DNA of 64,000 nucleotides from Teredinibacter turnerae (GTDB taxonomy: Bacteria; Pseudomonadota; Gammaproteobacteria; Pseudomonadales; Cellvibrionaceae), in assembly GCF_037935975.1 (NCBI RefSeq), contig NZ_CP149817.1, positions 1,240,001-1,304,000 of the forward strand. The letters run 5' to 3'. The notes under the pieces were generated by a model that did not search any database, was not told the origin of the DNA, and saw only the letters and a list, made by a program, of their open reading frames with translations. Made by a program: the position numbers and the translations under genes. How positions within the stretch are numbered: the first letter of the stretch is position 1; the number at the start of each line of letters is the position of its first letter. This document shows positions 1 to 64,000 of this stretch, piece by piece.

Positions 1-1
1 C

Positions 2-1276
2 AACGATTTGCGCGGCAAAGTGCGCGTGCAAACCGACGGCGGTTTGAAATCCGGTCTGGATGTAGTGAAAGCGGCAATCCTCGGTGCTGAAACCTTTGGA
101 TTTGGTACTGCGCCAATGGTTGCGCTGGGCTGTAAATATCTGCGGATATGCCACCTGAACAACTGCGCGACCGGCGTTGCCACCCAGCAGGACCGCCTGC
201 GCCAGGACCACTATATTGGCACTGTCGAAATGGCGAAAAACTTCTTCCTGTTTGTAGCGCGTGAAGCGCGGGAGTGGATGGCTCAGGTCGGGGTGCGCAC
301 TCTGGATGAATTAATCGGGCGCGTGGACCTGTTGGAAGCCATTGACGGGAACACTCAGAAGCAGCAGAAGCTGGATTTGTCGCCAATGTTGTATACCGAC
401 GCCCTGTTGGACTCTAAGCCACAGTTCTGTATTGAGCCGCGCAACGCGCCTTTCGACAAAGGCGAGCTGGCTGAGCGTATGGTGGCAGAAGTGCTGCCGA
501 CGATCGAAGCGAAGTCTGGCGGTGAATTTGCGTTTAATGTTACTAACTGTGACCGCTCTATCGGGGCGCGCATCAGTGGTGAAATTGCCAAGCGTCACGG
601 CAACCAAGGCATGGCAGACAAGCCATTGGTGCTCAAGTTGACTGGTGTCGCTGGCCAGAGTTTTGGTGTGTGGAACGCTGGTGGCCTGCACATGTATCTG
701 GAAGGCGATGCCAACGATTATGTGGGCAAAGGCATGGCAGGCGGCAAGCTGGTAATTCGTCCCCCGAAAGGCTCCGCATTTGCCAGCCAGAAAACCAGCA
801 TTATGGGCAATACCTGCTTGTACGGTGCTACTGGCGGTAAATTGTTTGCTGCAGGCCAGGCAGGTGAACGCTGTGGGGTGCGCAATTCAGGTGCGCACGT
901 TGTGGTTGAAGGCGCGGGCGATCACTGTTGTGAGTATATGACTGGCGGGATCGTGACTGTTCTGGGCGAAACCGGGGTTAACTTTGGCGCGGGTATGACG
1001 GGCGGCTTTGCGTATGTGCTTGATGAAGCTAATACCTTCGTCGATAAGTACAATCACGAATTGGTCGATATTACCCGCTTAAACACCGAGCTGCTGGAAG
1101 CGCATCGCGTACACCTGCGTGACGTGATCAAAGAATTTGTTGCGGAAACCGAGAGTGCCTGGGGTCAACATCTGCTGGATAACTTCGATGATTACATCGG
1201 CAAATTCTGGTTGGTGAAGCCTAAAGCGGCGAGCTTGGATAACCTTCTGAACAGTGTTAAGCAACGATCTGAATAA
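2..1276 (+). CDS. gltB: Glutamate synthase (NADPH) large subunit, C-terminal part
   Basis: The reading frame is open at the left edge, so only the last 424 or so residues of a protein of about 1500 are present; the upstream start is outside the window. The visible part begins in the FMN/3Fe-4S synthase domain ([17 protein letters not shown], then [13 protein letters not shown], the family's cysteine-bearing 3Fe-4S segment) and continues into the C-terminal GXGXG beta-helix domain (repeats such as [20 protein letters not shown] and [11 protein letters not shown]). GltB makes two glutamates from glutamine and 2-oxoglutarate in the cytoplasm, with electrons supplied by GltD. gltD follows after 50 bp on the same strand, the usual gltBD operon. 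The family call is very secure. Confidence 0.97.
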
Positions 1277-1308
1277 GTTTTCTCTTGCGATATGGGTATC
1301 GCAGTTGA

Positions 1309-2745
<1,437 letters not shown>

Positions 2746-2811
2746 GTTCCGCCGAAATTGAACTCCACTGATTAAAAGTGCAACCAGCAAACCAGGGGCC
2801 GTAAATAAAGT

Positions 2812-3876
2812 ATGACTGAATTGAAAAACGACCGTTTTTTGCGTGCCCTGCTGGGACAACCTGTCGACGTGACACCTGTATGGATGATGCGTCAGGCGGG
2901 GCGCTACCTCCCCGAATATCGCGCGACGCGTGCTCGGGCTGGTGATTTTATGGGGTTGTGTACCAACCCTCAGCTCGCTTGTGAGGTCACATTGCAGCCT
3001 CTGCAGCGGTATCCGCTGGACGCAGCCATTCTGTTCTCCGATATTCTCACAGTGCCAGACGCTATGGGGCTCGGTTTGTATTTCGAGACCGGCGAAGGCC
3101 CGAAATTCCGCAACCCGGTGCGCACGGCGGCTCAGGTGGAAGCACTGCCTGTAGTGAATGCCGAGAATGAACTGACCTATGTGCTCGATGCGGTAAAAAC
3201 GATCCGCCATGAGCTGAATGGCGCCGTGCCGCTGATAGGCTTTTCAGGCAGCCCCTGGACCCTGATGACCTATATGGTTGAAGGCGGTTCGAGTAAAGAT
3301 TTTCGCCGCTCTAAAGCGATGCTCTACAGCGAACCCGAGGTTGCCCGTCTGTTACTGGACAAGCTGGTTGCATCGGTCACAGACTACCTGAATGCGCAGA
3401 TCCGGGCTGGTGCGCAGGCTGTGCAGATATTCGATTCCTGGGGTGGGGCTCTGGCTCATGACGCCTACCTTGAGTTCTCTCTCAAGCCTATGCAACAGAT
3501 TGTTAACGGGTTGATACGCGAACACGAAGGTCGCCAGGTACCGGTTATCCTGTTCACTAAAGGTGGTGGACAATGGCTCGAGGCAATGGCAGAGACGGGC
3601 GTGGCGGCCTTGGGCCTGGACTGGACCACGGATATTGGCAATGCTCGCGAGCGTGTAGGTGACAAGGTCGCGTTGCAGGGAAACATGGACCCCAGCGTGT
3701 TATATGCCTCAACCTCTGCAATTCGGGATGAAGTCGGCCGTATTCTGGCATCCTATGGCCAGGGTGGTGGCCATGTGTTCAACTTGGGTCATGGAATTAC
3801 ACCCGAGGTCGATCCCGTGCATGCAGGCGCGTTCATTAACGCCGTTCACGAATTGTCCGCCGGCTACCATCAGTAA
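2812..3876 (+). CDS. hemE: Uroporphyrinogen decarboxylase
   Basis: A 354-aa protein of standard HemE length. It has the N-terminal signature [16 protein letters not shown], with the arginines that bind the substrate carboxylates, and the conserved [15 protein letters not shown] segment with the catalytic aspartate. Further family motifs are [17 protein letters not shown] and [13 protein letters not shown] near the C-terminus. It removes four carboxyl groups from uroporphyrinogen III to give coproporphyrinogen III in the cytoplasmic haem pathway. It starts 66 bp after gltD; the gltBD-hemE neighbourhood also occurs in Pseudomonas. Confidence 0.97.
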
Positions 3877-4038
3877 CGGCGTCTCTGGCGCGGTCCGGCG
3901 CATTCCCGGCCGCAGCCAATCTCTATTTTTTGTCTTTCGGTTACATTGCTCGATTCGAGCACGCCGATTTCATCGATATCCTGGTTCTGGCGCACTTTGT
4001 TTGGCTCAGCGTTTGAATGCCCGTTCATCGATTGGGTA

Positions 4039-4066
4039 TTCCGTTAGAGGCTCGCTCGTATATAAT
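4039..4066 (+). promoter_or_regulatory. Candidate sigma70 promoter for the HD-GYP gene
   Basis: A perfect -10 hexamer TATAAT lies at 4061-4066 in the 322-bp gap after hemE, with a weak -35-like TTCCGT at 4039-4044 (16-bp spacing). The next start codon is at 4199. The -35 match is poor, so this is a candidate only. Confidence 0.35.
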
Positions 4067-4198
4067 TTGTCCATTACAGGACTTTTTTAGATCCCCTAAT
4101 TCTTAACGTGGATTAGCAAATTGCAAGGATGTTGGCAGCTTAGGCTTACCAAAGTCGATACGCTGGGATCGTTTCTCTTACCTCTCGAGGAAGCATAC

Positions 4199-5578
4199 TT
4201 GGGTATCAAGCAAGTCAAAGTTGAAGTTAACGAGCTCACAGTTGGTATGTTTGTGTCTGGTCTTGATCGGCCATGGACGCAAACGCCGTTTCCTCTGCAA
4301 GGGTTCTATATCCGCGATCTGGACGAAATTAAAGAACTTAAAGTTCATTGCAATTTTGTTTACATCGACGTGGTTAAAGGCTCCGCGCCGGTAAAGACTG
4401 ATCTGCGCAAACTGACCGGCGCAAGTGGTATGCGCAAACCGCAGCGCGCCGCCCGTCAAACGCGCATGGTTGATGTCGCTCCACTGAAAATACGCCGCGA
4501 TGTGTATCGTGAAGTCCAGCCGCTGGAGAAGGAAATTGAGCCGGCCCGGGAGCTTCACCAACAGGTTTACAATGCGGTTGGCTCTGTAATGGAGCAGGTT
4601 AACCGCGATAATTACAGTGTACCCATTAATGAAACGAAGCGCGCGGCCAGCCAGATGGTGGACAGTGTGCTGCGCAGCCCCGACGCTTTCACCTGGCTCA
4701 GCCGGGTGCGGGAAAAGGACCAGTACACATACGCCCACGCCGTCCGCTCGGCGGTTTGGGCGATTCTCTTCGGGCGGCATATTGGCTTACCCAAGTCTGA
4801 TCTGGATGTGTTGGCGTTCGGGGTTTTGTTAAAAGACATAGGTAAAACCCGCTTGCCACACCACCTGTTGGAAACCCAGAAGCGATCGGAGACGGAGCAG
4901 CAGGCCTACGAGAAATTTATCGATTACGGCGTAGAGATTTTACGTAAATTGCCAGACGTGCAACCGCGCGTTACCTCGGTGGTAAAAACCCATTGTGAGC
5001 GAGTGAATGGCAGTGGGTTTCCGCAGCACCTGCGCGGCGACAAAATTCCGTTGCTCGGTAAAATCGCAGGTGTGGTTACTTTTTACGACGAGACGATCAA
5101 TCCGCGTGGGCAATCCAAGCCGGTGTCGCCATCTAAAGCCGTTGGTAAACTCTATGATCAACGCGGCATTGAGTTCCAGGAAGAGTTGGTGGTGGAGTTT
5201 ATTCGCGCAATCGGCCTTTACCCCACAGGCACTCTGGTTGAACTCTCGACTGGTGAAGTAGGTGTTGTGGTGGAGCAGAACTTCGAGCGCCGTCTTAAGC
5301 CAATCGTGATGGTTGTTTTGGACGCATACAAACAACCATTGCGCGAGCCTCAGCGCGTGGACCTTGCCGTTGAGGAACGAGAAACACAGGCGAAGCTGGA
5401 TTCGGGCAAGTACCTCGCTTCAGAAGTCCGCCGAGTGGATATTTTGCAAGATCTGGAGCCGGGTGCGTACGATGTGGATATCGCATCTGTTCGCGACCAA
5501 TATATTCAAGGCAAGCAGGGTAAGGGCTTGCTGGGGCTCTTTAAACGTAAAGGCTTAAAGCTGCCCGGCTTTTCCTGA
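4199..5578 (+). CDS. Degenerate HD-GYP domain protein with N-terminal DUF3391
   Basis: The TTG at 4199 is chosen as start because GAGGAAG lies at 4187-4193, 5 nt before it, and because the protein then begins like other DUF3391 proteins (MGIKQVKVEVNELTVGMFV). The frame is open further upstream to 4121. This gives 459 aa. Residues 1 to about 130 match DUF3391; the C-terminal half is an HD-GYP fold, the family that hydrolyses cyclic-di-GMP. Several metal-ligand positions are altered. The usual HDIGK is KDIGK (Lys212-Asp213). The usual HHE..DGSGYP is THCERVNGSGFP. The helix that normally carries the next histidine reads FIDYGVEIL. The aspartate before YD in the DxxDA motif is Thr. The protein is therefore probably not an active phosphodiesterase and may bind c-di-GMP or a partner. 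A terminator follows directly. Confidence 0.85.
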   Translation: MGIKQVKVEVNELTVGMFVSGLDRPWTQTPFPLQGFYIRDLDEIKELKVHCNFVYIDVVKGSAPVKTDLRKLTGASGMRKPQRAARQTRMVDVAPLKIRRDVYREVQPLEKEIEPARELHQQVYNAVGSVMEQVNRDNYSVPINETKRAASQMVDSVLRSPDAFTWLSRVREKDQYTYAHAVRSAVWAILFGRHIGLPKSDLDVLAFGVLLKDIGKTRLPHHLLETQKRSETEQQAYEKFIDYGVEILRKLPDVQPRVTSVVKTHCERVNGSGFPQHLRGDKIPLLGKIAGVVTFYDETINPRGQSKPVSPSKAVGKLYDQRGIEFQEELVVEFIRAIGLYPTGTLVELSTGEVGVVVEQNFERRLKPIVMVVLDAYKQPLREPQRVDLAVEERETQAKLDSGKYLASEVRRVDILQDLEPGAYDVDIASVRDQYIQGKQGKGLLGLFKRKGLKLPGFS

Positions 5579-5597
5579 GAAACAGTTACACCCTATG

Positions 5598-5627
5598 AAA
5601 AAGCCCCGATCGTCGGGGCTTTTTTTT
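5598..5627. terminator. Rho-independent terminator between HD-GYP gene and psd
   Basis: An AGCCCCGA/TCGGGGCT hairpin has a T8 run on the plus strand and an A5 run before it. It can stop transcription from both sides between the convergent HD-GYP gene and psd. Confidence 0.9.
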
Positions 5628-5633
5628 GCCCGT

Positions 5634-6503
5634 TTAGCTTGCTGTCGGGTGATTTGGGGTGAGGTGTGCGAGGGGCTCGCCTAGTCGAACGGGTGTGCCG
5701 CTGGAGAGTGTTTCCCATTCGGTCACGCCGGGTGGTAGCAAGAGAATAACGGTGGAGCCAAGTTTGAAGCGACCCATCTCCTCCCCTTGATTTAATGAAA
5801 CCGGAGGTTGTGGTCGGTAGTTAAAATGGGTGGGCTGCTTGCCTCTGGGTGCGATCTCCCCTGCCCAAACGGTTTCGATCGACGCAACGATCATTGCGCC
5901 GACCAGTATGACCGCGACCGGTCCAAGCGGTGTGTCGAAAACAGAAACCACCCGTTCGTTTCGCGCAAACAAATTGTCCACGCCCTCAACCGTGGTTGGG
6001 TTCACCGAAAACAACGCACCAGGCACGTGAGTCATGGATGTGAGCGTGCCGCCGACAGGCATATGCACCCGGTGATAGTCCTTCGGTGAAAGGTACACAG
6101 TGCAAAACGAGCCGTTGTGAAACTGTTCTGCGAGTTCAGGGTTGCCGCCGAGCAAAGCCTTCAGGCTGAAACTGCGGCCTTTCGCTTGGAAAATTGTCTG
6201 CCCGTCGATATCGCCAAGCTGGCTGATGGCGCCGTCTGCCGGACAGAGCAGGCGGTTTGCGTCCAGGGTCATCGGGCGTGCATCGGCGCGTAGCGGACGG
6301 CAAAAAAATTCGTTAAAGCTGGCGTAGCTTGAAAGGTCAGGGTTTTCCGCCTCCGCCATATTGACCGCAAACTGTGCGGCAAACTTTTCGATAAACAGGC
6401 GTTTTATCCAAGTAATTTCGGTGTTCGCAAACCAGCCCACCAGGCGCGAAAGCAGGTGGTGCGGGGTGATGTATTGGAGCAGAATAAATAAAGTAGACTT
6501 CAC
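5634..6503 (-). CDS. psd: Phosphatidylserine decarboxylase proenzyme
   Basis: A 289-aa protein, normal for the bacterial membrane-bound enzyme. Near the C-terminus is the LGST motif (FKLGSTVILLLPPG), where the proenzyme cleaves itself between Gly and Ser to form the pyruvoyl group. Upstream are family motifs such as FNEFFCRPL, CPADGAISQ and SPKDYHRVHMPVGG. It converts phosphatidylserine to phosphatidylethanolamine at the inner membrane. Its ATG overlaps the stop of rhdA by 4 bp (ATGA), so translation is probably coupled. The rhdA-psd pairing also occurs in Pseudomonas. Confidence 0.96.
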   Translation of the reverse strand: MKSTLFILLQYITPHHLLSRLVGWFANTEITWIKRLFIEKFAAQFAVNMAEAENPDLSSYASFNEFFCRPLRADARPMTLDANRLLCPADGAISQLGDIDGQTIFQAKGRSFSLKALLGGNPELAEQFHNGSFCTVYLSPKDYHRVHMPVGGTLTSMTHVPGALFSVNPTTVEGVDNLFARNERVVSVFDTPLGPVAVILVGAMIVASIETVWAGEIAPRGKQPTHFNYRPQPPVSLNQGEEMGRFKLGSTVILLLPPGVTEWETLSSGTPVRLGEPLAHLTPNHPTAS

Positions 6504-7333
6504 AAACTTGCCTCTTCAACGGGGGTATCCGGATGATTGCCCCACTCGGACCAAGAGCCGTGGTAGCCCTTGATAGAAAAACCTAAAATTTTACCAACCA
6601 GATAAGTGAACCCCGACCGGTGGTGAGATTGACAGTGGGTGACGATCGACTGGCCTTTGCGTATGCCGAGTATTCCCAGGCGTTCTTCGGCATCGGCGAG
6701 AATACGGAAGTGGTTGTCCGGGTCCATCAGACTGGTCCATTCACAGTTTATTGCCCCTGGAATATGGCCACCTTTTTGAGCCAGAACTTTTTCGCCGCGA
6801 TATTCTTCCGGTGAACGGGCGTCCCAGATCACAAAACCTTGATTCCCCAGTTCTCCGAGGATGTAGGGTATTTCAGCAATGGGTTGCTCGTTTATCTGAA
6901 CATTGACATCTGTTGGCTGCGCCACATTCTCCTGGGTTTCGACCACCAGACCTTCGCCGCGCCAAGCTAGGATACCCCCATTTACATAGGAGTATTTCTG
7001 GTGGCCAATGACATCCAGGGTCCAGATAAAACGGCCGGCCCAGCCGCCGCCTTCATCATCGTACACAATGAAGTGCGTGTCCGGAGTTAACCCTAAATGG
7101 GAAAAAACGCGGTTAAGCTGATCATCGCCCGGTAGCTTTCCTGCCGCCGGGGGGTAGCCGCAAATCAGTGCTTGGGCAGGTAAATGCACTGCGCCAGGTA
7201 TATGGCCCGACTGGTAGGATTGTTCAGAACTCAAATCCACAATACAAATTGGAATGTCGGGTTGGGGGTTCTCGGCCAAAAACGCCGCGAGATCTTGCGG
7301 CTCAATTAGCAAAGGAAGTTCTGTGGTCGCCAT
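6500..7333 (-). CDS. rhdA: Rhodanese, thiosulfate sulfurtransferase (RhdA type)
   Basis: A 277-aa two-domain rhodanese. The N-terminal domain (about 1-140) lacks a catalytic cysteine, as is usual for tandem rhodaneses. The C-terminal domain carries the active-site loop HCQSHHRSG near residue 235, followed by GSWSEWGNHPDTPVE. This loop is very close to the CQTHHRSG loop of Azotobacter vinelandii RhdA rather than the CGSGVTA loop of mercaptopyruvate sulfurtransferases. It transfers sulfane sulfur, by a persulfide on the loop cysteine, to acceptors in the cytoplasm. It lies 12 bp after rsgA and overlaps psd, which suggests one rsgA-rhdA-psd transcript. Confidence 0.93.
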   Translation of the reverse strand: MATTELPLLIEPQDLAAFLAENPQPDIPICIVDLSSEQSYQSGHIPGAVHLPAQALICGYPPAAGKLPGDDQLNRVFSHLGLTPDTHFIVYDDEGGGWAGRFIWTLDVIGHQKYSYVNGGILAWRGEGLVVETQENVAQPTDVNVQINEQPIAEIPYILGELGNQGFVIWDARSPEEYRGEKVLAQKGGHIPGAINCEWTSLMDPDNHFRILADAEERLGILGIRKGQSIVTHCQSHHRSGFTYLVGKILGFSIKGYHGSWSEWGNHPDTPVEEASL

Positions 7334-7345
7334 TGGGGCTCCTTT

Positions 7346-8332
7346 TCAGTTTGGATGCTTAACCTGCACATCATCCAGTGTGGCAGCAATCCGCAGAAAG
7401 CTCTCGTAACGTTGGGGCTGTATATCACCAGCGTCGACGGCTTCGCGGATAGCGCAGCCGGGATCGTTGTTATGGCTGCAGTCGCTAAATTTACAGTAAC
7501 CGGCGTATTGGCGCAGCTCCACAAAGCCATTCAGCAGTTGTGTTTTGTCGAAGTGCCACAGACCGAATTCGCGTATGCCTGGAGAATCTATGCAATTTCC
7601 GCCAGAACGAAAGTGGTACAAACGAGCGTAGGTCGTGGTGTGTTTGCCTTTGCCAACCAATTCGGAAAGGTCGCCGATTTTAAGATCTTCGTCTGGCAAC
7701 AGGTTTTGCAAAAGGGATGACTTGCCGACGCCGGACTGGCCTACAAAAATGCTGGTGCGGTTCGCCAGTTGCGCTTCCAGTGTTTTCATCCCTGTATCTG
7801 CTTTGGCTGATACGTGTAATATTGGGTACTGTAGCGAGGAATACAATTGGGCGATTTCGGAGAGCGTTTCTTGCGAGGATGCATCGATGAGGTCGGATTT
7901 GTTGACCAACAACAGCGGTTGAACATCGAGGTTTTCTGCTACCGCTAGATAACGATCGATAAGATTGGGGTGGGCTTCAGGTTGCGGCGCAATAACAATG
8001 ACCATTTGGTCTATGTTGGCTCCAATCGCTTTGAGTTTCCCGTAACTGTCTGGCCGCTGTAGGCGGTTTTGTGCTGGCTCGACCGAAACAATAACAGCAC
8101 CCTCGTCTTCCAGTTGGAGTGCTACGCGGTCGCCGGTGACGAGATCTCCCAGATTGCGGCGCAAATGACAACGGTACAACTCACCGGAGGCGGTTTCCAC
8201 GTCGGCTTGTTTGCCATACCGGGAAATGACCAAACCCGGTAGCACATTTTCCAGCTCTGTAGTCTGGCGCAGCGCTTTTTGCTGCTTGGCGATGCGGCGG
8301 CTTTGCTGCTGAGTCAGTTTGCGCTTAGCCAT
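7346..8332 (-). CDS. rsgA: Ribosome small-subunit biogenesis GTPase RsgA
   Basis: A 328-aa circularly permuted GTPase. The G4 motif (LVNKSD) comes before the P-loop (GQSGVGKSSL) and the G3 motif (DSPGIREFG). An N-terminal OB-fold precedes the GTPase, and the C-terminus has the zinc-binding CKFSDCSHNNDPGCAI segment. A basic Lys/Arg/Gln-rich leader (MAKRKLTQQQSRRIAKQQ) opens the protein, as in other gammaproteobacterial RsgA. It binds the 30S subunit late in maturation. It is divergent from orn, with a short shared promoter region that contains a perfect palindrome. Confidence 0.96.
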   Translation of the reverse strand: MAKRKLTQQQSRRIAKQQKALRQTTELENVLPGLVISRYGKQADVETASGELYRCHLRRNLGDLVTGDRVALQLEDEGAVIVSVEPAQNRLQRPDSYGKLKAIGANIDQMVIVIAPQPEAHPNLIDRYLAVAENLDVQPLLLVNKSDLIDASSQETLSEIAQLYSSLQYPILHVSAKADTGMKTLEAQLANRTSIFVGQSGVGKSSLLQNLLPDEDLKIGDLSELVGKGKHTTTYARLYHFRSGGNCIDSPGIREFGLWHFDKTQLLNGFVELRQYAGYCKFSDCSHNNDPGCAIREAVDAGDIQPQRYESFLRIAATLDDVQVKHPN

Positions 8333-8402
8333 GGTAGCCTCGTGGAAGGCCGGTTGTATGGACGCTAATGGGTTATACCCCGTTTATACTGATAAAATAA
8401 TG

Positions 8403-8436
8403 TTTCGGAACCTCTGATTAATCAGAGGTTCCTTTC
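8403..8436. repeat. 26-bp perfect palindrome flanked by TTTC direct repeats
   Basis: Positions 8407-8432 are a perfect 26-bp palindrome (half-site GGAACCTCTGATT). It is flanked on both sides by TTTC (8403-8406 and 8433-8436), which looks like a 4-bp target duplication. It sits in the rsgA-orn intergenic region 23 bp before the orn start. Two abutting terminal inverted repeats of an insertion element, or a regulatory hairpin, would both fit. Confidence 0.7.
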
Positions 8437-8455
8437 TATTGTAATGGAAATGATT

Positions 8456-9004
8456 ATGGGTAGCAGCGAAAACAACCTGATCTGGATCGACCTGGAAATG
8501 ACCGGCCTGGTTCCCGAGCGGGATTTTATAATTGAGATAGCCACAATTGTCACTGACGAGCATCTGAATATTCTGGCGGAAGGGCCGGTGATGGCGATTC
8601 ACCAGCCGGATGCAGTCCTCGGCCTGATGGACGAGTGGTGTACCAATCAACACGGAAAATCCGGGCTCACGCAGCGTGTGCGCGAGAGCGACGTGACAAC
8701 GGCAAGCGCCGAAATGGCGACGCTGGCTTTTCTGAGCGACTGGGTGCCCGCCGGTAAATCCCCCATGTGTGGCAATTCAATCGGTCAGGACCGGCGTTTT
8801 CTGCAACGCTATATGCCAAAACTGGCGGACTACTTTCACTATCGCAACCTGGACGTGAGTACCTTGAAAGAGCTGGTAAGCCGTTGGCGACCCGAATTGA
8901 AGGATGGCTTCACAAAGCAGGGCACACATCTGGCACTCGACGATATCCGCGAATCTATAGCGGAAATGAGCTATTACCGAGATCACTTTATACGGATGGG
9001 TTAG
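8456..9004 (+). CDS. orn: Oligoribonuclease
   Basis: A 182-aa DEDDh 3'-5' exonuclease that degrades 2-5 nt RNAs, including pGpG from c-di-GMP turnover, in the cytoplasm. The catalytic residues are visible in WIDLEMTGL (D and E), [12 protein letters not shown] (D) and [11 protein letters not shown] (H and D). The third of three in-frame ATGs (8444, 8450, 8456) is chosen because [18 protein letters not shown] then matches the N-terminus of E. coli Orn. The orn-queG-nnr-tsaE order of related genomes is broken here by about 4.5 kb of inserted sequence. Confidence 0.95.
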
Positions 9005-9160
9005 CCACTGCTCGCGCGCGGCTTGTTGTCTGTTCTAAATGATGAAGTGGTGAAGGGGGGCGACTGTGCACGGCCACTGTGGTAAACGCGGTGGCTCGGA
9101 TACTAAGTGTTCCATCGGGCTGCCGTTCGTTTTGTCTCGTCTTTATTGCGCAAATCGTGT

Positions 9161-9427
9161 TAGGGCCTGTTAACACTAATTCGATTCATTCTGTTGCGGC
9201 TAAAATTTCGCTATCAAGGCGTTTGGAGCGTAGTTTGGTTGTTCCAAATGAGCGATAAACAACGCTGAGAGCGGGATTTTAGCCGCAACCCGCAGGGCTG
9301 GGCCTGTATTTCCAGGCTGATGCGTTATTTTTCGCTCGTTTAGCCCGCTAAACAACGCCAAAAATGCCTTTCATCCTGAAAATACGGGCTCCAGCAGAGC
9401 GAATTGAATTAGTGTTAACAGGCCCTA
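9161..9427. mobile_element. MITE-like element with 26-bp terminal inverted repeats
   Basis: A 267-bp non-coding unit. The left end (9162-9187, AGGGCCTGTTAACACTAATT...) and right end (9401-9426) are inverted repeats with one mismatch in 26 bp. They are bounded by TA on both sides, as for elements that duplicate TA. Two nested inverted repeats lie inside: 9193-9206 with 9276-9289 (GTTGCGGCTAAAAT arm) and 9302-9316 with 9375-9389. The whole can fold into a cloverleaf-like structure. No transposase is encoded, so it would need one in trans. Confidence 0.8.
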
Positions 9428-9693
9428 GTACGATGTCCGGCAAGCCAATATCTGGTGTTTAGATTTCCCCATATCATGGTGAATATGTCCTTGAGCAGGT
9501 TGTCGCTTCGCCGCTAATCTACTGCGTAATGCTTCAGCCTGTAGTTTCCAAATCTGTAGTTTTCTGATCTTGCAGCTCGCAAATTCTCTAGCTTGCCAAT
9601 ATGCAGCAAACCGGAGCTTCTCTCGTCGCAAACGGAGTTTACTACTGTCAGGGGGGGCCAAACACAGAGTGTTATCTCGAAGGAATGAATGCC

Positions 9694-10026
9694 ATGCGAT
9701 CTAATTTCCAGTCCCGTCTTCCGGGCTATACGGTCATCGAGACTGATGAGCCCTCTCCCAGCTCCCTGACTGTCGCCAGGCACGCGAACCGCGATCGCCG
9801 CAACCGCTGTCAGCCAGTGCCATTCAACCTATCAACGTATCTCAACGATGAACAAACCCTGTCGCTGCGGCACTTGGAAAGTTTTGGCTGGCAATTGGCA
9901 TTCGTACGCCGTCAGCTTTTCCGGCGGCCGACGGTCGTCATTTTGAACAGCAACGATAACCGCTATGGTGTATTGGACGAAAGCGGCTCTATTGACCTGG
10001 ATCTGCGTTTGTCGCTGCGACACTAG
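9694..10026 (+). CDS. Small uncharacterised protein, probably cytoplasmic
   Basis: About 110 aa with no signal peptide or membrane segment. ATG 9694 has AAGGA at 9680-9684, 9 nt upstream; an alternative ATG lies at 9685. The N-terminus is polar (MRSNFQSRLPGYTVIETDE). The centre is Arg-rich (HANRDRRNRCQPVPF), and a well-structured segment follows (LRHLESFGWQLAFVRRQLF, then PTVVIL and YGVLDESGSIDLD). The ordered segment looks like a genuine conserved protein; I cannot name its family. It lies between the MITE and the MFS gene. Confidence 0.6.
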   Translation: MRSNFQSRLPGYTVIETDEPSPSSLTVARHANRDRRNRCQPVPFNLSTYLNDEQTLSLRHLESFGWQLAFVRRQLFRRPTVVILNSNDNRYGVLDESGSIDLDLRLSLRH

Positions 10027-10110
10027 CTCCGGAAAATATATTACGGCACGGCATATTGCGAGCCTGATCGGTATAATGGCGCTCCATGTTGTATTACAGG
10101 TGTTGCACCA

Positions 10111-11343
10111 TTGCCCTCCGCATTCTTATCTAACGGAAAGTATTTGCTCGCATTCGGCTTTTTAGCCGTATTTGTGGGTAATTTTGGCCAATCATTCTTT
10201 GTCGGAGCGTTTGGCGCCCCTATTCAAGCCTCCCTCGGGTTAACCGCCTCCGGTTATGGGTTGATTTATTCACTGGCAACATTGCTTGCAGGCACCAGTT
10301 TGATGGTGGCTGGTAGCTGGATAGATCGTATTCCACTCGCTCGTTTCACCTTCTTTGTGTCGCTGGGCTTGATCGTCGCTTGCGCCCTGTTCACCGTGGC
10401 GATGCACCCGGTCATACTGGTGATGGCACTTTATTTCTTGCGACTCTGCGGCCAGGGGTTACTGCCTCACACCGGGGTTACGGTCATGGCGCGCTGCTTC
10501 GATAGTCATCGCGGTAAGGCGATCAGCGTTGCCGCTTCCGGGGTTCCGGTCGGAGAAATTGTCCTGCCGCTGTTGGCTGCGCTATTGATTGCTCAGTTCG
10601 GGTGGCAAATGACCTGGCTTTTTGTCGCCGGTTTTGTAATCGTCGTATTCTTGCCGGTGTATCCTCTACTGCTAAGCCGCGCGACGGCGGCCGGTTATCA
10701 GTTTAATCCGGCGCCAAGTCGTGTTGAGAAAGGCGAGAGCAACGATAAAGCGGGGGCAGCCCGGCGCGAGTTGTTGACGGACCGTCGCTTCTGGTTTGCT
10801 CTGCCAGCACTGGTGGCAGCACCTTTCGTTGTGACGGGTATTTTTATCCACCAGAATTTCGTTATGGACCAGCGCGCATGGAGTGGCGACTTTTTTGCGA
10901 TGGGATTTGTGCTCTACGGCATCGTACACTGGGTTAGTTCGATCGCGGCGGGGGTTGCCGTGGATCGTTTTTCGGCGAGCCGTCTGTTGCCACTGTACAA
11001 CCTGCCAATGTTTCTTGCGTTAGCTGCCGTTGCTTTTTTGCAAGGCGACTATTTGGTTTTCGTTTTACTCGGTCTTCTTGGTGTATCAATTGGCAGTAGT
11101 GGTCCTGTCGGTGGCGCCCTCTGGGCGGAGACCTATGGCACCGCTCGCCTGGGAACCATACGCTCAATGGTCGCATCATTTGGGGTCTGGTCTACATCGC
11201 TCTCGCCGTTTCTGTTTGGCCTATTGATCGACGCCGGCGTAACACTAACCGAGTTAGCAGCAGCTTTGGCGGCGTATGTGCTTTTGGCTTGTATTATGGC
11301 TTCGCGTTCCTATCGCGTATCTGCGACGGCGTTAACACGTTAA
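10111..11343 (+). CDS. MFS transporter
   Basis: A protein of up to 410 aa with about 12 hydrophobic segments, the major facilitator architecture. Features include an N-terminal GNFGQSFFVGAFGAPIQ segment in TM1, GSWIDRIPLARFTF in the TM2-3 loop, and RCFDSHRGKAISVAASGVPVGE in TM4-5. The frame opens with TTG at 10111; a second TTG at 10144 (MLAFGFLAVF) is equally possible. The substrate cannot be deduced. The flanking cellulase is not evidence for sugar transport, because no operon is obvious. Confidence 0.85.
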   Translation: MPSAFLSNGKYLLAFGFLAVFVGNFGQSFFVGAFGAPIQASLGLTASGYGLIYSLATLLAGTSLMVAGSWIDRIPLARFTFFVSLGLIVACALFTVAMHPVILVMALYFLRLCGQGLLPHTGVTVMARCFDSHRGKAISVAASGVPVGEIVLPLLAALLIAQFGWQMTWLFVAGFVIVVFLPVYPLLLSRATAAGYQFNPAPSRVEKGESNDKAGAARRELLTDRRFWFALPALVAAPFVVTGIFIHQNFVMDQRAWSGDFFAMGFVLYGIVHWVSSIAAGVAVDRFSASRLLPLYNLPMFLALAAVAFLQGDYLVFVLLGLLGVSIGSSGPVGGALWAETYGTARLGTIRSMVASFGVWSTSLSPFLFGLLIDAGVTLTELAAALAAYVLLACIMASRSYRVSATALTR

Positions 11344-11361
11344 CTGTTTGCTTCATCTGGT

Positions 11362-11391
11362 AAACTTGCCGCCCGTCGGCGGGTGAAGTTT
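11362..11391 (+). terminator. Possible terminator hairpin after the MFS gene
   Basis: Arms AAACTT/AAGTTT enclose CCGCC/GGCGG with a CGTC loop, 19 bp after the MFS stop. The T run after the stem is short (TTTG), so termination efficiency is doubtful. Confidence 0.4.
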
Positions 11392-11591
11392 GTCCAGTAT
11401 CAAATTCTCCCCCGGCAGCACGACTAACATAGCGCATCTGGCCGGCATATTTTCGCACGCAAAGCCGCGTGCGCCTCTCCACCTGACCCTCACGATGTCC
11501 GCCAGGATAAGAAAGCTCGCGCAAGTCGTGCAGCTCCAACAATAAAAATAAATCTACTCTATCAATCAGTCTTACTACATGAGGACTTCTT

Positions 11592-13460
11592 ATGCCTAAG
11601 ACGTATATAAAACCTTTGATGTCTGCCGGGCGCAATCTGGCTATTGCCGCTCTGTGCCTTGCCCCATTTGCCCACGCAGATTGTGAATATCGTGTCGACA
11701 GTGCCTGGAACAGTGGCTTCACCGCCACAATCACGGTAACCAACGACACTGGAAGCAGCGTTAACAACTGGCTGGTGAGCTGGGAGTATAGCGGCAATAA
11801 CCTTGTAACCAATGGTTGGAATGCTAACTTCTCTGGCTCCAATCCTTATAGCGCCAGCAGCTTGAACTGGAATGGGAATCTCAGTCCCGGTGCCAGCGCA
11901 TCATTCGGCTTTCAGGGTCAAGGTACTCCCCCTGAAATTGTTACTGTGATGGGCGATCTGTGCGGCGGCGGGTCGTCCAGTTCTTCATCCAGTAGCAGTT
12001 CCTCCAGCAGTTCTTCCTCAAGTAGCTCCTCAAGTAGTTCTTCGAGTAGCAGCTCATCCTCGAGCAGCTCGTCATCCAGCAATAGTTCATCGTCGAACAG
12101 CTCCACGTCCTCGAGTTCCAGTTCATCCAGCAGCTCCAGCTCGTCAAGCTCTTCAACCAGTAGCAGTTCCTCTTCCAGCAGCTCCTCGAGCAGTTCGTCC
12201 AGTAGCTCCTCTAGTAGTAGCTCGGGGCTTCCCGTTGCCGGTGACTGGCTGCACGTGGAAGGCAACACCATTGTTGACAACAGCGGCCGCGCTGTGTGGC
12301 TGACTGGGGCCAACTGGTTCGGCTTTAATGCGTCTGAGCGGGTTTTCCATGGTTTGTGGAGTGCGCACCACGAAACCTTTATGCAGGCGATCGCCGATCG
12401 CGGCATTAACATCATTCGGGTGCCTATTTCCACCGAGTTGCTGTACGAGTGGAAAAACGGCATCTTCAAGCCCGTTAATGTCAACACTTATGCAAACCCG
12501 GAACTGGAAGGGCTTAATTCTCTGCAGATTTTTGATCGTACCCTGCAGCTGGCCGATCAGATGGGTTTGAAAATTATGCTCGATGTACACAGCGCAAAAG
12601 CGGACAACAGTGGTCACGTGGCACCTCTGTGGTACGACGGTGATATCACCGAAGAGATATTCTACGAAACCTGGGAGTGGGTGGCTGCACGTTATAAAAA
12701 TAACGATACGCTTATCGCCTACGATCTTGAAAACGAGCCTCACGGTAAAGCGCACGCAGAGGCAGCAGCGGCCCGGTGGGATAATTCAAATCATCCGAAC
12801 AACTGGAAGCGCGTTGCAGAAGAAGCCGCGAACCGGATTTTGGCGATTAACCCGAACGTGTTGATTCTGGTTGAAGGTGTGGAAGTGTACCCACGAGACA
12901 GCGTGAACTGGGAATCTGATGATTCACACGATTACCATTTCACCTGGTGGGGGGGTAACTTGCGTGGCGTAAAAGACTATCCATTAAACGTTGCGGGTAA
13001 TCAGATTGTGTTCTCTCCACATGACTACGGCCCCTCTGTGTGGGATCAGGATTGGTTCTACGATGGGTTTGATCGCAACACATTGTTGTCAGATGTGTGG
13101 TACGACAACTGGTTCTATCTGCACGACCAAAATATTGCCCCCTTGTTGATTGGTGAGTGGGGTGGCTTTATGGACGGTGGGCGCAACGAGCACTGGATGA
13201 CGGAGCTGCGCGACTTTATGGTTGAGCACAAGGTGCACCATACCTTCTGGTGTATTAACCCTAACTCTGGTGACACGGGCGGCTTGATCGGTTACGACTG
13301 GGCTACCTGGGATGAAGCCAAATACAGCCTGTTCGAGAAATCACTTTGGAAGCTGGGCAGCCAGTACGTTGGGCTGGATCAGGATACCCCGCTGGGTAGC
13401 AATGGCCTTTCTGTTAATCAGTATTATCAGAACGGTGGTGTGGAGCCGCGCGGTAACTAG
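11592..13460 (+). CDS. Secreted cellulase: CBM2, polyserine linker, GH5
   Basis: 622 aa. A signal peptide (cleavage probably after AHA at residue 29) precedes a CBM2-type cellulose-binding module (about 30-125, with DC...LC cysteines and exposed-Trp motifs such as NGWNANFSG). A polyserine linker of about 84 residues (128-211), broken only by a few Asn and Thr, leads to a GH5 catalytic domain (about 215-600). The general acid is Glu382 in YDLENEPHG and the nucleophile Glu522 in IGEWGG. It should hydrolyse beta-1,4-glucans outside the cell. AGGA lies 6 nt before the ATG. Long polyserine linkers are a hallmark of Cellvibrionaceae enzymes. The subfamily (perhaps GH5_1) is uncertain. Confidence 0.95.
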   Translation: MPKTYIKPLMSAGRNLAIAALCLAPFAHADCEYRVDSAWNSGFTATITVTNDTGSSVNNWLVSWEYSGNNLVTNGWNANFSGSNPYSASSLNWNGNLSPGASASFGFQGQGTPPEIVTVMGDLCGGGSSSSSSSSSSSSSSSSSSSSSSSSSSSSSSSSSSSSNSSSSNSSTSSSSSSSSSSSSSSSSTSSSSSSSSSSSSSSSSSSSSSSGLPVAGDWLHVEGNTIVDNSGRAVWLTGANWFGFNASERVFHGLWSAHHETFMQAIADRGINIIRVPISTELLYEWKNGIFKPVNVNTYANPELEGLNSLQIFDRTLQLADQMGLKIMLDVHSAKADNSGHVAPLWYDGDITEEIFYETWEWVAARYKNNDTLIAYDLENEPHGKAHAEAAAARWDNSNHPNNWKRVAEEAANRILAINPNVLILVEGVEVYPRDSVNWESDDSHDYHFTWWGGNLRGVKDYPLNVAGNQIVFSPHDYGPSVWDQDWFYDGFDRNTLLSDVWYDNWFYLHDQNIAPLLIGEWGGFMDGGRNEHWMTELRDFMVEHKVHHTFWCINPNSGDTGGLIGYDWATWDEAKYSLFEKSLWKLGSQYVGLDQDTPLGSNGLSVNQYYQNGGVEPRGN

Positions 13461-13493
13461 TTGTTAATGTGAGCTTTGCTGCGAGTAAAAAGC

Positions 13494-14654
13494 TCAGCGC
13501 ACAGGCGAGGTATCGTTTGTGCGCTTTATTTTGCGCCGCCGCCGGCGAGGGTTTTGCTGGCGGTGGATTGCCCAGTCAATATGTTCCTCTACTAACGGCG
13601 AGACGCCAACGTCCTTCTTTTTTTGTAACGCGGCTACCACCTCCACTGATGGGTTAGCATTACCCAGTCCAACGGCAAGATTTCGCAGCCATCTCTCGTA
13701 ACCGATGCGACGAATTGCAGAACCTTCGGTATGTTTTAGAAACGTCTTTTCGTCCCATAGAAACAAATCGATCAGGCGGCTGTTTTGCAGTCCGTGTCTG
13801 GGGTGAAAATCCTTTTCACAGGTGGGCTTGGCAAATTTATTCCATGGGCAGATCGCTTGGCAATCGTCGCAACCAAACACCCGGTTGCCTATGGGTTCAC
13901 GATATTCCTCGGGAATCGGCCCTTTATTTTCAATAGTGAGATATGAAATACAGCGGCGTGCATCCAGTTCGTAGGGTTTTGGAAATGCATCAGTGGGGCA
14001 GATCTGAAGGCACGCCTGACAGGTGCCGCACTGGTCTTTGTGCTGTTGGTTGTTTACCGGCAGCGGCAGATTTGTGAATATCTCCCCCAAAAAAAACCAA
14101 CTGCCAGCATGGGGATTCAGCAGCAATGTGTGTTTGCCTACCCAGCCAAGACCCGCCTTCTGCGCAAGCGGGCGCTCCATCACCGGCGCACTGTCCACAA
14201 ACGGGCGCTGTTCAATGCCAACCGCGTCGCAGTGCTGGCGTATGTTGTCGGCAATTTTTGCCAGTCGTTTACGAATGAGTTTGTGGTAATCGCGGCCCAG
14301 GCTGTAGCGGGATATATATGCCTGATCCGGCGACTTGAGTACCTTGATCTGGTCTGTGTCTGGCGGCAAGTAATCCATGCGCGCAGAAATAACACGAAGT
14401 GCACCGGGTACCAGCTGTTCAGGCTTGGTGCGCATTTCGCGGCGCTCTGCCAGCCATTGCATGCTGCCGTGATACCCTTTATCCAGCCACGATTCTAACC
14501 TGGGCTGCTCTGCATCGAGGTCGGTGTCGGTGATTGCGATTTGCTGAAAGCCCTGTTCCCGCCCCCAGAGTTGGATCAGTTCGGCAAGCGCGTTTAATTG
14601 CGTCTGATCGAGCGCGGTTACAGCATTTTGATTTTGGGGGCTGATATAAGTCAC
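13494..14654 (-). CDS. queG: Epoxyqueuosine reductase QueG
   Basis: 386 aa. It reduces epoxyqueuosine to queuosine in tRNA, using cobalamin and two 4Fe-4S clusters. The ferredoxin-like cysteine sets are clear: CGTCQACLQICPTDAF and, after the RRCISYLTIENKG segment, CDDCQAICPWNKF. The N-terminal DUF1730 part contains YHGSMQWL and RPFVDSAPVMERPLA. The C-terminal tail is Arg/Lys-rich. It is divergent from nnr, with 33 bp between the two start codons. Confidence 0.95.
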   Translation of the reverse strand: MTYISPQNQNAVTALDQTQLNALAELIQLWGREQGFQQIAITDTDLDAEQPRLESWLDKGYHGSMQWLAERREMRTKPEQLVPGALRVISARMDYLPPDTDQIKVLKSPDQAYISRYSLGRDYHKLIRKRLAKIADNIRQHCDAVGIEQRPFVDSAPVMERPLAQKAGLGWVGKHTLLLNPHAGSWFFLGEIFTNLPLPVNNQQHKDQCGTCQACLQICPTDAFPKPYELDARRCISYLTIENKGPIPEEYREPIGNRVFGCDDCQAICPWNKFAKPTCEKDFHPRHGLQNSRLIDLFLWDEKTFLKHTEGSAIRRIGYERWLRNLAVGLGNANPSVEVVAALQKKKDVGVSPLVEEHIDWAIHRQQNPRRRRRKIKRTNDTSPVR

Positions 14655-14687
14655 GTATACTTTGGCCAGTTTTTGGGGAATCGGCAG

Positions 14688-16211
14688 ATGGCAAAAAATA
14701 ATTTACCTACTTCATTGTACACCGCCGCACAGGTGCGGCAGCTGGATAACCTGGCAATTGAGCAGGGGGGAATTCCAGGAATACAGTTGATGAAGCGCGC
14801 AGGGCGAGCGGCGTTCGACTATTTACTTGCGCGCTGGCCTGAATCCTCGAGTCTGATCGTGTTCTGTGGCGGTGGCAATAATGGTGGCGATGGTTACGTG
14901 ATTGCCGCTCTGGCTGCTCAACGCCAACTGAATGTCGTGGTGGTGGCAGTAACGGAACCCGCATCATTGGTGGGTGACGCAATGCGCGCTTATCAATATG
15001 CGCTACAGGAAGGCGTTTCCATCCAACCGGTTACGGAGCTCGCCGCGCTCGAGTTCGATGCCTCGACGGTGTTTGTGGACGCATTGCTGGGTACCGGTTT
15101 ACACGGTGCTGTACGCGAACCTTTTAGTCAGGTGGTGGAATATATTAACCAACAAGCGCAGCCGACTCTCGCTATTGATGTGCCATCAGGCATCTGTAGC
15201 GATTCGGGGCGTGTATTGGGGGGCGCGGTAAAAGCGGATGCAACTATCACGTTTATCGGTGTGAAACAGGGGCTATTGACTGGCCGTGCACCTGCGTTTG
15301 TTGGCGAACTTATTTTCGATGATTTGGCGACGGAAAATATTGAAGGCGGTGATTATCAGTCGGCTCGTGCACTGCTTAAAGCGTCTGCGCTCAGGGTCGA
15401 CGGCGCCCAAATGCAAGGCCGTTTGGGCGCGCGCGAACAGGATGCGCACAAAGGTCTGTTCGGGCATGTGATGGTGATCGGCGGAGACAGCGGTTTTGGT
15501 GGTGCGGTTGCTATGGCTGCGGAGATGGCGGCTCGTGCCGGAGCGGGGCTCACCAGCGTCGCCACTCGGCCTGAACATGTCGGCCCTGTATTAACCCGTT
15601 TGCCTGAACTGATGGTATCGGGTGTTTCTTCCGGGCAATCGCTGGAACCGCTGCTTGCGCGTCCGTCAGTCCTTGTGGTCGGGCCGGGTTTGGGGCGCAG
15701 CCCCTGGTCGGAACAGATGCTTCAGCAGGCCGCAAAAAAAGATTTGCCTATGGTGGTTGATGCCGACGCACTGAATATTATTGCCGAAGGCCGGGTTCTG
15801 CCTTCGCCCTGGCGGGAAAACTGGATACTCACCCCTCACCCGGGCGAGGCCGCCCGCTTACTCGATACCGATATTGCAACGGTACAAGCTGATAGATTTA
15901 AAGCCGCGCGCAAATTACAGTTAAATTTTGGTGGTGTGGTTATTCTGAAGGGCGCCGGTACGTTGATAGCCGCAGACGATGGCGTTTATCTTGCGAATGT
16001 CGGCAATCCCGGGATGGCAACCGGAGGTATGGGCGATGTATTGGCTGGCCTGTTAGGCGGGTTGTTGGCGCAAGGCGTCGCACCGCTGGAGGCTGCAATG
16101 ATTGCAGTGTGCGCGCACGGTGATGCGGCAGATATAGCGGTTGCCGAGGCCGGTATGCGTGGTCTGTTGGCCACCGACCTCATTCCCTATATTCGGGAAT
16201 TACTCAATTGA
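14688..16211 (+). CDS. nnr: Bifunctional NAD(P)HX epimerase/dehydratase
   Basis: 507 aa from ATG 14688, which has GGGGAA 7 nt upstream; the frame stays open further upstream but overlaps queG. The N-terminal YjeF_N epimerase domain carries FCGGGNNGGDGYVIA and FVDALLGTGLHG. The C-terminal carbohydrate-kinase-like dehydratase has HVMVIGGDSGFGGA, LTPHPGEAARLL and NPGMATGGMGDVLAG. The enzyme repairs hydrated NADH and NADPH. Its stop overlaps the TTG start of tsaE (TTGA). Confidence 0.95.
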   Translation: MAKNNLPTSLYTAAQVRQLDNLAIEQGGIPGIQLMKRAGRAAFDYLLARWPESSSLIVFCGGGNNGGDGYVIAALAAQRQLNVVVVAVTEPASLVGDAMRAYQYALQEGVSIQPVTELAALEFDASTVFVDALLGTGLHGAVREPFSQVVEYINQQAQPTLAIDVPSGICSDSGRVLGGAVKADATITFIGVKQGLLTGRAPAFVGELIFDDLATENIEGGDYQSARALLKASALRVDGAQMQGRLGAREQDAHKGLFGHVMVIGGDSGFGGAVAMAAEMAARAGAGLTSVATRPEHVGPVLTRLPELMVSGVSSGQSLEPLLARPSVLVVGPGLGRSPWSEQMLQQAAKKDLPMVVDADALNIIAEGRVLPSPWRENWILTPHPGEAARLLDTDIATVQADRFKAARKLQLNFGGVVILKGAGTLIAADDGVYLANVGNPGMATGGMGDVLAGLLGGLLAQGVAPLEAAMIAVCAHGDAADIAVAEAGMRGLLATDLIPYIRELLN

Positions 16212-16699
16212 GCCAGTCAACGCCCAGCCCGTTAACAACGGCAGTTTATCTCGCCGATGAAGCTGCGACTGTCGCAGCAGGTCGGGCATTGGGTGAATGT
16301 CTAACTCCAGGAGTGGTGGTCTACCTGGATGGTGTACTGGGCGCAGGTAAAACGACTTTCTGCCGTGGTGTGTTGTCTGCGTTTGGTCATTCAGGTGCGG
16401 TTAAGAGCCCAACCTATACCCTTGTGGAACCTTATGCTTTTTCTGCGGCCAATATTTATCATTTTGACCTCTATCGGCTGGCGGATCCAGAAGAGCTGGA
16501 GTACCTCGGTATCCGGGATTATTTTTCCAGCGACGCGATCTCGCTGATAGAGTGGCCGGTGCGGGGCGAGGGTTTTTTGCCATCAGCTGACTTTATCGCT
16601 AAGGTATTACCAGAGGGCCATGGCCGCCGACTGGAACTAATTGCGCTGAGCAAAACAGGCGCGAGCGTTGTGCAGGCCTTTACAGATAAAACGGGTTAA
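16208..16699 (+). CDS. tsaE: tRNA t6A biosynthesis ATPase TsaE
   Basis: 163 aa. It carries the Walker A motif DGVLGAGKTTF and the family segments SPTYTLVEPY and IYHFDLYRL, then LGIRDYF and ISLIEWP. It works with TsaB and TsaD to make threonylcarbamoyladenosine in tRNA. The start is TTG, overlapping the nnr stop by 4 bp. An unusual start plus an overlap suggests coupled, low-level translation. Confidence 0.93.
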   Translation: MSQSTPSPLTTAVYLADEAATVAAGRALGECLTPGVVVYLDGVLGAGKTTFCRGVLSAFGHSGAVKSPTYTLVEPYAFSAANIYHFDLYRLADPEELEYLGIRDYFSSDAISLIEWPVRGEGFLPSADFIAKVLPEGHGRRLELIALSKTGASVVQAFTDKTG

Positions 16700-16712
16700 C
16701 GAGGAGAGGGTA

Positions 16713-18065
16713 GTGGGAAAGTCCCGTAAAAACAGGTTGTACGGCAGTGTTGTTGCCTTGTGCCTGCTTTTTCTGGTTGCTGCCTTTTCATCGCAACTTA
16801 GCTACGCCGCAGACGTTAATAGTGTTCGCCTGTGGCGAGCGCCGGACCACACGCGCTTGGTTTTCGATCTTAGTGCGCCGGTGGAACACAAAATTTTCCC
16901 ATTGAAATCGCCCGCCCGCCTTGTTATCGATATTGCGGATTCTGCCATTAAGTCTGCGCCCACGGATCTTGAATTTAGCGAAACGCCTATTTCCAAGCTG
17001 CGCTATGGTCGGCGCAACGATAAAGATTTGCGTGTCGTGCTGGATCTCACCGACGATATCAAACCACGTAGTTTTGTGCTGGCGAAGCATGGGGATAAAC
17101 ACGATCGTCTGGTAATCGATCTGTACGACAAAGAAAACGAAACCGTGAAAACGGTGAGTGAAGTAACCGACATCGGCCAGGGGCGTCGGGATATTATTGT
17201 CGCAATTGACGCAGGGCACGGTGGCGAAGATCCCGGTGCGCTGGGGCCGAAAAAGATTCGCGAAAAAGACATCGTCTATAAAATCAGTCAGCAATTGCAA
17301 AAGATGGTGGACGCGGAACCTGGCTACAAGGCGCATATGGTACGCAGCGGCGATTACTATATTCCGTTGCGAAAACGTCGCAACACCGCACGTGAAGTGC
17401 GCGCAGATATTTTTATCTCCATTCATGCGGACGCGTTTAAAAACCCTCAGGCCAGCGGTGCGTCCGTATTTGCGTTATCCCGCCGTGGTGCTACGTCTGA
17501 AACCGCCCGTTTTCTAGCGTCAAAAGAAAACGAGGCCGACCTTATCGGTGGTGTTGGTGGTGTCAGCCTCGGCGATGTGGATGAGATGCTTGCTGGCGTG
17601 CTGGTGGACTTATCCATGACGGCGTCTTTGGCGCACAGCCTGGACGTGGGCGCGAGGGTGCTCGGCGAGATCGGCAAAATCACCAAATTACACAAACATC
17701 AGGTGGAGCAGGCAGGGTTTGCTGTATTGAAATCCCCGGACGTGCCCTCAATTCTTGTCGAGACCGGCTTTATTTCCAACCCTGAAGAGGCGCGCAAGCT
17801 TAATACCTTTGGGCACCGGAAAAAGCTGGCGGAGGCGATTTTAAGTGGCGTTAAAGCCTATTTTCAGGATACGCCTCCAGCGGGCAGCCTTGTCGCCTGG
17901 AAAAAATACGGCTCGGGTGAGCTGAGCCACACAATCGCCAAAGGCGATACCTTAACCGGTATTGCAAACCATTATCGTGTCTCTGTTAATGATATTAAAG
18001 CGGCCAACGGTTTGACCAACACGCAAATTAAGATCGGCCAAATTCTCAAAATTCCTGCATCCTAA
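16713..18065 (+). CDS. amiB: N-acetylmuramoyl-L-alanine amidase with AMIN and LysM domains
   Basis: 450 aa from GTG 16713, preceded by GAGGAGAGG at 16701-16709; the frame extends upstream inside tsaE. A signal peptide (about 1-32, ending SYAA) is followed by an AMIN domain ([17 protein letters not shown]). Next is an Amidase_3 zinc domain ([37 protein letters not shown]) and then a C-terminal LysM domain ([16 protein letters not shown]). It is a periplasmic amidase that splits septal peptidoglycan during daughter-cell separation. The amiB-mutL-miaA-hfq order is conserved in gammaproteobacteria. Its stop overlaps the mutL start by 1 bp. Confidence 0.95.
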
Positions 18066-19906
18066 TGAATAAAATATTTACCTTGAGCCCGCGGCTAGCC
18101 AACCAGATAGCTGCGGGTGAGGTCGTTGAGCGACCGGCGTCGGTTATTAAAGAGCTGGTTGAAAACAGCCTGGATGCTGGCGCCACCCAACTGGATGTGG
18201 AAGTCGAGCAGGGTGGCGTGAAATTAATTCGCGTGCGAGACAACGGCCACGGAATTAGCAAAGACGACCTGCCTCTGGCACTGAGCCGCCACGCTACCAG
18301 TAAAATTATTAATCTGGACGATCTCGAGGCCGTTGCCACTCTTGGTTTTCGCGGTGAAGCCTTGGCGAGTATCTCCTCGGTTGCGCGCTTGCGTTTGACC
18401 AGTAATACAGGCGATGAGGAATCTGGCTGGTGTGTGGAAGCCGAAGGGCGCGATATGGAAGCCCGTTTGTCGCCCGCAGGTCATCCGCAAGGTACCTCGG
18501 TTGAGGTGCGTGATCTATTTTTTAATACGCCCGCCCGGCGGAAATTTTTGCGTACCGAGCGCACTGAATACGGCCGCGTAGAAGATGTGCTGAAGCGGTT
18601 AGCTTTGTCTCGGTTTGCCCAAGGCTTCAGCTTGAAAAATAATGGGCGAGTGGTGCACAGCTGGCGCCCGGCCACAACGCAGCCAGAACAGGAGCGTCGG
18701 GTAGCACAAATATGTGGCCCTGCGTTTATGGAAAACGCTGTTCATGTGGATATTGATCGTGCCGGTTTACGGTTGTGGGGGTGGGTGGCACTGCCGATTT
18801 TTTCTCGCAGCCAGGCAGATTTGCAACACTTTTACGTCAATGGCCGCGCGATCAGAGATAAGCTGGTGAGCCACGCGATTCGGCAGGCCTACCAGGATGT
18901 GCTTTATCACGGTCGCCATCCGGCATTTGTACTTTATCTTGAGTTGGAGCCTGGCAACGTGGATGTGAACGTCCACCCGACAAAACACGAAGTGCGGTTT
19001 CGCGATAGCCGTTTGGTACACGACTTTTTATTCCGCAGTTTACATAAAGCGCTCGCAGACGTTCGTCCGGGTAATGAGCCAAGTGCGCAAGACGAAATCG
19101 GAGCGGAAGCCGATACGGCGTCGGAGCTTTCAGCCCAACAATACTCGCCCACGGAGCAGCCCGGATTATCGTTTTCCGCTCAAAGGCCAGAGCCCTCTGC
19201 GGTCGCAGAGCGCGCCCCGAGCTGGAGCCCGACATATACCAGCGCGGGTTCAGCAACTAGCAATCGACCGTCGCTGGGTACTTCGACTCCTGTCATGCCT
19301 CCTGCGTCTGATGATGAGTCGGTGCCGCCTTTGGGGTATGCGGTTGCTCAGCTCAAAGGTATTTATATTCTGGCGGAAAACGCCGAAGGCATGGTTGTGG
19401 TGGATATGCACGCGGCTCACGAAAGAATTACCTATGAGCGCATGAAAGAACAGCAGCAGGCGCAAAAAATACAATCGCAACCGCTGTTGGTGCCGCAAGC
19501 CATGGCTGTCAGCGAAAAGGAAGCGGATTATGCCGATGAATTCGCCGATATTTTTGTGAATCTTGGTTTTGAATTGGAACGCGCCGGGCCCGAGTCGCTG
19601 TTAATTCGCCAACTGCCGGTGATCCTTAACCGGGCAAATGTTGAGCAATTGGTGCGGGATGTTCTCTCGGATCTGATTGAGTATGGCTCGAGCCAGCGCA
19701 TCCAGCAGAATATTAACGAAATCCTGGGGACTATGGCTTGTCACGGTTCTGTGCGCGCGAACCGACGTTTGAATATTGCGGAGATGAACGCGTTGTTGCG
19801 TGATATGGAGGCCACCGAACGCAGCGGCCAGTGCAATCACGGTCGTCCAACCTGGACCCAGATGTCACTTGCTGAGCTGGACAAACTTTTCATGCGGGGC
19901 CAGTGA
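18065..19906 (+). CDS. mutL: DNA mismatch repair protein MutL
   Basis: 613 aa. The N-terminal GHKL ATPase has all its motifs: [27 protein letters not shown] and [16 protein letters not shown]. Proline/serine-rich residues at about 335-420 form the linker. The C-terminal dimerisation domain contains [12 protein letters not shown] and ends with CNHGRPTW. The DQHA(X)2E(X)4E endonuclease motif is absent (DMHAAHERI here), which suits an organism that might use MutH-type nicking, but no mutH is visible here. It overlaps amiB by 1 bp and miaA by 4 bp. Confidence 0.97.
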
Positions 19907-20880
19907 CGGTGGCTGAGACACAAACCAAGCCGCTCGCAATAGCCCTTATGGGTCCGACTGCCGCGGGTAAAACGGACCTTGCCATAGCACTGCGTCAGCA
20001 CCTGAATGCCGATATTATCAGTGTGGACTCGGCGCTGGTGTACCGTGGTCTGAATATTGGTGCCGCCAAACCCAGCAGCGCTGAATTGGCTGCCGCGCCT
20101 CATCGACTCATTGATATCCGCGACCCTGCCGAGCCCTATTCTGCGGCAGATTTTTGTAAAGACGCGACGCATGAAATAGCGGGTATTGTGGCTGCGGGCA
20201 GAACGCCTCTGCTGGTTGGCGGTACCATGCTGTATTTTAAGGCGTTACTCGAAGGCCTGTCTGATATGCCGGCGTCGCAACCGGCGGTTCGCGCTCAGAT
20301 AGAGCAAGAGGCGTTGGCGATTGGTTGGCCGGGCATGCATCAACGGCTGATGGATATTGACCCCGAGACCGCACGCGAGCTGCATCCGAACCATTCTCAC
20401 CGTATCAGTCGGGCGCTGGAGGTTTTCCGTATTTCGGGAAAACCAATGAGTCATTTTCGCGCCAATTCTGGTACAGGATTGTTGGATAGCTACCATTGGG
20501 TACAGCTGGCTGTAGCGCCGAGAGATCGTGCTGTGTTGCATGAGCGAATTGCAACCCGATTCGACAATATGCTGGACGCGGGGTTGCTCGGCGAAGTTGA
20601 AGCGCTGTATCGGCGCGGTGACCTGCACCCGGATCTGCCGGCAATCCGCGCTGTTGGCTACCGTCAGGTCTGGGAGTATTTGAGTGGTGAGATCGACCGG
20701 AGTGAAATGGTCGCGCGGGGTGTGGCGGCGACCAGGCAGCTAGCGAAGCGGCAATTGACCTGGCTGCGAGGTTGGCCGGATCTTTGCTGGATTGACACTC
20801 AAAATGCCTCAGGAGATTTATTAGAGGTCGATGAAATTGTGAATAAAGCCTTGAGTTTTTTACCCCAAAGGCCCATATAA
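19903..20880 (+). CDS. miaA: tRNA dimethylallyltransferase
   Basis: 325 aa. P-loop [11 protein letters not shown], the [17 protein letters not shown] segment and [15 protein letters not shown] identify MiaA. The enzyme adds dimethylallyl to A37 of tRNAs that read UNN codons. The start is GTG at 19903, overlapping the mutL stop (GTGA). Relatives usually read DSMQVYR where this protein has DSALVYR. hfq follows after 244 bp. Confidence 0.96.
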
Positions 20881-21093
20881 TGGTGTACAGTTTGAGTAAA
20901 TATGCGCGGGTTCCAGGACGCATAGTGTTTGCACAAATCTGGTTCACTCTGGATTGGGCCAGTGACAAACACGCACCACCGACTATTATTCAATTTATAC
21001 GCTTAGAGACTAAAGTGCGCTTACGCTAACTTGAACGAAGATTTTATCGATGTTCGACAGGGTTTAGTGGAACGAAGGTTAGTGCTTACTTAT

Positions 21094-21099
21094 TATAAT
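21094..21099 (+). promoter_or_regulatory. Candidate -10 box upstream of hfq
   Basis: TATAAT lies 25 bp before the hfq ATG in the 244-bp miaA-hfq gap, giving a very short leader with an AAGGAG ribosome-binding site. No clear -35 box was found. Confidence 0.35.
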
Positions 21100-21124
21100 T
21101 CCTATCCTTATAAGGAGAACTGAC

Positions 21125-21388
21125 ATGTCAAAAGGGCATAGCTTACAAGACCCTTATTTAAATGTATTACGAAAAGAAAGAATCCCAGTTTCCATCTATT
21201 TGGTCAACGGCATCAAGCTCCAAGGACAAGTGGAGTCGTTCGATCAGTTTGTTGTTTTACTGAAAAACACCGTGAGCCAAATGGTTTACAAGCACGCGAT
21301 TTCTACAGTCGTGCCTTCTCGCCCCGTACGTGTGCCTATGCTGAACCCTGAAAGCACTGGCAATGACGATATGGAAAGCGGCGCTTAA
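21125..21388 (+). CDS. hfq: RNA chaperone Hfq
   Basis: An 87-aa Sm-like protein. Sm1 is [20 protein letters not shown] and Sm2 is [12 protein letters not shown], with the proximal-face residues YKH present. The N-terminal [13 protein letters not shown] is typical. The C-terminal tail is short (about 20 residues, acidic at the end). It forms a hexamer that pairs small RNAs with mRNAs. AAGGAG lies 5 nt before the ATG. hflX starts 53 bp downstream. Confidence 0.98.
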
Positions 21389-21441
21389 GTTACGTTGTTG
21401 CATGGCTAGTAGATATCCCTTGTTCTACAACGGAGAGCTAT

Positions 21442-22776
21442 TTGTTTTTTGATAGACCTGATTCCGGTGAGCTGGCAGTGCTGGTTCACTTGGAAATACC
21501 CCAAAGCGCAGAGTCAGACGATCCACGAGAGTTCGAAGAGCTGGTGTTATCCGCCGGTGGCGACCCAGTCGAACTACTGTCCGGACAAAGATCCGCCCCC
21601 CACCCCAAATACTTTATCGGAACTGGCAAGCTTGAAGAATTACAGGCTCTGGTGCAGCAGCATCAGGCGGAGCTTGTTATCTTCAATCACGAGCTGTCAC
21701 CGAGTCAGGAGCGCAATCTCGAAAAAGCACTGGAGTGTCGAGTGCTGGACCGTACAGGTTTGATTCTCGATATCTTTGCCCAACGTGCCCGCACTCATGA
21801 AGGTAAGTTGCAGGTGGAACTCGCCCAGCTTGATCACATGTCCACACGCTTAATTCGTGGCTGGACTCACTTGGAGCGGCAGAAAGGGGGTATCGGCTTA
21901 CGCGGCCCCGGTGAGACCCAGTTGGAAACAGACCGTCGATTACTGCGTGCGCGGATTAAAACAATCGGCAAACGTTTGGAGAAAGTCCGCAAGCAGCGCG
22001 AGCAGGGCCGCAGAGCGCGAAATCGTGCAGAGATTCCCACGGTATCGCTGGTTGGTTATACCAACGCCGGTAAATCGACCCTGTTCAACGCTATTACTGA
22101 TGCGGGAGTGTTCGCTCAGGATCAGCTGTTTGCTACCTTGGACCCAACAATGCGGCGTATCGGCTTGCCCGACGTCGGGCCTGCCGTACTGGCCGATACC
22201 GTGGGATTTATCAGTAATTTGCCGCACCGTTTGGTTGAGTCGTTTCGCGCGACCCTTGAAGAAGCGTCCAGCTCGGATCTGTTGCTGCACGTTGTGGACG
22301 CGGCCGATGACGAACGGCAACGAAACATTGAGCAGGTTAACCTTGTGCTTGAGGAAATTGACGCACATGAACTTCCTTGTTTAATGGTGTACAACAAAAT
22401 TGATCTGCTGAGTGATATGGCACCGCGTATAGATCGTGATGATCAGGGGCGCCCGGTTGCGGTCTGGCTCTCCGCACAAAACGCAGCAGATGATCCCGCG
22501 AACATTTCACTCCTGTTCGAAGCGCTTGCGGAATTGCTGGCAGAGGATATTTTTCATCAATCGGTGTATTTAGGCGCGGCTATGGGGAGCTTGCGGGCTC
22601 GACTCTATCGTCACAATGCGGTGCTGAATGAAAGCTATACTGCGGATGGGACCTGCGAACTGGAGATTCGAATACCGGAGGCCGATCTCAAACGCATGCT
22701 GTCGGCAGAAAATATCGCGTTGGACGACCTGCTCAAACAGCCTGAGCAAACCGACTACCAACAACTAGCCGTATAA
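21442..22776 (+). CDS. hflX: Ribosome-associated GTPase HflX
   Basis: 444 aa starting with TTG and preceded by GGAGAGC. The N-terminal glycine-rich ribosome-binding domain has GGDPVELLSGQR and KGGIGLRGPGETQLE. The G domain follows with LVGYTNAGKSTLFN (G1), DTVGFI (G3) and YNKIDLL (G4). HflX splits stalled or hibernating ribosomes under stress. It sits in the standard hfq-hflX-hflK-hflC order. Confidence 0.96.
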   Translation: MFFDRPDSGELAVLVHLEIPQSAESDDPREFEELVLSAGGDPVELLSGQRSAPHPKYFIGTGKLEELQALVQQHQAELVIFNHELSPSQERNLEKALECRVLDRTGLILDIFAQRARTHEGKLQVELAQLDHMSTRLIRGWTHLERQKGGIGLRGPGETQLETDRRLLRARIKTIGKRLEKVRKQREQGRRARNRAEIPTVSLVGYTNAGKSTLFNAITDAGVFAQDQLFATLDPTMRRIGLPDVGPAVLADTVGFISNLPHRLVESFRATLEEASSSDLLLHVVDAADDERQRNIEQVNLVLEEIDAHELPCLMVYNKIDLLSDMAPRIDRDDQGRPVAVWLSAQNAADDPANISLLFEALAELLAEDIFHQSVYLGAAMGSLRARLYRHNAVLNESYTADGTCELEIRIPEADLKRMLSAENIALDDLLKQPEQTDYQQLAV

Positions 22777-22866
22777 AATAACAGCGAGTTCTCAGGGGGG
22801 AGTATTGAAATACGCCTCCCCACCTCAATATCGAGCAATCAAAACTTAAAAAAACGGAGACTCTCT

Positions 22867-24024
22867 ATGGCCTGGAATGAACCGGGTGGGAACAAAGACC
22901 CCTGGGGAGGCGGCAACCGCGGCAACAACGACGGACCGCCAGATCTGGATGAGGCGTTAAAAAATCTGCAGAAAACGCTAGGTGGATTATTTGGCGGTAA
23001 GAAAGCGGGTAATACCGGTGGCAGCTCGGGCGGAACATCAGGTTTTGGCTGGACGTTAGTCGCGCTCGCACTTATTGCTTTACTGTTGATATACGGATTC
23101 ATGGGCGCAGGCATCGTTAACGAGCAGGAACGTGCGGTGGTGCTGCGGTTAGGTGTGTACAACCAGACGCTCGAGCCTGGTTTTCGCTGGAATCCGCCGC
23201 TGATTGACAAGGTCTATCCAGTCAATGTGACCAAAGTTCGCCAGTGGTCTACCTCAGAGCAAATGCTCACTAAAGACTTGAATATCGTCGACATCAAACT
23301 CTCGGTGCAATACATCATTAACGATGCGCAGGAATTTGTACTGCGTGTGCGGGACCCTGAGTCGAGCCTTAAACAGGCGACTAACAGCGCATTGCGTCAT
23401 GTCGCCGGCTCCACGTTAATGCACGATATTCTTACCGAAGGCCGTGAGCGAGTGGCTTACGAGATTCAAGACCGTCTGCAAGCTTATCTGAATGCGTATC
23501 AAACCGGTATCAGTGTCGAGAAGGTCAACATCGAAGATTCGAACCCTCCTCGTGAAGTGCAAGACGCATTCGACGATGTGATTAAAGCGCGCGAAGACGA
23601 AGAGCGCTACAAAAACCAGGCGCAAACCTATGCTAACGGTATTCTTCCTGAAGCGCGTGGTGCCGCTCAGCGTGTTATTGAAGAAGCGACAGCCTATAAA
23701 GAGCAGGTGATCGCAAAAGCGGAAGGTGAGGCAAAACGCTTCGAGTATCTGCTGAATGAGTATAAAAAATCGCCGGAAGTTACCCGTCAGCGCCTCTATC
23801 TTGATGCGGTTGAGGATGTTATGTCTAATGCGTCAAAAGTGTTGGTAGATGTTGAAGGTGGCAACAACATGCTTTATCTGCCGCTGGATAAGATTATTAA
23901 TACCAGCCAACAAGCCACCTCACGCGGTTTGAACTCGTCGGAAATGGATCAAGTGGTCAATGATGTTATGGATCAGTTGCGCCGTGAAGCCGCGATAAAT
24001 TCGCGCCGTAGAGAGGGGAGGTAA
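22867..24024 (+). CDS. hflK: FtsH modulator HflK (SPFH protein)
   Basis: 385 aa. A Gly/Asn-rich cytoplasmic N-terminus (MAWNEPGGNKDPWGGGN) precedes one membrane helix (about 60-80). A periplasmic SPFH/band-7 domain (EQERAVVLRLGVYN, FEYLLNEYKKSPEVTRQRLYLD) and a short polar tail follow. HflK pairs with HflC in a large membrane cage that modulates the FtsH protease. hflC starts 3 bp after its stop. Confidence 0.96.
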   Translation: MAWNEPGGNKDPWGGGNRGNNDGPPDLDEALKNLQKTLGGLFGGKKAGNTGGSSGGTSGFGWTLVALALIALLLIYGFMGAGIVNEQERAVVLRLGVYNQTLEPGFRWNPPLIDKVYPVNVTKVRQWSTSEQMLTKDLNIVDIKLSVQYIINDAQEFVLRVRDPESSLKQATNSALRHVAGSTLMHDILTEGRERVAYEIQDRLQAYLNAYQTGISVEKVNIEDSNPPREVQDAFDDVIKAREDEERYKNQAQTYANGILPEARGAAQRVIEEATAYKEQVIAKAEGEAKRFEYLLNEYKKSPEVTRQRLYLDAVEDVMSNASKVLVDVEGGNNMLYLPLDKIINTSQQATSRGLNSSEMDQVVNDVMDQLRREAAINSRRREGR

Positions 24025-24027
24025 GCT

Positions 24028-24900
24028 ATGTCTGGGAAATCGTTTTTTATCATTATTGGAGCGTTACTGGCTATATTCCTCCTTTCCAACTCACTCTTTA
24101 TCGTTCAGGAATATGAACGTGGCGTGTTGTTAAGGTTTGGTAAAGTTGATGACGCGGACCTAAAACCTGGGCTCGGCATCAAGGTGCCATTTGTTGATGA
24201 GGTGCGCACCTTCGATGGCCGGGTGCTAACGCTGGACGCCCGTGCAGAGCGTTTTTTGACTGTCGAGAAAAAGAGCATGATGGTCGACAGCTTTGCGAAA
24301 TGGCGTATCATCGAAGTGGGCACTTACTACAAAGCCACCAACGGCGAAGAACCCCGGGCTGAACGCCTGCTCGAGCAGCGGATTAACGAGGGCTTGCGCA
24401 ACGAATTTGCAGCTAGATCTCTGCAGGAAGTGGTGAGCGGGGAACGCGACCAGCTTATGGTTGACCTTACCAAGGCGCTCAACCAGTTCACTCAGAACTC
24501 GCTGGGTATCGAAGTGGTTGATGTCCGGGTAAAACGCATCGACCTGCCTGCAGAAGTGAGTGGGCCTGTGTTCAGTCGAATGTCCGCTGAGCGGGAGCGT
24601 GAGGCGCGGGAGCATCGCTCTAAGGGTAAGGAGCAGGCTGAGATTATTAAGGCAGATGCCGATCGGCAGCGCACGATTATTGAAGCGCAGGCCTACCGCG
24701 ACTCTGAGTTGTTGCGTGGTGAAGGCGATGCCAGTGCTGCGGCTATCTATGCGGAAGCTTACAATCGCGATCCCGAATTTTACGCTTTTGTGCGTAGTTT
24801 GACGGCCTACCGCAAATCCTTCAGTGGCAAAGAAGATATTATGCTGGTGGACCCGGACAGCGAATTTTTCCGTTACATGAAAGACTCGAAAGGGAAGTAA
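24028..24900 (+). CDS. hflC: FtsH modulator HflC (SPFH protein)
   Basis: 290 aa. An N-terminal membrane helix (FFIIIGALLAIFLLSNSLFIV) and an SPFH domain begin with QEYERGVLLRFGKV. The long coiled segment SAEREREAREHRSKGKEQA and the terminal DPDSEFFRYMKD are characteristic. It is the partner of HflK. A perfect terminator follows 34 bp downstream. Confidence 0.96.
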   Translation: MSGKSFFIIIGALLAIFLLSNSLFIVQEYERGVLLRFGKVDDADLKPGLGIKVPFVDEVRTFDGRVLTLDARAERFLTVEKKSMMVDSFAKWRIIEVGTYYKATNGEEPRAERLLEQRINEGLRNEFAARSLQEVVSGERDQLMVDLTKALNQFTQNSLGIEVVDVRVKRIDLPAEVSGPVFSRMSAEREREAREHRSKGKEQAEIIKADADRQRTIIEAQAYRDSELLRGEGDASAAAIYAEAYNRDPEFYAFVRSLTAYRKSFSGKEDIMLVDPDSEFFRYMKDSKGK

Positions 24901-24934
24901 TCGTCTAAGCGTAACAATTCGTGGTAAAATTTCG

Positions 24935-24959
24935 AACCGGCCAATTGGCCGGTTTTTTT
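24935..24959 (+). terminator. Rho-independent terminator after hflC
   Basis: A perfect 20-bp palindrome (AACCGGCCAA and its complement) is followed by a T7 run. It closes the hfq-hflXKC unit. Confidence 0.9.
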
Positions 24960-25088
24960 GTGTTCGGATTCTGCCGGCGGCCCGTTCATTGGGCGTGTCA
25001 AGAGGGATGTACCACTATCTTTCTGGCACCTGAGGGCTTTCGGCGACCCACTGGTTTAGCGTACACCACTTCAGGCGATATTCACTTC

Positions 25089-25274
25089 ATGTGGCACGAG
25101 CTGGCAAAAGCCTTCTGTCTGGTTTTGATCATTGAGGGAATTCTTCCTTTTTTGTATCCCAATCGCTGGCGCGAACTTGTTGCGAGCCTCGCGCAAACCG
25201 ATGATCGCGTGCTCCGGCTTATCGGTTTCATAAGTATGCTGGCGGGTGCGGTTTTTTTGTGGGTTATCAAGTAA
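25089..25274 (+). CDS. yjeT: DUF2065 small inner-membrane protein (YjeT family)
   Basis: 61 aa from ATG 25089 (MWHELAKAFCLVLIIEG). The frame is open further upstream but that part crosses the hflC terminator and is not coding. Two membrane helices surround the PNRWRELV loop, which is typical of DUF2065. Function is unknown. The position between hflC and hisZ is conserved in Pseudomonas-like genomes. Confidence 0.88.
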   Translation: MWHELAKAFCLVLIIEGILPFLYPNRWRELVASLAQTDDRVLRLIGFISMLAGAVFLWVIK

Positions 25275-25299
25275 CTGACGAGTAAACAAAGAGAGAATA

Positions 25300-26484
25300 A
25301 TGAGTAAAGTAGACCGATGGCTATTACCTGAAGGTATCTCCGAACTCTTGCCGGATGATGCCTTGCAAGTGGAAACCCTGCGGCGCCGTCTGGTCGACGT
25401 GTTTCAACGCTGGGGCTATGAATACGTTATTACTCCAATGATTGAGTTCACCGATTCGCTGCTGACTGGCTCGGGCGGTGACATCGATTTGCTGACGTTC
25501 AAACTGACTGATCAGCTTACCGGCAAAACGCTGGGTATTCGCGCAGATATTACGCCACAAGCCGCGAGAATGGATGCGCACAGTTTGAAGCGCAGTGGTA
25601 CAAACCGGTTGTGCTATGCCGGTCACGTAGTCCACACCAGGCCGCAGGTGGCGCTCGGCTCTCGCACGCCGATTCAGGTGGGTGTCGAGTTATTCGGTGA
25701 ACCCGGATTAGATGCCGATATTGAAGTTATCAGCTTATTGCTGGAAGTGCTTTCGCTGGTGGGGATGCCAAAGCAGTATCTCGATATTGGCCACGTTGGA
25801 GTTTATCGTGCTCTCACGGAAGCCGCGGGGTTTTCCAAAGAGCAGGAAAATACACTGTTCTTACTGTTGCAGGCGAAAGCCGCTACTGAGATTAAAGACT
25901 GGGTTACATCCCATGTCCGCGAGCCCAAGTTGCAACACTGGTTCTTGGAGTTACCAAAATTGTCTGGCAGTGCTGGTGTGTTAGATCGTGCACGCGAAGT
26001 GTTCGCGGATGCGCCGGCTGAAGTGATGGTCGCTCTCGATGAGCTGAGTTCCATCGCCGATGTGGTTCAACCACGCTATCCCGATGCGCAATTGTATTTT
26101 GATTTAAGTGAATTGCGCGGCTATCACTACCACACGGGTATTGTTTTTGGTGCCTTCTCTCCGGGTGTGGGCAATGCTATTGCGAAAGGTGGGCGCTACG
26201 ATCATATTGGAGAGGCCTACGGTCGCGCACGTCCGGCCACTGGGTTTGCCGCAGACTTATCTGTCATTTGTCGAACGCTGAATGTCGAAACTGCGCCCCA
26301 AAAAACCGGCGTGTTCGCGCCGGTATCGACTAATGCTGCGCAATGGCAGGAAATTCAATCGTTGAGGGAATCGGGAGAGCGCGTAGTGAGCGGCCTCTCC
26401 ACGCAGGACGCCCCCTACGATCATCAAAATTGCGACCGTATTCTGGTTGAAACAGATACGGGCTTTCAGGTTAAAGCTCTTTAG
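25300..26484 (+). CDS. hisZ: ATP phosphoribosyltransferase regulatory subunit HisZ
   Basis: 394 aa, a catalytically inactive class II aminoacyl-tRNA synthetase-like protein related to HisS. It starts with DRWLLPEGISELLPDDA and has LGIRADITPQAARMDAH, YHTGIVFGAFSPG and KGGRYDHIGEAYGRARPATGF. It activates a short-form HisG in the first step of histidine synthesis; hisG is not in the window. purA follows after 31 bp, the usual order. Confidence 0.94.
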   Translation: MSKVDRWLLPEGISELLPDDALQVETLRRRLVDVFQRWGYEYVITPMIEFTDSLLTGSGGDIDLLTFKLTDQLTGKTLGIRADITPQAARMDAHSLKRSGTNRLCYAGHVVHTRPQVALGSRTPIQVGVELFGEPGLDADIEVISLLLEVLSLVGMPKQYLDIGHVGVYRALTEAAGFSKEQENTLFLLLQAKAATEIKDWVTSHVREPKLQHWFLELPKLSGSAGVLDRAREVFADAPAEVMVALDELSSIADVVQPRYPDAQLYFDLSELRGYHYHTGIVFGAFSPGVGNAIAKGGRYDHIGEAYGRARPATGFAADLSVICRTLNVETAPQKTGVFAPVSTNAAQWQEIQSLRESGERVVSGLSTQDAPYDHQNCDRILVETDTGFQVKAL

Positions 26485-26512
26485 GAGCCAACTTTTCGTT
26501 ATACAGGTTTAA

Positions 26513-27808
<1,296 letters not shown>

Positions 27809-27817
27809 ATTGAACAG

Positions 27818-27844
27818 AGCCCGCGTTATAGCGGGCTTTTTTTT
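27818..27844 (+). terminator. Rho-independent terminator after purA
   Basis: An AGCCCGC/GCGGGCT stem with a T8 run closes the hisZ-purA unit. Confidence 0.92.
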
Positions 27845-28271
27845 GGACTGATTCTTCTGTTCGGTTGAAACAACAGATAATTTCAAACTTTGGTTAGCAA
27901 GTGCCTACGTGTCTTAGTCAATCTTGCTTAAGCGGGGTGGCTCTTGTAATCGATATTCCGTTGTTCAGTCGCGCTCGTAATTCTGGCTAACAGGTCCTGA
28001 GGTATCAATTCTCCGTACCACTCGCTGTTTTAGATTATCTTTTTTTAAAAACCCCCTAAGATCTTCATTCTTATCGACTTGAAATATGTATTTGTAGGTA
28101 TTGGTCTTAAGGCATAGTTTTGTATGTGCTAACGGGCAGCGCTTTGTCGGTGTGGAATCCCGTCGAAATTTAAAGACTCTACATTCGCCTGCGCTAAGCG
28201 ATTGTTTTCTTTAATGCCGGAAAATTGTCGATAAAAAAATAGTTAAGAGGGTGCGTTGATATAATCCAAAA

Positions 28272-28427
28272 TTTCACAGGGCCTCGGGTTTTAGCTTTGC
28301 CTATACTGAGCCCGAGAGCCTGTTGAGATATTCCCGTTATTTGCGAATTGGGCCTAGTGGTCCAGCACATCTCGCCTGTGACGTGATGTGTAAATGCTAG
28401 CCCGTGCTTTTTGTGCGGGCTTTTTTT
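28272..28427 (+). ncRNA. Candidate structured small RNA
   Basis: In a gap of nearly 900 bp without a convincing gene, a perfect -10 box (TATAAT, 28260-28265) precedes a compact run of stems. 28277-28288 pairs with 28311-28322 (CAGG and CTCGGG arms around a 2x2 loop). 28350-28363 forms GGGCC-TAGT-GGTCC, and 28366-28371 pairs with 28385-28390. It ends in a terminator hairpin at 28399-28421 with a T7 run. The RNA would be about 155 nt. There is no good -35 box, and I recognise no known RNA family. Confidence 0.4.
28399..28427 (+). terminator. Rho-independent terminator, no gene directly upstream
   Basis: An AGCCCG/CGGGCT stem with a T-rich loop and a T7 run lies about 590 bp from the purA stop, which already has its own terminator. 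It therefore probably ends a separate short transcript. Confidence 0.8.
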
Positions 28428-28668
28428 GTCATTTAATTGTCATGTTAAAAATAATGAACCTAAGACTGAGTTCATTATGATTTTTATTAATACGATTTTT
28501 AAATTAGGAAAATAAAAATAGAACTTAATAATAGGGTGTAATTGTTGTTTTTTACGTCAACAAATTGCTCGTAACGACTGATTGGAAATTTTCCGTGACC
28601 TGTTACCTATTTACCCGAAAAAAAATTAAATGCGCTTTAATAAAGATTCTATTGCTGCAGTTTGTGGG

Positions 28669-28674
28669 TATAAT
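28669..28674 (+). promoter_or_regulatory. Candidate -10 box for the small secreted protein gene
   Basis: TATAAT stands 92 bp before the ATG at 28761 in an AT-rich stretch. No clear -35 box was seen. Confidence 0.4.
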
Positions 28675-28692
28675 GTTACTCGAGGTAACGAA

Positions 28693-28782
28693 ATGAGTAA
28701 GCCGATTTTTTCGGTAGATAAAAGAGAAGTGCATAAGCGGACATCTAGGAGGTACATCTTATGCGAGTTTTGCTGGCGCTGA
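28693..28782 (+). CDS. Possible 29-aa leader peptide
   Basis: ATG 28693 has GAGGT 6 nt upstream and a frame of 29 codons (starting MSKPIFSVDKREVHKR) that runs over the ribosome-binding site and first 22 nt of the next gene. Such an arrangement could couple translation. It is short and may be chance, so confidence is low. Confidence 0.25.
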   Translation: MSKPIFSVDKREVHKRTSRRYILCEFCWR

Positions 28783-29033
28783 CCATGTTTTTAGCTGTTC
28801 AAGCTCAGAGTGCAAACGCAACCGAGCAGGAGATCGCAACTGCGAAGGTGACGGTACAAGAATATAGAGAGTTACGCAGACAGTGCTCCGATTCAGTCGG
28901 CGATGAGCGCAAAGCCTGTTTTCGTGAACTTAATGCAGCCACTGAATCTTATCAGGTTGCGAAAGGTTTATTAGCAACCAGCCACACGCACGATTCTAAC
29001 AATTTGCATTTAGTATCATACGTAGATTACTGA
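28761..29033 (+). CDS. Small secreted protein, unknown function
   Basis: 90 aa. The N-terminus (MRVLLALTMFLAVQAQSANA) is a typical signal peptide with probable cleavage after ANA. The mature part of about 70 residues is mostly polar and helical, with two cysteines (RRQCSDSVGDERKACF) 12 apart that could form a disulfide. It ends HLVSYVDY. A perfect AGGAGG lies 8 nt before the ATG, so it is probably well translated. No family recognised. Its own terminator follows. Confidence 0.65.
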   Translation: MRVLLALTMFLAVQAQSANATEQEIATAKVTVQEYRELRRQCSDSVGDERKACFRELNAATESYQVAKGLLATSHTHDSNNLHLVSYVDY

Positions 29034-29072
29034 TCGCTGCGAGCCACAGCTATGACCAAATCCTATAAATAA

Positions 29073-29098
29073 AAGCCCGCTTATCTGCGGGCTTTTTT
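29073..29098. terminator. Terminator between the small secreted protein and LysR gene
   Basis: AAGCCCGC/GCGGGCTT with T6 on the plus strand and A4 at the other side. It can serve both convergent genes. Confidence 0.88.
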
Positions 29099-29125
29099 GT
29101 GTTTTACTGTTTGGCCGGGGCACAA

Positions 29126-30127
29126 TTAGGCAGGTGTTTTATCAAGCTTGTGAGTTGTATAGCCTTCGTATGCCGGGTGAACTCGTTTATCCTGTAGGCC
29201 GTGTGCAACTTCAGCTACTGTTCTACGCAACCATTGGTGGGCCGGGTTAAAGTGTAACAGCGGGCTCCATGCCATGGTGAGTTCCAGAGGTGGTATTAAA
29301 AACGGCGGCTCGGAAAAGCACATCTTCGGATTGTCTTTCATAAGCTCAGCAGCTTTGGTGGGTATTGTCAGCAACAAGTCACGCTGTTCCGCCATCCGCA
29401 TTGCGGCCTGGTAATGTCGGGTGTAAATTTTGATTCGCCTTGTTTCACCTATCCGGCTTAATGCGGCATCAACCCAGCCAAGCCGCTGCACATCTTCAGG
29501 GTTTACCCCTACGCCCACGCCCATCCCCGTTTTGCTTACCCACACGTGATTGGCTTGTAAATAGGTATCGAGGTTGAAGTTGTCCGCAATAGGGTTGTTC
29601 CTACAGTACACACAGGTGAAGCTATCCCGCCACAACAGTGTCTGATAGAAGGACTGGGGTAGTTCGTCAAACCGGTTGATGACAAAGTCTACATGGCCCT
29701 GTTCCACATCGTGGTAACTCACGTCACTGGGCGTAAGGATATCCAGCGTTAAATTGGGGGCGGAGTCACGCAGGCGATTCAGCACTTCGGGGATGAGAGT
29801 CGATTCCGCGTAGTCTGTCACTGCGATCCGAAAAAAGTGATTACTGTCTAGTGGCTTGAATTCACTGACCGGTTGAACCACTTGTTCGACCTGGATGAGA
29901 AGGTCACGGATCTGAGGTTCGAGCTCTTTCGCGCGTTCCGTGGGCTTCATCCCCTCACTGGTTCTCACCAGCAACGGGTCATCAAATAACTGCCTCAACC
30001 GTTTGAGGGCATTTGACATGGCAGGCTGAGTTATCCCCAGATAATCTGCGGCGCGCGTTACGCTTTTTTCCCGGAGAAGTACGTTGAGCGCTACCATCAA
30101 ATTCAAATCTACGCCGTGCAAATTCAT
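29126..30127 (-). CDS. LysR-family transcriptional regulator
   Basis: 333 aa from ATG 30127 (MNLHGVDLNLMVAL); a TTG at 30157 is an alternative start. The N-terminal winged helix-turn-helix reads KSVTRAADYLGITQPAMSNA, then LFDDPLLVRT, which places it with the NodD/LeuO-like LysR subgroup. The C-terminal effector domain begins near residue 95. Its targets cannot be deduced. The neighbours msrQ and msrP lie upstream on the same strand, 150 bp away, so it is not clearly part of their operon. Confidence 0.9.
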   Translation of the reverse strand: MNLHGVDLNLMVALNVLLREKSVTRAADYLGITQPAMSNALKRLRQLFDDPLLVRTSEGMKPTERAKELEPQIRDLLIQVEQVVQPVSEFKPLDSNHFFRIAVTDYAESTLIPEVLNRLRDSAPNLTLDILTPSDVSYHDVEQGHVDFVINRFDELPQSFYQTLLWRDSFTCVYCRNNPIADNFNLDTYLQANHVWVSKTGMGVGVGVNPEDVQRLGWVDAALSRIGETRRIKIYTRHYQAAMRMAEQRDLLLTIPTKAAELMKDNPKMCFSEPPFLIPPLELTMAWSPLLHFNPAHQWLRRTVAEVAHGLQDKRVHPAYEGYTTHKLDKTPA

Positions 30128-30277
30128 ATGTAGGATACCATGCCAGTTTACTATCAATGCTTTGAATAATTATGTACGAAACGCGTACAGGGGTCATTCC
30201 CGATACCTTATACCCTAGGCAGGCAATATCCACGGTGTTCGATCAAATAAATGTGTATTTTGGCGGAAAGGCGCGTG

Positions 30278-30868
30278 TTATGCAGCGCTTTGCGTGGTTT
30301 TGAGCCAGCGAAACACGCGGTAACCGAGCAGAGCGACGAGTATAGTGGCGTAAGGAACCACTTCACTGTAGTCAGCCCGGATAAGCCAAATGTAATGGAA
30401 TAGCGCAAGTAGGCCAACGGCATAGGTCAGCTTATGTAGCGTCAACCATCGCTTGCCGAGTCGTTTTCGCCAGTTTTGCGTGGAGGTGATAGCGAGCGGC
30501 ACCAGGAGCAGCCAGCCGAGAAATCCCAGCGTAATATAGGGGCGATCAGAGATATCCTCCCATAAGTAGGCGACAGATAGTGACTGATCAAACACCCAAT
30601 ACACCAGAAAGTGCAGTGTGGCGTAGAAAAACGCGTAGAGCCCGACCATTCGTCTTAACAGCATCAGCTTTTTAACGCCGGTAAGCTGACGCGCTGGTGT
30701 GATCGCAAGGCTCACTAGGAGGCAAATAAATGCCCACTTACCTGTTTGGTGGGTGAGTGTCTCAACTGGGTTTGCGCCAAGGTTGTTGGCGATAAATCCG
30801 TAAACCAGCCAAACACATGGGGAGAGCAGCAAAAAGAAGGTCGCGAAGCGCCAGCTAGTGAATGGCAT
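30278..30868 (-). CDS. msrQ: MsrQ, haem-binding membrane subunit of the MsrPQ system
   Basis: 196 aa with six hydrophobic segments (YedZ family). Conserved histidines expected to ligate haem lie in LTHQTGKWAF, YATLHFLVYW, LHKLTYAVGLLALFHY. MsrQ passes electrons from the respiratory chain to periplasmic MsrP. It starts 29 bp after the msrP stop, so the pair is an operon. Confidence 0.93.
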   Translation of the reverse strand: MPFTSWRFATFFLLLSPCVWLVYGFIANNLGANPVETLTHQTGKWAFICLLVSLAITPARQLTGVKKLMLLRRMVGLYAFFYATLHFLVYWVFDQSLSVAYLWEDISDRPYITLGFLGWLLLVPLAITSTQNWRKRLGKRWLTLHKLTYAVGLLALFHYIWLIRADYSEVVPYATILVALLGYRVFRWLKTTQSAA

Positions 30869-30897
30869 GGGATCTCTTAGTTATGATATCTAACGCG

Positions 30898-31863
30898 CTA
30901 GAAATACTTCTGCAGGTCCATCCCTTTGTAGAGTTCAGCGACCTCCGGGGCATAACCGTTAAACATTTCTGTACGCACCCGGAATAACTCACCTATACGT
31001 CGCTCGCGCTTCTGGCTCCACCGCGGGTGGTCGACCTTTGGATTAACGTTTGAGTAAAAGCCGTATTCCTGCGGCGCGAGCATATTCCAGCTGGTTTGGG
31101 GTTGATCCCGGGTGAACCTGATTTTGACGATGGACTTTATACTCTTGAAGCCGTATTTCCACGGTACTACGAGCCGAAGTGGAGCTCCGTTCTGATTGGG
31201 TAGGGGTTTGCCGTAGAGCCCAACAGCGACGAATGTCAGTGGGTGCATGGCCTCATCCATCCGTAAACCTTCCCGGTATGGCCAGTCGATGACGTTGCGG
31301 CGTTGGCCGGGCAGTGGGCGTGATTTGTCGTAGAGCGTTTCAAATGACACAAATTTTGCGTCGCTAGTCGGTTCGAACTTTTTTAACAGGCTGGCGAGCG
31401 GAAACCCGCTCCAGGGAATAATCATCGACCAGGCTTCGACACAGCGCAATTTGTAGATACGCTCCTCCATTGTCTGCCCGGCAATCAGATCTTCGAAAGT
31501 TAGCTTGCCGGGGTTTTGGCATTCGCCTTCAACGGAAATGCTCCAGGGGTCGGTGCGCAACGCCGCGGCATTGGCCGCTGGGTCGCCTTTGTCTGTACCT
31601 AACTCGTAGAAGTTGTTGTAACCAGTCACATCTTCAAAGCGCGTCAGTTTTTCGCTATTGCTAACGGTCTTTTTAGCGCTACCCAGCCGGTCCGCCAGAT
31701 CGCCAACCTTTGCCGAAGCTAAGATTGGCAGGTAGGCCGCTGTCGCCAGCAGAGTCGATTGGGTGAGAAACTTTCGTCGATTGAGGAACAGGCGTTCGTC
31801 GGTCACCTGATTTTCGGGGACAGCCCATCTTGGAGGTTGGATGATATGTGGGTTTCGCGCCAT
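30898..31863 (-). CDS. msrP: MsrP, periplasmic molybdenum methionine-sulfoxide reductase
   Basis: 321 aa from ATG 31863, with AGGAA 5 nt upstream. A Tat-type signal ([19 protein letters not shown], near residues 27-45) fits export of a folded molybdopterin enzyme. The catalytic domain shows [17 protein letters not shown], with the Mo-ligating cysteine, and [21 protein letters not shown]. It repairs oxidised methionines in envelope proteins. The start codon of the more extended frame (31899) would place the signal too far inside. Confidence 0.94.
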
Positions 31864-31925
31864 GGGGATTCCTCGAGCGTGCGGACATGACTTTGACACA
31901 AGTTGGCGGCGAAGTTCCCCGCAGC

Positions 31926-32486
31926 CTATTCTTTGGGCAGCTGTATCTTGCAGTTGTCCTGCGTCAGGCGACCAATTTCGCGGGTGAAGTCCAGCTCTTT
32001 ATCAAGTGCCGCCATTTCATCGCGATATTGCTTCTTGGCGTGCTTGCGGTACTTCCCTTTCACAAAGCGACGAATTTCTGCTTCGCTCTCAAGAATAAGC
32101 CCGGCCACTTCTACCGGTTGGCGCGTATCTTCGTTGAGTGCAACCATCGAAAAATACGATGTGTTGGTGTGCTTACAGTGCTCGTTTTTGAAGTCCTCAG
32201 ACTCAACACGAATACCGACCTCCATGGATGACCGGCCCACATAGTTTACGGAAGCATAGAGCGTGAGAAGCTCGCCAACCTCCACTGGGTTAAGAAAATT
32301 TACGGAGTCGACAGAGGCGGTTACGCAATAGCTTTTAGCGTGGCTGGCAGCACAGGTGTACGCGATTTTGTCCATCAGCGAGAGGATAACGCCGCCGTGT
32401 ACTTTCCCGCCGAAGTTGGCGTAGGAAGGAACCATCAGCTCTTTTAGAATGACCTGGGATGATTTTACAGTACGAAAAACACTCAT
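31926..32486 (-). CDS. Acyl-CoA thioesterase, hot-dog fold
   Basis: 186 aa. The motif [20 protein letters not shown] with the aspartate of the helix, followed by [18 protein letters not shown], is that of YciA/BACH-type acyl-CoA hydrolases. The C-terminal 50 residues are charged ([18 protein letters not shown]), as in the longer members. It hydrolyses acyl-CoA to free acid and CoA in the cytoplasm. The exact substrate is unknown. It lies 62 bp upstream of msrP on the same strand. Confidence 0.88.
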
Positions 32487-32535
32487 AAGGCTCTACAACA
32501 GTGATCCGTTACAACGTAGGAGCCTTAACAGTGCC

Positions 32536-32796
32536 TTAAATCCCCATTTTGTTCAAGGCATCGAGTATTTCTCTAACGCAGCGTTCTGCAATAGGGTGAT
32601 CTACCGCAAATCGGGACTCCAGTTCAGTGAGTGTATCTTCGATTGTGGGGTCGATCGGGCTGCTGGTGTTTAGTACGGCCTGGAGTTGAGTATCCAGGCT
32701 GAGCATGAGGTCGCGAGTTTCTTCGTCGGCATTTTTCGCATCCCGTAGTTCGGACTTCAATTCCTGTAAAAGAGACTTTAATTTTTCCGTAGGCAT
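32536..32796 (-). CDS. DUF4404 small protein
   Basis: 86 aa from ATG 32796, with GAGAG 6 nt upstream; the frame is open further to 32847. The sequence is helical and acidic, begins MPTEKLKSLLQELKSEL and ends CVREILDALNKMGI. It matches my memory of DUF4404 proteins of gammaproteobacteria. It is cytoplasmic, with no catalytic motif visible. Confidence 0.7.
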   Translation of the reverse strand: MPTEKLKSLLQELKSELRDAKNADEETRDLMLSLDTQLQAVLNTSSPIDPTIEDTLTELESRFAVDHPIAERCVREILDALNKMGI

Positions 32797-33023
32797 ATCT
32801 ACTCTCGGTCGATTAGTGGCGCTTCTAGGCTGGTAGAACTGCATCATAGCGCTAACGCTTGCCTGTTGCTTTGTGATGTCACCCGGTTCTACAGTGGCTT
32901 AAACGCCCGCATTACCCCGGCGGCAATCTCGAGCACTAATCGTCGGTCAAGCGCTTCATATTGGCTGTGTTATCTTCGGTTAGGACCCCGCAAGAGCGTG
33001 TCTGGCGGGGCATCGTTGCCCGG

Positions 33024-33335
33024 TCAGTCTACGCTTGGCTTGACGTGTGCGTTAGCGGTCACTGACCCCTTGCGGTGTTTCAGCGCTGATTCGAGCTTTT
33101 TAACGGTATTCCCGATAGCAACATAGAGGTCTTTATCTGAGGCGTGTACAGCAACTGTTGCCCCGAGAAACTGAGTTTGGGCTTCAACTTTTTGTTCGTG
33201 CTTTTCGACGGTGAGAATGACGCCGAGTGCGTCAAGTTGCGGGAAATGGTTTTCGATTTTTGCGAAGCTATTGTTGACTGCCTCGCGAATGCCGTCGGTA
33301 ATGTCTACGTGGTGACCAGAGAGATTCAATTGCAT
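33024..33335 (-). CDS. hpf: Ribosome hibernation-promoting factor, short form
   Basis: 103 aa, the short HPF/YfiA type. It has MQLNLSGHHVDITDGIREAV, then KIENHFPQLDALGVILTVEK and HASDKDLYVAIGNTVKKLESAL. It binds the 30S decoding region and promotes 100S dimers or blocks tRNA binding in stationary phase. It lies alone here, away from rpoN-ptsN, and is divergent from yajQ. The C-terminal tail after HRKG is short. Confidence 0.9.
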   Translation of the reverse strand: MQLNLSGHHVDITDGIREAVNNSFAKIENHFPQLDALGVILTVEKHEQKVEAQTQFLGATVAVHASDKDLYVAIGNTVKKLESALKHRKGSVTANAHVKPSVD

Positions 33336-33542
33336 ATAACCATTCCTATTGTCGTTATGTCGTCGGCCCAGAGGGCGCTTAGGTCCTAATTTGAATTATG
33401 ACCATATTGTTAAGTTATGGTGAACTTAGTGGTTTTTCAAGCGCTGGCTTATTTGGGTTTGCGCTGACACAAGCAATAAAGCGACAATGTCGTTGTCTGT
33501 AACTTTTATCTGGAACACAGGTAAGCACAATCAGGAGACCTT

Positions 33543-34025
33543 ATGCCTTCATTTGATATTGTTTCTGAAATCGACAATCAGGAGGTACGTAACGCTGTGG
33601 AAAATGCCCAGCGTGAGCTCGAAACCCGTTTCGATTTTCGTGGCGTGGAAGCCAGCTTTGAGTGGACCTCAAAGGAAACAACCCTGTCGGCCGAAGCCGA
33701 CTTTCAACTACAGCAGATGCTCGATATCCTGCGCAACAAACTTATCAAGCGCAATGTCGACCCGGATACCATGGAAGTTGGAGATCCAGAGCACTCGGGC
33801 AAAACGTTCAGCCAGAAGATCACCTTCCTCGAAGGTATAGACGCGCCAACTGCGAAAAAGTTAGTAAAATTAATTAAAGACAGCAAATTAAAAGTCCAGG
33901 CATCTATTCAGGGGGACCAGGTACGTGTGACGGGTAAGAAAAGGGATGATCTGCAAGCCGTGATGGCGCTGGTTCGAGAAGGCAAACTCGGTCAGCCATT
34001 TCAGTTTAATAACTTCCGCGACTGA
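33543..34025 (+). CDS. yajQ: YajQ family nucleotide-binding protein
   Basis: 160 aa. It has the family N-terminus [19 protein letters not shown], then [12 protein letters not shown], and ends [12 protein letters not shown]. Members bind nucleotides, and some bind c-di-GMP (Xanthomonas relatives); binding here is not shown. The stop overlaps the next start (TGATG), so translation of the DUF3820 gene is probably coupled. Confidence 0.93.
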
Positions 34026-34252
34026 TGTTCGACAAACAATGGTTAATCAAGCTCGCCAATATGACTATGCCGTTTGGCAAGTATCAGGGCAGAGTATTAA
34101 TTGATCTGCCAGAAGAGTACTTGCTCTGGTTCGCCGACAAAGGCTTTCCGGAAGGGGAGTTGGGGCAATTGCTTGCGCTTGCGCTGGAAATCCGCATCAA
34201 CGGACAGGAAAATCTATTGGACCCGTTGCGAAACTATCCTTCTATCCATTAA
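34025..34252 (+). CDS. DUF3820 family protein
   Basis: 75 aa. The motif MPFGKYQGRVLIDLPEEYLL followed by WFADKGFPEGELGQ is the DUF3820 (putative quorum-sensing-regulated) signature. Function is unknown. It starts at the yajQ stop (1-bp overlap). Confidence 0.8.
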   Translation: MFDKQWLIKLANMTMPFGKYQGRVLIDLPEEYLLWFADKGFPEGELGQLLALALEIRINGQENLLDPLRNYPSIH

Positions 34253-34726
34253 TTCGCTCGCTGCCTCGGTATCTTTTGGCAGCGACAATTTCTACAAGCC
34301 TCACCCCCCCCCAAAAAAAAGAAATGCATGCCCGCGCGTCTCGAACTTGCGGTTTTGTAGTCCCCCATGTCGCTCGTTCTCACTCCCACTCTTTTAACGC
34401 ACGCTACGCTTGAGCAGTATATTCGGTTTGAAGAATATCCTTGGGTCGATATGGCGTTGTAAAACGCGTCGTGTTGCTGAAAATAAATATAGGGGTTTAG
34501 AAATATCGCACCCCCGTTTTATTGAAAAACAATGTCGTGGTTTGATGATGATTGTCGCTGTAAAAATTGAAAAATCAAAGGGGCGACGTGAGCTTCACAT
34601 TTGTTTGAGTTTTATTTTGACCCGGGTCACTTTTACAGGTTATCAATAGCATCCTTTCGCCGGGTGTTCTGTGTTGGAGCGGGAGTGCCGTTGTTTTTTC
34701 TTTTAATAAAGATACTGGGTGACTCT
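34253..34726 (+). other. Intergenic region with homopolymer tract
   Basis: 474 bp without a convincing gene. It contains a C9-A8 homopolymer junction at about 34304-34320 and AT-rich sequence thereafter, probably holding the promoter of the next gene. The frame of the following gene is open upstream to 34601, but that part has no ribosome-binding site or coding character. Confidence 0.5.
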
Positions 34727-36637
34727 ATGAATAAATCCACTAAAAATCTGTCGCACACATTATTTTGTGCGCTGACGAAAAAAGTACAGTTCGGAGCCAT
34801 ATTTATTGTTTGCGCTGGCGCATTACCGTGTGTTGGCGCGGAAATTCAAGGTGAATCGGAAATATTAGATTTGATCAATCCGAGGCCGTCAAATATCGTT
34901 CTTGAACGCGTCGAAGAGGACAGTGCGGTGTTGCGCGCGATCTTTCCTTCGGCACCAAACCAGGAGGTATTGCACGTCTTTGTTGATGGTGAGCCTGTGC
35001 CCTTCTTCGACGATGGCAAAAATTTTGATAGTCGTGCAGGGGATGGCGAATTTACTGCTGAACTGGCTTTTGATTTCGAACTTTTTGCGCAGGCCAATCA
35101 GACGCTGGCGGAAACGCGTCGAAAAAATAGTAAGCGGCCATTATTTGCTGCAGGAACGCGGCAAAAAATCGGCACCCAATCCTTTACAGAAATGGGCGAT
35201 GGGTTGTTAATCGACAGTCAAATGGGTGACTCCGAAGCTTCCGTCTTGCTTCCGTTTGACGGTTCTCAGCTGCGCTTGGGGGAAAGGCTCTCGATAAACT
35301 TTACCGGGCTGCCGCTCGGCATAATATCGCCTTCCAGCAGCCTGTTGCCGACCGATCCTGCGCGCTCTCTCATGATTACCGACTTGAGTGTGGTTTCGGA
35401 CCCAGAAAGAACCTGGGCATGCCGTCGTGCAGGTCTCCCGCCCTCAGGTAATGCGACAGGTAGCTGGACCTTCTGGACATTGATGGCAAACGTGGCGAAC
35501 GGGTCCGCATCGACATCAGACTACATTAAATACTTATTTAAACACTGGGCTTCGTTGCAAACGGTAAACAACTTCGGGGTTCCCGCGCGGCCGAATGTTT
35601 ATCAGCAAATTATTGAGCAGTGGGAAATGCGCAGTGGTGGCCCTGGCGTCAATCTCGACCCACGACATAGCCCGTTTCGACTGTTGGGGATAGTTTTGCG
35701 CGCCGATCTGCGCAGCGATGGTCGTGCCACATACGGCGGAGGCGACGCGGGCGAAGGGCGTTTTGTGTTCGTTTTACACGACGGTGAGTGTCACAGCGAG
35801 CGAATGACCTTGATTATGGAATACAAGGTGCCGATTGAAGGCTGCGAAAATGTCAGGGACTGGGCAATTAAGTGGAAGAATCTCGCGAATTCAACGCAAT
35901 ACAATGATGATCTTGCGTCGTTGACCGACGTTTTTGCCAGCGCAGGCGCCGCGCCCTCACGCCCGAATCAGAGCGCAATCGGCCAGGTCAGAACCAACGA
36001 ATTACTGGCGGGTTCGCCATTCTGGGAGTTGCGTGAATTCTTCCTTCCAGACGCCGGGGGTTTTTTGGCACAAACCACGGTTAAGCAAGAACCAGACATT
36101 GGGCATAACAATACGGGTTTGCTGGCAAAATACGTCAACAGTGAGTGGCCTAACCTCGTTGGCCCTCCCGCGGCACAGCACCTGGTTCCCGATAGTTTTC
36201 TGGGGCATGACTTCCTTGCAGGCGCGGCCCCGGCACCAACCTTGTGGGATGCGCCAAACAGCCTGTTAACGGTGCCTACCACTCCGTCACCCATTTCACC
36301 TCCTCCTGCAACCATACGAGATGACGCGCTTTTCCAGCTTGCGCTCAACACCTGTAGCGGTTGTCACTCGGTGGAAACGAATACCAATTTCGCCCACCTC
36401 GATTACGGCACGCCCGTGGGCACGCCGGCAATTTTGTCCGGGTTTCTCACGGGTATCTCGTTATTGGATCCTCGTAATGGCGCGCTTACCCGCAGTTTCG
36501 ATGATTTGGCGCGTCGTGCTGATGACTTGGACATTCTTGCCGCGTCCAGCTGTACGCGCTCCTCCGCCAGGGTTCCCACTGGAAACCTGGTGTTGCACGC
36601 ACTCACGGCGCCCGCTCCGCAGCGGTCTCCGCATTAA
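34727..36637 (+). CDS. Secreted protein with a single CxxCH motif, unknown family
   Basis: 636 aa from ATG 34727 (MNKSTKNLSHTLFCALTKK), with a signal peptide ending near CVGA at about residue 40. The first third is a beta-rich region (VFVDGEPVPFFDDGKNFDSR). The centre has LLGIVLRADLRSDGRATYGGG followed by EGRFVFVLHDGE, a pattern I remember from uncharacterised myxobacterial secreted proteins. Near residue 540 is CSGCHSVETNTNFAHL. CxxCH is the covalent haem c site, although only one copy is present and an axial methionine is not certain. It could be a periplasmic or outer-membrane redox protein. It stands alone, with no operon partner. Confidence 0.75.
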   Translation: MNKSTKNLSHTLFCALTKKVQFGAIFIVCAGALPCVGAEIQGESEILDLINPRPSNIVLERVEEDSAVLRAIFPSAPNQEVLHVFVDGEPVPFFDDGKNFDSRAGDGEFTAELAFDFELFAQANQTLAETRRKNSKRPLFAAGTRQKIGTQSFTEMGDGLLIDSQMGDSEASVLLPFDGSQLRLGERLSINFTGLPLGIISPSSSLLPTDPARSLMITDLSVVSDPERTWACRRAGLPPSGNATGSWTFWTLMANVANGSASTSDYIKYLFKHWASLQTVNNFGVPARPNVYQQIIEQWEMRSGGPGVNLDPRHSPFRLLGIVLRADLRSDGRATYGGGDAGEGRFVFVLHDGECHSERMTLIMEYKVPIEGCENVRDWAIKWKNLANSTQYNDDLASLTDVFASAGAAPSRPNQSAIGQVRTNELLAGSPFWELREFFLPDAGGFLAQTTVKQEPDIGHNNTGLLAKYVNSEWPNLVGPPAAQHLVPDSFLGHDFLAGAAPAPTLWDAPNSLLTVPTTPSPISPPPATIRDDALFQLALNTCSGCHSVETNTNFAHLDYGTPVGTPAILSGFLTGISLLDPRNGALTRSFDDLARRADDLDILAASSCTRSSARVPTGNLVLHALTAPAPQRSPH

Positions 36638-36758
36638 TCGCAGTCGGTAAAGAAAAGTAAAGCTGGCCTGGCGATCCGTACTATTTGGAACTCGGGCACC
36701 GGCTTTGCTTCTAAGTAACTACCTCGCCTTGTGCCCCTGGGAATAGTCATTGTAACTT

Positions 36759-36854
36759 GGGGTAGAGGCGCACCTCCCCAGGAGTGTTAAACCGCTCCGA
36801 TCTAGTTAGCTTTATACGAAGCCTCTCGGGAGCCTTTTGGGCTCCCATTTTTTT
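36759..36854 (+). terminator. Two hairpins ending in a rho-independent terminator
   Basis: 36759-36779 forms GGGG-TA-GAGG-CGCA-CCTC-CCC. 36828-36846 is GGGAGCC/GGCTCCC followed by a T7 run. The terminator is about 190 bp after the preceding stop, so it either ends that gene's transcript with a long 3' UTR or a separate short RNA. The remaining sequence of 36638-37089 shows no gene I can support. Confidence 0.6.
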
Positions 36855-37089
36855 GTCACATTGTTTGCCGTTAATTGGTGCAATGGTTGCAATAGCGCTA
36901 ACGAATACAGGCGAACGCCCCGGACCTCCGCTTAGATTGTGGGGTTGCCACTATTTGAGCGGGGTCATATTTGAGAATTGTCGCTTCTCAGACAATCCTG
37001 ATTCGTGATTTGGGCGCAATAGCGCTTTGCTCCTGATATTCAGACTGCTTGGAAATCACATCTCGTCTTCAATCTGGAAATGCGTGAAC

Positions 37090-37644
37090 ATGGATAAAAT
37101 CGGCTTCTTTTTTGGTACCGAGACGGGCACAACCCGACTGGTCGCGAAAAAGCTCTACAAACTTATCGGCGATGAGCGCATTGCCAAACCGGTAAACGTC
37201 AATCGAATTACAGCGGAAGAATTTCTTCAGTACGATGCCTATATTCTCGGTACACCCAGTTACGGCGTAGGCGAAATTCCGGGCCTGGCTGCGGGCTGCC
37301 TGGAGAAAAACTGGGCTGAGTTCCTGTCGCAACTCGGCTCTCCAGATCTGTCCGGCAAACGCATTGCTATGTTTGGCCTGGGTGCACAGGAACGCTATGC
37401 CGAGCGATTTGCCAGCTCGCTGAAAGCACTGCACGATGTTTTTGCGGGTTTGGGCGCGGAAATGATTGGTCAGTGGCAGAATGAGGGTTATGTGTTCGAG
37501 AACTCTGCCGCCCTTGTGAATGATAAATTTGTCGGGCTGGTGATCGATCAGCGGACGCAAAGCATGTTTACTGATGAACGGCTAAAAGCCTGGATCGCCG
37601 ATGTATTGCCAGCATTGGAGGCTAAGCTCACAGATACGGTGTGA
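37090..37644 (+). CDS. Flavodoxin, long-chain type
   Basis: 184 aa from ATG 37090; a GTG 6 nt earlier is possible. The phosphate-binding loop is GTETGTTRLVAKKL, and the FMN-stacking loops are GTPSYGVGEIPGL and FGLGAQERYAERF. A 20-residue insertion (EGYVFENSAALVNDKFVGLV) marks the long-chain class. It is a soluble one-electron carrier. Its partner here is not evident. It is convergent with the TauE-type permease gene. Confidence 0.9.
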   Translation: MDKIGFFFGTETGTTRLVAKKLYKLIGDERIAKPVNVNRITAEEFLQYDAYILGTPSYGVGEIPGLAAGCLEKNWAEFLSQLGSPDLSGKRIAMFGLGAQERYAERFASSLKALHDVFAGLGAEMIGQWQNEGYVFENSAALVNDKFVGLVIDQRTQSMFTDERLKAWIADVLPALEAKLTDTV

Positions 37645-37664
37645 GCCGACAGGCTCACAAGTAT

Positions 37665-38435
37665 TTAGGAAAGCGCGAGATAACCCTGAGCGTGAAGATA
37701 CTTCACTAGCATAGACGCGCTCATGGTTATTACGAGCCAGCGCAAATATTTTGGGTTGATGCGATAAAGAAAGTGAGTACCTAGATAGGCGCCGATCATC
37801 TGCCCGCACATCATCGCGGCGCCCACCTTTAGCAGAATACTCCCACTCAGTGCGAACACCGCCAGAGAGCCAATATTGGTTGCGAAATTCAATGGCTTTG
37901 CTGTCGCAGTCGCAAACACCAGCTGCGCTTTTCTAAACATCACCCCAGCCAGCGCGAAAAATGACCCTGTGCCCGGTCCAAACATACCATCGTAAAAACC
38001 AATTCCTCCAACAACCCAACGGGCATAGCGACGCGCCGGCATTTTGATTTTAGGCAACCAGCGAGCGCCGGGTCGATACAGTAAAAAGTAAACCAGGATA
38101 AAGCTGAGTACAGCGGGCACGATAAGTGTCAGATATTGTTGATTGATGAACAGCACAGTGGTACTACCCAAAACGGCCCCTATAAACGCCATTGGGAGCA
38201 GTTGCCGAATATGCCGCCAACGGAGTCTGCGTCGCTTAAGGAGCAGGAATGTCGCCGTTCCCGTGCCCAGGCAGGCCTGGAATTTATTGGTACCCAATGC
38301 CATCACCGGCGGTAGTCCACAAACCATAAGTGCGGGAATGGTGATGAGGCCGCCACCTCCGGCCAGGGTGTCGATTAGGCCAGCGACTATCGCAACTGCA
38401 AAGAGGATGGACAAGAGATCTATGCTGATTTCCAT
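37665..38435 (-). CDS. TauE/SafE (TSUP) family permease
   Basis: 256 aa with about eight membrane helices. The N-terminal motif AGLIDTLAGGGGLITIPAL and the second-half repeat GGIGFYDGMFGPGTGSFF are diagnostic of TSUP permeases (YfcA group). Family members export sulfite, sulfoacetate or organosulfur compounds. The substrate here is unknown. Confidence 0.9.
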   Translation of the reverse strand: MEISIDLLSILFAVAIVAGLIDTLAGGGGLITIPALMVCGLPPVMALGTNKFQACLGTGTATFLLLKRRRLRWRHIRQLLPMAFIGAVLGSTTVLFINQQYLTLIVPAVLSFILVYFLLYRPGARWLPKIKMPARRYARWVVGGIGFYDGMFGPGTGSFFALAGVMFRKAQLVFATATAKPLNFATNIGSLAVFALSGSILLKVGAAMMCGQMIGAYLGTHFLYRINPKYLRWLVITMSASMLVKYLHAQGYLALS

Positions 38436-38500
38436 GGCAATCTGAAAAACTCGCGTTGTCGCCTGGGCACTCAGGCTGAATTAAAAGGGAAAAGTAACTG

Positions 38501-39886
38501 TCAGCGAATTTTTACCAGGCGCGCCCGGAATGATCGACCTTTGATTTTTCCTGTTTGAATTTTTTCCAGGGCTTCGCGGGCATGTGAGCGCTTTACGGCC
38601 ACAAAACTGTGAAATGGAAAACAATGAATTTTGCCAAGTGTTTTTACAGACAGACCGCCATCGCCGGTGAGTGCACCAACAATATCCCCCGGTCTCACTT
38701 TCTGTTTTTTACCGCCCTCGATCTCTAATGTTACAAATTCTGCTTTTTGAGGTGTTTGCAAGCGGTTGACCGGTGGATTCTTGAGTTCAGGCTTAGCGTC
38801 GCTGTCAGCGCAAATCAACTCCACTTTGAATTTCTCATCTTCGTTGAGCATGCTAACCGCGCGACCCCGCTTGCCTGCACGCCCAGTGCGACCGATGCGG
38901 TGCACGTGCACTTCAGGGTCCCGTGAGAGCTGGTAGTTCACGACCAGGTCAACTTCGGCGATATCCAGCCCGCGAGCGGCAACGTCTGTAGCGACCATTA
39001 CGGATGCGCTTTGGTTGGCAAACAAGACCAGGGTGCGATCGCGATCTTTTTGGACCATATCCCCATGGAGTGCCACCGCAGAGAAACCCTGCTGCAAAAG
39101 CGCGTCGGCCACGCCCTGAGTTTCGCGCTTGGTATTGCAGAACACCATGCACGACTCCGGCAGATATTTCTGCAGCAGCAGCCCCAACACTTGGGTGCGG
39201 TTCTCCAGTGGAACCTTGTAGAACATTTGCTCAATGTCATGGTCTGAATGCACGGCTTCAACTTCAATAACCTGGGGGTTGTGCTGCACACGCTTGGCCA
39301 TGCTTTCGATGGCTTCTGGGTAAGTTGCGGAGAAGAGCAACGTCTGTCTTTGTTTGGGTGCCAGATCTAAAATAGCGTCGAGTGTTTCGGCAAAGCCCAT
39401 ATCGAGCATGCGATCCGCTTCATCCAGTACCAGGGTTTGTAAATCTCCCAGTTGCAGGTTCCCTTTACGTAAGTGGTCGTGCACTCTGCCGGGGGTACCA
39501 ACAATTATGTGCGCGCCGTGCTCAAGTGAACCGACTTGGGGGCCAAAAGCGGCGCCCCCACACAAGGTCAGGATTTTGATATTGTGGATGCTTCGAGCGA
39601 GCTTGCGTAACTCGGCGGCAACTTGATCCGCCAGTTCACGGGTTGGGCACAATACCAACGCTTGTACACGAAACCGCTCCACTTCGAGCCGCTGAAGTAA
39701 ACCCAGGCCAAAGGTTGCCGTCTTGCCTGAACCGGTTTTAGCTTTTCCCAGAACGTCCGCCCCTTCAAGTATGGCTGGCAGGGCCGCGGCCTGAATCGGT
39801 GTCATGGTGTTGTAACCCAAATCACTCAGGTTGGAGAGCAGGGCGGGTTTCAGGTTTAAGCTGGAAAATTGTGAATCGCTGGCCAA
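38501..39886 (-). CDS. dbpA: ATP-dependent RNA helicase DbpA
   Basis: 461 aa DEAD-box helicase. It has the Q motif (YNTMTPIQAAALPAIL), Walker A AKTGSGKT, DEAD in LVLDEADRML, SAT, and HRIGRTGRAGKRG. The C-terminal DbpA RNA-recognition domain (VRPGDIVGALTGDGGL, then GKIKGRSFRARL) separates it from RhlE and SrmB. It binds hairpin 92 of 23S rRNA in 50S assembly. Upstream lie three 18-bp tandem repeats. Confidence 0.95.
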   Translation of the reverse strand: MASDSQFSSLNLKPALLSNLSDLGYNTMTPIQAAALPAILEGADVLGKAKTGSGKTATFGLGLLQRLEVERFRVQALVLCPTRELADQVAAELRKLARSIHNIKILTLCGGAAFGPQVGSLEHGAHIIVGTPGRVHDHLRKGNLQLGDLQTLVLDEADRMLDMGFAETLDAILDLAPKQRQTLLFSATYPEAIESMAKRVQHNPQVIEVEAVHSDHDIEQMFYKVPLENRTQVLGLLLQKYLPESCMVFCNTKRETQGVADALLQQGFSAVALHGDMVQKDRDRTLVLFANQSASVMVATDVAARGLDIAEVDLVVNYQLSRDPEVHVHRIGRTGRAGKRGRAVSMLNEDEKFKVELICADSDAKPELKNPPVNRLQTPQKAEFVTLEIEGGKKQKVRPGDIVGALTGDGGLSVKTLGKIHCFPFHSFVAVKRSHAREALEKIQTGKIKGRSFRARLVKIR

Positions 39887-39924
39887 AATACGGCTCCATG
39901 GGTGGTAATACGTCGATCCGCTAT

Positions 39925-39978
39925 TATAGATGAAAGCACAGTCGTAGATGAAACCACAGTCGTAGATGAAACCATAGC
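39925..39978. repeat. Three 18-bp tandem repeats between dbpA and yfbR
   Basis: Units at 39925-39942, 39943-39960 and 39961-39978 (CGTAGATGAAACCACAGT with 2-4 changes) lie in the divergent promoter region. They could be regulator sites or a slipped-strand expansion. Confidence 0.75.
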
Positions 39979-40097
39979 CGCACTGCGGATTGTTTCATTA
40001 TTGGCGCAACCAAAGCAGCTGGGTACACTTGGGGGCGCGGTGCCTTAGTGGCGCTTCGCCGGTTTGTCCTATTCGAATAACGCGTTGGGGGGTGTTT

Positions 40098-40718
40098 ATG
40101 CAAAGCCATTTTTTCGCTTATATCAGTAAAATTCGCTGGATTGTCCGCTGGGGCCTCAAGCGCAATGCCATTCCCGAAAACGTGATGGAGCACAGCTGGG
40201 AGGTGGCGACGATCGCGCATGTACTGGCGGTTATCGGCAATAAACGCTATGGGGCCGTTTACGATGTAAACGCGGTGGCGACTGCGGCCCTCTATCATGA
40301 TGTCTCCGAGGTTATTACCGGCGATATGCCAACGCCAATTAAATATCACTCTGCCGGTATGCAAAAAGCCTTTAAGGAGGTCGAGATTCAGGCTGAACAA
40401 GAGTTGGTAAATCTCCTGCCGGAAGACTTGCGCGATGCCTTTGAGCCTTTGGTCGTGTCTTCCCGAGTGCCTGCCGATGTTACCAAGTTGATCAAAGGCG
40501 CAGATACCATTGCTGCTTTCCTGAAGTGTCAGGAGGAATTAAAAGCGGGCAATCCCGAGTTTGCGAAAGCTGCAGAGGACATAGCGATGCGCCTTAAAGG
40601 CTTTGCTATGCCGGAAGTAAACGACTTCCTCGCGATCTTTGCGCCCAGCTACAAACTAACGCTGGATGAGTTGTTAAACGGCAATGACAAAGTTCGTCAT
40701 TTACCGCTGCAGCAATAA
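40098..40718 (+). CDS. yfbR: 5'-deoxynucleotidase YfbR (HD domain)
   Basis: 206 aa from ATG 40098; the frame is open upstream to 39990 but not plausible there. It starts MQSHFFAYISKIRWIVRWGL, with the HD metal motifs EHSWEVATIAH and ALYHDVSEVITGDMPTP, and DTIAAFLKCQEEL later. YfbR removes phosphate from 5'-deoxynucleoside monophosphates. Confidence 0.92.
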   Translation: MQSHFFAYISKIRWIVRWGLKRNAIPENVMEHSWEVATIAHVLAVIGNKRYGAVYDVNAVATAALYHDVSEVITGDMPTPIKYHSAGMQKAFKEVEIQAEQELVNLLPEDLRDAFEPLVVSSRVPADVTKLIKGADTIAAFLKCQEELKAGNPEFAKAAEDIAMRLKGFAMPEVNDFLAIFAPSYKLTLDELLNGNDKVRHLPLQQ

Positions 40719-40848
40719 CATTCTGTGCACGAGCAAACGCTCCACAATTGTTTCACTATTTTGGCGCAAGCGATGTTTTACTATTAACCCAATTATGAGA
40801 TTTAACAAGCCCTAAGTTTATTGACGCCGCACGCTAGACAAAAAAATT

Positions 40849-41202
40849 ATGAACAAAGCTAAAACCGCCGCACTCTATTCCGCGGTTATTTTTCCTGGTG
40901 CCGGGCAGGTGTGGTTAAAGTGCTGGCTTACCGGTGTACCCTTTATCCTGGGTACTGTGTATGCTGTTTATCTGCTTTTGGATGTGATTTTTAGTATTGC
41001 TTTTAAGGTTGTTGATCAAATTCAATCGGGTCAGGTTTCGCTTAACCCATTAAGTATTCACGAGGCTATTTCCTACGAGATCGCGCACACGAGTGGCCTG
41101 CTAACCAGTTTGCCGATGATCATTCTGGTCAGTTTGTGGTTACTTAGCATCGCAGATGCGTATCGCGTTGGACGCACACAGGATAAACAATCCGCCGAAT
41201 AA
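40849..41202 (+). CDS. Small inner-membrane protein, unknown
   Basis: 117 aa with two to three membrane helices. The first begins AALYSAVIFPGAGQVWL, the second is GVPFILGTVYAVYLLLDVIF, and the last LPMIILVSLWLLSIADAYRVG. The FPGAGQ...DAYR pattern resembles membrane proteins of the TM2-like or tail-anchored kind. I do not recognise the family. It lies alone between yfbR and the amine oxidase gene. Confidence 0.7.
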   Translation: MNKAKTAALYSAVIFPGAGQVWLKCWLTGVPFILGTVYAVYLLLDVIFSIAFKVVDQIQSGQVSLNPLSIHEAISYEIAHTSGLLTSLPMIILVSLWLLSIADAYRVGRTQDKQSAE

Positions 41203-41396
41203 GCCCGGTTTCCCCACCGAAATTCGAGTTTCGCTGTCGATATTTGCATGGCACGTAACTTGATACTCCTCTCTTTATAAAATTGGCTTGCGAAATCAAT
41301 TCGCGTGAATTCTGCTGCAAAAACAGTCAGTTAAATTTTCCGTATCGACAGACCACCCAGCAGGGCGGATCAAAGTGGACACAAGGGGAAGGGGTT

Positions 41397-42539
41397 TTGT
41401 CTCACAACACACAAACTTGTGATATTGCTATTGTAGGTGGCGGGCTTAGCGGCCTCTACCTGGCGCACTGTCTTACGGAGCAACGCGGAGAGAAATGGGC
41501 TGCGACTAACTTGCGGTTGTTTGAAGCCGGTCCTCGGTTAGGTGGGAGAATTCTCAGCCTGGAACTTGAGGACGATTACGGGTTGGATCTTGGCCCGAGT
41601 TGGGTTTGGCCGGAAGATCAGCCGTTGATATACAACTTGGTTCGCAGCCTGGGTTTGTCGCTGTTGCCCCAGTGGCAGGAGGGGAACGCGATATATCAGC
41701 TTTCTGGCGATATACCTGCGCAGACCTATCGCGATCAGCGGGGATATGCAGGGGCTTATCGTATTGCTGGCGGGACGGGGCTAATAATCGAAGGTCTCCA
41801 GCAAACGCTGCCTATCAGCTTGTGTACCCGACACCGATTGGTAAGCCTAGAGGACGCTGGGGATAGGGTAGAACTTATTTTCAATAACACCCTGACGGGA
41901 GTGACGCATGTGGTTTGGGCGCGGCAGGTGGTGCTGGCGATGCCTCCCCGCATTGTGGCGAGCCGCATCCAGTTTTTTCCGGCTCTGCCCCAAAAACTGT
42001 TCGATACGCTGTTGAAAACCCCAACCTGGATGGCCGGTCAAGCGAAAATGGCGGTGAGTTACGAACGGGCGTTCTGGCGTGAGGACGGCTGGTCCGGTAC
42101 GGCCATGGCGAATTTCGCGGGGGTCGCCATTGCAGAAGTTTTCGATGCGTGTGGCCCTGAAGCCGCGCCTGCCGCGCTGGGTGGTTTTATTGGCGCACCA
42201 CCCGGCGCACGTCAGCAGGATACTGGCGCCTTGCGTGAAAAAATCATACAGCAACTGGTAAGTTATTTCGGAAAACTGGCGGCAAGCCCGCAACGCTTGC
42301 ACTTATATGACTGGTACGGCAACGAAGATATCGCCCATCCGCTGGATGCCCAGCCGCTTTACTCGCATCCGCGTTACGGCCATCCCTGGCTGAGCCTGGA
42401 TCACTGGAATGACAAATTGTTGCTGTGCGGAACCGAAACAGCCCGTGAGTCGGGTGGGTATATGGAAGGTGCGTTGAACGCCGCTAAACGGGTATGCGCG
42501 CAACTGAGCGTATCTTTGGAGTCTGTGAGGAGTCGTTGA
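41397..42539 (+). CDS. FAD-dependent amine oxidase-like protein
   Basis: 380 aa from TTG 41397, which has AAGGGG 8 nt upstream; the frame is open from 41283. The FAD-binding motif is IAIVGGGLSGLYLAHCL near residue 10, followed by LFEAGPRLGGRI and LDLGPSWVWPEDQPLI. The C-terminal FAD-contact segment is LLCGTETARESGGYMEGALNAAKR, the monoamine-oxidase superfamily pattern. No signal peptide is seen, so it is probably cytoplasmic. The substrate is unknown. It is followed by a 127-aa protein and a flavodoxin-like protein, perhaps an operon. Confidence 0.85.
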   Translation: MSHNTQTCDIAIVGGGLSGLYLAHCLTEQRGEKWAATNLRLFEAGPRLGGRILSLELEDDYGLDLGPSWVWPEDQPLIYNLVRSLGLSLLPQWQEGNAIYQLSGDIPAQTYRDQRGYAGAYRIAGGTGLIIEGLQQTLPISLCTRHRLVSLEDAGDRVELIFNNTLTGVTHVVWARQVVLAMPPRIVASRIQFFPALPQKLFDTLLKTPTWMAGQAKMAVSYERAFWREDGWSGTAMANFAGVAIAEVFDACGPEAAPAALGGFIGAPPGARQQDTGALREKIIQQLVSYFGKLAASPQRLHLYDWYGNEDIAHPLDAQPLYSHPRYGHPWLSLDHWNDKLLLCGTETARESGGYMEGALNAAKRVCAQLSVSLESVRSR

Positions 42540-42617
42540 TCGCGGCTGAGCAAGACTCGAACGGCAAAATACAAGCGCTCACCCGTCATTAAAACACGAT
42601 TGATTTGGAGATGAAGA

Positions 42618-43001
42618 ATGGACGATTCAGCTGCAGCTAACCCGGAGGAACTGGCGTCACTGTTACAACAGAAACTTCCACAAATGCATCGTCACTATAT
42701 TCGGCAGGTGAATATAAGCCTAGCAAAACAGGATGATCAGGGGATGTTCGGCCGTGCGAGTGTCGCGGTGGTAAGAGATACCCTGGCTACCGTCAGTCCA
42801 TTACTTTCCCAAACGCATGTCCAGACAGCGGAGGTGACTCTCAAGCGCTGGATAGATGAGTTTTTACAGCACGCCCTCCAGCACAACAGGAGCTCCTGCG
42901 CGATCTCGAATTTTCCGCAGGAACATTCGCCTTCGCAAGTTTATTTACACGCGGTCTCAACAGAGTGTATGGATCTCTGTCGGGGCTGGCTCAATGAGTG
43001 A
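42618..43001 (+). CDS. Hypothetical protein, 127 aa
   Basis: Soluble and mostly helical (LLQQKLPQMHRHYIRQVNIS, SQTHVQTAEVTLKRWIDEFL). It has no signal peptide and no known motif that I recognise. Its end overlaps the possible GTG 42998 start of the flavodoxin-like gene, and it follows the amine oxidase by 78 bp, which suggests co-transcription. Confidence 0.65.
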   Translation: MDDSAAANPEELASLLQQKLPQMHRHYIRQVNISLAKQDDQGMFGRASVAVVRDTLATVSPLLSQTHVQTAEVTLKRWIDEFLQHALQHNRSSCAISNFPQEHSPSQVYLHAVSTECMDLCRGWLNE

Positions 43002-43012
43002 GGAAAGTCGTT

Positions 43013-43453
43013 ATGGCTTGTGTACAATTAATTGTTGGTACGGTGGGTGGTACTGCCTGGAAAGCAGCACAGGCGGCAGCGGTTATTCTTAACCAACTTG
43101 GGCACAGTGCGCGGGTAAACGAAGAATCTCAACCCAAGGACTTGCTCAACCCTGAAGAACTGCTGCTCATATGCACATCGACAACCGGTAATGGTGAGTT
43201 GCCGCCGAATATTCGTGCACTCTATTCCGTGTTAGACGACGAAGCAGTGCAGCTCACAGGCCGGCGATACGGTGTTATCGCGTTGGGCGACACTGGTTAC
43301 CCGAGGTTTGCGCACGCGGCGTTTCTGTTAGAGGACGCGCTCTATCGTTGTGGAGCAACACGCGTGGGCGAGATTTTACGCCTGGATGCCCAAGTCGATG
43401 ATCGTCCCCATGTAACCGCTGCACACTGGGTGAAAGACTGGATTAACAGTTAA
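43013..43453 (+). CDS. Flavodoxin-like protein (MioC-type)
   Basis: 146 aa from ATG 43013, with AGGAAAG 5 nt upstream. The FMN phosphate loop is VGTVGGTAWKAAQ, followed by CTSTTGNGELPPN and VIALGDTGYPRFAHAA, as in MioC and the flavodoxin domain of sulfite reductase. The T-x-G-x-x loop is unusual (GTVGGTAWKAA), so FMN binding should not be assumed. Confidence 0.82.
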   Translation: MACVQLIVGTVGGTAWKAAQAAAVILNQLGHSARVNEESQPKDLLNPEELLLICTSTTGNGELPPNIRALYSVLDDEAVQLTGRRYGVIALGDTGYPRFAHAAFLLEDALYRCGATRVGEILRLDAQVDDRPHVTAAHWVKDWINS

Positions 43454-43520
43454 TCTCTGCCGGTTCGTAGCGAGCACGTCCCTGTACTCGCGTATTCTGA
43501 ATATGAGCCTGCCATAATGC

Positions 43521-45590
43521 TCAATCGGATAACTTGTCGATTTTGCCAGTAGTTAAATTCAGTTTGAAGTGATTATCAGGGGCGCCCTGCTGAAAGCCGG
43601 ATAATACCGCCAGAACATTCTTTAGACGTTGTTGTAATGGCGTTGGCGATGCTTGCGCGCGATAGGCTTTGAGCAGGAGCTGGTAATCCGCTAGATTTTG
43701 TGACGGTATATCTGCTAGGGCCAGGCTCCCTGCGTTGCGTAACCGATAAAAATCTTCCGCGAGGTTTTGTCCACGCCATTCGCGCAAGTTATGGCTATTC
43801 AGAGCGTTTTTCTTTAGCCATTGTTGGCATCGTGTTTGTGCAGATGCCCACTGTGGATCTGATTTGGCAAAACCAGATAGAGCGCTGGATTTTTCGTTCG
43901 CTTGCCAGAACGCAAGTGTGAGAAGCTCCTCGCCAGTAAAAGTGCGCAAGGTTTCCCGCAGATCCGCCGGCCATTCCCCCGGTAGAAAACGCAAGCGCAC
44001 CAGCTCGCGTAAATGCCATTCGGTAAATTCCCGGTAGGTTTTTGCAGCGAGTATTTCTTCATTCCAAATGGGAGCGCTTAAAGTACCAGAAGGCGTGGTT
44101 TCCAGTGCATTATGTTCGGTACGGTAGTGTTCGAACAGCTCGCGAAAGCGGGGTACCTGATCCACGACGACAGTTTCCACTTCCACACTTTTTTGCCCGC
44201 GGAGTGTTACCAGCTTGAATGCAGGCACATAAGCCGCAAGGCTAGGCGCTTGAATATTCACCAGTGTGTTTCCGGCGGAGGATGTGATGGTGCCAGTATC
44301 GTTCATATGCATGTGGCCGCCAATATGAATTTTGAGACCGAGGTCGGCAAGCCAGTCACTGGTGGGTATTTCCGGTTTGCGGGCAAGTTGAAAATTGGCA
44401 TTCCCGAAGATGTCGGCAATCGTATTTGATTGGCCGTCGTAAAATTCGACCATCGGGAAATGGCTGAACGCAATAAGCGTTTTTCCTCGCTTATTGGCTT
44501 CGCCAACAACCGCTTTAATCCATTTTTCAAGGTAGGGTTTGTGTTTGCGTACGGCATTGTAGCCCGCGTTACCCGAGCCAGAGAAAACCCGTTCGCCGGT
44601 AGGGCCGATGCGCGCTTGTGGCAAATATACATTGGCATCGATAGCTAATAGCCAGAGCCCTTCAACCGGCTCGACCAGATAGCTTGCGTCCAGCATTTTT
44701 TCGCAGAGCGCCTTTTTGTCCGCTGTCATTTGCTGGCAGATATCGACACGTCTTTTACTCAGGCGTGCCGCGGATAGCGCACGGGTGAAGGTATAGTCTT
44801 CTGGTGTGTAAGATGCAAAAGGGGTTGTCCAGAAAAGATTTTTTTTACTGGGCGTAAAACCAAAGCTGGCCATTTCCCGCAAAATATTCTCGTACCCCCA
44901 TTGACGAATATCGGGCGTGCAAACGAGCGACTTTCCCGTTGTGGCAATCGTGTTGTTTTGCATGCTTTGGCAGCGTTCCGAGTCCGGACTGTAGATCGCG
45001 ATGGGGGTACCATCCGCTGCCATAAAATCAGGCTTGCCGCCCGGTGTATCGAACGGCCGCACCGGATCGTGGTTGCCGGGCGTGGCAAAAAATTGTAGAC
45101 CATGGGTGGTGTGGTAGTAATTCAGCAATCGAGTCAGACCACGAATATGAACCGGCTGGCCATCGTCACTGAAGTCGCCTGGCAGAGCGACATAGGTTAT
45201 CTTACGTTTAACGATTTCATCGAGCGCGGCGATCAGCACAAAGTAATTTTCGTTAAACAAGCGGGTCGACGTGAGCTGCGCTTGCATGGTCCTTATCAGG
45301 GCGTGATGGCCCGTTGCGTCCGTTGGAATACCTTTAAACGCGCTGCCTTCCAGTTCACCATAGACATCGTGAAAATGAATGTCTGGCATAAATGCGACCT
45401 GCACACCATCCAACGTGTTTGCGTGAATTGGCGCTGTTATTACAAGACAAACCAGGCAGGCACGGGCGGCGGTGTTACTGTTTAGAGTGTTCGAAAGCGC
45501 ACTACTTAAGTAGATGAAAAGACGTTTTAATGTGTGGTATCTCAGCTGTGCTTGCAGCCGTTGGAGAGAGTCGAGTGTGGCGGTAAACAT
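43521..45590 (-). CDS. Secreted calcineurin-like metallophosphoesterase
   Basis: 689 aa from ATG 45590, with GGAG 6 nt upstream. In-frame starts further upstream lie in a terminator hairpin. An N-terminal hydrophobic segment (RACLVCLVITAPIHA, near residue 50) may act as an export signal, although it starts late. All metal-binding motifs are present: FMPDIHFHD (DxH), LPGDFSDDG (GDxxD), ATPGNHDPV (GNHD), FSHFP and IGGHMHMND (GHxH). A dinuclear metal phosphoesterase is certain; the substrate is not. The C-terminal 190 residues are helical and unassigned. It lies downstream of the TonB-dependent receptor. Confidence 0.88.
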   Translation of the reverse strand: MFTATLDSLQRLQAQLRYHTLKRLFIYLSSALSNTLNSNTAARACLVCLVITAPIHANTLDGVQVAFMPDIHFHDVYGELEGSAFKGIPTDATGHHALIRTMQAQLTSTRLFNENYFVLIAALDEIVKRKITYVALPGDFSDDGQPVHIRGLTRLLNYYHTTHGLQFFATPGNHDPVRPFDTPGGKPDFMAADGTPIAIYSPDSERCQSMQNNTIATTGKSLVCTPDIRQWGYENILREMASFGFTPSKKNLFWTTPFASYTPEDYTFTRALSAARLSKRRVDICQQMTADKKALCEKMLDASYLVEPVEGLWLLAIDANVYLPQARIGPTGERVFSGSGNAGYNAVRKHKPYLEKWIKAVVGEANKRGKTLIAFSHFPMVEFYDGQSNTIADIFGNANFQLARKPEIPTSDWLADLGLKIHIGGHMHMNDTGTITSSAGNTLVNIQAPSLAAYVPAFKLVTLRGQKSVEVETVVVDQVPRFRELFEHYRTEHNALETTPSGTLSAPIWNEEILAAKTYREFTEWHLRELVRLRFLPGEWPADLRETLRTFTGEELLTLAFWQANEKSSALSGFAKSDPQWASAQTRCQQWLKKNALNSHNLREWRGQNLAEDFYRLRNAGSLALADIPSQNLADYQLLLKAYRAQASPTPLQQRLKNVLAVLSGFQQGAPDNHFKLNLTTGKIDKLSD

Positions 45591-45600
45591 GGAAGCTCCA

Positions 45601-45654
45601 AATAAAAATCCCGCCTGGAGCCAGATAATTTTCATCGATGGCTCCCGGCGGGAT
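45601..45654 (-). terminator. Terminator between receptor and phosphoesterase genes
   Basis: On the minus strand the arms at 45640-45654 and 45608-45622 (ATCCCGCCGGGAGCC against GGCTCCAGGCGGGAT) form a long stem followed by a T5 run. It is 31 nt after the receptor stop and ends only 14 nt before the phosphoesterase start, so it may act as an attenuator. Confidence 0.8.
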
Positions 45655-45657
45655 GTT

Positions 45658-45673
45658 AGGGCCAACAGGCCCT
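45658..45673 (-). repeat. Small AGGGCC/GGCCCT hairpin
   Basis: A perfect 6-bp stem with an AACA loop directly after the receptor gene. The sequence TAGGGCC...AACAGGCCCTA is identical to the outer ends of the MITE-like element at 9161-9427. Confidence 0.55.
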
Positions 45674-45684
45674 AATTAACCTGC

Positions 45685-48453
45685 TTAGAAGTTGGCGCGC
45701 ACGCCCAGGGATATACGTCGGCCCGAGACTTCATACATGGTCGGGAATTTCGGATCCATGGTGTAGCCTTTGGTTACTTCGTCTGTCAGGTTTATCACTT
45801 CCAAGTTTACTTTAACGTTATCGAGCACGCGGTAGCCCATAGATAGATCCATTTGTCCGTAGGCTTCGCGGTATACCGGGTACATATCACGCTCGATGGT
45901 CTCTACGTACTTATCTTTATAGTTGTAAGAAATCCGCGCATCGAAAGTGTCGTTTTCGTAGTAGAACGTCATATTGTAGGTGTTTTCTGCCAATCCAACT
46001 GGTGCAGTTGGAATATCCAGGTCCGATTCACCGGTAAGTGAGTTGTCCAGCATCGTATAGTTGGCGTTGATGCCGAAGCCTTCCATCGATGAATGGATCA
46101 ACGAGAGTGGAAATTGCGCAACTAATTCCAGGCCGGTTACATCGTATGAGCCGTCCGCATTGACCTTCTGATAAATCTCAAAATCGTATACGCCGTCAAG
46201 TGTGCCGTTGTCGTTGTACTTGGTTACGTCTGGCTCAATACCGGTTAAGGCTTCACGCACAACGCCTTCGATTTCTTTACTGAAATACGAAATCGCGAAC
46301 ACACCACCGTCGTCGATATAATGTTCTACACCGAGTTCCAATTGGTCTGCGTAAGTCGGTTGCAGATCAGGATTGCCATCGCGGTATTTAAAATCGTTGA
46401 CACTGACGGTGCGTTTGTAGGCAATGTCCCCCAGAGCTGGTCGCATCAAGGTTTTTGACGCAGCGGCGCGGAACAAGGTTGAAGGAGTGATTTCAAGTAC
46501 ATAGTTCATGCTGGGGAGAAGGTCGGAGTAACTGCCTTCTTTTGATACCGGGGATGAGGTATACCCGGTGGAACCATCAGCATTTTGTACCTGGTGATAC
46601 CCGGAAGACAGCACCTCGGTATCTATGAAGCGCGCACCAAAATTTAAAGTGGATGGTAGACCTGCGATAGTAAAGTCGAGATTAGTCATCGCATAAAGTG
46701 CAACAGTCTCTTCATCAACTTTGTAGTATTGGTCCGGTTCGTAGTCCACGTGGAATCCGTCGTAGCGGAAGAAATCACGCGCGTAGCCGTTGGAAATTTG
46801 CGACCAGGTGGGACTGTAAGAGAGTTCTGGCAAGAAGTCGCCGCCAGCAACCAAATCGTCAATTGGCGTAAGTTCGCTGTCCTGCAGAGTGCGTACACCA
46901 CTCCAGCTGCTGTCACCTTCAGATGGCCCTTTAACCTGGTTTGTGCCCTGGTTGCGTTCTTTGGATTTATCGGTATAGCGCACACCGAACTGAATATCGG
47001 AAAGGGCGGGGAAGGTAGCCAAATCGAATTCGCGGCGGAAATCCAACTGAGCGGCATATTTATCGTCTTTAATTTCCTCCAATACAACTTCATAAAAATC
47101 GAACAGATACGCATCTGGCGAGTTGTACATGTCGATGGTGCCTTCCTGTTCACTGGGAACGGTTTCACCACCTTGGGAGGTATAGCGCGTGCGGGAAGGC
47201 GCATAAGCTGTATGTTTGAGGTTGGTGCGATCAGACAATTTTTCGGCACCGGAGAAACCCACTAAACCGGTTATATCAAAACCCCATTTTTCCCAGTCGA
47301 GATTCACACTGTATTGGCTGTAGTCCGTTTCGTTGACGTTTTCTTTGCTCAAAAATTCGTGCTGGGTATAGGCGTATGAAGTGTCGGTTAATACTGTGAT
47401 GCCGTAGCGGGAAAGCGTGTCACTGTCATAGTCGTGAATCCGATACAGGGTGCTGGGGCTGGAGGCGGAATACGCCGCTGCGTCGTACTCGTCTTCGGTG
47501 GCATCGTAACCGCCCACCAGCAGATCAAATCCCAGAGTGAAGGTATCGCTGGGTTTGTATTGCAGTGCAGCCGTCGCTCCCCACTTATCCTGATCATTTA
47601 AATAAGCTCGGTTGCCGACTTTATCCATAAATACGACGCGGCTGGTTTCGTCAGCATCGAAGCGGTCATCAATCACAATGCCGGTATCGCGCTCAAGCAC
47701 GGCGGCAGCCTGATCTGATTGAGCTTGTTTGGAATCAGAACCTTGTTTTTCCAGCCAGCGGGACAGCGGGCGGAAATTAACACCGGAGTTGCTGTCGGTA
47801 CGATTGGTCCGCTTGGCGCTGGAGAAGGATACCAATCCACCCCAATTGCCAAAAGTATCGCTGGCAAGAAATGCAATATTCGGGTCGATTTCTTCGGAGA
47901 TGGAATTGTGAGCGGCTTCTGCGGATACAATTAATTTGCGACCATCGTAATCGAACGGTCGTGCTGTGGTGATTTTTACAGAGCCGGCGATACCGCCTTC
48001 CTCATCGGCGGCGGTGGGGGATTTTTGCACGTTCACGGCTTGAATAATTTCGGATGCAAAAACGTCGAATTCGACATCGCGGCCGCCGCTGCCAGATGCT
48101 GTTGCCAGGTTGTTGATAGATACGTGGGTAAATTCAGTAGGCAAGCTTCGCACGTTAACTTTAGTGCCCAGCCCCTTGTTGCGTTCGATGGTTACGCCGG
48201 GCATACGCTGTAGTGCTTCTGCGAGGTTCTGTTCGGGGAAGTCGGCGATATCAGATGCAACCACGGCGTCGGAGAAGCCGATATTGGAGCGCTTTAACTG
48301 CTCAGCTTGTTTCAGGCTGCGAGCATAGCTGCCGGTAACAACAACTTCTTCCAGCTGCGCTAATTTGATGTTGTCCGCACTGACGGCTGAGCCACTGAAA
48401 GCCGCGGCGATCATGGCGATAAAGGCGGGTAATTTTTTTTGCTGAAACTTCAC
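45685..48453 (-). CDS. TonB-dependent outer-membrane receptor
   Basis: 922 aa from GTG 48453, which has GAGGA 7 nt upstream. The N-terminus (MKFQQKKLPAFIAMIAAAF...) is a good signal peptide, ending near SAVSA. The TonB box region (LEEVVVTGSYARS) and plug (IADFPEQNLAEALQRMPGV) follow, then a 22-strand-type barrel that ends in a terminal Phe (ISLGVRANF). It imports a substrate with TonB energy. The reading frame continues upstream to 49050 and includes an STN domain, so a longer product is possible. Close to fecR/fecI, it is probably the receptor of that surface-signalling pair. Substrate unknown. Confidence 0.85.
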   Translation of the reverse strand: MKFQQKKLPAFIAMIAAAFSGSAVSADNIKLAQLEEVVVTGSYARSLKQAEQLKRSNIGFSDAVVASDIADFPEQNLAEALQRMPGVTIERNKGLGTKVNVRSLPTEFTHVSINNLATASGSGGRDVEFDVFASEIIQAVNVQKSPTAADEEGGIAGSVKITTARPFDYDGRKLIVSAEAAHNSISEEIDPNIAFLASDTFGNWGGLVSFSSAKRTNRTDSNSGVNFRPLSRWLEKQGSDSKQAQSDQAAAVLERDTGIVIDDRFDADETSRVVFMDKVGNRAYLNDQDKWGATAALQYKPSDTFTLGFDLLVGGYDATEDEYDAAAYSASSPSTLYRIHDYDSDTLSRYGITVLTDTSYAYTQHEFLSKENVNETDYSQYSVNLDWEKWGFDITGLVGFSGAEKLSDRTNLKHTAYAPSRTRYTSQGGETVPSEQEGTIDMYNSPDAYLFDFYEVVLEEIKDDKYAAQLDFRREFDLATFPALSDIQFGVRYTDKSKERNQGTNQVKGPSEGDSSWSGVRTLQDSELTPIDDLVAGGDFLPELSYSPTWSQISNGYARDFFRYDGFHVDYEPDQYYKVDEETVALYAMTNLDFTIAGLPSTLNFGARFIDTEVLSSGYHQVQNADGSTGYTSSPVSKEGSYSDLLPSMNYVLEITPSTLFRAAASKTLMRPALGDIAYKRTVSVNDFKYRDGNPDLQPTYADQLELGVEHYIDDGGVFAISYFSKEIEGVVREALTGIEPDVTKYNDNGTLDGVYDFEIYQKVNADGSYDVTGLELVAQFPLSLIHSSMEGFGINANYTMLDNSLTGESDLDIPTAPVGLAENTYNMTFYYENDTFDARISYNYKDKYVETIERDMYPVYREAYGQMDLSMGYRVLDNVKVNLEVINLTDEVTKGYTMDPKFPTMYEVSGRRISLGVRANF

Positions 48454-48847
48454 GTTTTCTTCCTCGTTCGGCGGTAACTCACTTACCGCTATGGTCAGAA
48501 TCCGGCTACTACTGAAAACAGCGCGCAAGCCTGTGTCGGCCAGCAATTTGTCGATGGCTTCAACTAACGTAAAGCGACCGACAACGGCATTTGTTTGTAT
48601 TCCCTGAACCCTAGCGGATGGAAACAGCACTTGTATTTCAGCTTGTTGGGCGAGCTCAAAGAGACTGCGCTCTGCCGGTTTTTGATGGATTTCAAATGTC
48701 ATTAATTGTGCTTCGCGCGCTTCTGCCAGGCAGGCTTCACTCGGTCCGAGCAAGCCCAAAATGCTCAGCACAAGCGCAGCGACGTTAAAGCTAGCGATGC
48801 GTAAACACGGCGAAGTCTTGGGGGGCCTTCGCGGTGCGCTTACGCAT
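48454..48847 (-). other. STN domain segment fused in frame upstream of the receptor
   Basis: The frame before GTG 48453 reads through an STN (secretin/TonB N-terminal) domain: MTFEIHQKPAERSLFELAQQ, then LFPSARVQGIQT and LTIAVSELPPNEEE. A hydrophobic signal-like stretch (FNVAALVLSILGLLG) comes just before it, but no ATG, GTG or TTG stands at a suitable place in frame before that stretch. The ATG at 48847 (MRKRTAKAP...) would lead into the STN frame only if one base were lost from the G6 run at 48820-48825. STN domains pass the signal to FecR in FecA-type receptors. Confidence 0.6.
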
Positions 48848-48922
48848 CGCCCAATAAGACAAATGAGGAAGATAAATCTGCCAATTAAGTTTTTATTACA
48901 ATTTAAATTTGCCGGTGAGGAT

Positions 48923-48950
48923 AAAAAAACTGCGGAACAAAGTTCCGCAG
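48923..48950 (-). terminator. Rho-independent terminator after fecR
   Basis: On the minus strand CTGCGGAAC/GTTCCGCAG with a 3-nt loop is followed by a T7 run, about 100 bp after the fecR stop. It is perfect, so the longest reading frame from 49050 is unlikely to be coding there. Confidence 0.9.
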
Positions 48951-49046
48951 CTGGTTTGAGTAAATAACGATTGAGTCGATGTAAAGTACACGGCGAGGCA
49001 GGCGTTACCCGCCGTGCATTGCGATACATCTGGATCAATGGTGAGT

Positions 49047-50084
49047 TCATTTTTTAGACAGCAGAATACGGTTGCCCTGATGCTCTGCAGTGAGGTTAAA
49101 GCTCAGCTCCAGCACTTCGAGCATGGCGTCCACTTCTCCGGCTTTAAAGTACCCGCCAACAGGCAGCTCTGCGAGGGTAGGATCTTCGATAATGATGTGG
49201 ATATCTGTGTAGCGAGATATTTCTCGCACAGCGTCCACCAGCGGAGTGGAATCGAAGGCAAGCATCCCTTGCTGCCATGAAAGCTGACGGTCTATCTCTT
49301 GCTGGCTCGGGTTGGTGTGGTGTTGAGTGGTGGTGCCAAAGCGCAATTTTTCACCTGCTGAAACGGCGACAATCTGCTGCGCGCTACGGTCGGTTAGCTC
49401 GCTTTGCGTGCGAGGTTTATCGTCATGTCGAGCTGGCTCAAGTACACTGCTTGCTGCATCCACCTTAACCTTGCCTTCCGTCACGACCAGATCAATACCA
49501 GACGACTGAACGCGAACATTAAATGCGGTGCCGACTGCCGTGATTGAGCCGCGGTTGGTATAGACCACAAATGGGCGCTTCGGATCTTTAGCTACCTCAA
49601 AATTAGCTTCGCCTTCCTGCAAATGGATAGCGCGTTCGTGTGCCGAGAAATCTACAACAACATTCGAGCGTGTATTGAGTTTTATGCGCGAACCATCGGG
49701 TAGCAGGTATTGCTCTATTTCACCGGTTGCCGTTTGGTATTCTGCGTGGACGTCGGGCACACTTGCCGTGCGCAAATGGAAAGTGAATAACGCAATAGCC
49801 AAAAGCACAGCGGCCGCTGCAGACCACACTATTGGCATTTGTTTTTGTGACGGGCGCGCTGCCTGGCGGGTGACGGCTTCGCTTTCGGTCGTGAGACCAT
49901 CCAGCTCCTGCCAGACATCCGCCAAATCTAAAAAACTGCGGCGGTGAGCCTGACTTTGCGCGAGCCAGCTCTCCAACTCATCGCGTTCGCTCGCGCTGAG
50001 AGGCTTTTGATCCATCTTGATCACCCACGCTGCCGCTTCCTGCTCTATGTGTTCGCGGCTTTTAAAGTGTCGAATCTGATTCAT
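49047..50084 (-). CDS. fecR: FecR-type anti-sigma/sensor protein
   Basis: 345 aa from ATG 50084 (MNQIRHFKSREHIEQEAAAW). An N-terminal DUF4880 domain binds the sigma factor. One membrane helix (IVWSAAAAVLLAIALFTF, near 100) is followed by a periplasmic FecR domain (EYQTATGEIEQYLLPDGSRI, HLQEGEANFEVA) and a C-terminal STN-like part (LPVGGYFKAGEVDAMLEVLE). It relays the receptor signal to FecI. It overlaps fecI by 23 bp, and its stop overlaps an ATG at 49050 (ATGA) that opens the long receptor frame. Confidence 0.9.
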   Translation of the reverse strand: MNQIRHFKSREHIEQEAAAWVIKMDQKPLSASERDELESWLAQSQAHRRSFLDLADVWQELDGLTTESEAVTRQAARPSQKQMPIVWSAAAAVLLAIALFTFHLRTASVPDVHAEYQTATGEIEQYLLPDGSRIKLNTRSNVVVDFSAHERAIHLQEGEANFEVAKDPKRPFVVYTNRGSITAVGTAFNVRVQSSGIDLVVTEGKVKVDAASSVLEPARHDDKPRTQSELTDRSAQQIVAVSAGEKLRFGTTTQHHTNPSQQEIDRQLSWQQGMLAFDSTPLVDAVREISRYTDIHIIIEDPTLAELPVGGYFKAGEVDAMLEVLELSFNLTAEHQGNRILLSKK

Positions 50085-50703
50085 AACATGTGTCTGGGTG
50101 ATTGGCTGCCCGCGAGGTGTTCGAAGGTGCGTTACGGGACACGCGATGCATTTCTCCGTGGCCTTGTTTGCGCAGGTGCTTGCTACAGGCAATAAGCCCC
50201 CGTGCCAAGTGAGTGTCAACCGTACTCAAGGATATTTTCAGGGCTGCTGCAATGTCGCTATTGCTGCGACCTTCTATTTTTTTCATGATAAATACGCGCC
50301 GACACTGCGCAGGCAAGGCGTTCACTGCCTGGCAAAAATGTTCGTAGCGCTGTTGCTGTTCGATTACGTCATCAAGACTGACGCTCTGCATCAGGTTCTC
50401 CTCCTGTGCGAGTGTGAGCGATTCGCCTTGACGTTGATGAGCGTAGGCTCGCTGGTTGAGCGATAGGTTGCGTGCGACTTTGTACACAAACGCGCGCGGA
50501 TGGCGAATATTTTCAGCACCGTATTCGCGTTCCACTAAGCGCAAGTAAAGATCTTGTATTACATCTTCAACGTCCTGTTCGCTGGTGAAAAAAGAACTGA
50601 CGTAATGGCGAATGGCTTTCATATTTTCGATAAATACGCCACTCATGGTTACTGCAGTCTGTTTTCCGCCCGCTGCGTGATATTCCTGCTCCGATACCGA
50701 CAT
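50062..50703 (-). CDS. fecI: FecI-type ECF RNA polymerase sigma factor
   Basis: 213 aa from ATG 50703, with GGAG 8 nt upstream. Region 2 (EQDVEDVIQDLYLRLVER, HPRAFVYKVARNLSLN) and region 4 (LPAQCRRVFIMKKIEGRSNS, then DIAAALKISLSTVDTHLARG) match FecI-like ECF factors. It should activate the receptor gene when FecR is signalled. The C-terminal 35 residues are basic and unusual (HRVSRNAPSNTSRAANH). Confidence 0.9.
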   Translation of the reverse strand: MSVSEQEYHAAGGKQTAVTMSGVFIENMKAIRHYVSSFFTSEQDVEDVIQDLYLRLVEREYGAENIRHPRAFVYKVARNLSLNQRAYAHQRQGESLTLAQEENLMQSVSLDDVIEQQQRYEHFCQAVNALPAQCRRVFIMKKIEGRSNSDIAAALKISLSTVDTHLARGLIACSKHLRKQGHGEMHRVSRNAPSNTSRAANHPDTCYESDSTL

Positions 50704-50831
50704 GAGGAAAACTCCGAGGCGAAGTGTGCCGGCCACAGTGGTGTCGCACCTGGCGAGCCGGGCACTGTAGCGTCGTTTAATGATTTTCTACAATTCGACG
50801 ACAATACCCAGCTTAGATTGCAGATTTGTGA

Positions 50832-51731
50832 CTAATTTAAGGCCTTGTCTTTACGCAAGCGCTCCTGCATCAACTCGATGAACGCGCGCACTTTGTGAGA
50901 GGAGAGCCGGTCTTCTCTGTGAACGATGTGGATAGGCAATGGCTGTGAACAAAATGGATCAAGAATACATTTGAGCCGCCCATCGGCCAGATAGTCCGCG
51001 ACCTGGTAGGAAATGACGCGAGTGATACCCAAGCCGGCCGCAGCAGCATCTATCGCAGCCTGGTTTGTGGTGACCTGCAGCCGCGGAGTGATGCGCAACG
51101 ACAGATTTTTACCCTCGCAGCGAAAATGCCAGTTTTGGGTGAAGTTGTTGGAATTGGAGCTGATCAGCGTGTGGTTTTTCAGGTCGTCTGGATTTTGCGG
51201 GATGCCTTCCGCCTTTAGGTAAGCCGGCGCAGCGACAAGTATCAGGCTGACATTTCCCACGTGGCGCGCGCGCATGCTGGAATCGGCGAGCTCGCCAATG
51301 CGGATTCCCACATCGAACCCTTCTTCTAACAAGTTCACAACCCGGTCGAGAAAGACGGCGTCGACCGATGTATGACGGTAGCGCTTTAAATACTCAACCA
51401 CCCCGGGAAGCACGTACTTTTGCCCGAACAGCACGGGTGCGGTAATGCTCAAACGGCCCCGCGGCTCGCTGTTAACCCCCTGAGCTGACTCGTTGGCGAG
51501 TTCTACTTCACGCAGGATGCGGTGCGCATCGTCGTAGTAGTGCACCCCTGCATCTGTTGGGCGCACATGTCGGGTGGTACGGTGCAGCAGCTTTACACCC
51601 AGTCTGGATTCCAGCGTTGCTATTGCCCGTGTAACCGCGGGAGGCGAGAGTCGGAGCTGACGGCTTGCTGCGGCAAACCCTTGCTCGTCCACAACAGCCA
51701 CAAAGACTTGCATGAGATGTAGTTGGTCCAT
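50832..51731 (-). CDS. LysR-family regulator, divergent from the bufferin-type cluster
   Basis: 299 aa from ATG 51731 (MDQLHLMQVFVAVVDEQGF); the frame extends upstream to 51860 without support. The winged helix-turn-helix is FAAASRQLRLSPPAVTRAIA and the effector domain belongs to the CrgA-like subgroup (GIRIGELADSSMRARHVG). The 140-bp region before the CMD gene is shared, so it is likely to control that gene, and perhaps the whole downstream cluster. Its effector is unknown. Confidence 0.9.
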   Translation of the reverse strand: MDQLHLMQVFVAVVDEQGFAAASRQLRLSPPAVTRAIATLESRLGVKLLHRTTRHVRPTDAGVHYYDDAHRILREVELANESAQGVNSEPRGRLSITAPVLFGQKYVLPGVVEYLKRYRHTSVDAVFLDRVVNLLEEGFDVGIRIGELADSSMRARHVGNVSLILVAAPAYLKAEGIPQNPDDLKNHTLISSNSNNFTQNWHFRCEGKNLSLRITPRLQVTTNQAAIDAAAAGLGITRVISYQVADYLADGRLKCILDPFCSQPLPIHIVHREDRLSSHKVRAFIELMQERLRKDKALN

Positions 51732-51871
51732 AGTTAATCGATTATTCCATTTTGCGTAATAGTCTATTGTGCTAAATGGGTATTCTTTAATCAAGCGATA
51801 CGGTAGATACTTTCTCCCACTTGAGGAGCACTGCTCCGAAGCAACGACCGACATCGTCAAAGGAGAAAGTC

Positions 51872-52417
51872 ATGAGTCGTATCAACGTAGTAAAAAACGA
51901 CATCGCCAACGTTGAGCAGGCGGCGTTATTTGAAGCAATAAATTCAAAATTGGGTGTGGTTCCCAATGTCATGCGTGTCATCGCAAATTCACCATCGGCG
52001 CTGCGTGCCTTTCTGGGGCTGCACGCAATTGCGGAAGAAGGCGAGCTCGAGCTAAAAACCCGCGAGCGCATTGCGCTGGGGGTGGCGGAGCAAAATGCCT
52101 GTGAATATTGCGTTTCCGCGCACACCGCCATCGGCCGCAAAGTGGGCCTGTCCAGCGCAGAAATTGAAGCCAACCGCGCTGGTGGCAGCCAGGATGCGAA
52201 AGCAGCTGAAGCTGTAAAGTTTGCCCGTTCAGTAGCGAAAAATACCGGCGAAGTCACCACTGCGGAGCTTATGGCTATCCGCGAAGCAGGCTTTAGCGAC
52301 GCAGAAATTATCGAAATCATCACGCACGTAGCGCTGAACCTGTTTACCAACATGATTGGTAAAGCCAGCCGAGTGGAAATTGATTTCCCAAAAGTTCAAC
52401 TCCTGGGTGCAGCGTAA
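51872..52417 (+). CDS. AhpD-like carboxymuconolactone decarboxylase family protein
   Basis: 181 aa from ATG 51872, with AGGAG 7 nt upstream. The redox motif EQNACEYCVSAHTAIG has the ExxxCxxCxxxH arrangement of AhpD-type peroxidase proteins, a reducible cysteine pair. It is a small cytoplasmic helical protein. Probably involved in peroxide or thiol defence. It is the first gene of the cluster, divergent from the LysR gene and 64 bp upstream of the YHS gene. Confidence 0.88.
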   Translation: MSRINVVKNDIANVEQAALFEAINSKLGVVPNVMRVIANSPSALRAFLGLHAIAEEGELELKTRERIALGVAEQNACEYCVSAHTAIGRKVGLSSAEIEANRAGGSQDAKAAEAVKFARSVAKNTGEVTTAELMAIREAGFSDAEIIEIITHVALNLFTNMIGKASRVEIDFPKVQLLGAA

Positions 52418-52481
52418 TTTTTTCGCATCCAATGGAATTGTTTTATCTCTACTAATCCTCTCAAACAAAAGGAACTCTGTT

Positions 52482-52961
52482 ATGAAATATTCAATGTTCG
52501 TTCGCGCGCTCGCAGTCAGCGGAGCGCTATTGCTCAGTTCGGTAAGCTTTGCATCGGCTGTAAACACTGGTGTCAATGACGTGGCTATTCACGGTTACGA
52601 TCCCGTTGCCTACTTCACTAAAGACAAAGCAGTGAAAGGCAAAGAAAAATATACCGCAATTTATAACGGTGCGATATACCGGTTCGCCAGTGAAGAAAAT
52701 CGAGACCTGTTTAAAGCGAATACCGATAAGTATGCGCCGCAATTTGGTGGCTACTGCGCGATGGGTGTTGCGCTGGATAAAAAGCTGGACGTAGACCCAG
52801 ATGCATTCTACATAGCCGATGGCAAACTGTATCTCAACCTGAACAAAACTGTTCAGCAAAAGTGGCTGGAAGACGTGCCTGGACATTTAAAAACGGCATC
52901 CCGCAAATGGTCCGGTATTCAGGATTTATCAGTGGCAGATGCAAACGCTGAAGAAGAGTAA
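52482..52961 (+). CDS. Periplasmic YHS-domain protein
   Basis: 159 aa from ATG 52482. A signal peptide (MKYSMFVRALAVSGALLLSS, cleavage near FASA) precedes a YHS-type domain: AIHGYDPVAYFTKDKAVKGK and FGGYCAMGVALDKKLDVDPD. YHS domains occur in copper and other metal proteins. The single cysteine and the aspartates could contribute metal ligands, but this is not shown. The genes on both sides suggest metal or oxidative stress. Confidence 0.85.
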   Translation: MKYSMFVRALAVSGALLLSSVSFASAVNTGVNDVAIHGYDPVAYFTKDKAVKGKEKYTAIYNGAIYRFASEENRDLFKANTDKYAPQFGGYCAMGVALDKKLDVDPDAFYIADGKLYLNLNKTVQQKWLEDVPGHLKTASRKWSGIQDLSVADANAEEE

Positions 52962-53004
52962 CTACTACCAACGCGTGCAGGATTGCTATCTGCAATTGAG
53001 CGAT

Positions 53005-53036
53005 CTCTGCGGGGTAAACAAGAAAACTCCGCAGAG
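53005..53036 (+). promoter_or_regulatory. Hairpin before the bufferin-type gene
   Basis: CTCTGCGG (53005-53012) pairs with CCGCAGAG (53029-53036) across a 16-nt loop, 28 nt before the ATG of the DUF2282 gene. There is no T run, so it is more likely an mRNA-processing or stabilising structure than a terminator. Confidence 0.5.
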
Positions 53037-53064
53037 AAAGTATTAAATATTTAGGAGAAAAACG

Positions 53065-53352
53065 ATGAATTACAAATCAACTATTGCGGCTGCGGCTGTC
53101 ATCTTGGCTGCTACCTCCGGTGCGGTATCACCCGCTATGGCGGCGGGTAAAGAGAAATGCTATGGCATTGCTGCGGCAGGCCAGAATGACTGCGGCAATC
53201 TAGCAGGCACACACTCGTGCGCGGGCCAATCCACCGTCGATAACGACCCCGGCGAATGGAAATTAGTCGCGAAGGGCACCTGCAGCAATTTGGGCGGCAT
53301 GTTAAAAGCTGAAGCCAAGCAACGTTATCAGCAACAGCAGGAAGACGCATAG
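53065..53352 (+). CDS. bufA: Bufferin-type RiPP precursor (DUF2282)
   Basis: 95 aa. A signal peptide ([20 protein letters not shown], cleavage near PAMA at residue 26) precedes a mature part with four cysteines at 32, 43, 52 and 73 ([24 protein letters not shown]), the DUF2282 pattern. In the published bufferin system, MNIO enzymes convert cysteines in such precursors, and the peptide sequesters copper in the periplasm. The equivalent Haemophilus Hvf and Legionella Gig loci respond to metals. AGGAG lies 7 nt before the ATG. Function is therefore inferred from family and context. Confidence 0.88.
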
Positions 53353-53364
53353 GGAGTAGTCGCT

Positions 53365-54264
53365 ATGCCACAAGCCAATCCCTTTGCAAGCCGATCGACG
53401 CCTGTCCCGAAAGTGGGCGTCGGTTTGCGTCACCCTCACTACCGCGAGGCTCTGACAGGAGACTGGAATCTCGATTTCATCGAAGTACATACGGAAAATT
53501 TTTTTGCTGAAGGTGGTTTGACACGCGTTTTTTTGGAAGATATTCGCAGCAAATTTTCGGTGAGTTTTCACGGTACTGCGATGGGGCTCGGCTCGGCTGT
53601 AGGAATATCGACCAAATATCTACAGCGACTGAAAGCGCTTGTTGACGAGTATCAGCCGTTGTTTGTTTCTGACCACCTGTGCTTCGCCTGGGGGGGTATG
53701 AAGGGGAACCAATCGCATGCAGGCGATTTGTTGCCTTTGCCTTTTAACGAAGAGACCTTGTCAGTTTTGATCGACAATGTACGGCGCGTGCAGGATATGC
53801 TTGGGCGTCAATTGCTCGTGGAAAATATTGTCAGTTATATCAATTTAGATAACAACACCATAAGTGAGGCTGAATTTATAACCGCATTGGTGGAGCGTGC
53901 TGAATGTGGATTGTTAGTAGATTTAAACAATATTTTAGTCAATGCGCGAAACCGGAAAGAGCATGATCCGATCAGATTCGCGCGCAACTGGTTGCGCAAT
54001 ATTCCGGCGAATGCGGTGGTTGAGTTGCATCTCGCAGGCTACACACCGCCAGTAGATGGCGGGTTGATTATCGATGATCACAGCCAGCCAATAAACGATG
54101 AGTGCTGGTCGCTATATAAGGATGCTATGGAACTCAACCAGAATGCGGCCACGCTCGTTGAGTGGGATAACGATTTACCGGCCTGGCACACGCTGGTAGC
54201 CGAGGCGGACAAGGCGCGACTGTATCAGCGCACAGAACCAAAACGCATAGAAGCAAGCACTTAG
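53365..54264 (+). CDS. bufB: DUF692 MNIO-family enzyme (BufB-like)
   Basis: 299 aa, 12 bp after the precursor gene. Family features are GVGLRHPHYREAL, VSFHGTAMGLGS, SDHLCFAWGG, LLVENIVSYI, LLVDLNNILVN, ELHLAGYT and LVEWDNDLPAW; the His, Glu, Asp and Asn residues of these segments line the multi-iron site of MNIO enzymes. It is expected to modify cysteines of the DUF2282 peptide. Relatives usually have DTHG where this protein reads IIDDHSQP, so that ligand is kept as an Asp-His pair. The stop lies in the first of four 15-bp tandem repeats. Confidence 0.92.
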   Translation: MPQANPFASRSTPVPKVGVGLRHPHYREALTGDWNLDFIEVHTENFFAEGGLTRVFLEDIRSKFSVSFHGTAMGLGSAVGISTKYLQRLKALVDEYQPLFVSDHLCFAWGGMKGNQSHAGDLLPLPFNEETLSVLIDNVRRVQDMLGRQLLVENIVSYINLDNNTISEAEFITALVERAECGLLVDLNNILVNARNRKEHDPIRFARNWLRNIPANAVVELHLAGYTPPVDGGLIIDDHSQPINDECWSLYKDAMELNQNAATLVEWDNDLPAWHTLVAEADKARLYQRTEPKRIEAST

Positions 54265-54318
54265 AATCAAAGTACCTAGAACCAATGTACCTAGAATCAA
54301 TGTACCTAGAATCAAAGC
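54259..54318 (+). repeat. Four 15-bp tandem repeats after bufB
   Basis: Units at 54259-54273, 54274-54288, 54289-54303 and 54304-54318 (consensus ACCTAGAATCAATGT) differ at 1-3 positions. Each contains TAGAA/CTAG-type core sequence, and the first includes the bufB stop codon. The spacing to the next gene is 122 bp. Confidence 0.85.
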
Positions 54319-54385
54319 GACATCGTTGAAACGCAGCAAACTTGTGAAACTTTAATAACGGATAAATCAGGCATCGAGGAATGAT

Positions 54386-55189
54386 ATGAACAGACCACTT
54401 AGCCGAATTATAAACTTTCAAGCGGAGGTGATGAAGAGAATTTTGTCCGCTCCAACGCCGTCGCTTGATGGCGATAGCGCTGAAAAAGGTTGGCAGGTGT
54501 ACCGCCAGAATCGCCTTTTTACTGCAGCGCGCTCGCTTTCGATCTCCTATCCGGTCGTTAAAAAAATGTTAGGCCCTGACGCGATGAAAGTGCTAGCCAA
54601 ACGTTTGCTGGACAGCAACGGCCCGGCGACAGGCGATTGGGCTGAATGGGGAGGCACACTAGCACAGCTTTTGAGGGACAGTGAACTCATGGAGCCGCTT
54701 CCGTTTCTCGCGGACATGGCGGAGCTCGAATGGTGTGTTCATTTGATAAAGCGTGCGGGCATTGATATCGGGCATCCTAAATGTATTGATTTATTGCACT
54801 CTCAAGCGCTAGACACTGTGCGTTTTACTTTTCAGAAGCAAGGTCTGATTTTGGGTAGTAGTGAGTTTCCCGTCGTTGCTTTGTGGCAGGCTCATCGCCC
54901 CTGGGATGAAGACTTTATTCCAGACGATATCGTGCTAGCCGATATTTTCTCTGCCGGAGTTTTGCAGTGCCATTATCAAATTCATCAGCATGGCTATATC
55001 GCGCACGTGAAGGAAATTACGCTAAGTGAATACCGCTGGATGGAAGATGTGGCTAAGGGTTTTGATGTTGCCCGCCTTATTGATCGGCATCTCACATTCG
55101 ACATCGTTGGTTGGTTGCAAAAGGCGTCAGAATTGGATGGCCTTATCTATCTTGAAAAAATTTGTGAAGGAGGAAAATGTAATGATTAA
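54386..55189 (+). CDS. bufC: DUF2063 protein (BufC/HvfC-like)
   Basis: 267 aa. The N-terminal region resembles the HvfC/BufC N-terminal domain: QVYRQNRLFTAARSLSISYP, then GPDAMKVLAKRLL and MAELEWCVHLI. DUF2063 proteins partner DUF692 enzymes, probably as peptide-recognition subunits. It ends with GGKCND and overlaps the DoxX start by 8 bp. Confidence 0.88.
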   Translation: MNRPLSRIINFQAEVMKRILSAPTPSLDGDSAEKGWQVYRQNRLFTAARSLSISYPVVKKMLGPDAMKVLAKRLLDSNGPATGDWAEWGGTLAQLLRDSELMEPLPFLADMAELEWCVHLIKRAGIDIGHPKCIDLLHSQALDTVRFTFQKQGLILGSSEFPVVALWQAHRPWDEDFIPDDIVLADIFSAGVLQCHYQIHQHGYIAHVKEITLSEYRWMEDVAKGFDVARLIDRHLTFDIVGWLQKASELDGLIYLEKICEGGKCND

Positions 55190-55661
55190 TTCTCGAGTAT
55201 CCTACGGCGCTGCATACCAATGGATTTTTAGCAAAGCCAGTGTGCTTCATCACCTCGCGAGTCTGGCGGGTCGGCTTTATGTAGCGAATGTCTTCTTTAG
55301 TGCGGGCCTGGTAAAAATCCGCGATTGGGAAACTACGTTGTTTTTGTTTGAAGAAGAATATCAGGTGCCGCTTTTATCACCCGTCCTCGGTGCTTACCTG
55401 GGTACATTTGGGGAGCTGTTCTTTCCCATATTGCTATTAATTGGCTTGGGTACAAGATTTGCTGCGTCGGGACTTTTCGTTGTTAATGTGGTGGCTGTAC
55501 TGAGTCTTGCGGAGATCGCTCCAGCAGCTTATTACTTGCACGTGATTTGGGGTCTCGTACTCGGACATCTGGTCATTTACGGCGGTGGATGGTTTAGCGC
55601 CGATGCGTACTTGAAAATTGAATGCCCCAAACTCATCCGGCGTCAAACAGCACTTTATTAG
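55182..55661 (+). CDS. DoxX-family inner-membrane protein
   Basis: 159 aa from ATG 55182, which overlaps the bufC stop and has AGGAGG upstream. About four membrane helices are present (LYVANVFFSAGLVKIRDW, YLGTFGELFFPILLLIGLG, LFVVNVVAVLSL). DoxX members often close bufferin or Hvf operons, where they have been suggested to carry electrons; this is inferred from position. Followed 16 bp later by the split-barrel gene. Confidence 0.88.
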   Translation: MINSRVSYGAAYQWIFSKASVLHHLASLAGRLYVANVFFSAGLVKIRDWETTLFLFEEEYQVPLLSPVLGAYLGTFGELFFPILLLIGLGTRFAASGLFVVNVVAVLSLAEIAPAAYYLHVIWGLVLGHLVIYGGGWFSADAYLKIECPKLIRRQTALY

Positions 55662-55677
55662 TGCGTGGAGGCAAATT

Positions 55678-56595
55678 ATGCCGCACAAGTATTCGGAGAT
55701 TGTTTTTACCGAGACAGTAAAACGACTGCAGTCCAAATACGGTTCGCGTGAAGGTTATGCCGGCATGGCGAATGGCCCTGATTACAACGATGTTCTGGGG
55801 CCAAGGGAAGCTGCGTTTATCTCTGCTCGCAATAGCTGCTATATGGCGAGTGTGACTGAGACGGGGTGGCCTTATGTGCAACACAAGGGGGGGCCGGACG
55901 GATTTATGCGTGTTCTTGATGAGCGCACCTTGGGGTTTGTCGATTTCTCTGGCAATCGTCAGTATGTTACCGCTGGAAATGTCATCAATAATAATCGACT
56001 GTCTTTATTTTTTATGGATTACCCCCATCGCATGCGACTAAAGCTAATGGGCGTTATTTCGTTACTTGATGACGAAGATTCTCGGGCTCGGACGCTTTAT
56101 GAACTCGACGGCTATCGGGCCGCTGTTGAGCGGGCCTACGTTATTCATGTTGAGGGTGTTGATTGGAATTGTCCTCAACATATTACGCCGCGTTACTCTG
56201 AACACGAATTGGAGCCAGTAGTCAATGCATTGTTGGCGAAGAGATTACAAGACGCTCTCAATTCGCAACAATACCCACAAGAACTTGGCACAGGCACATT
56301 GCCGCTGGTGGTTACTGGAATGCGCCAGCTGAAGGGTGGTATGCGCGCTTATATGTTTAGTCATATTGATGGGCTGGCTCTACCTGATATATCGCCGGGA
56401 GCACAACTCAGGGTGCCTGTGCAATTACCTCAGGGAAGCTTGGTGGTGCAAAACTATAAGATTGCTACGGTGGGCGAGAACAACGAATACTACGAGGTAA
56501 ATATGCGCGAACTCGCGTCGGATAGCGGTTGTACGCAAGCAATATTCAGCCATTTCAGTCTCGGGCTGAGGGTGAATTGTGATTTTGTGGTTTAG
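55678..56595 (+). CDS. FMN-binding split-barrel protein (pyridoxamine 5'-phosphate oxidase-like)
   Basis: 305 aa from ATG 55678, with GGAGG 7 nt upstream. The motif FISARNSCYMASVTETGWPY and the segment YVTAGNVINNNRLSLFFMDY followed by RMRLKLMGVISL are those of the PNPOx-like split-barrel fold. Family members oxidise or reduce small molecules with FMN. It follows the DoxX gene closely, so it is probably the last gene of this operon. This extra member is not a standard bufferin gene. Confidence 0.82.
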   Translation: MPHKYSEIVFTETVKRLQSKYGSREGYAGMANGPDYNDVLGPREAAFISARNSCYMASVTETGWPYVQHKGGPDGFMRVLDERTLGFVDFSGNRQYVTAGNVINNNRLSLFFMDYPHRMRLKLMGVISLLDDEDSRARTLYELDGYRAAVERAYVIHVEGVDWNCPQHITPRYSEHELEPVVNALLAKRLQDALNSQQYPQELGTGTLPLVVTGMRQLKGGMRAYMFSHIDGLALPDISPGAQLRVPVQLPQGSLVVQNYKIATVGENNEYYEVNMRELASDSGCTQAIFSHFSLGLRVNCDFVV

Positions 56596-56851
56596 TCGGT
56601 ATCCAGTAAAAACATATTCAGTGATACCTAAAGGCCAGCCTTGTCAGGGAAGTTCTTTGGGAGCAGAAGAGCTATGTCTGCTCTCTAGTAATACTGACGG
56701 CTGAAACATATTTTAAATTACTCTGATTATAAATTAACCTCGTTTTGAGTGAATAAATCATCTTCCGGCCGATTTTCGCTTTTGAGTTGATTCAAGCTCC
56801 TAACGAGACAGCTTTGTAAATTTTATACAACGACTACCTAGGAGATGCTCT

Positions 56852-57340
56852 ATGAATTTTGATTTGTCAGTTGAAGATGTGCGCGAGCCGCTGCCCCCGT
56901 TTACTCGCGATGCGGCGATTAAAAAAATTCGTCTCGCGGAAGATGCGTGGAACCTGAAGAACCCTGAGAAAATTGCAACTGCCTATAGCCTGGACAGTCG
57001 CTGGAGAAACCGTGATGTATTTCTGCAAGGCCGCGACGATATTGTGACCTTTCTGCAAGGTAAGTGGCGGAAAGAGTTGGATTATCGGCTGATAAAAGAG
57101 TTGTGGTCGTTTAGTGAAAATCGTATCGCTGTTCGCTATGTCTACGAATGGCATGATGAGAATGGTCAGTGGTTTCGATCCCACGGCAATGAAAACTGGG
57201 AGTTCAATGAACGGGGATTAATGGCGCAACGTCATGCAAGTATTAACGATGTAGCTATTGCTGAAAGTGATCGAAAATTTCATTGGCCACTGGGGCGACG
57301 CCCTGATGACCATCCGGAACTATCTGAGTTGGGGCTGTAG
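56852..57340 (+). CDS. DUF1348 NTF2-like protein
   Basis: 162 aa of a small cone-shaped fold. The family signature is [18 protein letters not shown], then [20 protein letters not shown] and [20 protein letters not shown]. It is probably cytoplasmic. No catalytic function can be assigned. A 256-bp gap separates it from the preceding gene, so it may have its own promoter; a terminator follows. Confidence 0.88.
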
Positions 57341-57376
57341 TGGACTGGCGAATCAGATTGTCTTCCCCCAAGGTTT

Positions 57377-57401
57377 GCAGCGCGTTTCGCGCTGCTTTTT
57401 T
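57377..57401 (+). terminator. Rho-independent terminator after the DUF1348 gene
   Basis: GCAGCGCG/CGCGCTGC with a TTT loop and a T6 run. Confidence 0.9.
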
Positions 57402-57423
57402 GGCCGGGGTGCTTGAATGACTG

Positions 57424-59349
57424 TTATTGTGTTTTGTATCGACTGACGCTTTTTGATAGATCGCTGGCGATATGACTTAAATTTCGACTGTGTTCGGAGG
57501 TGATATCGGACTGACTGCTCACATTATTGGAGGCATCGGCAATTTCGTGCATATCCTCGGATATCTGCTCGATGGCAATCTGCTGTTGCTGGGCTTCATG
57601 CAGGATGGCGTTACTCAATTTCCCTACATTGACGACCGATGACATAATTTGCTCAAGCACATCAAACATAGAGGATATTTGGGCTACATTTTTTTGCGCG
57701 TTGTCACTGTTTTCATCCATCGTTGCTTTGGCTTTTTCTGCCCCCGCCTGCAGGCGTTCAATCATTTTATTAATTTCGCCGGTTGATTCCTGAGTACGGC
57801 TGGCCAGCGAGCGAACTTCATCTGCAACGACAGCGAAACCTCGACCTTGTTCACCCGCTCTCGCGGCCTCAATCGCTGCGTTTAGTGCAAGTAGGTTAGT
57901 TTGCTCCGCAATATTCTGGATAACCTCAAGTACTTTGCCAATACCTGAGCTGGCTTCGTTAAGATCACTGATCACCCGCGCTGATTCTTCAAGGCTTTGT
58001 GACTGGACGCGAATGGCCTCAACACTGGCTTTGAGCTGTGCGCTGCTATCTGTTGCCAGTGTGTTGGTTGAGCTGACCGATTCGTTTACTGTATTGATTC
58101 GCTGGTTAACTTCATTCAATGAATAGGATATCTCGGTAACAGCGCTCACAATACGCTCAGTGCGTTGGGATTGATTTGCGATTTCTGCATTAGATTTGTT
58201 TGCACTTTCTTTAAGTGCGGAGCAAGATTCGGTGAGCGAAGTCGACATGCTTTTAACGGAGCTGAGCATGTCGCATAATTGACCCAGCAGTGAGTCGAAA
58301 CCTTGCGCCATTTTTGAGAGCTCATCTTCGCCGCGCATATTAAAACGCAATGTAAGGTCGCCATCCCCTTTAGTTATCGCATGTAGCCGCTGTGAAATCT
58401 CGCTGAGTGGGCGGGTTACCGATTGGCGCAATAAAAATGTTATTAATGCGATAAGACATATTAACGTAATAATGCATATTGTAATTATCTCAATGCTTTG
58501 CGCGAGCAATGCGTTGCTGATTTCAGATTTCGGATAAGCCAGAACAACTTTGTAATCCCAGTTTCCAAACGTTGCTTCGCGCACTTCCCAGTCTTTATTT
58601 CCATTTATCGCTTCGACTACCGCTGGCTCCGCAACATTGTCAGAGTGGCTGCGAATTCGCCCCTTATCGTCGATCAGGGCAACGAAGCCGCTTCGCATAA
58701 TTCGTGAACCCTCAAGATAAGTGGTTAGCAGCTTAAGGTCGGCCTTGTAACCAACGTACCAAATTCCAATGACATTGCCGTCTTTATTGTGCATAGGCTC
58801 GTAGCCAGTAATATATGGCGTGCCTAGAATATCGACGTCCCCGTAGTAGGCTTGGTTGCGTTTTATTTTTTGAATGGCGGCACCTTGAGGGGCGAGGATG
58901 GTGCCGATTGCGCGGCCGTTTTTTGTCATGACGTTCGTCGTAACGCGAACAAACTCATCGCCACTCAAAACAAATAAAGTCGCAGTACCACCCATTTTCT
59001 TTGTGAGGTTGTCTACCAGGTCGAAATTGTTTGCCTGAGGTTGATACCCTAAATAGAGCTGTGGCACGGACTTCTCTTTGACGTCGACCTCCTCATCACC
59101 AAGAAAAGGCGTTCCTATAGCGAGTCCCGATTCTTTTAACTGCGCCATACTGCTGCGTACTTGTTCCATTTTAAGCTGGTCGATAATCGTGAGAATACGC
59201 AGTGTTTGCGATTCGGCATCACTCATGTGTTCCGATGCTTGGTCTAACAAATATGTGCGTTCACTTTGGATACTCAAAGCAATCGCGACTACGGCAACAC
59301 CACTGAGTACGCCTGCAATAGTGATATTGAGTTTGCGCGCAATAGTCAT
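57424..59349 (-). CDS. Methyl-accepting chemotaxis protein with Cache sensor
   Basis: 641 aa from ATG 59349; a TTG at 59364 lacks a ribosome-binding site. An N-terminal membrane helix ([19 protein letters not shown]), a periplasmic Cache domain of about 250 residues ([40 protein letters not shown]), and a second membrane helix ([20 protein letters not shown]) precede a HAMP domain and the coiled signalling domain, with the CheA/CheW hairpin tip [20 protein letters not shown]. It senses a small ligand in the periplasm and controls chemotaxis. The ligand is unknown. Confidence 0.95.
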
Positions 59350-59941
59350 GGATAAATTACTCAATCGATTATAAAAACGATTTTAAAAATCGGACGGTTC
59401 TCACGAAACTCTAGTTCAAGAGCCCATGGTTCGGTAGAAAAAAAGAAAAAAACGTCAGAAAGCCACTTTCTTAATACAAACGAGTTTTAAACGGTAAGCA
59501 ATTTACTACTTTTAAGCTTATTGAGTTTTGTAATTCCCCGGGGGCAACACTTGTTCCCTCTCCTTGAGTAATTCTGCGGGTGTGGGGAACTACACCCGTC
59601 TGAGAAATCTATAAGCGTTTTAATGTTCGATGTAACCGATTACAGGGGGGCGGGCGATGAAGGGAGTTCCACGGCTTAATCCTTGAGTTATTTAGGGGGA
59701 TTTATAAGTTGGTTAATTTATTTGCAATACCCCTTGTTTTCTGTAGCAAAACTTTTACAATCGGGTCGATTACTGCGTCACTGTATACATGTGTGCCAGT
59801 ATTCATAATTTAATAAAAGCAATAAATTACGATTTGTTAACTACTGAAAGTCGTACTTAATAACCATAAAAAACGAGTTAATACAGGGTTTTAGACGTCT
59901 TTCTTCCCCTGTTCTTGCTTCTCAGTCATAGAGGAATTTTC
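59350..59941 (+). other. Intergenic region with possible alternative hairpins
   Basis: 592 bp between divergent genes, with no supported gene. GTTCCC (about 59551-59556) can pair with GGGAAC (59585-59590), while CGGGTGT (59577-59583) can pair with ACACCCG (59592-59598); these two helices exclude each other. The remaining sequence is AT-rich and presumably contains both promoters. Confidence 0.4.
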
Positions 59942-61789
59942 ATGAAAACTATAAAAGCATTTGCTGTGCTTTCCACGGTAGCCCTGTTGGCCGCCTGCGG
60001 TGGCTCAGATGATAATGACGCGCCTGCGGGAGGCTCAAGTTCGAGTTCATCCTCCAGTTCATCGAGTTCTTCATCTTCATCCAGCTCTTCCAGTTCATCT
60101 TCATCCAGCTCATCTTCCGGTATGCCCGTGACTCCCGAACTGGTTTACGCCATAAATGCGGGCGCCGAAGAGATTACAATGAGCAATATTGTCTTCCATG
60201 AAGACCGCTTTGCTACTGCAGGAACAGGCCATACGCATGGCAAAGATATAGCTAACGCGCCAGCAAATGGGGTTTATCAGTCGGAGCGCTATGGAACCTA
60301 TTCCTACGAGATTCCCGTTACTGATGCATCTTACAACGTCGTTCTTTACGTGGCTGAAAGCTACCAGGATCAAGTGGGTGGCCGCGTATTCAATGTAACC
60401 GTTGAGGGTAACACCGTTGCCAGTAACTATGACCCGGTTGCTGAAGTCGGTGCATTTGTCGCCGATGAGCTGACCATTGATGATGTGGCAGTCTCTGACG
60501 GATTCCTCACTGTTTCAGTTGAATCCATTGTGGAAAACGCTACGCTTTCCGGTATTGCGATTTATTCGATCGATGGCGCGTTTGTAGAGCCGCCGCCCAC
60601 AGTCCCAGAACCCCCAACGTTACCCGCCCCAACAGCTGCCACACCTGAAAATATGGGCTCCGACTGCGATGTCAGTGGATTAGTCGCAGTTGAAGATTTG
60701 GCCGTAAACCCGAACTTGCCAGACCCATTCACCAAGCTGGATGGTAATCGCATGACGGCTAAGTCTGAATGGCGCTGCCGCCGTCAGGAAATACAGCGTG
60801 AAGCGGAAGCCTATATGTATGGCTTCAAGCCGCCCAAGCCTGAAAAAGTCACCGGTTCGGTCACCTCTGACACGATTACCGTCAACGTTGAACACGACGG
60901 CGAGATGACGTCATTCTCTGCTGAAGTTGATCTACCGGATGGCGACGGTCCTTTCCCTGTGTTGTTTATGTACTCCAGCTTTGCACATGCAGATCTCGCA
61001 AAAGCTGAAGGTGTGGCTGTAGTCAAATACAACCCCTACGACGTTGGTGCGGAAAGCTTTGGTGGTGGTAGCCGAAATAGCAAGAAAGGCGCGTTTTACG
61101 ATATTTACGGTTCTGACAGTGAAACTGGCCTGTTGGTCGCTTGGGGTTGGGGGGTCAGCCGTTTGATCGATGTGATCGAAGCGTCAGACGGCACGATTCT
61201 GCGAGCAGCTGATACCGCAGTCACAGGCTGTTCACGTTTTGGTAAAGGCGCATTTATTGCTGGCGCGTTTGATCAGCGTATCGACCTGACGATTCCATTT
61301 GAATCGGGCTCTGCTGGTGTACCCATTTGGCGTGGTATCCCTGGTGAGGGCGCCCAGTCTCCGAGCAGTGCCTATGGCGAGCAGTATTGGATGGGCGATG
61401 CATTTGCCGATTTTGCAACCAACACCAAAGTTAACAAGCTGCCGATCGACACTCATGAAGTTGTCGGTATGGTTGCTCCTCGCGGCTTGTTGATTCTGGA
61501 CAACCCGCATATCGATAACCTGGGACCACAGTCAGCCCACGTGGCCGCCTTGGGTGGCGCTGAAATATACAAGGCGCTCGGTGCAGAAGCCAATATTTCG
61601 TATCAATCCAACATTGCTGATTGGACCCACTGCGCTGCTCGGCCAGAGTTTGAACAGCCCTTGCGCGACAATTTTGCGAAGTTTCTGCTGCATACAGGCA
61701 ATGTGGATGGCGAAATGAACCCGCGTGCAGACAAAACCGGTGACCTGTCTACCTGGATCGATTGGACGACCCCAACGCTGGCGGATTAA
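59942..61789 (+). CDS. Glucuronoyl methylesterase (CE15) lipoprotein with malectin-like domain
   Basis: 615 aa from ATG 59942. A lipobox (LLAAC, Cys19) predicts a surface lipoprotein. A short polyserine linker of about 30 residues leads to a malectin/CBM57-like domain (LVYAINAGAEEITM, GTYSYEIPVTDASYNVVLYV). The CE15 esterase domain follows, with Ser431 in GCSRFGKGA, Glu454 in PFESGSAGVP and His563 in DWTHCA. CE15 enzymes cut lignin-xylan ester links to glucuronic acid. With the CBM2-GH5 cellulase at 11.6 kb it suits a wood- or plant-degrading lifestyle. Confidence 0.93.
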   Translation: MKTIKAFAVLSTVALLAACGGSDDNDAPAGGSSSSSSSSSSSSSSSSSSSSSSSSSSSSGMPVTPELVYAINAGAEEITMSNIVFHEDRFATAGTGHTHGKDIANAPANGVYQSERYGTYSYEIPVTDASYNVVLYVAESYQDQVGGRVFNVTVEGNTVASNYDPVAEVGAFVADELTIDDVAVSDGFLTVSVESIVENATLSGIAIYSIDGAFVEPPPTVPEPPTLPAPTAATPENMGSDCDVSGLVAVEDLAVNPNLPDPFTKLDGNRMTAKSEWRCRRQEIQREAEAYMYGFKPPKPEKVTGSVTSDTITVNVEHDGEMTSFSAEVDLPDGDGPFPVLFMYSSFAHADLAKAEGVAVVKYNPYDVGAESFGGGSRNSKKGAFYDIYGSDSETGLLVAWGWGVSRLIDVIEASDGTILRAADTAVTGCSRFGKGAFIAGAFDQRIDLTIPFESGSAGVPIWRGIPGEGAQSPSSAYGEQYWMGDAFADFATNTKVNKLPIDTHEVVGMVAPRGLLILDNPHIDNLGPQSAHVAALGGAEIYKALGAEANISYQSNIADWTHCAARPEFEQPLRDNFAKFLLHTGNVDGEMNPRADKTGDLSTWIDWTTPTLAD

Positions 61790-61812
61790 TCGTTATCTGA
61801 GTTGGGCATCGC

Positions 61813-61848
61813 AAAAGCCAATCACTCTGCAGAGTGATTGGCTTTTTT
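61813..61848 (+). terminator. Rho-independent terminator after the CE15 gene
   Basis: A perfect 30-bp palindrome (AGCCAATCACTCTGC and its complement) is followed by a T6 run; A4 on the other side would suit the minus strand too. Confidence 0.93.
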
Positions 61849-62024
61849 ATTGTTTTGCGTGCTCTACATGAAGAAGTTTGTCCGAGATCATGGTTGCGCA
61901 CTGTGTGAGGATTAGAATACGCGCGCAAACATAAGCTGTTTGCACTTATGAGTTTTGGCGTGCTGATCGTGCGCCAAAACATCTAGAGGTTCTCTCCTTC
62001 TATATCATTCAGGGAAAAATCGAA

Positions 62025-62135
62025 ATGGAGTATGCTGTCGCTTTAACCCTATGCGCTGTGCCTTTAGTATTTCTATCTATTACATTGTTTGTCGCGTGTC
62101 GCAATCTCAATAGGCTTCACGCAAAGGCCGCTTAG
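62025..62135 (+). CDS. Possible 36-aa single-pass membrane protein
   Basis: ATG 62025 has AGGGA 9 nt upstream. The product is one hydrophobic helix (VALTLCAVPLVFLSITLFVA) followed by a polar, positively charged tail (CRNLNRLHAKAA), the size and topology of small membrane regulators. There is no comparative support, so it could be chance. Confidence 0.35.
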   Translation: MEYAVALTLCAVPLVFLSITLFVACRNLNRLHAKAA

Positions 62136-62238
62136 CTCGACAGCGTGGATAAACAGGCGCTTGTTAACAGGTGCAGCGCTTATGTCGAGTCATCAGTTCC
62201 ATCACCCCAGCTCCAGTTGCATATAAAGAACTCAGTTT

Positions 62239-63150
62239 TTAACTGGGTTCTTCTGGTGACTGACATTCCTGCTTACTCATTTTCTGGCTGAGTGTACTGC
62301 GCCCAATCTTCAATATTTTCGCTGCGTGCGTGATGTTTCCATCAGTTTTCGCGAGCGTCTCGTTGAGTATTTGAGTTTCGTATTCCTGTAGTACTCTCCT
62401 AAGTCCTCTGTCGGGCTGTGCTACGGTTTCAGCCAGGGCGCGTAATATGCGGTTTTCTCTGGAAAGTGGCACATAGCTCATCAGTAAAAACTGATTTTTT
62501 TCCGTGTGTGTGAAGCAAACGAGCCACAGGGTGATTGTAAAGAGTATTGAGGTGATTCCTGAAACGTAGATCGGTAGGCTGGAGGTGAACAGATTAACAA
62601 TGCCGGGAGCTGCAGCCAGTAAGGGCAGTAGAGCCAGGAGTAGCGATTTTACTCTTAAACGCAGGTTATGACTTTTCGATGATGCCTGGGTATAGAGGAG
62701 CACCGTAGCAATAACCAAGGGTTGTAGATAGTAGCCCAACTGCACCACAAAAAAGTAGGAGCCTGAAAGTTGGGTAAAACTGTCGTCCCAACGAACTATG
62801 GTAGTAATGCCTGTGCCCGTCAAAAGGACGAATATTTGGGGGGCGAGTAGTAATCCGATTGTGATGATCTGCCACCAGGGTTGGAAATGAGGCGAAAACT
62901 GCATGGCGTAAGACAGGACAGCATAGATCCCTAGCAGGGAAAAGACATAATAAAGCGTTACCACCGTATAGCCGCCATCTTGTTCAAGAAGAACATGTTG
63001 GAAGCAGAGTTCGCAGAGATTCATCGCTATAAACGAGAATGCAATCAAAAAAATGCATACGGGAAATGTGCGAAAACATTTCCTGAATTGCAACAATGTG
63101 AGTAGCTTGAGCAGCAATGAAATGCCACTAAGAATAAAAAGGTGCGTCAC
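62239..63150 (-). CDS. Seven-helix membrane protein with C-terminal Fis-type helix-turn-helix
   Basis: 303 aa. Seven predicted membrane segments fill residues 1 to about 215 (for example FPVCIFLIAFSFIAMNLCEL, WWQIITIGLLLAPQIFVLL, ITSILFTITLWLVCF). The cytoplasmic tail carries a Fis-like helix-turn-helix at about 265-295 (ILNETLAKTDGNITHAAKIL then KIGRSTLSQKM), as in NtrC-type activators, but there is no AAA+ or receiver domain between. It may be a membrane-tethered transcription factor sensing a lipophilic or membrane signal. Its targets are unknown. Confidence 0.8.
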   Translation of the reverse strand: MTHLFILSGISLLLKLLTLLQFRKCFRTFPVCIFLIAFSFIAMNLCELCFQHVLLEQDGGYTVVTLYYVFSLLGIYAVLSYAMQFSPHFQPWWQIITIGLLLAPQIFVLLTGTGITTIVRWDDSFTQLSGSYFFVVQLGYYLQPLVIATVLLYTQASSKSHNLRLRVKSLLLALLPLLAAAPGIVNLFTSSLPIYVSGITSILFTITLWLVCFTHTEKNQFLLMSYVPLSRENRILRALAETVAQPDRGLRRVLQEYETQILNETLAKTDGNITHAAKILKIGRSTLSQKMSKQECQSPEEPS

Positions 63151-63960
63151 TGAACCTGTCCTCTCCTAAAAGACAGCGCGCTCCTGCGGTCTGCGCTCTT
63201 AGAATCATTGTTTACGTCTTCCTTAACTTAAGGTTGTCAGTATTTTCTGGTGTGCCTTAAATTCGTGTTAAATCACTGAAAAAAATCTAATACTTCTGGA
63301 TGGGCGGGTTTTTGTTCGGTCTCCTTAGTTTTAACCACAATCAACGACTTGCTTATCGTGGGCCAAATGTTTTTTTACCGCTCTTATATTGCTAGTTTTC
63401 GAACAATTTTCTGTGTTTTGTGTTTGAGCCCTGACGTAAAAAATCTCAGGCAAATTTAGTTGCTCAAAACCCATTCCTGCCGCCCTCGCATTTTATTGGT
63501 AATTCACTGTAACAAAAGACACCCAACATTTCGGTCTATACTCTTTTCAGACGGTTTCGCCAAACTAAAAAGGCTCACGTGTTGAAGAGGTTCTCCATTG
63601 CGCCGGCAATAGTAGCTAGTTTTGATTACAAATTAATTGTATTGAAATTTGCGTTATGGCGGTAAAAATGGTGCTGAGAAATGGACAGATAGCGAAATTC
63701 TTACCACTTTTTGCGAAGTTTGGCGTGTTAGCGAACAGTATATTTATTTGAAAGTTAGAGTTCCGGCAATTTAAAAAAAATATTTGTTTAAATAGAAGAA
63801 TTTTGGCGTTAATAAATTTTTTTTGGCGTATTTGCTATGTCGAAAACTGGACGCCTATATCTATGCACCAAATAAGTTGACTCTGGAGCGATCCGAACTA
63901 ATCTCTAGATCCGGAGCAAATGGAATTTGCTGAAATCAGGATGTTAAAAAAGGGTATGAT
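63151..63960 (+). other. Long AT-rich intergenic region
   Basis: 810 bp without a supported gene. Short frames such as the 31-codon one near 63656 lack a ribosome-binding site. The region presumably holds promoters for the divergent 7-helix regulator and the gene starting at 63961. No repeats were evident. Confidence 0.4.
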
Positions 63961-64000
63961 ATGAAAATCAGAGGTTTTGATGATGTAGTTGCTGACGAGG
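63961..64000 (+). CDS. 5' end of an unknown gene
   Basis: The window ends 13 codons into a frame starting MKIRGFDDVVADE. AGGG lies about 7 nt before the ATG. Too little is present to say what it encodes. Confidence 0.45.
   Translation, partial: MKIRGFDDVVADE

Follow-up and report, generated by a model that had tools for sequence, protein, structure and literature searches.

Bufferins are among the largest groups of RiPPs modified by MNIO enzymes, and their partner genes and the conditions under which they are produced are mostly open in general. Both matters are raised by a locus in a 64,000-nucleotide stretch of the Teredinibacter turnerae genome (contig NZ_CP149817.1, positions 1,240,001 to 1,304,000; here called the window), where a bufferin-type core lies among genes for an AhpD-like protein, a YHS protein, a split-barrel protein and a divergent LysR-type regulator. 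Do these genes belong with the bufferin, and if so, for what occasion would the bufferin be made? As argued below, the locus is probably a copper-buffering RiPP operon of composite make-up that is linked to oxidant defence.

Gene order and conservation

The initial annotation had described a tightly ordered gene set with a divergent LysR gene, and every member proved to be present, each gene between 50832 and 57340 scoring above its Pfam cut-off. The LysR gene (50832-51731; LysR_substrate and HTH_1 matches) is on the minus strand and all other operon genes are on the plus strand. A tight series runs from 51872 to 56595, beginning with the carboxymuconolactone decarboxylase (CMD) or AhpD-like gene (51872-52417), whose product has a CEYC motif and scores 54.9 bits for CMD and 86.6 over 81.8 for the peroxidase-related TIGR01926. 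It is followed by the genes for the YHS protein (52482-52961), the DUF2282 precursor BufA (53065-53352), the MNIO or DUF692 enzyme (53365-54264), the DUF2063 partner (54386-55189), DoxX (55182-55661, its start overlapping the end of the DUF2063 gene by 8 nt) and the FMN split-barrel or PPOX protein (55678-56595). These genes had been taken as the full extent of the operon, but a SnoaL-like DUF1348 gene (56852-57340; PF07080, 217.4 over 22.1) follows on the same strand ahead of a terminator-like hairpin with a T-run (57377-57395), and is presumably the last gene. That hairpin is the sole plus-strand terminator-like site between genes, in a region with 11 such sites against 6.2 expected in shuffles. 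A single transcript from CMD to DUF1348 is plausible, and would presumably start in the LysR-CMD intergenic region (51732-51871), a putative divergent promoter that is mostly kept in a congener, G136; a promoter scan, which carries little weight, gave zero plus-strand matches in the region, this gap included.

The full arrangement is kept in G136 at 89.4% DNA identity across 6.8 kb, and dN/dS between the two is 0.016-0.050 for LysR (0.016), YHS, DoxX, CMD, BufA and DUF1348. Conservation of the arrangement, together with low dN/dS in most genes, speaks against a fortuitous run of ORFs. The terminator-like hairpin is also kept. Within the YHS-bufA gap lies a further inverted repeat with a 12-bp stem (53004-53037, plus strand), of which G136 keeps the stem with a changed loop; it may serve in the processing or stability of the RNA, and a search of Rfam matched no known RNA element.

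The bufferin core

Family matches to DUF2282, MNIO, DUF2063 and DoxX bear out the assignment to bufferin-type MNIO operons, and support reading the core as one of the Buf1 kind. BufA has four cysteines, an N-terminus that looks signal-like by eye and a DUF2282 score of 87.2 over 22.4. The MNIO enzyme (PF05114, 294.5 over 25) keeps the His/Asp/Glu positions typical of its family; its best NCBIfam match is the BufB equivalog NF050167, at 301.1 against a cut-off of 310, and since the score falls just short, "bufferin-type" is the claim made here rather than proven BufB. The partner protein (PF09836, 38.3 over 27.2) is of the PME type 1 kind, and DoxX scores 54.6 over 23.6 for PF07681.

The same four-cysteine precursor, MNIO, DUF2063 and DoxX, in the same order, characterize the Buf1 bufferins or captophorins (BufABC-DoxX) and the GIG operons, from which the window locus differs by adding a YHS gene, often a thioredoxin gene in its relatives, and an RclR-like or LysR regulator. 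For the bufferins of C. vibrioides an absorbance near 305 nm has been reported (PMC12452194). In Legionella and Cupriavidus, GIG operons are reported to answer to both metals, copper and gold (PMC5413113, PMC10304878), and a survey of the bufferin landscape describes further conserved genes at bufferin loci as occurring in extremely low proportions (PMC12452194); the main text of that survey has no mention of YHS, AhpD, LysR, split barrel or carboxymuconolactone. It might then be supposed that the locus is a plain bufferin operon for copper or gold, its YHS, CMD, PPOX and LysR genes being incidental or responsive to metal only. The standard core speaks for this, as does the occurrence of both YHS and the LysR-linked genes on their own (see below). 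The BufA signature NDC-NL-G-HSC counts against the oxidant-linked reading, being shared by 33 of 83 loci that lack YHS. That said, the strong constraint on YHS, CMD and LysR and the recurrence of the first two beside bufferins, documented in the following sections, make an ordinary operon somewhat unlikely.

A YHS-bufferin subtype

Two sets of loci were compared: those of the bacterial family to which the window belongs, and a named set of 80 loci, chosen as the best among 576 relatives found for a subtype alignment, whose proportions are for that reason not population frequencies. Four duplicates (L092, L112, L113, L114) were dropped before counting. Profiles for AraC, thioredoxin, LysR, CMD, PPOX and DUF1348, seeded from YHS-bufferin loci, and for GST and Grx, seeded from one or two sequences, were run over all loci with fixed limits.

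The order YHS-(Trx)-BufA-MNIO-DUF2063-DoxX defines one bufferin subtype. YHS precedes BufA at 14 of the 58 family loci and at 37 of the 76 loci of the biased named set, with the surrounding gene order varying; among the Buf1 loci of the family it is found in all 14 of this subtype and in none of the other 44. Thioredoxin precedes BufA in 5 of the 14 family and 22 of the 37 named YHS loci, and in no locus of either set that lacks YHS. In the MNIO tree a set of 55 rows (SH-aLRT 99) takes in every one of the 51 YHS loci that have an MNIO, the trees being quick ones built without a mixture model and returning long-branch warnings. Because the YHS loci are almost one clade, these co-occurrences are not independent events, and an independent-pairs test on the tree had too few pairs. 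The subtype is rare: in an even sample of the class with 94 DUF2282 places, 3 were YHS-bufferin loci, and in one of these the YHS is broken and scores under the cut-off.

What might the YHS protein contribute? It is a clear member of the YHS domain (seleno)protein family NF041384 (156.6 over 70, with the GxC/GxU site), and its N-terminus looks signal-like by eye. It had been annotated as a second periplasmic metal-binding protein, and one might picture it passing copper to or from the bufferin, given that it looks secreted, always adjoins BufA in the subtype and could hold Cu(I) transiently through one thiolate. Such a role fits the alignment poorly: among 26 bufferin-linked members a single cysteine is invariant (C92, in G90-x-C92) and no histidine or methionine is. 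At the same site a reported selenoprotein of the YHS family has selenocysteine, in a GxU motif (PMC13188914). One invariant cysteine, with selenocysteine in a relative, points to a redox role rather than a second metal site, and since pairs of YHS and RclR-like genes also exist without a bufferin, we consider metal binding by YHS unlikely.

A second proposal is that the MNIO enzyme also acts on YHS and modifies its one cysteine. Secreted in appearance, encoded beside the MNIO gene set and with its invariant cysteine in a small-residue context, the protein has some of the looks of a substrate, but 73 of 87 places in the family with a YHS of this kind are outside bufferin loci, some of them with an AraC gene alone (20 of the 73 contexts were examined, plus L245), so that this idea is highly improbable. 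A redox role remains the preferred reading of YHS. On a profile of bufferin-linked YHS proteins, these score 170-292, as against 119-162 for most of the other family members seen. A PDB sequence search gave no credible match, and the AlphaFold model is weak (mean pLDDT 64.7), with nothing at E<=0.001 in a PDB fold search; the best fold matches of this model were toluene monooxygenase chains, at E about 0.1. A scan of the phylum found an in-frame TGA in one YHS match.

Regulators beside the subtype

The operon had been placed under LysR rather than sigma-factor control. A LysR gene does diverge from its front, but the commonest regulator beside the subtype is another, an AraC protein resembling RclR. 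Such a gene lies within 9 kb in 10 of 14 family and 24 of 37 named loci with YHS, as against 0 of 44 and 1 of 39 without it. Conversely, the 14 best RclR-like genes from 144 genomes of the family include 13 that adjoin YHS, three of the 13 without a bufferin. Among 36 distinct AraC sequences, 32 of them encoded within 2 kb of YHS, Cys21 and Cys89 of RclR are each kept in 35, and the other four RclR cysteines in 0, 0, 11 and 0; the Cys21/Cys89 pair is reported to be the HOCl switch of RclR (PMC7464077). The RclR equivalog NF040475 is the best NCBIfam match of both AraC proteins scanned, and their scores of 110.8 and 125.9 bits, far under the cut-off of 400, make them relatives of RclR and not orthologues.

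No RclR-like gene adjoins the window operon, where LysR stands instead; the best match in the window genome (G000:C1:3934401) lies at a distance of 2.6 Mb and, judged by eye, has no Cys21. The AraC gene is missing from four YHS-bufferin loci of the family (L035, L043, L054, L055/L236), each of which has the divergent LysR-CMD pair within 10 kb. Of the 37 named YHS loci, 13 lack an AraC gene of this kind within 9 kb, some of them being among the many loci cut by contig ends; LysR and CMD are present in only one of the 13 (L144). In G114 an RclR-like gene adjoins a CMD gene divergently.

A LysR-linked module

CMD, PPOX, DUF1348 and LysR, joined in some loci by a GST, form a second module distinct from the YHS-bufferin cassette, with the order LysR//CMD-PPOX-(GST)-DUF1348. 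It stands without any bufferin in L178, L179, L214, L215, L218 and L230, and so is not a general extension of bufferins. The proposal that the extra genes extend the bufferin system is supported for YHS, and in part for CMD, but not for the module as such. Seven family genomes have both CMD and a YHS-bufferin, and in 6 of them the two are within 10 kb of each other. In 22 of 40 contexts (of 65 places) DUF1348 has no other gene of the module with it, which counts against our reading, and PPOX and DUF1348 occur together in a YHS-less locus, L099.

The two modules are interleaved in the window, with LysR in the place of the RclR-like gene of its relatives. The order seen there, CMD-[YHS..DoxX]-PPOX, was found among the loci compared only in the window genome, G000, and in G136. 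This invites the view that the locus is a one-off merger, devoid of functional meaning, of a LysR electrophile-detoxification module with a bufferin cassette, each of which occurs alone. Yet the modules adjoin in other orders elsewhere (L054/L224, L079, L104, L144 and L236; also L103, with DUF1348 before YHS and PPOX after DoxX), and the arrangement has been kept across two species at the identity given above, which renders a meaningless merger quite unlikely. We retain the composite, oxidant-linked operon as the preferred reading.

The description of PPOX as an FMN split-barrel protein holds for its PPOX domain, at about residues 1-185 (PNPOx_N, 41.9 over 28.1); the rest is a truncated, decaying stub of a ferredoxin-reductase-type flavin domain, residues 205-263 of which match 7ylr (E 0.0072). 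Against G136, dN/dS is 0.077 for residues 1-185 and 0.360 for 186-305. A redox-cysteine switch in LysR found no support, as no cysteine is conserved across the module's LysR proteins.

Proposed function and related systems

In the mechanism proposed, the MNIO enzyme and its DUF2063 partner would oxidise the central cysteines of BufA to copper-binding heterocycles, which in Buf1 bufferins are thiooxazoles, and copper would be held in the periplasm by the modified product. The YHS subtype would be made under thiol-oxidising stress, from reactive chlorine or bromine species or similar electrophiles, a time when copper may be most dangerous. YHS, thioredoxin and DoxX would pass electrons along, either to repair thiols or to handle copper. 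The cassette from YHS to DoxX is flanked, in the window genus, by the CMD and PPOX genes of the LysR-linked module, and because of that position LysR probably controls both.

In marine bacteria, related operons often have an RclR-like regulator as neighbour, a hint that oxidant defence may be a task of some bufferins alongside copper control. A more specific version, which we offer tentatively and as a possibility, is that this widespread marine subtype is a reactive-halogen defence in which RclR-type cysteine-pair sensors induce a periplasmic set of single-thiol YHS protein, thioredoxin, DoxX and a copper-trapping RiPP. It would match E. coli rclABC in function, but would counter the hazard of copper together with hypohalous acids by sequestering copper rather than reducing it, the kit having moved under a LysR module of electrophile type in the window genus. 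RclR-rclABC resembles the window's relatives in its AraC regulator with the Cys21/Cys89 pair, in having secreted and membrane proteins in the operon, and in copper handling under oxidant stress by RclA, which is described as a Cu(II) reductase and is so annotated in L172. It differs in that no RclA or RclB was recognised in these loci and the window itself has LysR; for RclC, the ORFs of the searched loci gave nothing at E<=10.

Two further systems offer partial parallels. The precursor of a Haemophilus influenzae cluster we take to be of a different family, the hvf/oxazolin or EGKCG type. That cluster shares MNIO (COG3220), DUF2063 and DoxX and is reported to be HOCl-induced, but depends on the ECF sigma factor RpoE2 and has no YHS among its four named genes (PMC7907618). 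In Pseudomonas aeruginosa the AhpD-like RclX, under RclR, reportedly protects from HOCl and HOSCN (PMC7950407); the window CMD likewise is a CXXC protein of a family tied to oxidant defence, a likeness at family level, and is encoded opposite LysR.

A clade with redox partners and an oxidant-type sensor makes it testable whether bufferins answer to copper alone or to copper with thiol oxidants, and the unstudied YHS (seleno)protein family gains a concrete functional setting. An ECF sigma and FecR-like pair (49047-50736, named by eye) was set aside as regulator of the operon, since it lies on the opposite strand and beyond LysR. The pair keeps the same place beyond LysR in G136, and may have a regulatory link with the operon.

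Layout of the operon

All the genes named in the initial annotation are present, with corrected starts, and each lies above its own Pfam cut-off. A LysR gene on the minus strand (50832-51731) diverges from a plus-strand run encoding an AhpD-like protein (CMD, 51872-52417), a secreted-looking YHS-domain protein (52482-52961), the DUF2282 bufferin precursor BufA (53065-53352), the DUF692 enzyme MNIO (53365-54264), DUF2063 (54386-55189), DoxX (55182-55661) and an FMN split-barrel protein (PPOX, 55678-56595), with DUF1348 (56852-57340) downstream of PPOX on the same strand. Spacings from CMD through DUF1348 are, in order, 64, 103, 12 and 121 nt, an 8-nt overlap, 16 nt and 256 nt, and the sole intergenic plus-strand terminator-like site (57377-57395) lies 3' of DUF1348; given these spacings, a single transcript from CMD to DUF1348 is plausible. 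A promoter scan gave no plus-strand matches in the region scanned. A 15-nt repeat at 54259-54315, spanning the 3' end of MNIO and part of the spacer upstream of DUF2063, differs in the congener G136, and the MNIO C-terminus may be subject to slippage. Adjoining the LysR gene in both genomes is a pair named by eye as ECF sigma and FecR-like (49047-50736, minus strand), with a conserved ORF of roughly 1100 aa after it.

The operon core is of an already known kind. The main text of the bufferin landscape paper (PMC12452194) contains none of the terms YHS, AhpD, split barrel, LysR and carboxymuconolactone, and names no YHS/thioredoxin/RclR-like subtype. In a literature search of main texts, mostly of open-access papers, "YHS domain" never occurred together with DUF2282 or with "hypochlor".

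A minority subtype of bufferin loci

DUF2282 was found at 59 places in 46 of the 144 Cellvibrionaceae genomes, all covered by 58 fetched regions (L073 contains two). YHS lies directly upstream of BufA in 14 of these 58 loci, every one of which also has MNIO, DUF2063 and DoxX, and is missing there from the other 44; BufA scores against the window protein are 107-200 bits in the YHS loci and 41-70 in the others. When named genomes were scanned with the subtype BufA alignment and the best 80 of 576 relatives retained (76 after removal of four duplicates), YHS lay directly upstream of BufA in 37 of 76 loci, from Alteromonas, Colwellia, Psychromonas, Endozoicomonas, Thalassolituus, Methylophaga and other genera. 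A quick MNIO tree of 126 rows places every one of the 51 YHS loci inside one 55-row set (SH-aLRT 99). Within an even class sample of 274 genomes, 3 of the 94 DUF2282 places have a YHS match about 1 kb away or closer. They are the window locus, one in G282 and one in G357, where YHS is broken and falls under the cut-off. YHS-bufferin is thus a minority subtype. A thioredoxin gene stands upstream of BufA in 5/14 family and 22/37 named YHS loci, and in no locus lacking YHS.

The window, C1:1240001-1304000, lies in a genome (G000) of one 5.35-Mb contig. This genome also carries a second Buf1 operon, of the ordinary kind that lacks YHS, at C1:4236182 and a third MNIO gene at C1:12435; the YHS form therefore adds to ordinary Buf1 and does not replace it.

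An RclR-like regulator

An AraC gene, counted when above 200 bits to its own profile and within 9 kb, accompanies 10/14 family and 24/37 named YHS loci, against 0/44 and 1/39 loci without YHS. RclR, the E. coli reactive-chlorine regulator, was the best NCBIfam match for both AraC proteins scanned (110.8 and 125.9 bits; cut-off 400), and by sequence these proteins are relatives of RclR, not RclR itself. Of the 36 distinct AraC sequences above 300 bits, 32 lie 2 kb or less from YHS. Cys21 and Cys89 (E. coli numbering) are each kept in 35 of the 36, the single exception not adjoining YHS; the remaining four RclR cysteines are kept in 0, 0, 11 and 0. A review (PMC7464077) describes activation of RclR by a Cys21-Cys89 disulfide on oxidation, and Cu(II) reductase activity of RclA, which RclR controls.

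Of the 14 genes in the 144 genomes that exceed 340 bits to the RclR-like alignment, 13 adjoin YHS; ten of these belong to YHS-bufferin loci, and the other three (G006:570108, G051 and G040) have no bufferin beside them. In loci L198 and L245 the AraC gene stands opposite YHS alone, and in L206 opposite DoxX-YHS; bufferin is absent from all three, which are perhaps an ancestral or reduced form of the system. A weaker tier (267-281 bits) was viewed at eight loci, seven of which (L238-L244; exception L237) have nearby genes that by eye resemble Ohr and a chloroperoxidase-like hydrolase, a further sign of a tie between this AraC group and oxidant defence.

The YHS protein and a possible inducing signal

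The YHS protein is a clear member of NF041384 (156.6 bits), and 14 of the 87 YHS places in the family are linked to bufferin. The initial annotation saw in it a second periplasmic metal-binding protein, a reading now disfavoured: 26 aligned bufferin-linked members share no invariant His or Met and a single invariant Cys, C92, and G90-x-C92 agrees with the GxU motif of a selenoprotein of this family listed in a 2026 review (PMC13188914). Together these favour thiol or selenol chemistry, with copper held by the single thiolate a lesser possibility.

By analogy with Buf1/captophorin work (PMC12452194, PMC12668002), the central cysteines of BufA would become thiooxazoles, and the modified peptide would serve as a periplasmic copper binder. 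Thiol-oxidising stress, with or without copper, is the inducing condition suggested by the type of regulator, the redox partners and two precedents: the AhpD-like RclX of P. aeruginosa is reported to protect against HOCl and HOSCN (PMC7950407), and an H. influenzae MNIO (COG3220)/DUF2063/DoxX cluster to be HOCl-induced and RpoE2-dependent (PMC7907618). Metal is still a candidate for a competing or joint signal, because GIG operons of the same core are reported to answer to gold and copper (PMC5413113, PMC10304878).

The LysR module

The initial annotation had taken CMD, PPOX and LysR as an extension of the bufferin system. They do recur beside YHS-bufferin in various orders (L054/L224, L079, L104, L144, L236), and L103 has DUF1348 upstream of YHS and PPOX downstream of DoxX; but the divergent module LysR//CMD-PPOX-(GST)-DUF1348 also stands, complete or partial, without bufferin at six loci (L178, L179, L214, L215, L218, L230), and DUF1348 lacks any other module gene in 22 of 40 contexts viewed. 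The order CMD-[YHS..DoxX]-PPOX was seen only in the window genome and G136. Seven family genomes have both YHS-bufferin and CMD (E<=1e-20), within 10 kb in six (G000, G136, G027, G028, G112, G114), with a chance expectation of about 0.4% per genome by our own estimate (20 kb of 5 Mb); in the exception, G118, CMD (32% identity) lies about 290 kb away. DUF1348 is within 9 kb in 5/14 family YHS-bufferin loci.

The four family YHS-bufferin loci without an AraC gene (L035, L043, L054, L055/L236) are exactly those with window-type LysR//CMD within 10 kb, while L079 and L080 have AraC with CMD farther off. Outside the family this exchange is no rule, since LysR and CMD occur in only one (L144) of 13 AraC-less named YHS loci. 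Another kind of link between the two modules, YHS-bufferin and LysR, is L213 (G006:C1:3321600-3340900), where an RclR-like AraC gene (411 bits) adjoins LysR, GST and DUF1348 genes in a stretch with neither bufferin nor YHS.

Constraint and the split-barrel protein

The same 6.8 kb is found in G136 at 89.4% identity. Pairwise dN/dS is 0.016 for LysR, 0.018 for YHS, 0.034 for DoxX, 0.039 for CMD, 0.045 for BufA, 0.050 for DUF1348, 0.093 for DUF2063, 0.187 for MNIO and 0.218 for PPOX. Within PPOX, the split barrel (residues 1-185) has dN/dS 0.077 and 95.7% identity, and residues 186-305 have 0.360 and 68.3%. Residues 205-263 match 7ylr, a reductase deposited as "Ferredoxin" (E 0.0072), and longer relatives exist: a 525-aa protein in L054/L224, by eye PPOX plus reductase plus 2Fe-2S domains, and a 434-aa form in L103. 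The less constrained C-terminal part, the reductase match and these relatives together mark the window protein as a PPOX domain with a decaying stub.
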